Source: Ceratobasidium sp. AG-K
Taxonomy: Eukaryota > Basidiomycota > Agaricomycetes > Cantharellales > Ceratobasidiaceae
Assembly (NCBI GenBank): GCA_037039685.1
Contig: JAWNGF010000003.1
Location: 372,001 to 436,000 of the forward strand
Length of the DNA: 64,000 bases
Direction of reading: 5' to 3'
In this document: piece after piece, positions 1 through 64,000 of the stretch
Layout: each line of letters opens with the position of its first letter
Numbering within the stretch: the stretch's first letter is position 1
Translations under genes and position numbers: made by a program
Notes under the pieces: generated by a model
Databases searched by the model: none
Seen by the model: the letters and a program-made list of their open reading frames with translations, nothing else
Told to the model about the DNA's origin: nothing

Positions 1-1083
1 TGAATCAATCATGTTATCCGAGAGATTAAGCGAGACGAGATTGTAGAGCGCTCCGAGCCCAGGAGGGACAGCGACGAGGAGATTAGAGGACAAATCGAGA
101 TGGGTGAGGTTAACGAGGTTAGGTAGAGGGGCAGTAGGGAAGAACGTAAGGGCATTATCGGCGAGAGACAAATGACGTAGCCGGGACCACTTGTGTGGAG
201 GTAAAGCGGGGACGGGTGGGGTATCAGAGTCGGGCTCGACAGGCGGATCTTCTGGCACGGTGGGGGGAATCTGAGCAGTGCGCAAGGATGACTGGCGCGA
301 GATGGAAGAGGGGCGGTGCATTCGTTTGCGCTTGGGTGTGGATTTGCCCTCTCGTCGTAGCGGGTCGTCGACAACTGCGTCGATTAAGATATCCGACACG
401 TCCTCCAATCCGCTCCGCTTGATCGTAAGACTTCGTAATCCATCCGCGAGCCTGTCCCAGCCCAGTATCGACCGCGGGTCAACATCCAGCAGCTCCACGC
501 TCTGCACGTTCTTGAAGACGTCAAACGGCACCACCGTATCGGAGAGTGGATCTTGTGCGAGTTCGGCAATGAGCTTGAGGCCGGCCTGTTTGATAGACAG
601 CGCAGGCAGCTTTGTAAAGGCGCTGTAGATGTACTTGAGCTCCGTGTCGACGGGGGGCGGGGCCGCTCTGTTCCACCATCCGCCACCAAGGGAAAGACGG
701 GACATGGTGCTCATAGCCGAGCTCGACCGAATAGAAACAGCGTCGGCGCGATCACCGGTAGCCATTTGAGCGGCGAATGAGATGGGACGTGCAGGATTGG
801 GCAACTTGACGTCGAGAGGACCGACCGGCAGTTCCAGAGCCTCGAAGCGCATGAGCAAGTAGAATACGTGGTGCAGATCGGTGGTTAGGACCATCTTGGT
901 AGTCGGTGCGGTCGATGAGAGTCCAACCCATGAGAGGAGATTGGGGAGGGCCGAGGGTGCCTGTGATGATTGGGGTCGTCGACCAAAGCCGGCGTCGGCG
1001 AGGCGCTGCTCGTGAGTGCGAATAAAGGCAGCCCAACGGCGCACATAGTCGTCACCAGGTTCCGTCTCCACGACAATCGGCAT
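1..1083 (-). CDS. Leucine-rich-repeat protein, N-terminal part (runs off window)
   Basis: An uninterrupted minus-strand frame of 361 codons runs from the ATG at 1083 to the window edge with no stop, so the gene is 3' partial. The protein starts MPIVVETEPGDDYVRRW and carries about 260 residues of non-repeat sequence. A basic Ser/Pro-rich stretch (KSTPKRKRMHRPSS) comes next. Leucine-rich repeats begin near residue 290 (LRHLSLADNALTFFP, LTHLDLSSNLLVAVPPGLG, LVSLNLSDNM). LRRs usually mediate protein binding; no catalytic domain is visible in the part seen. The gene is divergent from HEM2 over a 147-bp shared intergenic spacer that contains a CACGTGA site near 1184. The start is the first ATG of the frame. 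Its identity beyond an LRR protein is unknown, and the rest lies to the left of this window. Confidence 0.8.
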   Translation of the reverse strand, partial: MPIVVETEPGDDYVRRWAAFIRTHEQRLADAGFGRRPQSSQAPSALPNLLSWVGLSSTAPTTKMVLTTDLHHVFYLLMRFEALELPVGPLDVKLPNPARPISFAAQMATGDRADAVSIRSSSAMSTMSRLSLGGGWWNRAAPPPVDTELKYIYSAFTKLPALSIKQAGLKLIAELAQDPLSDTVVPFDVFKNVQSVELLDVDPRSILGWDRLADGLRSLTIKRSGLEDVSDILIDAVVDDPLRREGKSTPKRKRMHRPSSISRQSSLRTAQIPPTVPEDPPVEPDSDTPPVPALPPHKWSRLRHLSLADNALTFFPTAPLPNLVNLTHLDLSSNLLVAVPPGLGALYNLVSLNLSDNMIDS

Positions 1084-1230
1084 TGTCAACTGTAATAGCT
1101 GTCAGCACTCGACACTATCCAGGACGGAGCATTATACCTCGATATCTGCCTCGTGGTTGTTGGAAACAGCCGGGGCCGGCTCACGTGACAGTGTCCCACA
1201 ACCCGATCTTCATTTCCACAACCACCCGCA

Positions 1231-3752
<2,522 letters not shown>

Positions 3753-4030
3753 GTTTACCTGCAAAAATCAAGGCGAAAAGTATTCGGGGCAAGTGCAATC
3801 AAGGTGGTGGGAGGAACGAGTAATAGGAAGGGGCGCCAAAAGAGTGTTGAGAAAGTTGGGATTGGTGCAGCACTGAAACTCGGTGCCAGAGACAGAGGGG
3901 AGGAGGGGCAGGCGAGGGCGACCCAACACGTGCCAAAACACATGCACTCGGCGCTTACCATCACGTGCACTTCCCCACGCTTCGACACTGCTCGACCCGA
4001 CCACGCCTATTATTGCCTTCTCGCCCAGAG

Positions 4031-7000
4031 ATGAAGCTCGTCAAACCAGACTGGGTCAAGCACGAAGGTAATAATACTAACTCCCACTCGTATTCGCTTG
4101 GACTAACTGTTACCACCTCAGACGTCATCAACAAGAAGCGGTTACCAATATTTACTGTTCATGTACATCCAGATGGCAGCCGAGTAGCAACTGGGGGCCT
4201 AGGTATGTAGGACGCCTTCACGTCTGTGCGCAAGTCATAAGCATAACCCTATCTTACTTCTGTAGATGCTAAAGTGCGGATATGGGCGACCAAGCCGATT
4301 CTTCAGAAGGAGGTAGAGGAGACAGCGACAAATAAGAGTTTATGTACGCTGGGAATGCATTCGGGTATGCAATATTACTTTTCAACCCGGCTTATATCTA
4401 GGGCGAAATGCTGATTGCCCCTCCCAAACCTGCAACTGCGGCGCCAATCATATAACCCCACCTTGCACACACCCATACCCGCGTAACTTGCTACTGGAAT
4501 TTTTAAAAACGCCTATCGCCACTCCCCCATACCCATTGCTGCACGTCTGTGTTCCAACGGAATCGCGCTCCGGCTTCGACAACCAGGCCCAGTTCTCGTC
4601 GTACGCTGGTCTCACTCTGGGAAATGGCTAGCCTCTGGTTCCGACGACACTATAATCATGATATGGGATTTAGACCCGTAAGTCCTCATGACCCCACCAA
4701 AGTCTCTGCGCACTCTCCTTCATGTGTATGCTTCCATCGTCCATTGAACTAATACATCGCAAGGAACGGCGGGGGACGAGTTTTTGGGTCAGACGAGGTG
4801 AACATCGAGGGCTGGAAGGCGTTGAAGCGATTACCTGGCCATGAAAGTGGTGCGTGGCGTTGATGTGTCTACTCAATTGGTACACATTATCACCTCGAGA
4901 CAGCGACTAATATATGACACTTTATCAAGACGTCACGGACCTCGCCTGGGCTCCTGAGGATCGTTATCTTGCCTCTGTGGGACTCGACTCGATGGTTATC
5001 ATCTGGAGTGGATTTAACCTAGGTGAGTGGCGACGCCGCCACGCACCCCATCCGCCAATCTCAAGATTGCTCCCCCGCTTAACCTCAACTTGAATTTGGA
5101 ATCCAGACCCAATCATCAAGCTCAATCAACATCAAGGCTTCGTCAAGGGCGTAACGTGGGACCCAGTTGGCCAATTTCTCGCAACCCAGGTGCGCACACA
5201 CTATTCACACATGAACACGCTCTCAAGTCTTCCCGTAGTCAGACGACAAATCAGTCAAAGTCTGGCGCACTACCGACTGGGGGCTCGAAGCAACCATCAC
5301 CAAGCCATTCGAGGATTCCCCTGGGAGTACCTTTTTCAGGAGGCTAAGGTAAGTTGTGGTACGACTGTTTTGATCGCAAATTCAATCAATCGACAGTTGG
5401 TCTCCTGATGGCGCCCACATTACCGCGTCCAATGCGATGAATAATAACGGTTACGTTTTTGTCGCGGCGGTTATTGAAAGGAACCAGTGGAAGAGTGACA
5501 TCAACCTCGTTGGACACGAGAATACCGTGGAGGTCGCGGTACGTCCTCGTTCCGATCATCCCGGAGTGACTAACTCGTCGTCACACGGTGCAGGCGTACA
5601 ACCCTCATATTTTTCTTCGAAACACATCTTCACCTGCGACAACCTCGAACATCTGCAGTGTGGTCGCTCTCGGTGCTGATGACCAGTCCATATCGGTTTG
5701 GCAGACCAAGCATGCGAGACCCTTGGTTGTGGCGCGCGAGGTTTTCGATCGGCCTATTATGGACCTTGCCTGGTGCGTCTCGTGTTCAATTTCCATATGC
5801 CCAACTCCAGACTGGGCTAGATCGTGCCTCACCTGATGCGCATTCCTCGCCTTTTGATCTTCATCAATCTACGAGTTTCTTACGGGAATTTTGCTTTGCT
5901 TATCAACAGGACGTGGGACGGTCTCGTCCTCTACTCGTGCTCCTCGGACGGCACTGTTGCAGCCTTTGAATTCGAAGAACAGGAGCTGGAGGGTATTGTT
6001 CCCCACTCGGTCCAAGGCGAATACCTCAAGAAGTTCGGCTTCGAGTCCCGTAACGCGGAGATCAGACTCGAGCAGCAGCGACAAAAGGAAGCGTACGAAA
6101 AAGCTCAACTTGCTCAGCAGCAAGAGTTACAACGGCAACAACAACCACAGCCTGCTGCCCAAGTTAACGGGGCGGCCCCTTACGTACCTGGGCAACAACA
6201 GGTTACGCTCACTAAAGACGGTCGTCGACGAATCAAACCAAGTCTCATAGGACACCTGAGCTCGTCAGGGAGCACCTTATTGACCTCAACTCCTTCGATT
6301 CCAACCAGCTCGGTCTCAATTCCCACCAGCTCATCGGCAATCCCAACTGGCCCGATGAAAATTACTACCCCGGCCAGCGCGAACGCGAACGCGTCTACTT
6401 CGGACGCTTTCGCAAACGCCCCTGTGTTACCCTTCTCTCAAGGAATGGATGTCGATGGTGACGTTGATATGTCCGTTCCAATCGATGCATGGGGACCCAA
6501 AGGCGACGGAAAATCAACCAAGGTCAATCTCAAGGCACGCACGTTAGGCGGTGATAGGAAGCGCGAACCCACTGGACCAGTCAAGGAGCTTCGATCCGCA
6601 GCTAGTGACGAGAATGCAATCGTGGTAGGGGCAAGGGTACTCGACATACCCAGCATCAAGAGCGTATTGACTTGCAAGGTGGAGGGATCGGATAAGGACG
6701 CCGACTCTATCGAGATCAAGAATCCGGAGGACGGTAGGTAGGGTTTGATTCTCGTTGGTAGATACTAAATACTTTCTAGGTGAAAAGCCATCCGAGATCA
6801 ATTATTATCGCAAGTCAGAAACCAACTGGCTGGACTACTTGCCTTCGGCTGCCCTCCAAGTCGTGGCTAACATGATATTCGTCGCTGTGGCCCTAGAAGA
6901 TGGTGCCATAAACTTCTACACGAATACCGGTCGCAGGTAGGTCTCTCTGTTTTTCGCGCTTGATCTTCCTGACGCAAAACGTAGGGCCATGTCCACCGTC

Positions 7001-7899
7001 TTATTGGACTCTCCCTGCTCCCACCTCGAGGCCTCCAAGCACTTTTTGCTTGCCATTTCTGCCACAGGGACAGTTTACTCCTGGTGCGTGACCCGTCTTT
7101 TTTCTCTTCTGGGTTCTTATGGTTCTTTGGCAGGAACGTCAAAACAGCATCGGCGCTGTTTGCCCCGGCTTCAATTCTTCCACTCCTCTCATCCAATACG
7201 TCAATCGATTCGGTCCAGCTACGCCCTAATGGCGCTCATTTAATCATCCTCTCGTCTGGAGTCGCAGTCTCGTATGACTCGTCTCTTCTATCCTGGACTC
7301 GTGTTAGCGAGCCTCGTTGGGCGGATGGAAGTGACGCATGGATCGGGAGGCAACGAGGGCCTAGTTCAGGCCGCGGCGTTTTAGCGAATATGGAGGTCGC
7401 ACTTACGGAAGTCCGAAGCCAAGACGCGGACGCAAGCGCTATTCCCCGACCGCAGTGGTGGTATACCGCATTGACGTTGGGTATGTTTTATCACTGCTGG
7501 CAGTGTACCCATAATATAACCATATTCTAGGTCACTTCGAGTCACGACTCGCCGCCGCCCAGCTGTTGGATAGCCCTGCGGAATATAAGCAAGCATTATT
7601 ACTGTACGCGAAGCGACTGGCAGATGAAGGGTTCAGAGCCAAAGCCGAAGAGCTTATCAAGGAGCTATGTGGGCCGCTCTACTACAAGCCAGGTCGAGAA
7701 GAACGCTGGCAGTCCACGGTGTTGAACATGAACAAGCGGGACTTGCTCAAAGATGTTTTGGGCATATTTGGTACGTCAATCTGACTGATGAAGAGGATGA
7801 ACAACTCATCTGTGCGCAGTTCGAAGTAAGACTCTCACGAAGCTGGGCCAAGACTACCAGGATATTTTGAAGAAGGTGAATGAGAAGGACGAATACTAA
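4031..7899 (+). CDS. HIR1: Histone H3-H4 chaperone HIRA/HIR1
   Basis: The HIRA subunit deposits H3-H4 independently of replication and represses histone genes with Asf1. Sixteen exons fit (4031-4067, 4122-4202, 4266-4364, 4587-4677, 4764-4849, 4930-5022, 5107-5189, 5239-5348, 5397-5538, 5594-5772, 5910-6733, 6780-6936, 6985-7083, 7134-7480, 7531-7770, 7820-7899). They sum to 2748 nt, or 915 residues. Residues 1 to about 385 form a WD40 propeller (repeats ending IWAT, IWDLD, IIWSG, VWRTT, VWQTK). A Gln-rich coil follows (about 385-425). The Asf1-binding B motif TLTKDGRRRIKPSLIG sits near 429-445. A Ser/Thr-rich linker and the conserved C-terminal HIRA domain complete the protein. The third intron (4365-4586) is unusually long for this window. 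Frame is continuous throughout. Confidence 0.95.
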
Positions 7900-8156
7900 A
7901 TCAGTTTCCGTCATCTCCGCTTTGTATCTGTATCATATCCTGTTTAACCGTTGAATCGTATTTGTGCGCATAATTTTACTACTTAATAAACGTGGATCTT
8001 CTCCTGACCCATGATCCATGGCCATTATTTATTGTTATTTCAGGCGCGAAGGAGCTCCCTGTCCCAGCGTAAAATATCATAGTGAAGTGGTTCTGCGAGA
8101 CATCCTCAGTGAAGCTCGACACACCCTAGCACGTGATTCAAAGGCTTCTTCTCTCG

Positions 8157-9749
8157 ATGACGACGATCGGAATACTGGGTGGTGGCATCTCGGGGCTTGC
8201 TACTGCGTTTCACCTCGTTAGGTGTATCCCCACTTCCTTTCCGGTGAAGATTCTTCTTTTGGAACAGAGCAATCGACTCGGAGGCTGGATTCGAAGCGAA
8301 AAGGTTGCACTTCCTTCAAGCCCAAATGTCGAGCAGGTGCAGTCTGTAATCCTGGAGTCTGGGCCTCGCACGCTGAGGCCAAAAAGCTTGGAGATGCTTG
8401 AGCTGGTACGCCGGCAGCTATATCTTTTTTTTCGCTTACTCAAGGTTGTCTCAGATTCATCTACTCGAGCTTGAACAGTCGTTGGTTCTCATCCCTTATG
8501 CCCATCCGGCCACACGCAACCGTTATGTTCACTTCGAGAATACTGGACTAACTCGATTACCATCGGGTATCCTTTCTCTACTTGGCTCGCAGTTCGTCAA
8601 CCGCGCTTCTTTGGGACCTTTGTTGCCGTCAGTTCTCGGCGAACCTTTGAAATCAGCCAATAGACCCCAAGGAATAACAGATGAACCATTCGACTCATTT
8701 ATCTCACGTAGATTTGGCTCGGAATTCGCACGCCGCTTTGGTAGCTCGTTGGTTCATGGCATATATGCTGCCGATTCGCGCAACCTTAGCATGCGGGCAA
8801 CGTTTAAACAAGTCTGGGATGCCGAGGAGCTCGGTAACGGGAGCGTAGTACGAGGATTTCTCAATAGAATGCGGCAACGCTCAAGTTCCGAACGCTTCGA
8901 CTTGGCCCTGGGAAATATTCGAGATGTCATGAGGGGAATAAGTGTGTACACGTTCAAGGAGGGGATGGAAAGTCTTAGCCGTGCCCTCGAGTATGCATTG
9001 AAGAACGACCCTCGAGTCGAGGTCAGGATCAGAGACTCGGTCCGTTCAGTTCAGTTGATCGAGGAGTTAAACGGTATAAAGGTAATCTATTGGACTACTG
9101 TTGGCAGTCGTTTGCGCTCACACATATCCAGATCGAAGCCACATCTGGGTCAGTTCATGTCTCGCATCTGGTATCGACACTACCTCTTCCCCGAGTGTCA
9201 GAACTACTACAGCCATTGCACTCGCCGCCTCACTTGGTACACAACCCACATTCAACAGTCCACGTCGTCAACCTTGTTTTCCCCCCTTCTTCTACACCTA
9301 TACACCCGCCTGGCTTTGGTTACCTTGTTCCAAGACCACTACACGGATATGAGTCTGCGCTAGTTCCCGTACTAGGTTGCGTATTCGATTCGGTGACGTC
9401 CTCGGACAAACAGCCTACAGTCGTTACCATGATGTTGGGCGGCCCTTTTCCCATTCAATCCTCGCCGTTACCGACGGAAAAAATACTTCAGATCCTTGCT
9501 ACACAACTTGGTCGCCAGTCCCTGCCGGAGCCTATATGCGTCCGCTACCACATTCAAAGGAATTGCATCCCCACCCCCTTAGTTGGACATCTTGATCGAG
9601 TTGCCGCACAACAACGAGCTGTCGAAAAAATGTGGGGCGGCCGCCTCCAAATTATTGGATCTGGCGTCGGCGGGGTCAGTTTGGGTGACTGTGTTCGAGA
9701 TGGACGGGCGGCGGCACTTCGTGTTGCACAGAACCTCGGACTCCTGTAG
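8157..9749 (+). CDS. HEM14: Protoporphyrinogen oxidase
   Basis: This mitochondrial flavoenzyme oxidises protoporphyrinogen IX to protoporphyrin IX, the penultimate heme step. Three exons fit: 8157-8405, 8455-9081 and 9132-9749. All junctions are phase 0 and the total is 1494 nt, or 497 residues. The amino end MTTIGILGGGISGLATAF is the FAD dinucleotide-binding fold (GxGxxG). RLGGWIRSE and ESGPRTLRP follow, both typical of the family. The carboxyl end IIGSGVGGVSLGDCVRDGR closes the FAD site. A frame opens slightly upstream (GTG at 8133), but the ATG at 8157 is the first ATG and gives the standard start. No separate presequence is obvious; many family members are imported without one. The stop is only 37 bp from the stop of the convergent 2H-phosphoesterase gene. 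Confidence 0.94.
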
Positions 9750-9786
9750 AGTGTCGGGTGGTGCACATTTAGCTATATACATTGGT

Positions 9787-10869
9787 CTACCACCCAACAC
9801 TGCCTACGCGAACATATCGTCCCAGAGGGTCCCATGACCCCATTCGACATATGTTTATTTCTCGGACCATGAGCGGGGTGTTTGACGTCAATAGAGTCCC
9901 GGTTATACCAGGGTTTTGTGCAATCTCATCTTCAATCCGTACCATTGAGAATGTCACTCGCCTGCCTCCACCACTCGCAGGTTTGCGATGCGAGGTATTA
10001 AGGATCGTGCAGTGTAACTGAGATCAAACGCAAACGTGAACAGCGCTTACTGGTAGACGTTGACTTTACGGCTTTACCTTCAATGGACGCGTATCTGTGA
10101 TGAACCCTGCTTCACGAAACCGTCTATATACAGTTTCTATAGCTCCGTTAGTTATGCAGCATATAAAAACATACCCAAGCCTGCTCACCAAGCGCCCCTA
10201 CACTCCGAAAATGCTGCTCCGTTTTGGGAGTTGCAGCCGCCGGGCCTACATACATGACATCGGCTTCGCCGTCTCGAGATTGCCTCATCACGGCTATTTC
10301 GTCAAGACTGAGTTGTAAAGGCTCGTTGTTCGTCGCCGCTTGAATTTCCGGCTGCAGGGATTGAAGTAGGCTTACTGCCTGTGAGACAGTCTTCGGAGCC
10401 TCTAATGGGATACTTTGTGAACCGGTGTCACCCAAGAGCTCTTCTGAACCGTCATTGTCTTCCGTCAAGTTCATCACCCCGAGAGTTAGGTGTAAACGTG
10501 GTGGTGATATCACAATTGATGGGTCGAGGCCAGCGATTGGAGGAGACACCGCAAGCAGAGCATTGGTCAGATGAGAAACCTGCGATGTGAAATCTTGAAT
10601 GTGGTCCTTTCGATTGATTTGTAGGTAACCCCAATCCCGAAAAGAAGTGACGAAGCTATCTTACCAGCGGAACGCTTACAACTATAATGAATCCAGCATC
10701 TCACTCAACGAATTGGTGGCTTGGACTTACAGTGCGTTGGCCTCTCGCTAGTTCTTCTGGTTTTTTCGCGAAAAATCTTCCCTCGCCCCCTCCACGGTCT
10801 CCCGCCACCTCTACGCCCTCGGAAACTACCACGCACAGCGCCGCTGGCTTGATTCACTACATCAGACAT
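9787..10869 (-). CDS. ASCC1/AKAP7-type 2H phosphoesterase with basic RGG-like N-terminus
   Basis: This belongs to the family of activating signal cointegrator 1 subunit 1 and AKAP7, predicted RNA ligase or cyclic phosphodiesterase folds. Exons in gene order are 10869-10731, 10681-10665 (17 nt), 10606-10189, 10136-10078 and 10017-9787. They total 864 nt, or 287 residues. The amino end is Arg/Gly-rich (GSFRGRRGGGRPWRGRG), suggesting nucleic-acid binding. THFVSVPL follows, assembled across the 17-nt exon and matching the THFLSLPL pattern of the family. The two catalytic H-x-T motifs are HLTLGVM and LHCTILNT. The KH domain found in animal ASCC1 is not seen. All junctions keep frame, which supports the micro-exon. 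The ATG at 10869 is the only one that yields the Arg/Gly leader. The gene converges on HEM14. Confidence 0.85.
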
Positions 10870-11889
10870 CCAAGCCAGATCTGTTCAATAGGAACTGCGC
10901 AACGTGTGGGCCGATCCTTGTGACAAGGAAGGGGGATCTCCTAGCCGGTTATAATAGCGGTGTGCTACTGGGTCCTTTACTGTAATAAGCTCAAGCTAGA
11001 ACTTATCGTCGTCGGATTTGGCTTCGATTTCTTCAGCGCTTAGTGTTTGGAGCCAAAATCAATTATGTCAGCGACCTGATCTGCCAGTAATATCTGACCA
11101 GGTTGTCTGTCCGTTGACTGGAATTAGGGAAACGGCAGCAAGTATTGGCATAAAGTCCCAAATCGAGAACTATGATGTAACGGGTTTGCAGGCTAAAGTG
11201 TTATCTTTAGCGAACCAGTTGACTGCTCCCGTGCCATCTGTATGCCTCATACAGAAACTTAATTGTATGCGCCACAACGGATACGTAATCTATTGCATAC
11301 ATTACCCACCAATCCAAGAGAACGCCACCCCCTGCTCCTGTGACATATGTTTATTTCTTCTTTGCCTCAAGGTATCGGCAGAAGTTAAATAGGGAGCCAG
11401 TTCGTCATCTGTTACACCCGAGATTTTTGCTCCAATAAGACAAAGCTCGCTGACATGTTTAGCCTGCAGATTCTTAGATGCATTTGGATACAGAAATGCC
11501 CCAGAGATCTGGTAAAGTCTTAGCGAGTAGGGAAATGCCATAAAAAATAATTGTATACCATAACAATTTGCCCCGCCCAGATCAACAGCGCGCACAGTGC
11601 AAAGAGAAACGATGTACGGTTTGTCACCTGATGGTTCCAGCACTTCGCGAAGCACAGGGTATCGCCATGTGGGGTAGAATTGTCCGAACTCAAATTCCAA
11701 CCATACGTCAGCCGCCAGCTGGATTACATTAGTTCGGCCACCTGGTTGGACAGATTTAGACGCTGCGATGTTGATTGGCACATAGTTTTCTGGTCAATGC
11801 GGGATCGCGGCGGCCTAAGCGCGGACGGATCTTAAGGCGTCCTGAGAGAAACCCAGGGACCGCGATGGCATGCATTATGTGGTCCTTGG
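10870..11889. other. Intergenic region with one doubtful minus-strand frame
   Basis: About 1 kb lies between the divergent 2H-phosphoesterase gene and the first P450. A minus-strand frame of 159 codons (11781-11302) is open but starts at GTG. A preceding frame (11950-11756) is out of phase with it and overlaps the P450 promoter. Neither resembles a family I know, and no consistent splice joins them. It could be a decayed gene or chance; I lean to chance. Confidence 0.4.
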
Positions 11890-11896
11890 TATAAAT
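11890..11896 (+). promoter_or_regulatory. TATA-like box of first P450
   Basis: TATAAAT lies 53 bp upstream of the ATG at 11949, a plausible core-promoter distance. The second P450 has a comparable box at a similar distance. Confidence 0.5.
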
Positions 11897-11948
11897 CTCA
11901 ACTAGCAGCGGTGCTATGGTTGTTGACAGACACACCTTCACATCTACC

Positions 11949-14077
11949 ATGGGCGCCGTCTTATCCTCGTTTTCTCTTACTTCGGCCTACTATTTCCTCC
12001 TGGGGGTGGCCGGTCTCGTAGTAAGTCGCACGTTAATCGCGAAACTCACGCAACCAACTTTCAAATCATCTAGACCGCATACATGTTTGCCCCTTATCTC
12101 TGGGACCCACACCATCTTCGTCGTGAGGTGATAGGTGGCCCTAGGCTGGCTGCCTTGTCCAATATATGGCTTGCCCATGTTGCAATCAGGGGAGATAGAA
12201 GCAACGCTGTGCACGAGTTACACCAAAAATATGGTAGATCTCAGAATTAACATGATGAAACTAGACTTACATGTCCACTTTCCAGGCAAATTCGTTCGAA
12301 TCGCGCCAAATCATATTAGCGTTGCGGATCCAAAAGCTCTCGATGTAAGTCTAGTTATGACCGTGTCGAAGCTATATTAAGTACACACATGACTTTTATG
12401 AGTAAAGGTCATCTATGCACACGGAAACGGGACCCTCAAATCAGACTTTTATGATGCATTTGTCAGTATTTACCCAGGCCTCTTCAATACGCGTGATCGA
12501 GCTGCACACACCCGTAAGTACTATTAGTTCGAAGACAAGGAAGTACGACCTGATCGAATGTTCTGTTTCACCCGTCTAGGTAAACGTAAACTCGTTTCCA
12601 ACATTTTTAGCCAGCAAAACGTACTCTTGTTTGAACCTCACGTGCGTCGGCACGTTCGCACCTTTTGTGCCCAGTGGGATATGCGGTGTGCCCGGGCAGC
12701 GGCCGGAGAACTCCCAGATGCACACGACCGGAAGCCTTGGTTCGATGTTTTGCCCCGTATGTATGCGAGTCCCTAAACTTCGTATATGCTCACCGCAACT
12801 GGTTAGACTTCAACTTTTTGGCCTTTGACATTATCGGAGATCTCGCATTCGGCGCGCCATTTGGCATGATTGCGGCTCAAAAGGACATTGCGCCAATGTT
12901 GGAGCCCGCCCCTGGGAACGAAAAGGCTGAAATCAAGTATGTGCCCGCCGTCCAGGTACTCAACGATCGGGGCGACTATTCTGCGAGCATGGGAGTACTT
13001 CCAAAGTGGATCCGCCCATTCATGAAGTATGTTCCTTGGTTTTCTCAAGGCAACACGGCCGTCCAGTGTCTTGCGGGAATGGCAATCGCAGCGGTCGAGC
13101 GACGATTGAAGTTTGGAATTCCCGATGAGATACTAGAAGAAGAGGAAGATGTCGACGAAAAGGTCTCCAAGAAGAAGCGAACTGACTTGCTAGAGAAGTT
13201 GATGCAAGGGAAAGATGAGAACGGAGAGCCCATGGGCCGGGACGAGTTGACGGCCGAGGCCTTGACACAACTAATCGCTGGAAGTGACACGACAAGCAAG
13301 TGAGTATTGTCGAGTCACATCCTCGGTCGTACTGATATTTATAACCAGCTCTTCTTGCGCCATCACGTACTACCTGGCGGCTCATCCTGATATCCAACGC
13401 AAGCTCCAAGCTGAACTCGATAGCGTGCTCAAGCCAGTCCAAACCGCTCCTCCACCCACCAGCCAAGCAGGGGCACCCCCATTGCCGCCATCAGACGTAG
13501 CCGCCAAGTTTGCGGACGTCAAGAATTTGCCATATCTCCAGGCATGCATCAACGAGGGTTTGCGGCTGCATAGCACATCAGGCATTGGGCTGCCCCGTGT
13601 GATCCCCCCAGGGTCAAGTCTCGAAGTGTGTGGAGAGACTTTCAACGGGGGTACAATTTTGAGTGTACCCTCGTATACCGTACATCATAGCCAGCAAGTT
13701 TGGGGCGAGGACGCGACAGAGTTCAAGCCCGAGAGGTGGATCGGGCGCGAAGTAGGCAGGGAGTTTAATCCGTTTTCGTTTGGGCCGAGGTAAGGCGAAG
13801 ACAAGATCGAGGGTCGATTAAATCTAACTGGCCGATATAGGGCTTGCGTCGGGCGCAACCTAGCTAGCATGGAGCTCCTGATTATCATCGCATCGGTATT
13901 CCATAGGTACGACTTTGAGCTCTCTTCGCCGGGCCAAAAGGTGAGACACAAGAGTCCTGATCAGCGTGAGATACTAATACTCGAGCACAGCTCCAAACTC
14001 GAGAAGGATTTTTGCGTAAACCCTTGGAGTGCGTGCTCGGAGTCAAGCGGCGAAACGAGAGTTTGCCCCAGAACTAG
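11949..14077 (+). CDS. Cytochrome P450, CYP53-like (benzoate 4-monooxygenase type)
   Basis: This is a membrane-anchored heme monooxygenase. Nine exons fit: 11949-12020, 12074-12233, 12286-12344, 12408-12513, 12580-12756, 12807-13299, 13349-13789, 13841-13940, 13991-14077. They give 1695 nt, or 564 residues. An N-terminal hydrophobic anchor (SAYYFLLGVAGLV) leads into HELHQKYGKFVRIAPNHISVADP. The I-helix oxygen motif is AGSDTTS, the ExxR motif is NEGLRLH, and FKPERW follows. The heme loop FSFGPRACVGRNLA has its cysteine at about residue 505. The segment YAHGNGTLKSDFYDAF and the helix preceding it resemble CYP53 benzoate para-hydroxylases, hence the call; substrate is inferred, not shown. The splice within the heme loop (after GPR) is conserved in the next gene, a tandem paralogue 0.6 kb downstream. 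Confidence 0.92.
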
Positions 14078-14667
14078 GCCCGTGCATCAGTGCGAGATAT
14101 CCAAAATAATTAGCCGAGATCCCGCTATGTATATTAGTCTGAATAGTAAACAATAGCAAAGTTGAGTTCAAGGGTGAAGTGGTTCGCTCGACGGTCGTGA
14201 TAATAAAAATCCCGCGCGGGATGCCACTTGGCAAGCGCGCGGCATAGGCAATATCCATTTTCAGCTGTTTACAAGTCTTTGCTCGTCTCGAACTCTATCC
14301 TGCATCTCGATATCGAAGCATCCTACTTCCCGCGCGCAAGCATATTGTGCCTTCGACGCTCCCTCCTGATACTCTCACCAGACGTCGCCTAGCAAGGTTC
14401 CTGGATGAGGAATCTTGCTCGACGCCCTCATCCCAAGTTCTCCGCTCGCTCAAGAGTTATCAACCTATCACGGTCCATCGTCTAATAGACTTGGACGATT
14501 CGTACATCCCGCGCGGCTCCCAAGTTGCCAGCGGGGTGTGTCGACCGGTGTGATCACTATATATGAGTGTGAGATTGGATGGACCGGTTTCCGGGGACCA
14601 AGCAAAAATTGTGATTTTGGAGAGTATAAAAGCAAGGAACATGGCGGGGTTGGGTATTATCGCAGAC
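14078..14667 (+). promoter_or_regulatory. Spacer and promoter of second P450 (TATAAAAG at 14625-14632)
   Basis: A 590-bp stretch between the two P450 genes contains no supported gene. TATAAAAG at 14625-14632 lies 43 bp before the ATG at 14668. It rules against the nearer upstream ATG at 14641, which would be only about 9 bp from the box. Upstream frames opening at 14415 and 14563 were treated as chance. Confidence 0.55.
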
Positions 14668-16711
14668 ATGTCGGTGGTTTTATCCCTTCCCATATCTTAC
14701 TACCTCCTCGGGGGATTTGTTGCTTTCGTGGGTCTCCAGATTATCATTTGTTCAGACAAGGTTCTGACCATGACGTAGATCGGCTGGTTCGTCGTACCAT
14801 TCCTGTACGACCCGTATGGTCTCCGTCGACTTACAATCCCTGGTCCAAAGCTTGCTGCATTCTCGAATGCATGGCTAGGGTATGTCACGGCCAAAGGGTG
14901 CCGAAGTGTATCCGTACACGAGCTACATCAACAATATGGTAAGACTCGACACTCCTTGATTTCATAAACTCACATACCGTATATTCTAGGCAAGATTGTG
15001 CGAATTGCCCCCAACCATGTGAGCATCGCCGACCCCAAGGCCGTCGAGGCAAGTATCAAGTTCCAGCCTCCGTACACGAACTGACCACCCCCAAGATCTT
15101 GTATGCGCACGGAAGCAACGGGTCCCTCAAATCCGACTATTACGACGCATTCGTAAGCATCAACCCCGCCCTGTTCAGCACCCGCGACAAGGTCGCACAT
15201 GCACGTGAGTCTCCCGCCCTCGCCCTCCTCACCCAACTCAATCGACCCAGGTAAACGCAAACTCGTTTCGTACGCCCTCTCGCTCCAAAACGTCCTCACA
15301 TTCGAGTCGCACATTCGCCGTCACATCCGACTCTTTCTCGCCCAATGGGACCTCCGCACAGCCCGTGCGGCCAAGAATGAGATCCAAGGCGCACGAGACG
15401 GCCGGTCGTTCTTCAACGTTCCCAGCCGTAAGTCCTCCTCCTAGCCTAAACCTCGCTAACCCCATGCAGACTTCAACTATCTGGCCTTCGACATCATTGG
15501 CGACCTGGCTTTCGGCAAACCATTCGGGATGATCCCGTCCCAATCGGACATTGTGCCCATGCTCGACCACACCCCCGCCAACCTCGCACTGGGAGACAAG
15601 GCCCGCACGCGTGACGTATCCGCCATCTCGGTCCTCAACGGACGAGGCAACTTTTCCGCAAGCGTCGGCGTCTGGCCCGTCTGGTTCCGTGAATGGATCC
15701 GAGTCGTGCCGTGGTTCGCCAAGGGCAACGACGATGTGCAGAGTTTGGCGGGCATGGCGAGCGCGGCTGTGGATCGGCGGTTGAGGTTTGGCGTGCCCGA
15801 GGAAGAGTTGTTGGACGAGGAAGACGAGAGCGAGGGTGCGAGGACGGATTTGTTGGAGAAGCTTATGCAGGGCAAGGATGAGAATGGGGAGCCGATGGGG
15901 AGGGACGAGTTGACAGCTGAAGCGTTGACGCAGATGATTGCGGGGAGCGACACGACCAGCAAGTGGGTAGTCGGGATGTTATTGAGCTGTGCTGACCGTC
16001 GAGTAGCTCGTCGTGTGCGATTACGTATTACTTGGCGGCCAATCCCGATGTGCAGCGCAAACTCCAGGCCGAGCTCGACGAGGCAATGCCCAAGGTATCC
16101 TCTCCGCCTCCTTCAACCCAAACCGAAACGGCGCCTCTTCCGCCTGCTGCCGCCGTGGCCAAGTGGGCAGACATCAAGTCTCTGCCGTACCTGCAAGCAG
16201 TCATCAACGAGGGTATGCGTCTGCACAGTACACTCGGACTGGGCCTGCCTCGGCTCGTCCCCCGAGGTGGACTCGTGATTCGAGGAGAGCGATTCGAAGA
16301 GGGTACAATATTGAGTGTGCCGTCGTATAGTTTGCACCACAACGAGGAGCTCTGGGGTGAGGACTCTGAATGCTTCAAGCCCGAGCGGTGGTTTGGGCGC
16401 GAGATCGGCAAAGAATTCAACCCATTTTCGTTTGGACCGAGGTGAGTGGTGGCCGGAGTTGGCCGTGCGTGGCTGACGGGCGTAGGTCGTGCGTGGGACG
16501 CAACTTGGCGTCTGTGGAAATGGCGATTATTATTGCGTCGTTGTTCCATCGGTACGAGTTTGTGCTAGACCATCCTGGCCAAAAGGTATGTGGATTGGGG
16601 CATGTCGACTGGGGCTCAACCTGGATCTAGCCGGTTATTCGAGAGGGGTTGTTGCGCAAGCCGATGCAGTGCGTGTTGGGAATCAAGCGTCGGCCGGAGA
16701 GCTTGGATTGA
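14668..16711 (+). CDS. Cytochrome P450, CYP53-like, tandem paralogue
   Basis: Nine exons fit: 14668-14727, 14779-14938, 14990-15048, 15096-15204, 15251-15427, 15470-15962, 16007-16441, 16486-16585, 16631-16711. They give 1674 nt, or 557 residues. Exons 2, 3, 5, 6 and 8 have exactly the lengths of the upstream paralogue (160, 59, 177, 493, 100 nt), so the pair arose by tandem duplication. Motifs are AGSDTTS, NEGMRLH, FKPERW and heme loop FSFGPRSCVGRNLA (cysteine about residue 500). Intron 3 begins GC (AG|gcaagt at 15049), a GC-AG intron at the position where the paralogue uses GT. The linker before the I helix is acidic. The start at 14668 matches the paralogue's anchor length and the TATA position. 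As with its neighbour, aromatic-acid hydroxylation is an inference. Confidence 0.92.
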
Positions 16712-16787
16712 ACTGTAAATTAAGAATGAAGTGTAGAATGTGGTGGAAGAAAAGCGAGCCAACGCCCGGCGGCTGTGAGAAGCGCCA

Positions 16788-19218
16788 ATGAGTCAGCAAG
16801 CGCCAATGAGCGTAAGCGTGGATGAACGACCTGGACTCGACCGTGAAAGCGCAAAGATAAACAGGAATATTCGGGGCGGGATGTTTTATTCTGGCACGAC
16901 CGCGTCGCCCTCGCGTTCGCACTCGATCTCCAACGACCCAGGGCCTCCATGGAACCGCACCCCCCACCCTGTGCTGGCCCCGGGATCCGTCCAGCACCCG
17001 TCTGCCGGTCCACAAGGGCCTCAGTCGCCGGGATACCTAGTGCAGTATGCGAATGGCCACCACTCGATGCCCCATCAACACCACCAGCCACCCCATCAGC
17101 ACCAGATACACCACCAGCATCCCCACCAGCATCCCCACGCCCACCACCAGCACCAGAACTCCCTCCCAGGCTACCACTCGCCAGGCAGCGTGCATGCACA
17201 GACAACAGGCAGATCCACCACCCCCAATGCACCCAACGGTCCCCCCATCCTGCTTCCCGCGCACTGGCAGCAGCAACTTCACCGCGCCGAGGTAAGTCCA
17301 AGCGAGTCGCATTGACCCACGCTTACCGCCTACAGCTCTGCAGACAAGCATCGACCCCGCACCACAGGGCACGTGCCGCAGCCCTCGCTTCCCGCACGTC
17401 GGCCAAGTCTGCCATCCCCATCACCGCCCCATCCTCGGTTGCTGCCCCAAAGCCCATCCCCGCCGACTCGGTCAATGCAACCCACAGCAGGGCTGGCAGC
17501 GTCTCGGAGCGCACAGACACCAGCGAGGATCGTGCATCGTCGGCCGCCAACGGACACCCCTCGGCCAACGCTGCCCCGGTAGTCAATGCGCTCCCCCGGC
17601 CGTCGTCGGAGCGCAAACAGACGAGCACGTGGACGACACTCGACATGGGCGGCATGCGCCTCAAGAACATTGCCCAGTCACTCTTCAAGCTCGACTATCT
17701 CACCACCCTCTACATCAATCACAACCAGCTCACCACCCTCCCCCCTGAAATCTCTCGCCTCCGCCAGCTCATCCTCCTCGACGTTTCCGGTAACCAGCTC
17801 GTCGCGCTTCCCCCCGAGCTCGGCATGCTCTCCTCCCTGCGCGAGCTCCATGCGTTTGACAACCGCCTCGAGACTATTCCCCCGGAACTCGGGACCCCCT
17901 CCACCAACTCGAGATGCTTGGCGTCGAAGGCAACCCGCTCCAAGCCTCGCTCCGCGCTATTCTGCAAAAGGACGGCACTCCAGCTCTCATTGCCTATTTG
18001 CGCGACTCGTGTCCGGTTCCGGCTCCACCCCCAGAGCGACAGTGGCGCGTGCTGTTGCCAGACGAACCCGAGCCAGGCGTCGAGACCTTTAGCGTGCTGT
18101 GCTACAATATCCTCTGCGAAAAGTACGCAACCTCGACTCTGTACGGCTACACCCCGTCCTGGGCCCTCAACTGGTCTTACCGCAAGGAGCTCATCCTAGC
18201 CGAGATTCAAAATTATGACGTGGACTTTATTTGCCTCCAGGTCAGTCCAAATATACTCTACTTGGCATCTGTCTAACCCCCTGCAGGAAGTGGACGTGGC
18301 CCAGTACGAAGACTACTTTTTGAAAAAACTCGCCGAAGCCAACTACCTCGGCGTATTTTCACCCAAGTCTCGCGCCCGAACGATGAGCGAACAGGATCGG
18401 AGGCGTGTCGACGGCTGCGCCATCTTTTTCAAATCCGACAAGTACAATCTCATCGAGCACCACCTCATCGAATTCGCCCAGGCCGCCCACGCCCGTCCCG
18501 CCCTGCGCTCGACTGAAGACTGGTTCAACCGCGTGCAAAACAAGGACCATATCGCCGTCGCCGCCACGCTCGTCAACAAGTCCACCGGCACCCGTCTGAT
18601 CATTGCCAACGCCCATCTCCATTGGGACCCCGAGTTCCGCGACGTCAAGCTCGTCCAGACCGCAATCCTCATGGACAGTCTCAAGGTCATTGCCGACGAT
18701 TTTGCCGACACCGAAGTCGCCGGCGCTAAAAACCGCTACTCGCGCGGGACCCAGATCCCGCTCATCGTGTGTGGCGACTTTAATTCGGCTCCGGATAATA
18801 GTGGAGTGTACGAATTCCTCTCGCGCGGACACGTTCCTGGGTCCCATCCCGATTTCATGGGGCACCAGTATGGGCCGTACACAACCGAGGGACCGCGCCA
18901 TCCGTTTGAGCTCCGGAGCGCGTATGCGGGTATTGGAGAGCTTCCTATGACCAACTTTACCCCCAGCTTTGAAGGCGCGATTGATTATATCTGGTACGGC
19001 TCGGAAAACCTCGAGCCGAGCGCCGTCTTGGGCGAAGTCGATCCCGGGTACATGAGCAAGGTCGTCGGATTTCCCAATGCGCATTTCCCATCCGAGTGAG
19101 TCCCAAGTTCTCGTTTTATTCACAACTAACACCTTGTAGCCATGTCCTCATCACCGCCGAACTCCGCACGCGCCCTCCGAAAGACGCGAAACCCAAGTCG
19201 AGCGCGCGCAAACGCTAG
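16788..19218 (+). CDS. CCR4: CCR4 mRNA deadenylase, with an apparent one-base frameshift
   Basis: This is the catalytic poly(A) nuclease of the CCR4-NOT complex. Exons are 16788-17291, 17336-18240, 18287-19095 and 19140-19218. The amino part is low-complexity (Pro/Gln/His, HPHQHPHAHHQHQ). An LRR block follows (LTTLYINHNQLTTLPPEIS, LILLDVSGNQLVALPPELG). The carboxyl endonuclease/exonuclease/phosphatase domain has FSVLCYNILCEKYAT, FICLQEVD, NAHLHWDP, CGDFNSAPDNS, DYIWYG and SDHVLITAEL, all the expected catalytic positions. The exons sum to 2297 nt, one short of a multiple of three. The frame changes in a C-run at about 17891-17896, inside the LRR; one extra C there restores frame. This is probably a sequencing or assembly error, since both flanks are well conserved. 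Full length would be about 765 residues. Confidence 0.92.
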
Positions 19219-20231
19219 TCTCTTTTTTATGCATATGCTTCTCTTGTTATGTCTTGCTGTGTGCCTTGTAGCATGGTGTATCGCCTCGTGTATGGTATAT
19301 GCTTGCCTGTCTTGTTGTGGGTATGAAATTGAAAAGTTCTATTCTTTATGCGCTTTGTCTGTCGCGCATCGATTTTTTGAGTGGCACACCTCGTTTAGAG
19401 TCTAAAGGCTGTGGGTTACACATGGACATTTGGACGAACGTCTCGACTCGATAGGCGAGAAATATGCTGCCTGAGCTATGTGATTAGGTAATCATGACTA
19501 TGAAGTCACATGATAGCACTCATGGGTCGTGACCCGTCCCCACCCTACGATCTAACGTTTCCCGATCCATCGAGGCTTCATCGCCAAGAACCATTCTATC
19601 TTTCTGCCGACGATAGAATATGCTCTCGTAAAACCGGTCTACCATGACCGTCTCGGGCAAAATCGGGGATCGCCCGATCATTTAGATGACTGCTAGAACC
19701 CTCACCACAGCACTTGACCGGTGATTACAGCTTGCCAGAAAAGGGGATTTCAAGTTCTTAATTGACGAAGTCTTAGATTATCGCACGATGCATCAAGGCT
19801 CCGACCATTCCTTGCATCTACACGACGGCCCTGTCTATCCTTACCGCCTGGGTTAATGGGCGAGTCGTGATTATGGACCACCTAAAAGGGTGGAATCTGC
19901 CCGCCGACTACGCCACCGCAAAATATGTGCTTGTATGCGGACGCGATCTTGTGGAAATTCTTTGTCGATAAAGGACCTAGGATTTTGGTGTTCTACATGC
20001 TACCATTCGCTCGGAATTCAACTCAGGGTCCCCTACTGGTGATTTATGATCTCGGTCAGTTTGCGTTCGTCTACGGGCTCCTGACCGTTGCAACCCCGGG
20101 CGGCTTTGACCATCGACTTCTCACACCCCCGCTCAGTAAATCCGTGCCTATTCACTTACTGATCGCTCGTCTTGGATATGTGTATATAAACTGAACCTTG
20201 GCATGCTCATTCTGCAATATTCTCATGAACA
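19219..20231. other. Intergenic, no gene seen
   Basis: About 1 kb lies between CCR4 and the metallo-hydrolase. It contains the CCR4 3' untranslated region and the promoter of the next gene. A short frame at 19925-20194 resembles no known family and is not called. Confidence 0.6.
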
Positions 20232-21419
20232 ATGTCTGAACTCGCAGCTCCTTGGCCAGTCACCCCACCGCCTCTCCACATCCCATTCTCCAATAATATC
20301 GTCAATGTCAGCGCTATTCACACTGGGGCGCGAATGACCGGGGTCCCCGTTTCTTTATTTTTCGAGCCTCATATCAAAGGCCATGATACACTGGACATTC
20401 CCTCGTACTCGTTCCTCATCGAGCATGCATCCGGGGATCGGCTACTTTTCGATCTGGGCATGTGGAAAAATTGGAAAGACGGAGCCCCAGCAAGTAAGTT
20501 GCATCTCGTCATGTAGTTGGACCACTACTAACATGCTTGTCCTAGTCGTCGAAAAGATCATCGAAGGCGGGTGGCATATGGACGTACCCAAGGACGTCCC
20601 CGATGTCTTGCTCGAACATAACGTGACGCTAGAAAGCATAAACTCTGTCATTTGGTCTCATTGGCACTTTGACCACCTCGGCGATCCTTCGGTGTTTCCT
20701 CCCACCACCAGCCTCACCGTCGACCTGGCTTCAAGTCCAGGATGCTCCCCGGCTACCCGACAAACCCTGATTCACTCTTGGTCGAAAGCGCCTGGGAGGG
20801 TAGGGAGCTTATCGAAGTGCCATTTGACCAAGGTCCTCAGCTCCGTATCGGCCGGTTCCGTGCATTTGATTACTTTGGCGACGGTAGCTTCTACCTGCTC
20901 GACTCTCCCGGCCATGCTGTTGGCCATATATCCGGTCTCGCACGAACTACGCCCGACACCTTTCTGCTGCTGGGAGGGGATATCTGTCATCACGGCGGGG
21001 AGATGCGTCCAACCCAATACTTGCCGCTACCAGAATTTATCCTCCCTAATCCACTTTCGACTGTACCACACGCACCTCCTTGCCCAGGCTCACTTTTTGT
21101 CGACGTTCATCCTGAACATAGCGCTACCAAGCCCTTTTCCCACTCGGTTGCTGGCGATTTTACCGATAACTATGCCGAGGCTCAGAGAAGCATTGAGAAA
21201 CTCGGCGAGGTTGAAGGTCATCCAAATATCTTCACAGTCATCGCCCATGACAGGACGCTGCTCGACGTACTTGACTTTTTCCCAAAGACATTGAACGACT
21301 GGAAGGCTAAGGGGCTGAGGGAACGAGGATTGTGGAAGTTTCTGAAGGACTTTGAGGGAGCCATCGGCAATGTCGGCGTTGCTCCCGATTCTACGGTCCC
21401 TTTGAAGGCTCACCTGTAG
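20232..21419 (+). CDS. Metallo-beta-lactamase-fold hydrolase (lactonase-like), apparent frameshift
   Basis: This is a predicted zinc hydrolase of the metallo-beta-lactamase superfamily, similar in layout to N-acyl-homoserine lactonase-like fungal proteins. Exons are 20232-20493 and 20546-21419. Metal ligands are visible: SHWHFDHLGD (HxHxDH), SPGHAVGHISG, GGDICHHGG and AHDRTL. The two exons sum to 1136 nt, one short of a multiple of three. The frame breaks at about 20720-20722, where TVDLASS replaces the conserved TVGPGFKSRMLPGYP; one extra G gives the conserved reading. Both halves are otherwise intact, so this is an assembly error or a very recent pseudogene. There is no signal peptide. The natural substrate is unknown. 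Confidence 0.82.
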
Positions 21420-21718
21420 GTTTCACACATATAATGCTAAGAAGCAATACTGAGTCTGCACATAGGTCTCCGGGGGTAGACACATAAGCATTCCTGTGAG
21501 GAACGGGATACCATACGATATATATAGTTCTGAACCATTTATGATACGCCTATACGTATCGACTAGAGAGGTTAGAAAACAAGGAATCTTTTAAAGAATG
21601 AAACGTCTTTCTCAGAAAACTCAGACATAGGGACTAATGAAATCGAAATATCTCTGAAACTGTCCTAGATTCAAGTCGTATCTAGACCTAGGGTATAATC
21701 GAACCATGTCGAAGTAGC

Positions 21719-22722
21719 TCAAGGATACACGCTCGTCAAGCTGTCGTTTCCGTTTCCGCCGATGTTGTAAATCCAGCCGGTGACCTTGCTGCCCGCCTTG
21801 ATGAGCGGGTGGTACTCAATGAGCGCGGTATCGTCGAGAACGGACTCTGTGTAGTTCTATCACAGGGACTTAAGTTTATAGCTCGATCCATTTATTTTTG
21901 CCTGCTTACCTTCGTGCGGATTGGAAGGAATTCCATCTCATTGACCATAAAGGTTCGGGAGAGGTCTCCCTTCTTGTAGAAACGTTTACGGATAGTTTCC
22001 TCGGACTTGTCGGCTGAAGTCAAAGAGAATAAACAACAAATACTGTTGCAACATCCAGGACATACCCATTCCGCAATCGGTATGATGAATTACATGGACT
22101 TCGCTGGTTCCAAGGTACTCTTGACTCATAATGACGGAGCGCAAGGCCTCCTTGCTAAATGGATGAATGAGTCTTTGCGTCGAGGAATATACTCTGCGGG
22201 ATCCACTTACGCTCGTCCACCGGCATTGCGGACAATGTATGAGTTAGTCGATGTGAGGCTGAGTCGATTCAGGATGAGGTCCACGCTAAGCGGTGGGTAA
22301 GTAACTGGTTGGTTCAATCCAATTGAATGCACTAACTTGATACGCGGCTATGATGGTAAAAGACCTTCAGCAAATATCAAGGAAAGGGCGACGCTTTAGA
22401 CTTACGTCCATGCAAGTAACTGCATCCCGATTTTGTCAAAAAAAAAAACAGACAAACAAAAAGGTTATAAGTTCACAATACATCAGCGTAAGAAAGCAGG
22501 TGAGAGAACTAACCGACGGCGACCTGGTCCAAAGCGGCAATGTTAACACAGCTATTCCGGCTATTCACTGTATGATGAGCTTACTTTAGTGCCATCCGCA
22601 CGGGTCGCCAGCGCTACGTTGTCGTCGTGGGCGTTACTGTGGGCTGCCAGGTGGGCTGGGGCGGCTGAGGCAAAGAGGGCTAGGGCGAGCATAGAAGCAA
22701 CGGTGCGCATGTTGAAGAACAT
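21719..22722 (-). CDS. Secreted beta-carbonic anhydrase built from micro-exons
   Basis: This zinc enzyme interconverts CO2 and bicarbonate. Exons in gene order are 22722-22585, 22523-22514 (10 nt), 22419-22406 (14 nt), 22347-22337 (11 nt), 22285-22211, 22154-22066, 22013-21910 and 21856-21719. They total exactly 579 nt, or 192 residues, all with GT-AG introns. The three micro-exons assemble VAVVTCMDPRI, which holds the first zinc cysteine and the Asp-Arg dyad. The next exons give IVRNAGGRA, ALRSVIMSQEYLGTSEV and IHHTDCGM, with the remaining zinc ligands His and Cys. The carboxyl end ESVLDDTALIEYHPLIKAG and VTGWIYNIGG is typical. The amino end (TVASMLALALFASAAPA) is a clear signal peptide, which is unusual for fungal beta-class enzymes; most are cytosolic or mitochondrial. 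It probably acts outside the cell. Confidence 0.85.
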
Positions 22723-23144
22723 CCTAGACGTTGGAAGTGAGCTCAGCGAAAACAAGCCAATAAAACACAGTCCACCCACTTGAGATGGTGGATCGGGCTT
22801 TAAGCAGCGGAAACGAGCGGTTACTTGAGTGAAAGTGAGGAAGAAAAGAGGCTTGGTCTATCGTAGCCGCAACGCCTGAGTATTTAAGCTCTATAGCCTT
22901 CTACCTCGACATCGCTATGAATCATTTGCGTAGAGTCAGCAACAATTCTCAGCCTCAGATTCGCAGTTTCCAGCGCTTGGACAAGGCGCATACAAGCATC
23001 TTGGCGGTCGCGCGCGTTGCGACACACAGCATCGCCAAGAACTTGATTCTCCCCATTACTCATGTGTATCACGGAGGCACAAGTTTAAATCGAAAGCACT
23101 GATTTAGCACTAAAATTGTATTCAAAACACGTCGTAAATACCGC
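22723..23144. other. Intergenic, no gene seen
   Basis: About 420 bp holds the carbonic anhydrase promoter and the 3' flank of the next minus-strand gene. I see no supported frame. Confidence 0.55.
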
Positions 23145-23940
23145 TCAAAGCTTTGCTACCTCCTTCTTAGGACTCTTGCCAAGGTTCGCTCGCACCATCC
23201 CTTCTTGAGTCAGAACAGCGATCAGGTTGCCCTGTTGTGTGTACTGCGGGGATCTGCCAACCGAATAGAGGCCCTCAAGCTGGATCTATAATTGGAAACG
23301 GTACTCAGCTCATTTGATATCGCAGGCACAAATCAATTCATTCCCTCGAAACCATGCGATCGCCTGCCAAGCGAAGAACATTTCATTCAGCGAAGTGCCA
23401 TAGGAACTGTGTCAATGCTCGTACATCAAGAATTATAATGCATTAAACTTGGTGCTGGGTGTGCGAATTTCTTGCATTGTGTTAAGAATAGTTGCAATGA
23501 CTCGCACATTCTCCGCCGTGGCTGTAGGCGTAAGTGGCAAGTTTGGGGTGTCGGATTCCATGGGCGTAAAGGCATCGCCACTATATTCATATCCCGCAGC
23601 AAAGTTTGGCTGGCCCACCGGTCCAATCATGCACTTTGTATTACCCAGCCAAGGAATAGAAAGGCCCTGACCGAACCAATTCATTTGCTGCACATAGAGG
23701 GACTAGAAATGCCCAGTCACCGCTAGTTTCACTGGTAGCCTTGGTACTACCCACATGGGCTGTGTTTGTCTGCCCAAGCATTGGCCGCGGCATGCCCAGA
23801 TGCGCCAGTTAGTGATCTTTGGCTTGAGGCTAGCAGGGCGAAGTTTGCGCGTTCCGCGTATGCGACTGGACTGCTGGCACGGAACCGTTACCAGCCAAGA
23901 CTTGAAATTATAACTCACACTTGAGAGTCTGGATTCTCAT
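23145..23940 (-). CDS. Unrecognised multi-exon gene
   Basis: Several minus-strand frames read like protein and sit next to plausible splice sites, so a gene is likely, but I do not recognise the family. The last exon (23285-23145) ends GKSPKKEVAKL and a stop after LYSVGRSPQYTQQGN. An exon starting at 23406 gives YGTSLNEMFFAWQAIAWF. It joins in phase to the exon above it, which holds KCMIGPVGQPNFAAGYEYSG and ENVRVIATILNTMQEI. A further exon near 23780-23880 gives ERANFALLASSQRSL. The join to the last exon, the 5' end and the true start are unresolved. ATG 23940 is a candidate without clear support. No signal peptide or catalytic motif was identified. Confidence 0.45.
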
Positions 23941-24403
23941 ATGCGTGATATTCCTAAAACTAACCTGTTTGGTGAAAATTTCATAATGCTTACCACGTCG
24001 CTGGGCACGCAGCCAAGCCCGTCCGGTTACTACCAGTGTACTGACAGTAAATCCTATAATGCTAAATTCCTTAGCTGTGATTTGGTAACACGCCAGCTCA
24101 TTGTTTTACCATAGAAAGACCGGCTTCAAGTTAGGTTTATATTCCAGCGGGCCCTCCGATACGGACAAGCTTCGGCCCTTGCGATGATACGCCCAGTTTG
24201 GAGGATGTTTAATGAATAGGGGGCTCTCGTTGATACGCACTAAAGCCCATGACGACCTATAGAAACTCTGTTACGAACGTATAATATTACGATTCGTATT
24301 GCAGCTCGTGCAGGTACCGGCCAGAATTTCTGCCGAGCTTACAAGAGCAACGAGTTGGGAGGATCATATTGGGTACTTGCACTTGTACCATTTAGCCAGA
24401 CAG
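23941..24403. other. Intergenic, no gene seen
   Basis: About 460 bp lies between the unrecognised gene and the peptide transporter. No supported coding frame or repeat was noticed. Confidence 0.5.
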
Positions 24404-26934
24404 TTACTTTTCAATGTCCCCCTCCTTGGTAATTCTTCCTCCCCCGGGAACTTGGCGCCCAATTTCATTTTGCTGTTCTTCAGTCTTGTCCATATGGTGA
24501 AAGCATATCCAGAACGCGACACCCGCAATGAACTACGTAGGCACGCAAGTTAGCGCAGTTTCTGAAGCCCTTGCCATATGACTTACGGCTGCAATACCGC
24601 TTCCTGCATACTGGCCCCTCGTTTTGAGCGTGGTTGGCCAGAGGACACTAATAGAGTGTTCTCACATTCCAAACGAGGTATGGATCGGTACTAACGGGAA
24701 CCAACGCCCAGGACAGAGCGTTACCGACTGCTGTAGTCATCAAATAGGCGGCCATGACGATACTTTTCATGCGTAGTGGTGCCTTATTGTATGCGTACTC
24801 AAGCCCAGTAATGCTCGCAAAACTATGTTCCAACTACGTTAATAGTTGCTCGTGTTCGGGTGGTCAGGACTCACATCTCAGACGCTGCAATCAAAACGTA
24901 TGCAGGGGTTTGAATCCAAACGTTCAATGTACTAGGAGACTCGCATTCGGTAACAAAGCGACCACAAGGGTTAGTTCGATAGATGGCGTTTTGTAACACC
25001 GACGCGTAGATCATGGCCATGGAACCAAACATAAAGCCAAAAGTGATCCGTTGAATAGGACGTACAACCCAGCCGAGACGTCGGAGGCCGGGGTATCTGT
25101 TCAATGCTTAGGATAGCAAAGATGACGGTACGATATAACCTACACGACGCGGTCCATTAGCGGAATAAGGATGATAATTGCGAGCGCATTGATATTCTGT
25201 AGTAGGTCGTTTGGTACCCCATTAGTGGTCATGGTTCCAGCCTGGGAAACGATGTTGTTTGTCATCTGATTGTCTGTCAAAAGACCTTTAGCAGTCGAGT
25301 TCGCGTGCTCCTCGTGGCTCGTGCTTACAAGGAACCCAAAACCTAGTGTTTTTATTAGCAGGGGCATTTATATACGAAACCGCAAACGTACAGCGGATAG
25401 AAGACAAAGATCTTGACCGCATTCATCGTGCGTCTCATCTCATCGACGAAAGCCTAAAGTTATGAGCGGGACCATTGGGTCAATACTTGATATCGGCGGG
25501 CGAGTAAGACATCGTATCACTCACGTCGTCCCAAGTGGGAATGAAGTTACCTCTCGCCTTGCCGGTGGATCGTTCAATGGCAGCTGGGTTTCTATGAGCC
25601 ATGTTCGGCCGCACTCTGTCCCACTTGGATGGATCGCGCATTCGACGAAGTGTTTCAGCCGGATCAATGCTCCATACACCTTTGAAAACGCGGCGAACAA
25701 GATGGAAAGCCTCGATATGAATCGACCCTCTTGGTGGGTACTGAATATACCTGCGCCTTCCAATGAAAAGTACTATGGGGATAATCAAGTAAACAATGGT
25801 CGGCTACGCCAGACTTTTATAAGTAATGATTTCCACAAAGAGTTTAGCTCGCGTACGATGAGATAGGCCAACCAAAACCCATAGTGTAGCTCCGTTTCGG
25901 TGGTTGCAATCGACCCCAACGATCCAATATTAATCATCTAGTTGATGGGTCAGTGTTATCATCGCTGAGTGGCGGAGTATTCACACCAGGTAGAAGTACA
26001 TAAAAACCCGTTGGATGGTCAAGTTCGGATCGACAATGACCCGCTCGCCATTCGGGAGAACCTTGATGACTTCACGCGAATCGGGGATCTGTTCGGCTAC
26101 TAAAGGAGACACATTTGCCTTAATCGCTCCAGTCGCAAAGCCCATAATGACCAAGCTGATAATAAGGCCAGCGTAAGCTCCATTTGGGGAATTTTTGAGG
26201 ACGGCGGGAGCGGCGGTGCCAACGAGAATAACATGTCCTATTCCTCCAATAAAAGTAAAGACGAATAGGGTCTTGAGTTTACCCCAGTACTGATTATGGT
26301 GCATGAGCACAACTGTCAGTGTAGGTCAAGGAGGCCGTAAACTCTCACCGCGTCAGAAAGGATCGCGCCTACTATAGGAGTAACGAAAGACAGAAAAGAG
26401 AACATAGTTGTCAATCCTGTGGACGCCTGCTGCCCCTTTCCGAGGGCTCCTGGACGGCCTTCTCCCCCCTTGGGCGGAGCTCCCGTACCTCTACCTCCAG
26501 GCGGGAGTGGCCGTTGGCTATAAACACTCGAAATCAGCGATCAAACTGCCGAAGCCCTGTCCCGACTTACATGTAGTTCACAAATGGCCCAGTGGTTCCA
26601 TAATATGAAAATCGTTCTCCAAACTCGACTATGACAACCAGCCAGGCCGATATTGGAATATGCCCGGCCACTCGACGGAGGGAAAGTTTCTCCTCTTCAG
26701 TAGGGAGGATCACGTTATCGCAGATGGAGTTTGCGTCATGGATCATAGCTAAGTGGACACCTTTCTCGTCGGCGGATAGAACCGGAGACGATTGCTCGTG
26801 CTTCAATGGCCCTGTATGGTCGTTTCGTGTCATATCTGCCTCAGTGGCAGCAATATCCACGGTGGTGTCCCGTAATGCTACAGTCCTAATCAATGTCACT
26901 AAGATTAAAAATCTTCTGGGAACTTGCCTGCCAT
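24404..26934 (-). CDS. PTR2: POT/PTR2 family proton-coupled peptide transporter
   Basis: This plasma-membrane major-facilitator protein imports di- and tripeptides. The gene has many short introns. In order it reads: a hydrophilic leader; FGERFSYYGTTGPFVNYM (the POT signature of helix 1); GLTTMFSFLSFVTPIVGAILSD; LKTLFVFTFIGGIGHVILVG; IMGFATGAIKANVSPLVAEQ (the second POT motif); FMYFYLVINIGSLGSIA; FWLAYLI; and a cytoplasmic loop RPNMAHRNPAAIERS. Later segments are MTTNGVPNDLLQNINALAI, YASVLQNAIYRTNPC and SITGLEYAYNKAPLRMKSIV. The terminal exon ends ITKEGDIEK and TAA at 24404. ATG 26934 (MAGK, then an intron) is the best start, because the long upstream frame begins only at a GTG (26899). Exact exon ends in the middle were not all resolved. 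It sits beside a cluster of secreted proteases, whose peptides it could import. Confidence 0.88.
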
Positions 26935-27469
26935 CGATGCCGGGGTATTCTCGAGCAAGTCTCCAACCGTTATTATTATCAACTTCTTATAGCCGTAAGC
27001 CTTCTCGTCCGTGGATACTAGAAACACATGCAACCAAGAGCTTCGACCCAATGGCAAGCGAGAACAGCGGAGCATAGGCTAGCAAGATGCATGTCGTGTA
27101 TTACAAACGGTACTCAACTAGGCAAACATGCCGAGAAAACCACATGCATCGACGGTAGCCAAGCACCAAGTCGCTAAAAGTGGAATCGAGAAGCCCAGAA
27201 GAATCAGGCCAAGTGGACACGCTGCGTCATCATCACAGCAACACGATCCCTGAGTTCATAGAGAGAAACGATCGATAGCACGTATTTTTAGACGGTTATG
27301 AACCGATTTACAGTAATGCCTCCTAGAGTATACCGTTCAGGATAACTGGAGTACTGTGATTGTGACCTAGGAGTGCGAGTACCAGTGTTGGGCGAACCTC
27401 AGGCAGGGCTAAGGTGAATCTTCACGGCGGAAAGCCCGCGCACAGAATAGCAATCAGCCCGTACTTCGA
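26935..27469. other. Intergenic, no gene seen
   Basis: About 530 bp between the transporter start and the duplicated 3' flank of the first subtilase. No supported gene or repeat was noticed. Confidence 0.5.
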
Positions 27470-27800
27470 ATTGCCAGACATGTGGAAGCTACGAGCCGGT
27501 CACCTGCAATCATGTGATCCGAGGGTAGCGTTCGGCATTGTGTTCCGGCGCTTGATGCCCGGCTTCGGAGTTGATCGCCAATTCGAGATATGGTTTGCTT
27601 GTTTTCTATCAACTTTACTTCCAGATACGAATAGATGTTCCATTCAAAATTTACGCGGCCTACAGCGTATGTATCGTTATACACTTTGCCGTATATGCGA
27701 GCAATCCCGCTCGGGCCCGTCCCTCTACTGTGTCCGAATGAAGAATTCAGTAACAAAGTGAAATGTATTCAAGTCCCAATAAGAAAGAAAAAACAACTAA
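27470..27800. repeat. Duplicated 3' flank of subtilase A
   Basis: This stretch downstream of subtilase A resembles 32970-33359 downstream of subtilase B. Shared landmarks include GTGGAAG, CTGCAATCATGTGAT, GGCATTGTGTTCCGG versus CAGCATTGTATCCGC, and the AT-rich bases before the stop. The duplication unit therefore included at least 330 bp beyond the coding region. Confidence 0.7.
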
Positions 27801-30707
27801 TTACGTCCTCTTGACCACAACAGTAGGCGACGTCCAGATCTCGTAATCTCCCTCATTCATAGGGTTACCCGTGACCTTGAGGGCACGGACCAAGATTTTG
27901 TATGAACCGTCGAGAATGGCAGTACCGTTGGCAAATGCAGACACTTGGATCGCATAATAGCCATTATCGTCGGTCGAGTTGGCAGCGCTGTTGCGGGTAA
28001 CGTAGGCTTCATGGTAGAGCAGCCCAAGGGTTTCGACAGTCGCGAAGGTGCCGTCTGGGATCGCTCTACGGTCGGCGAACAGCCTATCCCGGATCGAGCG
28101 CTTCGACGGGATCGAGTAGGGCCCGGCCATGGACTCGGAACGCGAGCGACGAACGTTAGTGGTGACGTTGGTGTTCGTACCGATCAAGTCAACCTGAAAC
28201 AGAGGAGTACCGAATACTAAACGATAGAGCAACACAGGCATATCAGACCCCCTCAAGGTGTAGTTCGCCGAGCCACCCTCGGGAACTGGATCGCCAGCAC
28301 GGTCTGTGATCAGCGGAAGCTTGACGCCAAAATGATTGGCGGTATTATCGAGAACTTTGGCGTCCTTGAGATTGGCAGCGACACCAATATAGGTCGACTG
28401 GAGCGTCGAGTTGTCCGAGCCGACAGCTTTAATGTAGCCAGAGTACACGGGGAAGCTCGACGCATTCAGGCCGGTCGGGGGTTCGAAGGTTACATTGATG
28501 GGAAGGGACCCTCCGGCGGGAACGACGACCCGGTTAGGAACGATCGTCACAGAAGCGGCGTTGGAAACAAGTGGGACAGGGCCAACTTCAGGAACACGTC
28601 AGACGTTGAAGCATTGGGATGCAAACAAGCACTCACGGATCGCCTCGATACCGTTGATGGTATTCGCAGTTCCAGCAGCAACATGGCTGAGAGTATACGT
28701 AACATCATTTTGGCCGCCATTCTTGATCAATAAAGTGTGGACGCCCTTGAAGTACGCGGTATCGTTCAGGAGGAGTTCTGCAGGGAGAAGGCTACCAGTG
28801 TTCTTGATCGCATCGTACACGTTGATCAGACCGGCACCCTGGTGAGCGGCAGTCTCGATGAGCGAGGTGTTGTCTTTAGTCTGCTTGACTGGGACTGCGG
28901 TATTCTCGAAGATCGCACGAGCAGCCATAGCAGTGGCGGCAGTCTTGCCACGGATCTGCAGCAATAGAGCAGACGATCCAGCGACAAAGGGGGCGGCCAT
29001 CGAGGTGCCAGAGAACATAGCGTAAGAGCCAAGAGTGACGGGATAAGTGGACAGAATCAAGCCTCCAGGAGCAACTATGGCAGGCTTCAGGTACATGTCG
29101 TTGGAAGGACCATAGCTGCCGAACGACGACACTAGCCCACCACCAGGAGCAGGAATGGCAGTAAGGGAGTTGGGAAAGGACACGGTGAGGTTCTGGGGAA
29201 TTCCCTGTTGGACGAGGAAGACGCCGTCTTGCTGAGAAATGAGTGTGGCGGTGTAGTTGCCGGTCGTGATAGAGCTGAGAGGTTGGTCGAGGTTGTCGTA
29301 GATCAGGAAGTACCTGGCGCCAAAGGCAGCAGCATTGATTAGCTTGGTCAGGAATGTGCAAGTTCCACGGCGTATGATGACGAGGTGGTTGGAGAGGTCG
29401 GGAGTGGAAGCGGGGAGTGGGTTGCAAGCATCATCGGTGGCGTTGACGTCGGGTGAGGTGGCATAGAGAGGAAGGCCGGCTGGGATAAGAATGGGTTCTA
29501 TTTGGCGGTAATTAATTCTCCGTCCGTTTGATACAGTGGCACTCTGAAGCTGCATCACAGTACTAGTCAAAAATCAGCAGTTTCTCTTGATACACCGTAT
29601 GTTACTCACTTATTGACGCTGCCAACCGAGATGACGTTGAGACCAGTGCCAGGACCAGAAGCGTACCACGAGCCGTACTTGCCATCGTTATCGGCGGCAA
29701 CGGTGACGATGATTCCCTGGTCGGCGATCCTGCTGGCAACGACGCTAGAGACGGCCTCAGTCCACCCGTCTGGACCGCCAAGCGAGAGATTAATGACGTC
29801 GTTTCCATCCTGGTAGGCGCGGAGAAGCGCGTCGATGACGATATCGTCGGAAACGAATCCGTCGCAGCCGAAAACCCTGTAAGCATTGATGCTCGATTCG
29901 TAGGCAACTCCCGAGATGTTGTATGGATTGTTGGGATTAGCACCAACGATGCCGGCAACGTGCGTACCATGCCCGACACATTGATCTAAAGGCTGCGTGA
30001 AGGGTCAGTATGGTCGCAAAATAAAACCAATCATAATTTACATCAGCGTCTGGAATGGGAGGTGATGTGTTGGGCATTCCAGTGTAGGCGTCACCGACAA
30101 AGTCCCAGCCGCCAATGACCTTGTTGCCGGGTCCAAACCCTCCACCGAGAGCGGGATGGGTATAATCGATACCGGTGTCGATAATGCCGACTGTTATTCC
30201 CTTCCCAAAGTAGCCCTCGGCGTGGAGCTTGTCGACACCAGTCATAACATGCGTCGAGGGTGAATCACTGGCAGCCGTAGGATCCGCCATATTGAATGGC
30301 AAGACATCCTTGCTGACAAGCTTGGGTGCCGGGTGCAGGTAGATGGGCGTAATCGACTGCACACCGTTGGCTTGCGCGAGTTTGGGCAGATCCTCTCCGC
30401 TGCCGAGTCTGACAGCGGCGCCAATCAAGAGATGGTCAGAGTACTCCTTGGTCACCTCCCAGCTTGCACCACGACGACGGAGGTCATGATAAAGTTCTTC
30501 ATGAGGAGTCGAGAACCCACGTTTGAGGTGGGAGCCAGAAGCAAGTTCGACAATGTATGACTACATAATGATTAGGTAAGGTCATATCACAATCGAACGA
30601 CACACATTGGCGATAATCGCGGCAGTAGAGACATGTTTAATTGACCTGATATCGACAGTGGCAACAGCAAGCTGAGCGGCAGCGGCCACAACACCGAGGA
30701 AGTGCAT
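27801..30707 (-). CDS. Secreted subtilisin-like serine protease A (S8, PA domain)
   Basis: This is an extracellular endopeptidase. Exons in gene order are 30707-30606 (102), 30560-30042 (519), 29992-29610 (383), 29562-28637 (926) and 28585-27801 (785). They total 2715 nt, or 904 residues. It has a signal peptide (FLGVVAAAAQLAVAT), then an inhibitor-like propeptide with ELASGSHLKRGFS. The triad is Asp in GIIDTGIDYTHP (about 162), His in GHGTHVAG (about 215) and Ser in SGTSMAAPFVAG (about 522). A PA domain inserted between His and Ser holds RRGTCTFLTKLINAAAFG. A fibronectin-like C-terminal region ends VVVKRT. The oxyanion segment reads AADNDG instead of the AAGNDG of its paralogues; the Asn is kept. 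It is somewhat diverged but looks intact. Confidence 0.93.
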
Positions 30708-30746
30708 GTATGGAGAGGTGATACGCACCACTCGCAAGCCCTTTGA

Positions 30747-30775
30747 CTTATAATAAACGGAAGTGTGCACGTGTG
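30747..30775 (-). promoter_or_regulatory. Conserved CACGTG promoter block, subtilase A
   Basis: CACGTG at 30768-30773 is followed on the gene strand by CACACTTCCGTTTATTATA. The palindrome lies about 61 bp from the ATG at 30707. Near-identical blocks precede subtilases B and C at 62-63 bp. Confidence 0.6.
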
Positions 30776-32969
30776 GTTAGGTCTCGACCGCAAGGCTGAT
30801 CTCCACGGCACCGGAACATGAACGCAAAAACGCTCGCCTCCGTAGCAGATCCGGTCACTGGTATAGCGCCCCCACTGGCCACAGCCTCCCCCAATCCCGC
30901 CACCATCGCCGATCTCTCACGTGATCAAGCCACGCACCCGCAGCATCTCCGAGCCCATCGTCCTCACAAGCCAATACGCGACTTCCTTACTAGTTACTTC
31001 AGCACTGTATTCAATGTCATCTGTGTCTCTGGATAGACTGAGACCGCTACCAATGAGCGCGAAAACAAACTGGCTGGAAAGGTCGGACTTGCTCCACCCA
31101 TCCCGTTAATTTACCGCACTATCATTCGAGCTTTTTGTAGGTGTAGGCACTTGAGTGGACGCACATATGGGAGGGGTTGCGTCACTCGGTGCCGTGCTTC
31201 GGATTACTCCTCGGTCCAAGACCTGCTACCGAATAGGAGACGCCTCGCTGTTCCCCGGCTAGCGTGCTACTACCACTTCTTACTGCCCTCGGAGGGTGCC
31301 GGCTGCGCATGCGGCAAGGGGGAGGCATGAAATGCCAGGCACGTCCTCGTGGACTAACCACGCCATGACGAGGAGGGTAGGTTCCTCTACGAGACTTCTT
31401 GATCTTGATTTTCCAGTGTCTTATTCGGCACGGCTTGGGCCGCCGGAACCTCACACCAGTTCCATTTCTCACTCCTTCTCGCCAGTTATATGATTTGTTG
31501 TCTCTTTATATGTAGTTTATATACCTTGCGCATCCGCTTACTGTCCTCTACTAGCCATTGTCCTACAATACTGATCGCAAGAACGTTATGGAGTCCAATT
31601 TTCGACCCAACGCCGTTGTTCGGTAACTCGCCCGCAGCGGGTCATGGTCGCACACGCGATATGTCACCGAAATTGAGCGCTTGGGCGGTGCAATAAGTTG
31701 TGTAAAAATGAGTGCGTATAGGAGGTTTCAGCAACGCGATGCACTAGCTATTTCCGGATCAATCCGTTCTTTAACTTACGCGAGACCTTTGACCTGTCTG
31801 CCCCACTTGGGTAATCCTTAGATCTACAGAATCCAGACTTTTGGATGAGCCCATCTCGACGTTGGGTAATCAGGGCGTGCAGCCGAGCTCAACCCTCGGG
31901 GATCGCCTCGCTGCATCAAGGTCACCTCCCCCCTTCGACAGTGCGTTTACTTTTTCCGAGGGGTCCGAAGGTCAGATTTCAGGATCTAATAACATCCTCT
32001 ACGTGAAGTTTGCAAACCAGACCGTGTATGCGTTGAACTTGAATAGTTCCACGCCTCCATCAATAGCTCCAACCTTCTCCTCGCTCAGCTTGGGCGAAAC
32101 CATTGCATTGTACGTATGTATGTTCGGGGAGCTCATCAGAAACAGCTTGTTTGCGATCTTTTACTAAACCTAGCGTATTGATCGAGCATTCTAGGGAGGT
32201 TATAGGGCTCAATTACGTAGGGATCAGTATAACTGATAGCAAATAGTGGGGGCACTAGAAATCTCTGCTACGAATAGGTAATCAGAATAGTAACCTCGCA
32301 AGGAGGCAGTGGGACAGAAGGAATTCGTCGGCCCCAAAAGACTTGGCGTGGAGTATATCAACCAATGTGCAATCTCATCCAGCTTTCATAGCTAGTCGTG
32401 ACGAACAAATAATTGATAGCCGTGACACGTTCGTTGGAATAGCTCTCAAAATGCGCATGTATCAGCGCAGCAAATTTTGAATAGAGAGAAAGACTGCGCG
32501 GAGCAAGATGCTGGGAAATTTTGAGATCCGAAGCGAAATCCAGACGGCGTAGGGTAGCGAATTCTGCAGTCCTAGCGAAGGTCGTCGGGGGTTGCTTAAC
32601 TACCGGGCAAAAATGGACCCTAGGAGCATTGGCTGCGACAGCTTTCTGAAAGTTTGAAAAAGTGGAACTGACTGAGCTCATGAGGTAGACGTATCGACGA
32701 TTGGTAGGTTGTGGGCAGCAGTCGAAAAAGGATGAAAGAAGAGACTGAGGAGCGACGGCTACAATCGGTATTGGGGGTTGATTCAATTTACGCAAGCCTA
32801 AGTAAAGTCCAGAGCGTTGTCATAAGTAGCAACAGAGGATCCACGGGATGTACCAATAAGGGTGGTATGGTAGAATATTTTGTGAAGCTCGAGCACGTTT
32901 GAGACAAAAGCTTGCGGATGAAATTCTACCCATAAGAGCAATAAGTGGCTAGTACTTAGATCAGTGCAC
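30776..32969. other. Long intergenic stretch, possibly with decayed sequence
   Basis: About 2.2 kb upstream of subtilase A holds no gene I can support. Two frames read a little like protein but match nothing I know. One is plus 31841-32167 (ILYVKFANQTVYALNLNSS). The other is minus 32795-32358, 145 codons without an obvious start context. They could be remnants of genes or chance. Confidence 0.4.
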
Positions 32970-33359
32970 TGTTTTGCCAGACGTGTGGAAGTTGGAAGCA
33001 TGAGCTGGCCAGCTGCAATCATGTGATTTGCGGAGCACACTCAGCATTGTATCCGCGGTGTTTGCCGCCTGATTTGGCAACGGAAACCCAGCTCGGAGCG
33101 CATTTCATTTCATTTTGTGTTCTGCCGGTTCTCTTCCGGGCTCAAGGGAAATTACGTTCGAGATTCATGGAGCCTGGACTGTGGGTGTTACCAATCACAG
33201 ATTTTACCTCTCTATATGCGAGGGGGCAATCTACTGGCGTGCGTCCTTAAACTAGCTGCAAGCCGAATAATCTCCTTAGAGGAACTCACGCACAGCTCAT
33301 ACGAGGAATTCAATAACAAATCGAAATGAATTTAATCCCAATAAAAACAGTACAGCTAA
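32970..33359. repeat. Duplicated 3' flank of subtilase B
   Basis: This is the partner of 27470-27800. The two match over several hundred bases with scattered differences and small gaps, ending at the stop codons of the two protease genes. Confidence 0.7.
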
Positions 33360-36294
33360 TTACGCCCTCTTGACCACAACAGTAGGCGACGTCCAGACCT
33401 CATAATCCTCCTCCTTCTTGGGGTTACCCGTGATCTTGAGGGCACGGACCAAAATCTTGTACGAACCATCGGGAATGGCGGTCCCGTTGGCAAAGGAAGT
33501 TACTTGGATGCTCGAGTAACCATTGTTGTCAGCAGTGTCTGCGAGGCTGTTGCGAGGGAGGTAGTCTTCTTGGTACAGGACACCAAGAGTCTTGACGGCC
33601 GCAAATGTGCCACCAGAGGCCGAGCCACGGTTCGGGAACAGCCAGTCCCAGATCGAGCGCTTCGACAGGGTCGAGTAGGGTCCGGTCACGGGCTCGGAGC
33701 GCTCCTCGACCTCAACCTCGATCGAACGACGAGTGTTGGTAGTGACGTTGGCCTTGGAGTCGATCAGGTCAACCTGGAGACGAGGGGTGCCGGATACTAG
33801 GCGGTAGAGCACTAGGGGCGTGTCAGAGCCAGCCAGGGTGAAGGTCGCCGAACCGCCCTCGGGGACGGGGTTGCCTTCGGCGTCGGTGATCAATGGGAGT
33901 TTGACGCCAAAGTAATCCTCAGTGTTATCAAGAACCTTAGCATCCTTGAGTTTGGCAGCGACACCGAGGTAGGTCGACTGGAGCGTCGAGTTGTCCGAGC
34001 CGACGGCCTTGATGTAGCCAGAGTACACAGGGAAATTTGACGCTGTCAGGCCCGTCGGAGGCTTGATGGACACAATGACAGGAAGGGACCAGCCGGCGGG
34101 AACGGTAACCTTGTTGGGGACGATGGTCACCAAAGCGGCGTTGGAGACGAGCGGAACGGGGCCAACTAGATGGATTGGTTAGTAACTTGATGACAAGCCA
34201 GTGAAATAACACTCACGGTTCGCCTCGATACCAGAAATAGTGTTGGCGGTTCCAGCAGCAACATGACTCAGCGTGTACGTGACGCTCTTCTTGCCACCAT
34301 TCTTGATAAGCAGAGTGTGGACGCCCTTGAAGTACGCGGTATCGTTCAATAAAAGCTCTGCGGGAAGAAGGCTGCCAGTATTCTTTATCGCATCATAGAC
34401 ATTGATCAGACCAGCGCCCTGATGTCCAGCAGTCTCGATAAGTGAGGTGTTTGAGGTGGTCTGCTTAACGGGGATGGCGGTGTTCTCAAAGATTGCGCGG
34501 GCAGCCTTGGATGTTGCGGCAGTCTTGCCGCGAATCTGGAGGAGCAAGGCAGAGGAGCCAGCGACAAAAGGAGTTGCCATCGAGGTACCGGACAAAATGG
34601 CGTAAGGGCCGAGCGGGACAGGATAGGTGGATAGAATCGAGCCTCCGGGAGCGGAAACGGCAGGCTTGAGGTACATGTCGTTGGAAGGACCGTAGGTACT
34701 GAAGGAGGACATCAGTCCGCCACCAGGTACGGGAGAAGTGGAAGGAGAATTGGGGAACGATATAGTGAGGTTCTGGGGAATAGCCTCTTGAACGAGGTAT
34801 CGACCGTCTGCCTGGGTAATTAGTGTGGCGACGTATCCGCCAGTTGCAATGGAGCTGAGGGCTTGCTCGGCATTGTCGTATATCAAAAAGTACTTGGCCC
34901 CTTTTGCGGCGGCGTTGTCCAGCTTTGAGACGAATGTGCATGACCCGCGGCGGATAAGTACGACGTAGTTGGAGAGGTCAGGGGTGGAGGCGGGGAGTGG
35001 GTTGCAGGCATCGTTGGCGATGGTGACGTCGGCAGAAGTGGCATACAGAGGAAGGCCATCGGGAATGGGAAGCGGTTCAAGCCCCTGGTAAGCGATTTTT
35101 CGTCCATTGGAGACGATAGCATTTTGGAGCTGGGAAACAGTGCTGCATGCGAGTCAGCGATTGCTCATGATGCTCCATGCTCTACTTACTTGTCCACACT
35201 GCCAACCGAGATGACGCTGATACCAGTACCTGGGCCGGATGCATACCACGAGCCGTACGCACCATCATTGCCTGCGGCGATGGTTACGATTCTGCCCTGG
35301 TCGGCGATTCTGCTCGCAACGACACCAGAGACGGCCTCGGTCCACCCGTCAGGTCCGCCGAGCGAGAGCGTGATGACGTCGTTGCCATCCTTGTAGGCGC
35401 GGAGAAGCGAGTCGATCAAAATATCATCGGGAACGGAGCCGTCGCAGCCAAAAACGCGGTAGGCGTTGATGCTCGATTCATAGGCAACACCGGAGATGTT
35501 GTAGGGGTTGTTGGGATCGGCACCGATGATACCGGCGACGTGGGTACCGTGCCCATTGCACTGATCAAGCGGCTAAAAAAGTGTCAACATTGCCTCAAAA
35601 TATAACCAGTCGTAATTTCGTACATCATCGTCTGGAGCGGGAGGTGGTGTTCCGGTTCGCCCTGTGTACGCATCGCCGACAAAGTCATAACCGCCAATGA
35701 CCTTGTTGCCCGGCCCGAACTTGCCACCGAGCGCCGGGTGGGTGTAGTCGATACCGGTGTCAATGATGCCAACTGTGATCCCCTTGCCAAAGTAGCCTTC
35801 GGCATGGAGCTTGTCGACGCCGGTCATAACATGCGTGGAGAAGACATCATCGGGAGCAGTAGCATCGACCGCATCTACCGGAAGGATAATCTTGCTGATA
35901 GGCTTGGGAGCCGAGTGCAGGTAGATGGGCGTAATCGACTGCACCCCGGTGGCCTGTGCGAGCTTCAGCAGGTCGGCGTCGCTGCCGAGTTTAACAGCAG
36001 CACCAGTGAGGAGTGCGTCGGAGTACTCCTTGGTCACCGTCCAGATGGCGCCACGGCGGCGGAGGTCATGATAGAGTTCCTCGTGAGGGGTCGAGAATCC
36101 GCGCTTGAGGTGAGAGCCAGCAGAAAGCTCGACGATGTACGACTACGTAATCATAAGAAAGGTCACATGATCATCGAGCGACTGGGACGTACGTTGGCAA
36201 CAATCGGAGCTGTCGAGGCATGCTTGACCGACTTGATGTCGACAGCGGCGGTGGCAAGCTGTGCGACGGCAGCAGCAGCAAAGACGAAACGCAT
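33360..36294 (-). CDS. Secreted subtilisin-like serine protease B (S8, PA domain)
   Basis: Exons in gene order are 36294-36193 (102), 36142-35624 (519), 35572-35190 (383), 35142-34217 (926) and 34165-33360 (806). They total 2736 nt, or 911 residues. The signal peptide is FVFAAAAVAQLATAA. The propeptide carries LKRGFSTPHEELYHDLRRRG. The triad is Asp in GIIDTGIDYTHP, His in NGHGTHVAG and Ser in SGTSMATPFVAG, with AAGNDG for the oxyanion Asn. The PA-domain insert has RRGSCTFVSKLDNAAAKG. The carboxyl region ends SPTVVVKRA. A KR site in STLSKRSIWDWLF lies about 120 residues before the end and is shared with copy C. It is head-to-head with copy C across about 3 kb. It is expected to release peptides outside the cell. 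Confidence 0.95.
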
Positions 36295-36340
36295 GGCTGG
36301 AAAAAGCGACACCCACGACTTGCATGGCGCTCCCCCTCAG

Positions 36341-36364
36341 CTTAAATGGAATTGTGCACGTGAC
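36341..36364 (-). promoter_or_regulatory. Conserved CACGTG promoter block, subtilase B
   Basis: CACGTG at 36357-36362 is followed on the gene strand by CACAATTCCATTTAAG. It lies about 63 bp from the ATG at 36294. The spacing and flanks match copies A and C. Confidence 0.65.
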
Positions 36365-37221
36365 TTAATTTCGACGACAATCCCGCACGCTTCGCTTCCT
36401 CACCGCGTGCACATGCATCCTCATCGCTTCTTATCTTACGGACAGCGATATCGCCTGTGTCGCCCGCATGGTTGCTGCCGGATATTCCAAGGATCTCTGA
36501 CGATTATGGTCAATATAACCATGTATGTCCAGGATGTCGTGATCCTTCCAGTTCTCAAATACAGCGCTGTCCCGAGTGTGGGTTCTATGGCTTGAGCGTC
36601 AGGACTTCGGCATAGAAAGCCTATCTGGTTCTTTATTCGCCCTAATAAGCGGCCGTGGCGTGCTCGGCATGCGACAAATGCCAGCTGTCAATCATTATAC
36701 CACACACTTTGGGCAATACATTTTCTGTCTTGTCGCTGATAGAGTTATGCGCCTTCTCGCTGGCAGGATTGTTAATTCGAATGGGTAAGTACTTGCGCGA
36801 GATGGAAGTGCAGATCACAACGCGGGTCCACAACTTCACCGCTTTCCCCATGCCTCATATCGAAGCCGAGGACACTTGTAGCGGATAACAAATCACTCAT
36901 AAAGTCGAGCGTGTATGGCGTTGCGAGTCCCCCTCCCTGGATTGGGCGAGTATGAACTAAGTTCGGCCTTTCGAAGCGACTGGATGTGATGTCATTTTAA
37001 GGGACATAATTTAACTTCTGACCTCAGGACCCTGTTTATGGGAATGCAATCGGGATGTTATAGCACTTACTGCTGCATACAGGCCCCTCCCGACAGATCT
37101 CTCGTCAAACGCATCGCTGTTTCATTGCCGCGAGCACTGTTCTGGCACCAGATAATTTACAAGCATTCGACCGCGAGGAAGGGGGACACCGCAGCACTTC
37201 TCATCGGACGATTGAGGATCC
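36365..37221. other. Intergenic, subtilase B upstream flank
   Basis: A segment at about 36385-36440 (gene strand GAAGCGATGAGGATGCATGTG) matches the inverse-oriented flank of copy C near 39113-39135, so the B and C promoters are homologous beyond the core block. No gene is seen in the rest. Confidence 0.55.
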
Positions 37222-37508
37222 AAGCTCATTACTCAACGCTCCAGCTCAGTCATGCAAGCATCAAAACTATTGCGCATGAAATCCATAGACATATGAGCGT
37301 TCACAGTGGGGGTTCATACAACCTCGCACTCGATTTTCTATCGAGTGGGTTACGTTTGATGTTGAAATACACGTTCGAGATTCGGTTCGGCGGTACCTCG
37401 AGGAAACGGAGATCTACAAACCATTCAGCAAGCCGACAAATGACGTACGGGGACTGCTGTGAACGGCGGTAGCTTATGATGGGGGAGAAGGTTATGGCTA
37501 TGAAACCC
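37222..37508 (+). pseudogene. Decayed fragment of the DUF6535-gene 3' region
   Basis: A plus-strand translation, with frame breaks, aligns to the carboxyl part of the large DUF6535 gene at 42528-47577. HYSTLQLSHASIKTIAHEIHR matches HYSLLELNHRSIKTITREIDR. LALDFL matches LTLYFL. VAYDGGEGYGYE matches ITSDGGEGYKYE. No start, no amino-terminal domain and no intact frame are present, so it is a truncated copy. It lies on the strand opposite to the intact gene, about 5 kb away, between subtilases B and C. Confidence 0.7.
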
Positions 37509-39187
37509 ATTAGCGATTTATACGTGCGACGAGTTCAGGGGAACAAAAGGAAATTGTAGCCGCATAATGGATTGCTTCAAGGAATAATCAGCTGGTAAGT
37601 CCTCGGAAACCAAAATATGCGCATATATGCTAAATTAGATTGTTGCATGTATGTAGTGTTAACGTTGCGACATGTTTAATATGGTTAATAGCTAGTGGGC
37701 CGACCTGTGTCGCGATAAAGCGGTTGCGCATGTTTTGTCTGGACAGTCATCAGTGCGAGGTTCGAAAGATCAGTCGTAATAATGTTACATCAGTCTGTGA
37801 TTATTACGGATAAAATTGAAGTGCGTCCTTTTACTATTTAGAAACACACTAGTGGAGATAGGACGTTTAGTGCCAAGAATATCGCGCACAGGATGCATGT
37901 GGCGCACTAAGGCGGGTTGCGGCATCCCGTAAGCCGAGATCACAGGAGCCAGAGATAAGGAGCCAGCCAATCGAAAGCTCAAACCCAACAACTTCCTATA
38001 ACCCTAACAACAACCCCGACTTGCTTCTACTCGTCAAGAGGGACGCAAACTGAGAGGCACGAGCAGTATTCTCCCGAAGTGGATTTGCTCGAAGTCGAAC
38101 CCAATGGAGAATCAGAAGGGCCAATGAGAAGTACAGATATTTATACCTCGGACTAGTTAGGCTGATGTGTTCTTCAGGACAAGGGACAAGCGAGAACCTA
38201 TCCGATGCTAATATGGGCGAAGCAAGAGGGCGTGATAGGGCGTCCCGGCATTGTTACAAGCCCCGGTCCGAGTCGGGTTATTGCATACAACCTCGCAGAT
38301 ATGAAAGATAAATGGAGAGAGTTTGCGAATCGGAGTCCGACTAGTGGATGCGCCCTTTGTGTAGCGGGAACCAGTTACCAGAGTCGCTGACTGGGGGGAG
38401 TCGGGAGTTCGCATCGTGAATTCAATATCACCGGCACCGGTCATGAGATACGGCCGCCGTGGCAACAAGAGCACGCGCAATCGTGCTCATGTGTTTCTCC
38501 CGCACGAAAGCAATAATGTCAATCAAGGAACGAGCACATGCAAACCCAGTCATTATTTCAGCGGACCGGGTGATATTCAGGGCGTCGATTTGCGCGAGTG
38601 GATCGAGTAATAATCCCGACGCAAATTTTGAGTCGGCTACGGGTGGTACAGCAGAGGTCTAGAGCACGATTAGGTGGAGCAGGGCCGGTACTAAGCCAGG
38701 GCTGTATCACAGACTCAATATTACTAGGTACAGCAGGTTCTGGAATATGTCGGTGGGAAAGAGGATGCCTGTGAGTCAGCCAGAGCAAGACCAGGGACGT
38801 AAGAGGATACGCCTAGCGCGAATTTCGAAGCGATCAAAGCATCTGTTACCATGGATGATGTTGACAGAGCGTGCAATTCTCGCGTACACGGAAATGGCAG
38901 ACGTAATCGAAGGCTTGGTCCGCGCATCATGAGGTGGTATGCGCCTCATGTCGAGAATGGTAACCCTGGCCGACCGACGGCGGAATGAGATCGTGTGAAT
39001 GGCCGACGGCGTGCATCGGTGGGCGGACGGCCATGGATCCGGGGTAGACGTCGGATGCCAAGTTGGAAGCGCATGCACGACTTGCTGCCACGCGGCGATA
39101 GCGTTCTCTGGAGGGGAAGAAGCGGTGAGGATGCATGTGGGGGAGAAGCGAAGCATGCGGGTCTGATTTGTCGTCCCGTCATGAGCG
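37509..39187. other. Intergenic, no gene seen
   Basis: About 1.7 kb upstream of subtilase C. Short frames on both strands have no recognisable content. The last 150 bp carries the homologous B/C promoter flank (GAAGCGGTGAGGATGCATGTG near 39113). Confidence 0.5.
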
Positions 39188-39212
39188 CTCACGTGCTCAA
39201 TTCTTTTAAAAC
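39188..39212 (+). promoter_or_regulatory. Conserved CACGTG promoter block, subtilase C
   Basis: CACGTG at 39190-39195 is followed by CTCAATTCTTTTAAAA and lies about 62 bp from the ATG at 39257. The AT-rich end may act as the TATA element. Confidence 0.65.
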
Positions 39213-39256
39213 GGGGTTTGCTCCCAAGTTGGATGTTGTGCATTTCCTTTCCAGTT

Positions 39257-42189
39257 ATGCGCTTCCTCGTGGCCGCCGCTGCTGTCGCGCAGCTCGCTTC
39301 TGCTGCTGTCGACATCAAGTCCGTCAAGCACTCCTCGACGGCGAAGACTGTTCCTGGGGTATGTGACCGCTTACCAATGATTGAGTAATGGGACTCATGA
39401 TTACGTAGTCGTACATCGTCGAGCTTTCTGCTGGCTCTCACCTCAAGCGCGGGTTCTCGACTCCTCACGAGGAGCTTTACGATGACCTTCGTCGTCGCGG
39501 CGCTAGCTGGACGGTGACCAAGGAGTTCACCGACCCTCTCCTCACTGGCGCTGCGGTCAAGCTCGGTAGCGACGCCGACTTGCTCAAGCTCGCACAGGCC
39601 AACGGTGTCCAGTCGATCACGCCCGTCTACCTCCATGCTCCGCCCAAGTTTGTCAGCCACGAGAGCGTCGCCGCCAACCCTGTCGATGCGGTTGCCCCGA
39701 AGGATGTCTTCTCGACCCACGTCATGACTGGTGTCAACAAACTCCACAACGAGGGCTACTTTGGCAAGGGCATCAAGATTGGTATCATCGACAGTGGTAT
39801 CGACTACAACCATCCTGCTCTCGGCGGCAAGTTTGGACCCGGCAACAAGGTCATTGGCGGCTACGACTTTGTCGGCGACGCCTACACCGGCAACCCCGGA
39901 ACTCCACCCCCCGCCCCGGATAACGATGTACGACAATAGAGTTGGCTTTTAGATTCACGTTTGACTGACTTTGCATCTGCAGCCCCTCGATGAGTGCAAC
40001 GGCCACGGCACCCACGTCGCTGGTATCATTGGCGCCAACCCCAACAACCCATGGAACATTTCGGGTGTCGCCTACGAGGCGGAGATCAACGCCTACCGTG
40101 TTTTCGGCTGCGACGGGTCTGTTCCCGACGATATCCTCATCGACTCGCTGCTCCGCGCCTACAAGGACGGCAACGACGTCATCACGCTCTCGCTCGGTGG
40201 ACCTGATGGGTGGACTGAGGCTGTTTCTGGCGTTGTTGCGAGCAGGATCGCCGACCAAGGAAGGATTGTTACCATCGCTGCCGGAAACGACGGTCAGTAT
40301 GGCTCCTGGTACGCTTCCGGCCCGGGTACTGGTATCAGCGTCATCTCGGTTGGTAGCGTCGACAAGTAAGTCAAACTATTTTTATTCAAGACATCCACTA
40401 ATCACTCTATTAGTACCGTTGTATCTCTCCAAAACGCGACCGTCTCCAATGGTCGCCAAATTCCCTACCAGGCTCTCGAAAACCTGGCCATCCCTGCTGG
40501 CCTCGAGCTTTATGCCACTACAACCGATGTGACCGCCGCCGCCGATGCGTGTGACCCTCTACCCGCTTCCACCCCTGACCTCAGCAACCGTCTGGTCATT
40601 ATTCGTCGTGGAACTTGCACTTTCGCCACTAAAATCGCCAATGCCGCTGCAAAAGGTGCCAAGTATTTCTTGATCTACGACAACAGGGACCAATCCCTCG
40701 GCGCCATCTCGACTGGCGAGTATCCTGGAGCGCTCATCTCGCAGCAAGACGGTATCTTCCTCGTCCAGCAAGGCATCCCCCAGAAGCTCACCGTGTCTTT
40801 CCCTCACTCGCCTTACACCGCTGCCAACCCCAGTGGCGGATTGATGTCGTCGTTCAGCACCTATGGTCCTTCTCATGACATGTACCTCAAGCCCGCTGTC
40901 TCTGCTCCCGGAGGCGCGATCCTGTCGACTTACCCCATCAAGTTGGGTTCGTACGAGATTGCGTCTGGAACCTCGATGGCCACTCCATTTGTCGCTGGCT
41001 CCTCTGCTCTCTTGTTCCAGATCCTCGGCAAGAACGCTGCGACCGCCAAGGCTGCCCGCTCGATCTTCGAGAATACCGCTATCCCTGTCAAGCAGACTAC
41101 CTCCAACTCTTCGCTCATCGAGACTGCTGGTCACCAGGGTGCTGGTCTGATCAACGTGTACGATGCGGTTAAGAACAAGGGCAGCCTACTCCCCGCCGAG
41201 CTCCTCCTAAACGACACCGCGAATTTCAAGGGCGTCCACACTCTGCTCATCAAGAACGGCGGCAAACAGAGCGTCACTTATACCCTGAGCCACGTCGCTG
41301 CTGGAACTGCGAACACCATCAACGGTATCGAGGCAATCCGTGAGTATTTTTTGTGTTCGAATGACTCGATGACTGACATGTCCCTGAAGTTGGCCCTGTC
41401 CCCCTCGTTCCCAACGCCGCTTCCGTCTCGATTGTTCCTAACAAGGTTACCGTTCCCGCTGGCTGGTCCCTTCCCGTCCTCGTGTCGATCAAGCCGCCCT
41501 CTGGTCTCACCGCGTCCAACTTCCCCGTGTATTCTGGTTACATCAAGGCTGTCGGCTCGGACAACTCAACGCTCCAGTCGACCTATCTCGGTGTCGCTGC
41601 CAAGCTCAAGGACGCTCGCATCCTTGACAACACCGATGCGTACTTTGGCGTCAAGCTTCCTCTCGTTACCGACGCCGCGGGCGAGCCCGTTCCCCCCACT
41701 GGCTCGGCGACCTACACCATGACAGGATCCGACACACCCTTGGTGCTCTACCGCACTGTCCAGGGTACCCCACTCATTCGCTTCGACCTGATCGACTCGA
41801 AGACCAACATCACCACCAACACTCGTCGTTCGATCGAGATCGAGGAGCGCTCTGAGCCTGTCAGCGGACCCTACTCGACCCTGTCGAAGCGCTCGATCTG
41901 GGACTGGCTGTTCCCTAACCGTGGCTCGACCTCTGGTGGCTCGTTTGCGGCCGTCAAGACTCTTGGCGTGCTCTACCAGGAGGATTACATTCCCCGCAAC
42001 AGCGCTGCCGCTACCGCCGACGCCAATGGCTACTCTAGCCAACAGATCACTGCCTTTGCGAACGGCACGGCCATTCCCAATGGATCGTACAAGATTCTGG
42101 TTCGGGCGTTGAAGATTACGGGCAACCCAAAAAAGCAGGAGGACTATGAGGTTTGGACCTCGCCTACTGTTGTGGTCAAGAGGGCGTAA
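39257..42189 (+). CDS. Secreted subtilisin-like serine protease C (S8, PA domain)
   Basis: Five exons fit: 39257-39358 (102), 39409-39927 (519), 39983-40365 (383), 40414-41339 (926) and 41390-42189 (800). They total 2730 nt, or 909 residues. The signal peptide is FLVAAAAVAQLASAA. The triad is D162 (GIIDSGIDYNHP), H215 (NGHGTHVAG) and S522 (SGTSMATPFVAG). The PA insert near 395-430 reads RRGTCTFATKIANAAAKG. The fibronectin-like C-terminal region ends SPTVVVKRA. GC content at third positions is high, as in a well expressed gene. It is the plus-strand partner of copy B, and all four internal splice positions are identical in the three copies. A 386-codon open frame on the opposite strand (39936-38776) is a shadow of this gene. 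Confidence 0.96.
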
Positions 42190-42527
42190 GGGGTTTTGTT
42201 TAATTTTATTGTTTTGAACTCATGTATGGCGGCCTGAATGCATATATTCGGTGATTGAATGAGTAGTGTGATCGCAATGAGAGAATACAACCGCTGATAT
42301 TTAAGGTAAACGAGGATGGCATACCGTACTATCTCATTAGAGTAGTCATTAGTGTTCTAGCGAAGGTCTAAACGGTCGTGCTCGAGCCTTCTCCCAGTCA
42401 GATGAGGGCTATGGATATCATGTGTCTCGTCCACCTGGCAAACGACCTATGGCGGAAGCGGAATTTTGAGCTCAAGCCTCACCTGATTCAGTCCTCTCCA
42501 GAATTGCACTGAACTCCTGACAGTCGG
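42190..42527. other. Convergent 3' region, subtilase C and DUF6535 gene
   Basis: About 340 bp, AT-rich, holding both 3' untranslated regions. The bases just after the subtilase stop (CTGAATGCATATATTCGGTGAT) recur after the mini-copy at about 48955-48975, which helped identify that copy. Confidence 0.55.
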
Positions 42528-45500
42528 CTATTTCGCCACTCGGCAGCGCACTATCTCTCGCACTTCCTTTAAAATAGTTGAGTTGCTGGTGAGTTTTGAT
42601 GGACTGACACTTCCAACACCTGTATGTGCACGCAAAGTATTCGGACGGTTTGTCATCACGCTCACACCCAAAACGATAATTAACGCGTATAGACCGAAGC
42701 TTAAAATACCACCATATGCATACAATATCGAACAGGTTAACGTCAGTAAGTAAACTCTATTCCAACCGCTCCGTCGCCGTTGACTCGGTACTAATCATAC
42801 TATCCCGAGTCGGTCCTGTCAATGTGATGGTCAATTTGGGCCCCCGAGGCCACTGTTTTGGGATAACACACCGATACTTGGCCGGAACCCAGAACCTTGC
42901 GTGCTATCTGCGGTAGACATCCCCGTCTTCTTGCGGAACGGCTGTGGCTTCTCATATTTGTATCCTTCACCTCCATCCGATGTTATCGCTGAAGATAGTC
43001 GTTCGCGCGTCTCATTCGCAGACCTGGTAAACGGACCATGCCCTTGGGTCTCTTGAAGGTAGTCCCAAACCGATTCCCGGACGTGCCTTCTAACGTCGAA
43101 CTTTTGGGGAAGGAAATATAGCGTGAGACTTATTTGACCATTAGCATGCATCTTCATAAAGCGGTCGATTTCGCGCGTAATAGTTTTGATGCTCCTGTGG
43201 TTGAGCTCGAGTAGCGAGTAATGAGCTAGGATCCTAGAAAGTCCGAGTAAAAATAGCGGGGCGAGGTCTCTCGTTCGGTTTTTCATTCGGCTATATTCTG
43301 CCCAATACTTTCGCCGCGCTTCATACGTCCAGAAATCCCAGTCGTGATCCTCGAAAGAAAGTCCCCAGAATGTCAGGGCTACAGCTAGGGCTGGTCGGAC
43401 ATGAGGATCAGACTCGGAGTGGAATCGATCAAGTAATTCTAGGATCGAATGAATGTTTTCAGATGTTATTTTGGGCACCGGTTGCTGGAAAGCCGCCAAC
43501 AGGACTGTTGTGTCAACGAGCGCCTCCAAGGCTTCTGAACGTAACCGGTTCGTTGAATGACCAGATATCAAACTCCAGACGGAATTGAGCTGATTGAAAT
43601 CTATGCGAGCCGAGTAATCTTCAATGCCAGATATAGGGAACACAACTTGAAGGTTCCACACCGCCAGTGCAGCGGTGCCAAACGCGTAGATATGATCGTC
43701 ATCCTTCGCATTAGCCAATCTATTCACACAATCGCAATTAGCATTCACACCGAACAAACCCTGTGGGGGCACTAACTGCGCTAGGATCTGTCCTATTGTG
43801 GTCAATCTTGACTGCCAAACTGCTTTATCCGAGTCGTTTGATGTCAGATGTTTCAACCGTTTGATAAGCCCTTGCGGGTCTGGACAGTGCATGATCATCG
43901 ACGCTAGAATACGTGAGTAGCCTGATACGCTAAGAAGCTGACTCTGACTTGTGGACTGAGCTTGCGGAACTGGGAACCCACTAGCAAACCAAGCGATGGC
44001 ATGCACTACCAGGTCGACTCTGCAATTACCAGAATGATGAAGGGCGGCTCGGACGGCAGCCTCAATGCATAGTTTATCCGTTGATTCTGACATGATAAGC
44101 GCAATGATAGCGCTGGCGATAAACTCAGGAGTAGCAGATTTTTGGGTAGTTCCCTCCATTTGTGCGTGAGTTGGTGATTGGGTGTCAATTTCCCACTCGA
44201 AGTCTGAGGAGGAGAGTATGGGTGGGCCAGTCTCCGTGTCCGAGTATAAGATTGCGGTGTCCAGTTTCTTCAACTGCTTGACCTCGCGGAGAAATAAGTC
44301 GGCCGCTGCGGCCAGAACCTCCGGACAGAGGTCGATCTTTCCAAGGAAGTGGTTGTAGATCAACTGACAGGTAGCGTGAAGAACAGAGTTGGTCTATTAA
44401 GTGAGTTGTCTCAGTCTCAATCTATCTGTGTAGGTGGATGCATGAGTTCAGCTCACCGAGAAAACCTGCCGCGTGAAGTGACTACTAGACATCGCCGTTG
44501 TTTGAAGATAGTGAGACGAATGCTCAACTTGGTTGGGAGACATCCCATCCAAGAAGTTGACTGAAACCATTGTCTCGATTAGCATTGTGGCCATATCCCG
44601 TCGGAAAAAATCTGGCTGCGTAATTTCGGAAATATTAGGGGGAGATGCATATCGAAACCGAACAAAGAAACGAGGTTCGTGTATCAACCTGCATATAGTG
44701 TATTTCGTGTCTCTGTCGAGTTTGAGAACTTCGCTATTCTTTGGATGTAGAAAGCCAAGTAGCGAGAACATCGCAAAAGGAGCAAACCCCTCGTTCATAA
44801 GCAAGCTCGGATTGGAGTGATAACTTTCAACAACCCGGCTGGCAATGCCAGTCAAATCCGTGCCCTGGCGATAGAATGGATAATGAAGTTGAGCCTTAAG
44901 CGCGAAAACGGCGAGATTCAGTCCGATAGAAGAGCGCAGGGATGATTCATCAACGTGGGAGACTTTCCATAGGATCTGTATGAGCTTTGATACTGCGAGA
45001 GCCTCTGCACTTTTTGAGGGATCCTCGTGGACGTGAATCTTGAGACTGGCAGCTGTTAAGCCGTCGATCATTACTGAAACAATCTGCTCGCTAAAATATA
45101 TTGTCCCGGCGTCATAATGACCGATGAATGCGGAGAGCCATATTGCAATCTGTCAATTAGCAACGTGCATGACACGAATTTGGTATTACAATAATGAGCT
45201 CTCGTCAAAGAGGACTGAATCACGAAACTTACATTTCGGCTATCATCAGGTAATTGGTCTTTGCTCTCACTTAGGCTTGTTACATCATTAGCATTTGTGT
45301 TTTCCAGTAGTAAGCAGGATGGGACTCAGCATACCTTGCAAATGCAAGTCCTAGATGAGTTACTAGTTCAACTCCGAGCTTGTTACGGAGATCTAGGATA
45401 TGATCCATGATAGCTTGAATGCCTGTACCCGCGAAGTAGGTCATCCAACGACTGTAATCCAAAGCTGACGCTACATATGTTTTGTAATCCAGAGTTGACG

Positions 45501-47577
45501 ACGCTTGCGCTCGGTGTTCTATCAGATAAAGCTTTGTTCCACGATCCTTGTGCGTCTTGAAGCAGTCAGAAAAGTGTTTAACCAGATGCGAGTTGATGCG
45601 TGTCAGCAAATCATCTGGATCCGGTGACGTGGTTTCGATTCTGACTCTGCCGATAGCTAACGCACCAATTGCAATATCAATAGATCGTGAATTCTGGGAA
45701 TTTCTAATGAGCCAAGAAAGAGATTCTTTGATGAACGGCTGAGAGTGGCTATCTTCGTCTTCGGAAAAGGTCGCCGCTAAACACGCTCCCGGAGAGATGA
45801 CATCCTTTGGTTGTGTGGAAGATCGAGACCGGCCATTAGGAGCTCCGGTAACCTGTGGAAGGTGGGACTCCCTTGGTGAGCTGGACAAATGCCCAATCAC
45901 GCGGTTAAGAAAACCAGCCAGCCTCGTCTTGTTATCCATGCCGTTCGGGTCGTGCTAAGAATAAGAAAAAGTTAGTATCAGTGTCATCACAACGTCACAA
46001 TTATTGCAGATAAACAGAATCACCTGAGCCCAAATACGGCGTTGAAGAATCGAGAAGATTGCACCAAAGCCAGCGATTATCGCACGCATATACTCCGCCT
46101 GTGGAGTTTTAAATGGGCAAAACGGTATCCCCACCGGTAGAAGTGTCGTTCCAAGGTAAAAACATAAGGCAATTACGGCTACTACTGTGACCGCTGTTGC
46201 CACTGCAACATTGATGTCCCATAAAAACAATACTAGTCCTGCTGAGAAGACAGCTGAGGCACAGGGGCGTTATTAATCGAATGCTATATCGCTGGCACTG
46301 GCAATAGTACTAACCAAGAGAGAGATGCATCAATATAGGTAGCATCTCCAGAATCCCCCGCATTTTCCACTTTGCAATTCCACCGAACCGATTTTGTCGG
46401 AGTTTAGCTTGGGTGATATCATCGCCGGTGCGGCCGGCCAGGAAGTAATAGCACCATTGTTTTGCCAACATGGCAGCCAATGATACACCCACACTAAGGC
46501 TGAGTGAAAAGAACCACAGGCCGTTGACCCAAACAGCATTCCTCGTAGGTTGGAACTCCGTGACATTGAACATGCTAGGTGTCTCGATAATCGATGGGTT
46601 TCCCGTAGCCATTCCCTGGAGAACACGCGAAATTTCAATTAGAGTTGAGGCGGTTATCTCTGCTGGATCTGGTTGCAACGTCTGGACGCTTTCGAGCACA
46701 AATCTGTAGAATAAAATTTAGAAATACAATGGTTCAAACCTCTGATGCATGATTTAAACGTACGCTGTCAGAATAGCGGAGAACAAAGCAGCCTTTTGTT
46801 CAGTGTGTCAGTATATATGCTCCGTTTTGCCACTCGTACATACAAAGACTAGAGAGAACCAGGCGAGGGGCCGTTAGCTATAGTTTTCAGTGCTTTGGGA
46901 TACTATTTCACCTAGAGTAACGTCAAGACTCCTACGAATGAAAGTTACCGTGAGCCATATAACGCGAGGCAGTTTTCGAGTGGCACGCACCGATTCCAGC
47001 CATCTACTTGTTCATCATCGAAATCATTCGCTTCCTTTACATATGTCGTCCAAACCTGAGCACCACTGCCGATTCCCCTCAAAAGCTCAGTTTCATTGGC
47101 GAGGTTTTCTTCGATAGGCTACACTTTTGATCAGCCTCCTACGTGTGTACCATAGGCTCTCAGCATACCTTTGTTGGAAGCTCGGGCTTTTTCTCTAGTG
47201 GGGGCGCCTCCATAGTTTCGGGGGGATTGTTAAGGATTTCTTGTGCAGTCGAAATGTGCTAAGTACGATATATCTCACTGAGCGACGCAATGACTTGAAC
47301 ATCATATTGTACTCACGAGCACCGGCGGACTATTAGAAGCAATTGGAGGGTCTTGGTGAGTAGTATTTTGGTCATTAATACCAGACTTGATAATAAGCAG
47401 CGATCAATCCACACGATGTTACCTCTAGGTTCGAATTCGCGAACATACCCTAGTGTTTGGGCCAAGTGTACCCCCAATGGATGCTGGAGGTACTGGTATT
47501 GTTGGCATATCCATTGGAATGGAGCGCTCAGAGTCTTGATTTCTATTAGATCTTAGTCGCCGAGGGGTAGGCAACAT
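42528..47577 (-). CDS. Large DUF6535-domain membrane protein
   Basis: DUF6535 proteins are an expanded, uncharacterised Agaricomycete family with an amino-terminal membrane domain. The start is ATG 47577 (MLPTPRRLRSNRNQDSERS). Short exons then give VWTTYVKEANDFDDEQVDGW (exon 47118-46991), SLDVTL (46931-46912), a 5-nt exon (46848-46844) and AALFSAILTA. The join reads SLDVTLVFAALFSAILTAFV, the family consensus. Transmembrane segments follow (GLWFFSLSLSVGVSLAAMLA, ATAVTVVAVIALCFYLGTTL). A long cytoplasmic-looking region of about 1000 residues comes next (45939-44448 and 44363-42872). An in-frame splice at 42871 to 42754 adds YLLTLTCSILYAYGG and GLYALIIVLGV, a C-terminal membrane segment, with stop at 42528. 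Without that splice the stop is at 42831. Some middle exon joins (45070-45280) are not settled. Function is unknown. Confidence 0.8.
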
Positions 47578-48724
47578 GAAGGGGTATTTTGGAGAGAGGT
47601 TGGAATAACGGTGGGGCCGGGGGTTTTTTATAGCCTGATTGAATCCTCGCCGTAGCCGCGTTGTGGAAGGCGTCTATTAGCATCGCATCTGTCAGGCACC
47701 AATTGATAATCCACACACTGGCGTACACACCGTGTCGTCCGAGATGTAGGACACTTGAGTTGCATGCATGATACATGTTTTTACTGCGATGTTTTTTTGG
47801 TTTGCATTGCATGAAGCCGTGTGACTCGACTCACTACGAAATCAAGCGGCGAGGCTAGCACAAATAGAAACGTCGATCGACACGAGACCAAACAGCGAAG
47901 CGCCCACATTCGGTGATTTGAGTCCCCGCTATTCGTCGATCAGAAGGTGTCAAAACAGGATAATCATGACTGAGAATGGTGCAGTTTGTGATTGGCTCGT
48001 AGCTCTCATATCAAGCGCTTGTTCGGATGGGTTGGGTCGGCGCTACCAAGCACTGGTATGCCCATTGTGCTCGTTTCTTAAATGAGCAACGTTGGCCCGG
48101 CTCTTCGGGCTTCTGTTCGTACTCATCCCAGAAATAGAGCACAAACCTCGGCACAAACAATCAAATCGGTGCCCGCGAATTCCTACAAGCCCCCACAGGA
48201 CTTGGCTGATTCGCTGAAGCAATGGCTCTGGAAATGAGATTACAGTGACCTTTAAGGTTCACGTAAGCCTCCAAGACCATTGTCACGCATACAGTGCATG
48301 ATGAGGAGAGAAGCATTATTCGCATGCGGTGCTCCTGATCTACGAGTAAGTAGCATCTAATAGGATATCATGCTTGGGTGAGCGGTAGCCCTTGAGCAAC
48401 CGTGAAGCAGGTAATTGATGAGTATGTGGGGTTGTGCGGGCTTTGCTGTGGCGTATTCCGTACACCTCGGAAGTAGTCGAGATATATGGCCCAGTGTCTC
48501 CATAAAGCGGCTAATTGTGACTCTTATCCAGCGCCAGGTTATCTTCCTACTGGATTTTTTCCATCTCATTCATGGGTGCCGTGAAGGGAAGAAACACCGC
48601 ACAAGCACAACTATGCAGCATAAAATTCGCACTCGAATGCCTTGAGCCATTTGGGAGTCGGAGTTCAGAGGCAAGGAAGGTGTACGTGCGGGCGTCAAGT
48701 CTTTCTCGCGGGACAAAAATTGCC
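47578..48724. other. Intergenic, no gene seen
   Basis: About 1.1 kb from the DUF6535 start to the mini-subtilase. No supported frame or clear repeat was noticed. It should contain the DUF6535 promoter. Confidence 0.5.
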
Positions 48725-48912
48725 GTTGCTGCTGTCGGCGTCGAGTAAGTCAAGCACGCCTCTAGAGTAAAGGGGCACCCTTTGACAACAGGGCTGCCAT
48801 CTCCGGCGGGTCGCGAGATCCTGATTCGGCCGTTAAAGATTACGGATGGTATGGAAAAGAGGGGGATTATGAGGTTCGGACCTCGTATTCCGTTGTGTTC
48901 AAGCGGGTGTAA
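48725..48912 (+). pseudogene. Internally deleted mini-copy of the subtilase gene
   Basis: Positions 48725-48765 match the end of subtilase exon 1 (GCTGCTGTCG, GTCAAGCAC). Positions 48796-48912 match the last codons of the gene (LIRPLKIT, DYEVRTS, VVFKRV and stop). About 2.7 kb of the middle is missing. The 3' flank after the stop also matches copy C for about 80 bp. It cannot encode a protease. Confidence 0.75.
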
Positions 48913-49231
48913 GGGTCTTGTCTAGTTTATTGATTCGAACACATGTGCAGTGGTCTGAATGCATTTTTTCGGTGATAGGACGCATGATGTATCCATGGTG
49001 GGAATATTTGCGCCGCGTGCAATCGAACTTATAAGCTTAGAAGTCGGATGTAGACCCTTGAAGCTCTGTCGGCGAGCTCATAGTCAAGACACCCGGGAGT
49101 GAATATCTGGAACAATTGCCGGCAGCTTTAAGATTTGATTATTTTGAGTGGATAAAGGGTGTTGCGTGTTTACACCACATAAATTATGATAGCTAGAAAG
49201 CAGACAACCAAAGTATAGAAATACAGGATAT

Positions 49232-49235
<4 letters not shown>

Positions 49236-49267
<32 letters not shown>
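49236..49267 (+). repeat. Homopolymer of 32 A
   Basis: An uninterrupted run of A lies about 320 bp downstream of the mini-subtilase. It could be the tail of a retroposed sequence or simple slippage. No target-site duplication was confirmed. Confidence 0.85.
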
Positions 49268-49268
<1 letters not shown>

Positions 49269-49850
49269 AATAACGAGACAAAAACTTCGAAGAAACATCA
49301 CTAAAAATATGGTCTAGGGTGGAGCCTGCCCAGCAACAGTCCAAGCTGCTCTCAGCTTGAATCGGAATGTATGCGCTGGGACGATTGTGTTGAGTGCCCC
49401 CACGGCCCGGACCAACCCCCCAACCACCCGTCACTCAATTGTTCCCACTAACCCCCGCCGCGCTGGGGCCAGCAGCGCGGTTTGGCCCGGGTGTAGTGGG
49501 TACAGTTGAGCAGTGGTGTCAGTTTAGGTGGGCAAGACTCGAAGCTGGGGTTACTCGGACAACTACTCCTCGCGCTCCGCCTCCTTGCCCTCCACAGGTC
49601 TCCACGTCCATCCCCTCGGCTATCCTGCCAATTGGCCGCTCGCCAAATCTCTCCCCGCCCTCCAAATCCCTCCCCCTCCTCTACGATCTTGTGCCCATCG
49701 CCAGCTTCTTATTCTTCGAACCAACCTCGCCCTCGTCCCGCCTCCATTTCAGCTCCAGCATCACTTCTCCATCCGTCTCCCCAGCCCACGTTTCCAGTCA
49801 ATCTATAGAAGTACCGACTTCAACCTCTTACAAACGATACGGAAAAACCT
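49268..49850. other. Pyrimidine-rich, GC-rich stretch
   Basis: From about 49390 to 49800 the plus strand is C/T-rich with Pro/Ser/Leu-coding frames in all three phases (for example 49394-49864). Low complexity explains the long open frames. No family resemblance was seen, so no gene is called. Confidence 0.5.
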
Positions 49851-51806
49851 TTACTCACAGCTGACGCCCGCCCGGGTCGCAGTGCCGTGAGCTCGGCCCA
49901 ACTGGCTGGGCCTCGGCAGGTCCACCTGGTGGATGGCCATAGTGTCCCCGAACTCCCAAATGAGAAAGTCTAGGCGCCTGTCAGTAACGGAAATGAAAAC
50001 TTGAGCCCAGATGAATAACTCACCTCGAGCTCTCGCTCCATAAGCGAGGCGCTCAGTCGCCCAGATGATAATGACGAGCGCCGTGGAGGCGAGGCCGGGA
50101 CCTCGGGGTAGTGGCGTTGATGGAGGGTTCGTTGGTGAGTGGGAACAAAGTGGGACCTAGAATTTTGGACACCAGTCAGAGGAAATAATATATCAATCTC
50201 GCCAAGAAACGCTCACCTTGATATTTACGTTGGACCGGCTTCAATACTTTTCGAACAGGGTTTCCACATAGCTGGGGTGGGGACGAATAGGCAAGCCATG
50301 GGGACGGGGTGGTTGGATCTAGGTTCAATTAGCCGGTAGTCCAATAATTTACTGAGGTCACTTACGAATGCCGCTGGAAGTGACACTTCTGCGATCGCTC
50401 GACACCAAGTAACCTCGGTTACTCGCTGTCGCTGTCGCTGACGCCCGCATATGGCCTTGGTACCAAGGGCGGGCGCTCCAACCTAACACAGCAGCTGTAC
50501 TGAGCTATAGAGCCCATAGTTAGTTAAGAACTACATACAAAAAGTCTCAGAATACTTACCGTGATGCTGCCCGTTGAGCGAGTTCGACCTCCCCAACTCG
50601 TCTCTCTCGACAATAAACTCCCCAGTCGTCACCTTGATGCATACATCCACATTCGCGCCGAGTTCGCGAGCCCCAGGGAACCAATCCAGGTACCCTGTCG
50701 AGTATCGAATCTCCAGCAGCGCCTTGTCCATCGCCTGGTTCATCAGGTAGTCCACGCTCCAGTCGCGTTGAAGGATCAACATCGAATCCGACCGGTAGAA
50801 CAGGGGTCGTTGGGGTTGGCCTGGGATGGTGATGTACGTGGCTACCTGAGTCTGGACCGACATGTGCTTCTTCAAGATTCGAATCTGCTTGCGGCCGGCG
50901 CGAAGCAGGACTTCCTCCACGATCGGAGCCCACTCGAGGGCTGTCAAGGGAGCGGGGCTGGGATCGAGGGTAGGGTCAGCGGTTGGAGTGGGGGGTCGGG
51001 ATAGGGCTCGAACCCTGCATACGGCTGCAAGTAACGATACACCAGCGACGAGCATCCAGGATGCCACGGCGCGTCCGTTGCTCGGAATGAGATCGAATAG
51101 GTCGCTGCGGCGCCACCCATGACCAACGTGCGGGATCGCGGGCGGCGAGAGTTCGATTGTCCGGGTAGGTGGGATATAATTGGTGGTCGCATGGGGAGAG
51201 GGAAGGGAAGGGGGAGGGGGGCTAAGCCAGGCGCAAGGAGGAGCTGATACCTTGTTTCCGGCCCTCGTGCTCATCAGTCCGACCGACAGTTCAGTGGGTG
51301 GACTAATGAGCTGGCCGACCACCCGTCGGGCACCACGCTCGACGTATCCGACAAATATGCGGACGGCGTGGACGGTGGGATGTCGAGAGGCGGCTGAGGG
51401 GCTAACGTAAGCTGGTGGCTCCAATGTCGATGTGCAACATACCTTTGATAAGTTTCGATGCAGATGTACCCGCATTTGTGGTACGCTTTCGGTTGAGGAT
51501 TTTCGATATTTCAGCCCTCGGACTGTAGGAAGGGGGGAGGGGAGGATTTGATGGATTAATGAAGGAAACGACCGGGCCATGCACCGTCGGCGTGGGTGCG
51601 CCTCTGGTGTACATAACCTCGACGTCGTCACGAGTCAGAGTGGAGCCATTACATTGGCAGAGGCTACAAGTTGTTGAAGTCAGCACACTCGAGCAGCTTA
51701 GCCACGACACTTACATCCTCGGATCCCTGACGAACACAGATTTCAGTAGAGAGTATATCACGAGCAGGCAGAGCCAGCTACGCAATGATACACTGCTGAA
51801 AATCAT
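49851..51806 (-). CDS. Hypothetical single-pass or double-pass membrane protein, 3' end uncertain
   Basis: I do not recognise the family. Exon 1 (51806-51715) encodes a hydrophobic leader (SLRSWLCLLVIYSLL). It splices in phase to 51663-51443 (CQCNGSTLTRDDVEVMYTRG, KILNRKRTTNAGTSA) and then to an exon beginning 51401. A later long frame has AVASWMLVAGVSLLAAVC (membrane segment), EWAPIVEEVLLRAGRKQIR and DWSVDYLMNQAMDKALLEIR. The next exon reads AAVLGWSARPWYQG or, with another acceptor, stops after GVSDSDSE (stop 50419). Further splice-consistent exons run to 50053 (HGARHYHLGD) or, in another phase, to 49851 through ALVIIIWATERLAYGARARD, which looks like a second membrane segment. The middle join near 51300 is unresolved. 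A gene is likely; its exact model is not. Confidence 0.55.
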
Positions 51807-52443
51807 GGTGGAAAGAGCTTACAATATCACGGTAAAGAGTTATAGCAGTATACGCGTAGTAACGGTGAGGGACTTGCCTCGCATTTGCCGGCTTATGTAC
51901 CCTGTCCTCGCCTCCTGTCCCCTGTCGGCCGGCGGGCACCACCGAGGCCACTTGACCTTGGCTACTAAACTAGGAAACGCCAGACGGGGGGTCGAGATAG
52001 GGGGGTGGCCTCGGCAAGAAGGTCTGGGCTCGGCGGGCGGAGTGGGGACCGGGAGTCAGGGGTTGAGAATGAACAGGAGGATCACTTGGATGGTTCTCTT
52101 CATTCATCCGAGAGATGTGGGACGTCCTCTGGGCAGGGAGTGTTATATAAATATTAGCACTTTATCCTCGAATGTCGCGTCGAAATCGGGCGAGTATCAG
52201 CGCTTGCGCGTGCTTACACAAGTCCCGCTGATGGCCGACGCATCATGATCGCGGTCAGGTGACCTATGAAACCGTTGAATGTACCGCGTAATCACGCGAG
52301 TGGTGATACGAGCATAGACTGCCACAGTTCTTTAGTCAATCGGTAGTCAGGATTTGGAATGGTCTAGGCGTGCAAAGAGCCCAGCATTTTGATAGTGTGG
52401 CTGAACGCCAGTTGCTCGATTGATGCTTCACGTCGCGTTACCT
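51807..52443. other. Intergenic, no gene seen
   Basis: About 640 bp upstream of the hypothetical membrane-protein gene, ending where similarity to the subtilase begins. No supported gene. Confidence 0.5.
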
Positions 52444-54692
52444 GAGAATTACGTAGTCACATGTCGACCGTTCGTCATCATTCATTTCCCGCAAGCGCGG
52501 GTGCACGACTCCTCACGACGGCGAGCACCATAGCCTCCGCTGCCGCAGTGCTATCTGGAACTCTATTAACCAACAACCCATCTGTATCTCTACTGGCTCT
52601 GCCATCGGGTTGTCAGTGAACAAGTCCCAGCCAAGCTCTCAGTTCTGCACCGCTTGAAACCGATTACTCCCGCCCATATCTATCCCGCATTGAATACCTC
52701 CAGCAAGTATAGTCATTTAATAGTCGATTCGGTCGACCGAACAACCTTTTCCTAATCGACCTCGTGACTGGCGTTGACCAACTCCACGCTAAAAGCCACG
52801 GCGGTAAAGGAGTCGTAGTTGGTATTCATCGGGTCTTGTATCGGCTATCCTCGCCTATCTTCAGGCAAACATCCTATACCCGAGGACAAGCTTCTCGCTG
52901 GCTGCGAGTTGGCGAGCGCTGCCTTTATTAGACAATCAGGAATTCCGCTCTCCGTTCTGGACAACGATGTACCAAGTCTAGTTATTGTATTTAGAAGAAC
53001 CGCTAACCCTTTTATAGTCTCCCGATCAGTCCAACGGACATCATGCCCCCATCTTCGATGCTGGCACCAATCCGAATAATTCATGTGGCGCGTCCAGTGT
53101 CGAGTGTCAATTCCTAATGTGCTTTCGGTTGAGATGGTTCCGACGATATCCTGATCGAATATCCTCTTCGTCTGCAAGGACGCGAGTGATAGGCGACCAT
53201 CCCGCCTGAGGATTCCGTGGTTGGACCAAGGCCCTCTCAGATGTCACCGCCAGTAGGATGGCCGCAATTGCCGCCAGGAAAGACGACCTGCGGGTGTGCT
53301 TTCGCGCCGATATCAACGTTATCTTGGTTGGCAACATTGACAAGTAAGTCGGATTAATTCTCGAGAACATATTTGTTGGTCATGTACTAGGTCTGCCTCC
53401 CTAAAACGCGACTGTTCCCGATGAACGCCAGGTCCCTTATTTGGCTCTTGAAATTGCGCGCATTACTCCTTGATGTATCATCACAGAGAGCAGCCCTTGG
53501 TGCCATCTCGATCAACAAGTGCGGCATATTTCCAATCCGGCAAAGACATCTCCAGAACCTCTCCACGACTTTCTCCACTCGCCTCCCCTATCAACCCCAG
53601 TCGTGGACCAACTAAGATGCCCTCGCTTAGCAGCTGCGGTCCTTCCAACGACATGCATCTCACGCCTGCTGCCTCTGCCCCCATACTTGCAATCCTATTG
53701 ACCTACCTCATCAAGTTGAACAATACAAGGACATGTCTGGAAACTCGGTGGCCGCTCCGTTCATCGCTGGCTCCTCCTCCCTAATACGTTCCAGACGTTT
53801 GACAAGAGCTATGACTGCCAATGCTGCGCGCTCTACACTGGAATCATGACTATCCCGTCAAGTAGAGTGTTGCCAACTCTGTAACGAGTAGGTCGATGGT
53901 CACCAGGACGCCGACTTAATCAAAATCCATGATACGGTCAAGAACCCTCTCTCCGCTTGGCTTCTCCCAAAAGATACCGCAAACTTAAAGGGTGTTTACA
54001 CTCTGCTCATCAAGAACGCCGACAAGCAGAGCGTCACATATAGACCACTCTTAGCTATGCCGCTGCAGGAACTACCAACATCGTGAATATTATCGAAGCA
54101 ATTCATAGATACATTTTCCCGTTGGAACAACTCGATGGTGAGGTATCCCGAGAGCGGGTCCTGTCTTGTTCATTTCCAATGCTGGTTCCGTCGCAATCGC
54201 TCCTAACAAGGTTATACCGCTCCCACTGGCTGGTCTCTCTTCGTCACCCTGTCGTGCAAGGCGCGGACCGGCTTCCCGCGCCGAACTTCCCTGCGGATCC
54301 TGACTGCATCACGACCGCTGACTGTGTACTTTGTCTCGAGCACCCTCTTATTCCTAACACCCCGGACCAACTTGTTCCTGTTACTGGCTAGACGCTCCAC
54401 ACCGTGAAGGGATTTGACACGACGCTAGCACCCTATTGCACGGTCATAGATTGCCCGTTGATCTGCTTCAACCTGATCAAATGGAGGATCGGCGTGATCA
54501 ACACCCATCATTCGGACGAGATCGAGGATCGCTCCGAGCCCGCCGTGGACCCTGCCTAACCTTGTCAAAGTGCCCGATCTGCGGCTGCTGTTCCCGAACG
54601 GTGGCTCGACCCTTGGTAGATCCTTTGGGACAGCCAAAATACTTGGTGTGCCTTATAGTTATCAGGAAGACCAAATTTCTCCCCGAGCCAAT
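52444..54692 (+). pseudogene. Decayed subtilase copy D, 5' and central part
   Basis: The sequence follows subtilase C from the exon-2 acceptor (ATTACGTAGTC near 52449) through the propeptide (GCAAGCGCGGGTTC-like at 52491), the Asp region (GACTGGCGTTGACCAACTCCA at about 52767), the GPSNDM region (53640) and the Ser region (SGNSVAAPFIAGSS-like at 53733). It ends in the C-terminal domain (LGVPYSYQED at 54645). Many stops and frame breaks are spread throughout, the exon 1 signal region is not recognisable, and the His segment is damaged. The copy is then interrupted by Copia sequence and resumes at 58331. It is clearly dead. Confidence 0.85.
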
Positions 54693-57600
54693 AAAATCGA
54701 AATTGAACAATGGCAGAAGCGAGACGACGACGCATTCGCTCAGATTACCCTGAATATGGAAGACGGGAGCGATGGCCGACGTGATCGAGACGACATCGGC
54801 GCACGAAGCATGGACGAAAGTTGTCGAACGCTGGAAGGAAAAGGAATGCAATGCGCTATCCTTTTTTACTATCACAATTCATGATGCAAAAATCGAGGAG
54901 GAAGAAGACTTATCTGCCGGGTTAAACAACATCCGATCGATCGCCTCCAAATGAAGACACTCGGAGAAGCGGTGACCGACCTTATGCTCGCGGCAAGTCT
55001 TCATGAATGCGCTCCCCCCGTCCTATGCGATCGTCAGCACGGTCATCCAGACATCCACTCAGACCGGCCTCATCACGCCCGACATGGTTGTCAAAGCGGC
55101 ATTAGCTGAAGAAGAACGACGGAAGACAGGAGGCGGACTCACAGCGATGTTTGCTCAAGCCCCAAAGCCAAAATCCAAGAAACCGAGCGACCTGAAAGGG
55201 AAGAAAAAGGCCAAAGGCCCCCTATGCGACAACTGCGCCAAGCCCGAGGCACACCAAGAAGGAAGGCTTGGGCGAGAGGAGGCGGAGCCGAAGGGAACCG
55301 GACCACACCAAAAGCGACGAGCCGCTAAAGTCAACTGAATCAAAAACGAGCGAATCAAGTAACGCACCTAAAACCGAATCGGCAAAAGTGGTCCTCACAG
55401 CCGAAGAACCCGATGATATGCCATCGATATATGCGATGCCGGCCGTTGGACAATCAGTCAGCTAGAGACACGTGGCTGGCTCGATTCGGGAGCGTCACAA
55501 AACACATGACCCAGAAATCGAGAATGGTTTTTTCGACTTACCGACCTCTGGTACCACCAATCGCCGTTCGAGTGGGCGACGGGAATATGATAAAAATGCC
55601 GACCGGAATCGGCCGTGTCCAGCTTACGCTACGCAACGGAACCCGTAAAAGGAGACCGACATGTCGATCGACAGAGTATTGCACGTACCGGGACTTCATG
55701 CCAGGTCTGATGTCCCGTCAAACAACTCGCCAAACGTGGCACTTTTGTTCTTTTTGGCAAAAGTGAGGCAAAGACTCCTGGCGAACGATGCCGTGGACCC
55801 CGAGATCGGCTACGCACGCGAGTTAGGCGTCGAACTTTACCGACTAAATGCGCGCGTTAAACACGCAGAACCGACCGCCCATGTTGCCATTGTCGAATCG
55901 GAGAACCTGACCGATGAGATGACCTAGAAGCGAGCGAATTCATCGCATATACGGCCAGTCACATCGCCCGAGCCGATCTACATACCTGGCATCGTCGCCT
56001 AGGGACACAATAAACTACAAAGTATGTCCTAGAATATGGTCAGAAAGGGCGTCGTACGAGGATGTGACATCGTAGGCAGTTCGCTTACCGCCGCAATCAC
56101 AATGCGAGCCGTGCCTCAAAGGCAAGCAAACCCCGCCCATTTTTCCAACGTCGACCAAAATCGAGCGTCCGATGTACTCGAGTTAATCACATAGCGATCT
56201 ACCACGGGCCCTGCCGCCGTTCCAGCCATTCAAGGTTATCCAGTACTTCGCTGTCACGATCGACGACAAGTCCCGCAAGATATTCGTTCACTTACCTTAA
56301 TTAAGCATATAAAAACGACAACGCGAATCACTGCTGAGGAGTTGAAACCGTCAATCGAGCATCTGACGGGCTACGCGAATCAAGCACTTATCGAACCGGA
56401 ACGGCGGAGGCGAATATGCATCTCCACGCTTTCGAAAGCATGTGCTGAAAATTCGCACGGAATCGAGTAGCAGAAGACCGTGGCGGAATCTTCAGCGAGC
56501 AAATAGGCGTTGCAGATAGCGAGCGATATCGTACGTTGAAACGATAGTCAACGAGCGATGCGAGCGGATGCCGACTTACCCGAACAACTAATTTGGGGAC
56601 TTTCGCAAAAATTCCCGCCCGCAATACATCTGGAATGTTAACGCCGAAACGATCGCTCTATGACGGTAAAACCCCGGACGAAAATATTCACGGCAAGCTG
56701 ACCCGACCGTCTCTCCTGACACCGCACCTTTGGCTGCAAGGCATGGTCTCGAGTAACCAATGAACAACGTGTACCACGCTACTAGGCAAGATTCGATCGA
56801 GTATGTTACTTACCTCGGATTCGCCCACAAATCGAAAGGCTCATATTCACCATTCAGCGCTCGCTCGGTTCGCTTAATCACCTCAAGTGACGTCCGTATT
56901 CATATTTGTTGAGGAGGCGAGTACGCGACAACGCGAGATAATTGATAGATTTCGAGGACGAAAAAAAGGTATCCCAGATCAAGTGGGCGATCAATGTGCA
57001 CCAGGAGCCAACGCCTGAAAATATCATCATCGAGCCCGAGCCAGTAAAGCCGACAAGATTCTGTTGCCGAAGCCGCCGAGCAATTCCCCCATCGAGCCAG
57101 AGCCGCCAGCGAAACAGCCTGAGCCTCCACGTCGATCCGGTTCGCAGCTACTAGCCCGCCTCAACGATACGGGAGCTGAAGTGGGGCGCGCAGAACGAGA
57201 CTGCCTACGCGAAAACCGATAAAGTGCCGGGCGACCGAGAGCGCCCTAAATGCGCTAAATTGAACATCCCCCCCCCGACAAAACCTATGCCGGAAGCTCT
57301 GGCACGACCAGACGCCAATCTATGGCTCGAAGATATGATCGAAGAAAATCAAATCGATTACCGAGCATAAAGTTTGGAAACCGGCTGATAGACCGACTGC
57401 ACAAAAGGGTCATCAAATGTTCGCTTGGTGTACGCATACTAAGCGCGACGGTGTCGATGGCCGAAATCCTCAATCATACAAAGCCCCCGACTCGTCGCCA
57501 AGGGTTTCCATCAAGCTCCAGGTGTCGATTATGTTGAGATCTCGTCGCCAGTGGCCGCATCGGACGCATAAAGTTTGCTTTTTCAGCATCGTCGCGAGCG

Positions 57601-58330
57601 AAGACCCGACTCCTTCAGCTCGTACATCAAAACGGCGTTCCTACACGCGTCGTCGAGGAAGAGCTCTACAGGAGCAACCCGAGGGATTTGCCGAAGGCGA
57701 TCACGTCTGGCAACTCCGTTTTAAAAGCGTTATACGGTCAGAAACAAGCCTGGCTTCGAGCATTCTCCCTTCGACATAAGAGGTTCTCGAAGCGCTACGG
57801 ATTCACGAGAACCGAAATGCGGACCACGCCGTATTCATTCAGCGGGATGGCGATAATTTAGCGATAATTTTAGCTCATGTGGACGACATGCTCCTAGCCG
57901 GCAAACCTCTCTCGTTTCTAGAGGAAATCAAGTCGAAAATGCGCGAATCGTTCGACATTGTCGATCTAGGCGAGGCACGCATGTTCGTCGGAGTTGAAAT
58001 CGAGCGCAATCGCGCTGCTGGCACGCTCAAAATTTGTCAAAAACGGTACATTAGCGACATATTAGCTCGATTCAGCATGACCGAGTCCAAGCCATGGGAT
58101 ACACCAATGGCAGAGTCACCAAATCTACCCAAACTCGACGCTCCTACTGTCGATCGGACGCTCTATCAACGTGGAGTCGGATCGCTCATGTATGCGATGA
58201 TTTCAACTCGTCCCGACATCGCTTTCGCGACCGGATTGCTTGCCCAACACGCCGCTAATCCTGGCGACGAGCATTGGTCAGCATTCAAACGAGTTCTACG
58301 GTACCTACAAGGCACAAAAGCACTAGTGGC
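54693..58330 (+). mobile_element. Truncated, decayed Ty1/Copia retrotransposon interior
   Basis: In order it shows a gag-like part (AFAQITLNMED, HEAWTKVVERW) and a CCHC zinc-knuckle remnant (CDNCAKPEAH). A protease-to-integrase stretch follows (IAVRVGDGNMIKMPTG, integrase-like KVIQYFAVTIDDKSRKIFVH). Reverse transcriptase follows, with the best-preserved frame at 57879-58330 (VDDMLLAGKPL, DLGEARMFVGVEI, GSLMYAMISTRPDIAFA, RVLRYLQGTKAL). Frames are broken by stops, so it is inactive. It starts inside gag and stops before RNase H. No long terminal repeats were found at either edge. Both edges abut subtilase sequence. Confidence 0.85.
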
Positions 58331-58449
58331 TCCTCATCGCCGACGCCAATGGGTGTTCTGTATGGCGAGTTGCGGTCTTTGCGAACGGCACAGCTATCCC
58401 TAACACGCCCTCCAAAGCTCTGATTCGCGCGTTGAATAGTGCAGAGCAA
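58331..58449 (+). pseudogene. Decayed subtilase copy D, 3' part after the Copia insert
   Basis: The sequence reads IADANG, then VFANGTAIPNT and ALIRALN. This matches TADANGYSSQQITAFANGTAIPN and ILVRALKIT of subtilase C, directly continuing from where 54692 left off. Only about ten bases of the gene are unaccounted for between the two parts. Confidence 0.8.
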
Positions 58450-58859
58450 CCCGTATAGTAGCCGTATCACGATGTATGGCCTTCGTCTACTACCATACAT
58501 AGGCTTCGTTGAATCTCATTGGCTGAGGCGCGTGTACAGCCGCTGAAATGTATCCTTTTAGTGATTGAATCAGAATGTGAGCATAAATTAGACCCGTAAG
58601 CTATCAAAAATCGGAGAGCATTGAAGGTACTTGCAAATTGGGTCTGCGATCAAGCGACTCGACGTCCCCAGAGGCCATTAGTTTAATTCATGAACTTTTT
58701 TACTCAAATGTCAGCCGAAGGCACCGGCAGCTCGTGCTTGCTTTACGTGACTCATGCAGCCGTTCTGTGTTCGGTGATTGTTACCGTAACAGCTATGCAA
58801 CCACGGTAGATATCTGCTGAGGGCAGAGTATAATGTATGTAATACAACTTAAGAATTGC
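58450..58859. other. Intergenic, no gene seen
   Basis: About 400 bp. Its start still resembles the subtilase 3' flank (GTGATTGAAT near 58561); the rest is unassigned. Confidence 0.45.
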
Positions 58860-59517
58860 GGAACCCCCGTAGGCTTTTGTATAGAGGTATGAGTGTATGT
58901 TACAATCTCATGGGGGACAATGAAACAACAACAGCATATCGAGATTTGCCTGAGAGCTGGAGCCTCCGGGGAAGGGTGTTTTGCACCTAATCCATCCCGG
59001 TATATCTGCAGTATCCTGTAGAAGGGAGAACCACTGCAATATTCTGTGACTCGCAAGTCCTCGAGGCTTCTTTTCGTACCTCTAGCCACTTGGATGAGAG
59101 CGAGTTTAGCATCCTCCACCAGGTTGAGGCCGGTTTGAATAATAACAATAAAAAGTCGAGCTACGGCGGCTTCCACTACAGCAATGGGAATGGTACCCGG
59201 GCTGGGTTGTGAGCCGATGGCTATCTAAAGCAGGGTTACAATTGCAATATATCTAGGTACTTAAGAAAGGTCTGATACTCAAACAGCAATAACCCCTTGG
59301 TGAGGTATCCGATCTAAGCGTACAGTGACTGGTTCATTGTTTCATATCGTAGTTACATGAGGCTACCACACAACAGCGCGAAAACCGGAGAATAGAGTAG
59401 TCCGCCCGAGAAAGTCATAGACAAGAGATAATAGAAATAGTGCATGTCCATGTCCTCGGGCTTTGTCGCCCGAGAGTCAGCGTCCTTTGATGTAAGAGTC
59501 AAATATATGCGCATCAT
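58860..59517. repeat. Duplicated 3' flank of the fasciclin gene, copy 1
   Basis: This stretch aligns to about 62950-63593. Shared landmarks include AGGGACAATGAAAC-like, GTACCTCTAGCCAC, GAGCCGATGGCTATGTAA-like and AAGACAAGAGATAATAG. An open frame on the minus strand (59176-58793) is not preserved in the other copy and was not called. Confidence 0.8.
59455..59474 (-). terminator. Hairpin in the fasciclin 3' untranslated region
   Basis: CTCGGGC and GCCCGAG form a perfect 7-bp inverted repeat around a 6-base loop, 44 bp beyond the stop. The duplicated copy near 63527 keeps it with one C-to-T change that still allows G-U pairing. A 3'-end processing or stability role is possible but unproven. Confidence 0.4.
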
Positions 59518-60609
59518 CTACTCCTCAAGCAATGGCGTATCGATCACATGAATCACACCGTTGTTGGTTGTCACATCCGAACGGATGACCCGTGACTTGA
59601 CACACCCGTAAACAACATATAGCTCGTCGCCTTCCCTCTTAAACCTGAGCGTCTTGTTTGAAACAGCCACCGTGGCATCTAGGTCCTTGATCTCAGTGCT
59701 ATAAAGTACCTGGTTCGAGAGCACGTGGTTTTCGACACCCTCTCGCTCCACCCTCTCAGCAGGAAACGTAATCGGCGCAAACACCTGTTGCGACCACAAA
59801 GAGGTCAGTTTCATTGGAGAAAATAGACTGAGCAATGGACTGACCGTCATGCTCCCATTGTTTGTCAGGTCGTCCAATAGCCCGGCGGCTAGCGTTGCGC
59901 CACTGAAGCCGTGAAATCCTTCAGGTGCAACGTCTGGAAGGCCGTCGCAGAGTACGTCCTTGACAGTCGAAGGCGGAGTGATCTTGGTGTCAATTTCCTG
60001 TATGTTGATATTCCTGAAATTCCCGATGGTCTTTGCGGTGGAGTTTCCTGCCGTGCCACGGATGGCACGACCACCATCAGCGGAAATATCAACGACCTAT
60101 AGGAAGGTCAATACCAAGTTAGTAAAACCAAGGAAGCAACGAACCTGGACTTGAGGTTTTCCTCCGAGTTTGACAAACTCGGGGTCGTCCCAGAGAGTTG
60201 GCACGACCATGCGCAGTGGCTCGACGTTGCTACGCCTTGCAGGGCTGCTGCCATCGTCGGTCGCCGAAAACGCTACTGGTTGTGCGCTGCCAGCCTGTCG
60301 GCGCCTACCATGTAGCAATGCCTAAATGAATGTTATTAGAACGGACGTACAACACGAAACGCGAAAACGTACCTCGTTGGAAGCAGCATAAATGGTCTTG
60401 CGTCGGGGATCTGCCAACTTCTTGACGAATTCTTGGCCCTTGTCGGTTGCGCTCCAGCTCTCTAGTTCACCAGCATAGCTGGTAAGATTCTTCTTGCATA
60501 GAAAATCTAGCAAGCCGCGCAAGAAGTCATCTGTGCGGGGCGCAACGGGCGACGCATTCACCGCGACGGATGAGGCCAGCAGGAGCCCAACGAAGAATTT
60601 GGCGAACAT
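59518..60609 (-). CDS. Secreted fasciclin (FAS1) domain protein
   Basis: This is a cell-surface or wall-associated adhesion-type protein. Exons in gene order are 60609-60373 (237), 60321-60145 (177), 60096-59845 (252) and 59784-59518 (267). They total 933 nt, or 310 residues. The signal peptide is AKFFVGLLLASSVAVNA. The FAS1 motifs are GSMTVFAPITFP (H1 box) and VTTNNGVIHVIDTPLL (H2 box). The amino-terminal third is not part of the FAS1 core. No transmembrane segment or GPI signal follows the domain, which ends the protein. Cysteines are few. A second, broken copy of this gene lies at the right edge of the window in the same orientation. Confidence 0.92.
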
Positions 60610-60710
60610 GACAGTAGCTAGACGAAGGCGGGCAGGTGCTAAATCGTAGAGCAGACAGAAGATTCGATGCAAGTCGCAGACTGTAAGGAGTAAGTGCGTT
60701 CTACCAGTCG

Positions 60711-60720
60711 GTTTTATACT
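60711..60720 (-). promoter_or_regulatory. TATA-like box of the fasciclin gene
   Basis: On the gene strand AGTATAAAAC lies about 102 bp upstream of the ATG at 60609, leaving room for a leader of about 70 nt. Confidence 0.5.
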
Positions 60721-62949
60721 CCAAAGGCAGCACGACGACGTCGACCCCCTGGCCAAGAGTACACGTAGGAATTGCTTCGGGTGCGGGGAGAAGTGAGGTA
60801 TTAGCGCCAAGAGAGATACACGAGGCCGATACGCCTGGGGATGTTGTGTCTAGCCCTGGTGCATGAGCTGTAAGTGAAGAGGATTATCGTAAGAATGTCA
60901 TACTTGTGTGGGGTAGCTCCGAGAAACGACATTGTTTTCGCAATGCCACGAGTACGAATTAGGTTAGCAAGGTTAGGCGCTATCTTAGGTTTGGCGGATC
61001 ACGATGCGTGGGGAAATTGTACCGGTCATTGAGCACTAAAAGCCGCGTGCACACTCATCCCTCAAGCCCTCCTTGGTTAACTTCATAAACGGTGCAATTT
61101 CAAGTGACAGAAATAGAGAACCGGTTCTGCTTTTGGTGATAAACAACCCCGTTCCCCGATCATTCACATCCTTCCGTTGTCATGAACGGCCGAACATGAG
61201 TATCGGCCCCACTATAATAGCCCTGGAATATCTCTTAGTTCAAATCTACTCATCCGATAGATTGACTTGTCGAGCCGAACAGCGCTTGCGACCCAGTTTT
61301 GATGGGCGCCTATCTTAGGTAATCACTTTTGAATCGTGGCGCCTAACGCGAGTTCCACAAATGGCGAGGAGGCTGAGTGTATCCGTCGTGCCTCTTAGGA
61401 CTATCTGTTGCGTTGGTTCATACGGTACAAGTATTCACACTGTATTAGATGTCAATCTGCCGTTACGAACCGCCCTCACGGCAAAACCAACCTTTATTTA
61501 TTTCGCGACTCCAGTCGAGTGCGTGCTTGACACGAGACCGCCCAATAACTCTGGGACGCTGATAATTACACTGCTGCAAACCAATCACTGAGTCCGGATT
61601 GATAAGAACTGCCGACGCTCCTGAACGCTTCGGCACTAGAGCCCTAGGCTCGCGATTGCGCTGTTCGGCGGCCCGTGGAATACTTAGCTGGAACGAAGTT
61701 TGTGCATTTTGGTCACGAGAACGCCGTCCTAGTGGAGTGCTGCGGGGCCTTGCAAGCACTCCAAGTCACGGGATCCTTAAGGGCCTGAGGTTATCTCTTG
61801 ATGATAGACCCTACTCAGACACCGATCAACACTCAAAGTATCAATTAGGCTCACAATGCTTGGAAGTTGGAACTTCGATGCCAATCAAATGAGGGTCGAG
61901 GCTGAGTACATGGACGTAAGACAGCCGTCATTGATCGAGATTTCCAATCGCTTACTTCGCGGTTCGTATCCAAAACAGCTGCTTCTATCCCCAGAACACA
62001 GACAACGGGCGGATATTTCCGCCCCATCCGAGTTCACACCGCGGCTTGGCAAACGTCGAAACAAAACACTAGCCGGCCAGGTCGTCTTCCCGCGGAGTGG
62101 ATGTAGCGTTTAGTAGAAGAGTGTGCGAGACGAGTATAAAGTAGATGATAAGCTCTGGCCCCAGTAGGTCCGCCTAGCTCCGAGGTCGGGGAGCTGTCTA
62201 ATCTGATGTCAGAAAGAGCCGAGATACCGGCCGATGTCTTCAGGTAGGTGGTTGATTCGTGATCTGACGATTCAAGATTGGGTACACACCCTTGCAAATA
62301 TTGTCCCGTTACTCACTCTAGGGAGGATTAGCAGTTTTTGCCGGAGGAAACCCCGTGTAAATTACAGATAGTGTCATCAATTTCATAGGATTACTCAGCA
62401 GTGAAAGCGTGCGGAAAACGTCCAAGATTCTGTACGAGCTTCGCCTCGTGTCAGAACCCCCTGCAAACTATTATGACTTCGCCGGATGTTGGCCACGTTT
62501 TCGTTCCATTCTGGGACGTGAGAAACTCGTGTGAAGATCCGGGGAAGCGTTCACACTTCCCCGAGCTTTCGGTCCCGCGAAACCTCAAGATTTTCTCCCG
62601 GGGGGATCGAAGCCGAATGAGCGACAAATGTTGACGTTTTGTTTCCTTTTTCAGCGCATTTCGCTTTAATTTCGCCACACTTTCGCACCGGTAAAATGCG
62701 GTGGAACTGTCGAGCGACTCCACAATATCTCAGCCGCTGCAAATCCCGAGGAAACGAGGTGCGCTTACCTTTCACGTCAACTAGGTTTCCCCTCGGCTAA
62801 ATCAACACGCGTTTTTCCCGTTTTCCCCCGGGTGAGTTTCGCTCACAATATCCAAACTTCGTATATCATTTTTCTATGTATAGAAACGGGTATAATTTCA
62901 CTTGAGTCAAAAAAAATAGAACATTTTCTCGCCGTTCTGGCGCCCTGTG
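60721..62949. other. Long intergenic stretch, no gene seen
   Basis: About 2.2 kb between the two fasciclin copies. A plus frame at 61599-61892 and other short frames match nothing I know. From about 62400 to 62830 the sequence is rich in short C/G runs and poly-T (TTTTTCCCGTTTTCCCCCGGG). It looks like repeat-derived DNA, but no terminal repeats or coding remnants were identified. Confidence 0.45.
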
Positions 62950-63593
62950 AGAAACACCTAGGCTTTGTGTAGAGGTATAACTGTATGCTATGATCTGGTA
63001 AGGGACAATGAAACGGCGAAAACACCACGAGCTCGAGATTCGCTTGGGACCTGGAGACCCTGGTGAAGGGTACTTCGCACCTAAGGCGTCTGAGTACATC
63101 GGGAGTACCCGGGTGAAGGGAGGGCCACGGCAAAATACTGTGGCTCAGAAACCACCCTCTTTGTACCTCTAGCCACCTGGAGGAAAGCAAGATTAGCTTA
63201 TTCTATAGGACTAGGGCCGGGGTTTTAAATAACAGCCAGGCCGCAGTGGGTTCCATCGCCGCAACGGCACTGGTACTTGGGCAGGGTTACGAGCCGATGG
63301 CTATGTAATACATGTTACAATTGCGCTATGACCCCAAGAAGGTCTAATACTCAAACCGGCAATGGCTTCTTGATCAGGTGCCCAATCTAAGTATACAGAG
63401 TCCAATTCATTGTTTCATATTGTATTTACAGAAGGACACCACAGTAGCGCGAACATCAGAGGATAAAAGTAGTCCGATCGAGAAAGTCAAAGACAAGAGA
63501 TAATAGAATTAGTACCTGTCCACTCCCTTGGGCTTTGTCGCCCGAGAGTCAGCGTCCTTGGGTGCAAGAGTCAAATATATGCGCAACATACAT
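62950..63593. repeat. Duplicated 3' flank of the fasciclin gene, copy 2
   Basis: This is the partner of 58860-59517 in the same orientation, about 4.1 kb away, with scattered substitutions and small gaps. It includes the hairpin GCCCGAG arm near 63540. Confidence 0.8.
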
Positions 63594-64000
63594 CTACTCA
63601 AGCAACGGCGTATTGATCACATGAATCACACCGTTGTTGGTTGTCACATCCGAACGGATGACCCGTGACTTGACACACCCGTAAACAACATATAGCTCGT
63701 CGCCTTCCCTCTTAAACCTGAGAGTATGTCCTTGACAGTCGAAGCCGGAGTGATCTTGGTGTCAATTTCCTATATGTTGATATTCCTGAAATTCCCGATG
63801 GTCTTTGCGGTGGAGTTCCCTGCCGTGCCGCGGGTGGCTCGACGACTGTCAGAGGAGATATAAATGACCTATCTCAGGAAGGTCAATAATAGGTAGATAA
63901 CTAAACCAACGAGGCAAATTACCTGGACTTGAGGGCGTCCTCCAAGTTTGACAAACTCGGGGTCGTCCCAGAGAGTTGGCAAGACCAAGCGCTGCGGCTC
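63594..64000 (-). pseudogene. Fasciclin gene copy 2, broken by an internal deletion (runs off window)
   Basis: Positions 63594-63722 match the last exon of the intact gene, with the stop conserved at 63594. From 63723 on, the match jumps to exon 3 of the intact gene at about 59950 and continues through intron 2 into exon 2 at the window edge. About 300 bp, including intron 3 and the FAS1 H1 box, is missing. The junction shifts the reading frame (KDILSGLRGKATS instead of RFKREGDEL) and leads to an early stop. Only the 3' part is visible, and the 5' end lies outside. Confidence 0.85.

What the first reader, a model, noticed from the sequence alone, without database searches (positions are those of the whole stretch)
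21719..22722. Secreted beta-carbonic anhydrase whose catalytic motif is assembled from three consecutive micro-exons
Exons of 10, 14 and 11 nt (22523-22514, 22419-22406, 22347-22337) join to encode VAVVTCMDPRI, which carries a zinc cysteine and the Asp-Arg dyad. With them the eight exons sum to exactly 579 nt. All remaining zinc ligands (HHTDC) are present. The protein also has a clear signal peptide, uncommon for fungal beta-class enzymes. Standard gene finders would probably miss it or annotate only pieces. The exon structure is read from sequence; secretion is predicted.
Basis: partly seen in the sequence, partly recalled or inferred. Interest (0 to 1): 0.8.

Follow-up and report, generated by a model that had tools for sequence, protein, structure and literature searches.

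The report
Secreted fungal carbonic anhydrase with micro-exons
A Rhizoctonia-like fungus has an intact gene for a carbonic anhydrase that is probably exported from the cell; the key part of its active site is pieced together from three tiny exons, an arrangement kept in its two sister genes and absent or garbled in many public gene models.

Summary
Confirmed and extended. Eight minus-strand exons (579 nt, introns GT-AG) encode a 192-aa cab-type beta-carbonic anhydrase. Two diverged paralogs in the same genome have exactly 10-, 14- and 11-nt exons at the same phases, although their introns are unalignable and synonymous sites near saturation. A chance chain giving C-x-D-x-R occurred in 4 of 1000 shuffles. 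A signal-less paralog on contig C10 shares the 10- and 14-nt exons but not the 11-nt one. The protein belongs to a Rhizoctonia/Ceratobasidium clade (support 99/97). A signal-like start was found in 21 of 24 family models and 0 of 186 other hits; a conserved N-glycosylation sequon in 21 of 24 is absent at that column in 180 others. Of 24 public models, 13 contain the joined motif and 11 do not. Micro-exons as such are ordinary: the other beta-CA gene here has one too, and putatively secreted fungal carbonic anhydrases are reported. No RNA, secretion or activity data were available. Substrate (CO2 or COS) and role are inferred.

The parts
22585..22722 (-). Exon 1 (138 nt, 46 codons): predicted signal peptide (MFFNMRTVASMLALALFASA), then a leader ending RADGTK; phase 0 at its end
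   Evidence: signal-like start by a home-made rule, also in C1 and C5 and 21 of 24 family models; leader
22514..22523 (-). Micro-exon 2 (10 nt, GTCGCCGTCG)
   Evidence: same length and phase in paralogs C1, C5 and in the signal-less paralog C10
22406..22419 (-). Micro-exon 3 (14 nt), carries the zinc Cys52 and Asp54
   Evidence: same length and phase in C1, C5 and C10
22337..22347 (-). Micro-exon 4 (11 nt), carries Pro-Arg56-Ile
   Evidence: same length in C1 and C5; in C10 this is part of one 77-nt exon
22211..22285 (-). Exon 5 (75 nt), ..RNAGGRA
   Evidence: 75 nt in C1 and C5 as well
22066..22154 (-). Exon 6 (89 nt), carries HHTDCGM (His107 and Cys110 as zinc ligands)
   Evidence: 89 nt in C1, C5 and C10
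21910..22013 (-). Exon 7 (104 nt)
   Evidence: 104 nt in C1 and C5
21719..21856 (-). Exon 8 (138 nt) with stop; begins with the conserved N-glycosylation sequon N148-Y-T
   Evidence: sequon counts

Best explanation
The locus is an intact, constrained gene for a secreted cab-type (clade D) beta-carbonic anhydrase, one of three diverged secreted paralogs in this Ceratobasidiaceae-like genome. The seven short introns (51-94 nt) are presumably recognised by intron definition, so exons of 10, 14 and 11 nt are spliced constitutively and join to form the first core strand and the CMDxR active-site loop. The precursor enters the ER through its signal peptide, is probably glycosylated at N148, and is exported as a zinc enzyme that interconverts CO2 and bicarbonate (or hydrolyses COS) at the hyphal surface or in host tissue. 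The secreted clade probably descends from intracellular clade D enzymes that already had the 10- and 14-nt exons; exon 1 became a signal-peptide exon up to the same phase-0 intron, and one further intron split off the 11-nt exon. Shown: gene structure, its conservation, constraint, family membership. Inferred: transcription, secretion, glycosylation, activity, role, direction of the intron change.
For: Exact exon chain and frame; identical 10/14/11/75/89/104/138 exons and phases in paralogs C1 and C5; dN/dS 0.059 (C3-C1) and 0.069 (C3-C5), no non-synonymous change in 11 micro-exon codons, introns unalignable; second copies intact; chance control 4 of 1000; 13 of 24 public models contain the same joined motif; Pfam, PDB and fold matches; secreted clade 99/97; signal-like start 21 of 24 family models against 0 of 186 others (19 of 210 under the stricter first rule); sequon 21 of 24 against 0 of 180; all six introns of C10 lie at positions shared with this gene.
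Against: No transcript or protein evidence. The signal-peptide call is a home-made hydrophobicity rule, not SignalP. The AlphaFold model is of family member P0001, not of the window protein, and moderate (pLDDT 70.4, pTM 0.67; rmsd 3.2-6.0 over 126-144 residues for the ten best rows). Clade D enzymes can have weak CO2 activity (Trichoderma COSase, PMC8209446), so carbonic anhydrase activity is not assured. Public models may have been made by homology to each other and need not be independent. The tree is rooted at the midpoint for drawing only and warns of long branches, so the order of descent is a guess.
Confidence: 0.78

Rival explanations
1. The same secreted enzyme, but its main reaction is carbonyl sulfide hydrolysis rather than CO2 hydration.
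For: Cab-type/clade D enzymes are the closest structures, among them COS and CS2 hydrolases (3vqj, 3ten); the fungal COSase of Trichoderma harzianum is a clade D enzyme with low CO2 reactivity (PMC8209446).
Against: That enzyme is 163 aa and the words signal and secret- do not occur in the paper's main text; why COS would be hydrolysed outside the cell is unclear; the closest structure by sequence is A. fumigatus CafC, deposited as a carbonic anhydrase.
Confidence: 0.2
2. An effector-like secreted protein whose role in host tissue (pH or bicarbonate change, or zinc binding by the His-containing leader) matters more than bulk CO2 chemistry.
For: Found only in Rhizoctonia/Ceratobasidium among the listed hits, three paralogs, predicted secreted; two Ceratobasidium theobromae homologues (P0013, P0016) are labelled 'putative effector protein' by their depositors; HxH or HxxH in the leader of 21 of 23 sequences that have the anchor; a putatively secreted CA of a mycorrhizal fungus is up-regulated in planta (PMC5293756, passage).
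Against: No expression data here; the window's own leader is one of the 2 of 23 without the His pattern; no paper on such a Rhizoctonia protein was seen in the listings (20 of 107, 3 of 3 and 2 of 2 papers), and the R. solani AG8 genome paper's main text has no 'carbonic anhydrase'.
Confidence: 0.2
3. The micro-exon chain is a chance reading and the real transcript uses other sites, or the locus is a pseudogene.
For: No transcript data are available here.
Against: Conserved exon lengths in three paralogs with unalignable introns, strong purifying selection, correctly joined public homologues, chance control.
Confidence: 0.02

Closest known systems
Rhizoctonia / Ceratobasidium proteins mostly labelled 'Carbonic anhydrase' (P0001-P0022, P0052, P0122)
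   Same: Up to 77% identical over the full length, same signal-like start, CMDPR, HHTDCGM and NYTESVLDD
   Different: Same family (orthology not resolved); 11 of 24 deposited models lack, interrupt or diverge at the micro-exon-encoded motif
Aspergillus fumigatus CafC (6jqc), Glaciozyma antarctica CA (5ztp): cab-type beta-CAs
   Same: Catalytic motifs and fold
   Different: 6jqc is a 164-aa chain with 28 residues before the matched part and no sequon before its ASV motif; these two chains were not themselves run through the signal rule
Trichoderma harzianum THIF08 COS hydrolase (clade D)
   Same: Clade D, zinc Cys-His-Cys set (PMC8209446, passages and Discussion read)
   Different: 163 aa; 'signal' and 'secret-' have no occurrence in its main text
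Sordaria macrospora CAS3 (cab-like beta) and CAS4 (secreted alpha-CA)
   Same: CAS3 is of the same cab-like sub-class; CAS4 shows that fungi can secrete a CA (PMC7179226, one passage)
   Different: CAS3 is cytoplasmic and CAS4 is alpha-class; here the predicted secreted enzyme is beta-class
Putatively secreted carbonic anhydrase RiSP688 of Rhizophagus irregularis, said to occur also in P. indica, T. melanosporum and L. bicolor
   Same: Predicted secreted fungal CA (PMC5293756, passage)
   Different: Class not given in the passage and sequence not seen, so it cannot be compared
Signal-less clade D paralog of the same genome, G000:C10:797474 (L038)
   Same: All six of its introns lie at positions shared with the window gene, including the 10- and 14-nt exons
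   Different: No signal-like start, LPLPPARR start, no 11-nt exon, no sequon
Xlr2 microexon switch of Trichoderma virens (PMC11121469, title and start of abstract seen in listings)
   Same: A microexon in a filamentous fungus
   Different: There inclusion is regulated by glucose; here no alternative splicing is shown

Membership tests
Beta-class carbonic anhydrase (Pfam PF00484) | Profile match above the curated cut-off | tested here: met
   29 bits against 25.7; best stretch 48-117
Beta-class carbonic anhydrase (Pfam PF00484) | Zinc ligands Cys-His-Cys and the Asp-Arg dyad | tested here: met
   Cys52, His107, Cys110, Asp54, Arg56; aligned with 6jqc; nearly invariant in alignment A1 of 30 sequences
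Beta-class carbonic anhydrase (Pfam PF00484) | Beta-CA fold | tested here: met
Beta-class carbonic anhydrase (Pfam PF00484) | CO2 hydration activity | not testable with these tools
   No assay
Clade D / cab-type sub-class | Closer to cab-type, CafC and COS/CS2 hydrolases than to other beta-CAs | tested here: met
Secreted protein | N-terminal signal peptide | tested here: met
   Home-made hydrophobicity and cleavage-site rule; window gene, C1 and C5 pass, C10 does not; 21 of 24 family models, 0 of 186 others. SignalP not available
Secreted protein | Marks of passage through the ER (conserved N-glycosylation sequon) | tested here: met
   21 of 24 models, the 3 lacking it being 128-133 aa; 3 of 3 own secreted paralogs; 0 of 180 others at that column
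Secreted protein | Presence outside the cell | not testable with these tools
   No proteomics
COS hydrolase | COS turnover with weak CO2 turnover | not testable with these tools
   Sequence alone does not tell; see PMC8209446

The most novel reading that the evidence does not exclude
The micro-exons work as a splicing switch. The 10- and 14-nt exons together are 24 nt, so skipping both keeps the frame and removes eight codons with the zinc cysteine and catalytic aspartate, giving a secreted, glycosylated but catalytically dead protein; the conserved lengths (also in the signal-less paralog) would be kept by selection for this on/off choice.
Probability: 0.05. Interest if true: 0.75.

Novelty: new variant of a known kind. 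Interest (0 to 1): 0.42.

Why it matters
In the Sordaria example the cab-like beta-CA is cytoplasmic and the secreted CA is alpha-class (PMC7179226); that this is the general rule in fungi is recalled. A lineage of plant-associated fungi seems to have made its own exported carbonic anhydrase out of an intracellular clade D enzyme, with three diverged copies under purifying selection. Because its active-site motif lies on 10-, 14- and 11-nt exons, 11 of 24 public models do not show it intact, so the family is easily under-described. It is also a traceable case of an intron change and a first-exon change behind a change of cell address.

Tried and rejected
Splicing of exons 2-4 by subsets: of the seven incomplete subsets two (14-nt exon alone, 11-nt exon alone) keep the frame but lose the zinc-cysteine motif; the other five run into stops. 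NCBIfam gave no meaningful family. A search of this genome with P0124, of the signal-less Ceratobasidiaceae sister group, hit only the loci already known; so did one with the divergent secreted form P0019. The alpha-CA family search found none, but its control rang in only 1 of 14 genomes and genes are searched exon by exon, so absence is weak; a review says that basidiomycetous yeasts have only beta-CAs (PMC8122340, passage). Foldseek TM-scores are modest (0.54 to the query). Literature: no secreted Rhizoctonia beta-CA was seen, in listings only of 20 of 103, 20 of 107, 20 of 350, 3 of 3, 2 of 2 and 12 of 36 papers; most were judged by title and abstract start. Passages against exclusiveness of secretion: Rhizophagus RiSP688, A. 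nidulans CA1 spoken of as secreted, Paracoccidioides CA4 presumed secreted, a secreted alpha-CA of A. niger. The CA survey PMC13098186 has no 'Rhizoctonia', 'intron' or 'secret-' in its main text and 'signal peptide' only in a reference (passages). PMC8602583 concerns an insect CA.

Rows dropped: the tree used 12 of 24 family models, the well-formed ones, plus 3 own secreted proteins, C10, 6 sister-group and 18 other proteins; P0130 is a long branch. The sequon and motif counts used all 24; the His count used the 23 of 27 sequences (3 own included) with the RADGTK-like anchor, and its comparison with 184 others counted HxH only (1 of 184). The first signal rule needed the string CMD, so P0005, P0021 and P0122 failed for lack of it; repeated without it, where 2 of 186 others passed on hydrophobicity but lay too near the motif. 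The 210 hits are the listed best 120 of 146 and best 120 of 7844, not all hits. The sequon column rests on a MAFFT alignment.

Full report
What is there. The window is G000:C3:372001-436000 of a 53.6-Mb, 17-contig genome. On the minus strand, 22722-21719, eight exons of 138, 10, 14, 11, 75, 89, 104 and 138 nt sum to 579 nt; all seven introns (51-94 nt) are GT-AG. The protein has 192 aa.

Is it more than chance. With introns of at least 45 nt and micro-exons of 6-20 nt, 15 stop-free chains connect exon 1 to exon 5; one gives C-x-D-x-R. Of 1000 dinucleotide shuffles 4 gave any such chain. The comparative test is far stronger. A search of the genome with the protein found paralogs on C1 and C5 and a more distant one on C10. 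C1 and C5 have micro-exons of exactly 10, 14 and 11 nt with AG and GT borders, and the exon series from exon 2 on (10, 14, 11, 75, 89, 104, 138) and all phases are the same. Introns are 39-57% identical in forced global alignment, which I take as no real similarity (blastn found none between the loci), whereas exons 2-8 are 69-100% identical; dN/dS for exons 2-8 is 0.059 (C3-C1) and 0.069 (C3-C5), with C1-C5 saturated at synonymous sites; the 11 micro-exon codons have 2, 6 and 4 synonymous and no non-synonymous differences in the three pairs. Each secreted paralog has a near-identical second copy, also intact; those of C3 and C1 are identical in protein, that of C5 differs in two residues.

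Public proteins. The first database search listed 22 Rhizoctonia or Ceratobasidium proteins above all others, 53-77% identical. With P0052 and P0122 the family has 24 listed models. In 13 the micro-exon motif is joined as here; in 11 it is missing, interrupted or divergent. In several the break falls at a micro-exon edge: extra residues between VAV and VTCMD or VACMD (P0008, P0009, P0013), between CMD and PRI (P0022), or a lost PRI (P0017). These look like annotation errors, but a real difference cannot be excluded without their DNA; P0122 is divergent rather than interrupted.

Secretion. A simple rule for signal-like starts is passed by 21 of 24 family models and 0 of 186 other listed hits, and by the window, C1 and C5 proteins but not C10 (a stricter first version gave 19 of 210, all in the family). 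Independently, N-[YF]-T-E-S-[VL] is present in 21 of 24 family models (the other three are 128-133 aa long) and in all three own secreted paralogs, while 0 of 180 other proteins have a sequon at that column and 0 of 6 sister-group proteins have the motif. A sequon kept in one clade only is what a glycoprotein of the secretory pathway would show. The leader after the signal carries HxH or HxxH in 21 of 23 sequences, though not in the window gene itself, whose histidines are four apart. Metal binding by the leader is speculation.

Origin. In a tree of 40 proteins the secreted group is one side of a branch (99/97), next to six signal-less Ceratobasidiaceae proteins; the C10 protein lies with ordinary fungal enzymes of this kind (midpoint root, long-branch warning). 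C10 has exons of 96, 10, 14, 77, 89, 98 and 126 nt: all six of its introns sit where the secreted genes have one, and only the split between the 11- and 75-nt exons is missing. The simplest history is that the 10- and 14-nt exons are old, that the 11-nt exon arose by a later intron gain (or C10 lost an intron), and that exon 1 became a signal exon up to a shared phase-0 intron. Whether exon 1 was swapped or changed in place cannot be told.

How ordinary. Micro-exons are known in basidiomycete genes: a study of Phanerochaete P450 genes reports exons down to 6 bp (PMC1184071, passages), and the C7 beta-CA of this genome has an 11-nt exon just before its HTQCG motif. The micro-exons are thus not by themselves evidence of special regulation. 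The 10+14 pair is 24 nt and could be skipped in frame, which is the boldest reading and untested; a regulated microexon is reported in Trichoderma virens (PMC11121469, listing only). Predicted secreted carbonic anhydrases are also reported in other fungi (PMC5293756, passage).

Function. Inferred, not shown: extracellular CO2/bicarbonate interconversion, or COS hydrolysis as in the clade D COSase of Trichoderma harzianum (PMC8209446; passages and Discussion read). In Sordaria the cab-like CAS3 is cytoplasmic and the secreted CA is the alpha-class CAS4 (PMC7179226, one passage); no alpha-CA was detected in this genome, so the secreted beta-CA could fill that place, but the absence is weakly tested.

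Limits. No transcripts, no proteomics, no activity, no other fungal genome DNA. Organism identity is inferred from the closest proteins (Ceratobasidiaceae, Cantharellales).

Noticed in passing
G000:C3:1-243,600 and C3:243,600-487,000 (window lies in the second block): The first 243.6 kb of contig C3 recur directly after themselves: 6 of 8 compared pairs matched at 99.4-100% with offsets of 242.7-243.9 kb (the other two pairs, one outside the blocks and one of adjacent pieces, did not match), with a tandem repeat of about 1,145 bp at the start of both blocks. The C1, C5 and C10 carbonic anhydrase loci also occur twice on one contig in the same orientation. This looks like two nuclear haplotypes laid end to end in the assembly rather than true duplication.
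   Followed up: partly
L040, C7:2097954-2097964: An 11-nt exon (TTGTCATTGCT) just before the HTQCG zinc motif of another beta-CA gene of the same genome.
   Followed up: yes
P0123, P0124, P0125, P0127, P0129, P0170: A second Ceratobasidiaceae clade of beta-CA-like proteins without signal peptide, next to the secreted clade; 2-11 Cys, several with a Cys-rich C-terminal tail; a search with P0124 found no member in this genome.
   Followed up: partly
window 20232-21419 (+): Open frames directly downstream of and convergent to the carbonic anhydrase with an HWHFDH motif like metallo-beta-lactamase-fold hydrolases (motif recalled; Pfam scan of one piece, 20742-21416, gave nothing); DNA relatives lie on C4.
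   Followed up: partly
window 27740-29975, 33303-35554 and 39979-42189: Two neighbouring minus-strand subtilisin-like protease genes (Peptidase_S8), 75% identical in DNA, and a third relative (74%) in opposite orientation.
   Followed up: partly
window 12665-13793 and 15529-16445 (+): Two neighbouring cytochrome P450 genes with closely similar pieces.
   Followed up: no
window 18215-19096 (+): Endonuclease/exonuclease/phosphatase-family gene piece (PF03372), preceded by leucine-rich-repeat-like text, as in CCR4-type deadenylases (recalled).
   Followed up: no
whole genome G000: No alpha-class carbonic anhydrase (PF00194) detected in six frames; control rang in 1 of 14 genomes.
   Followed up: partly
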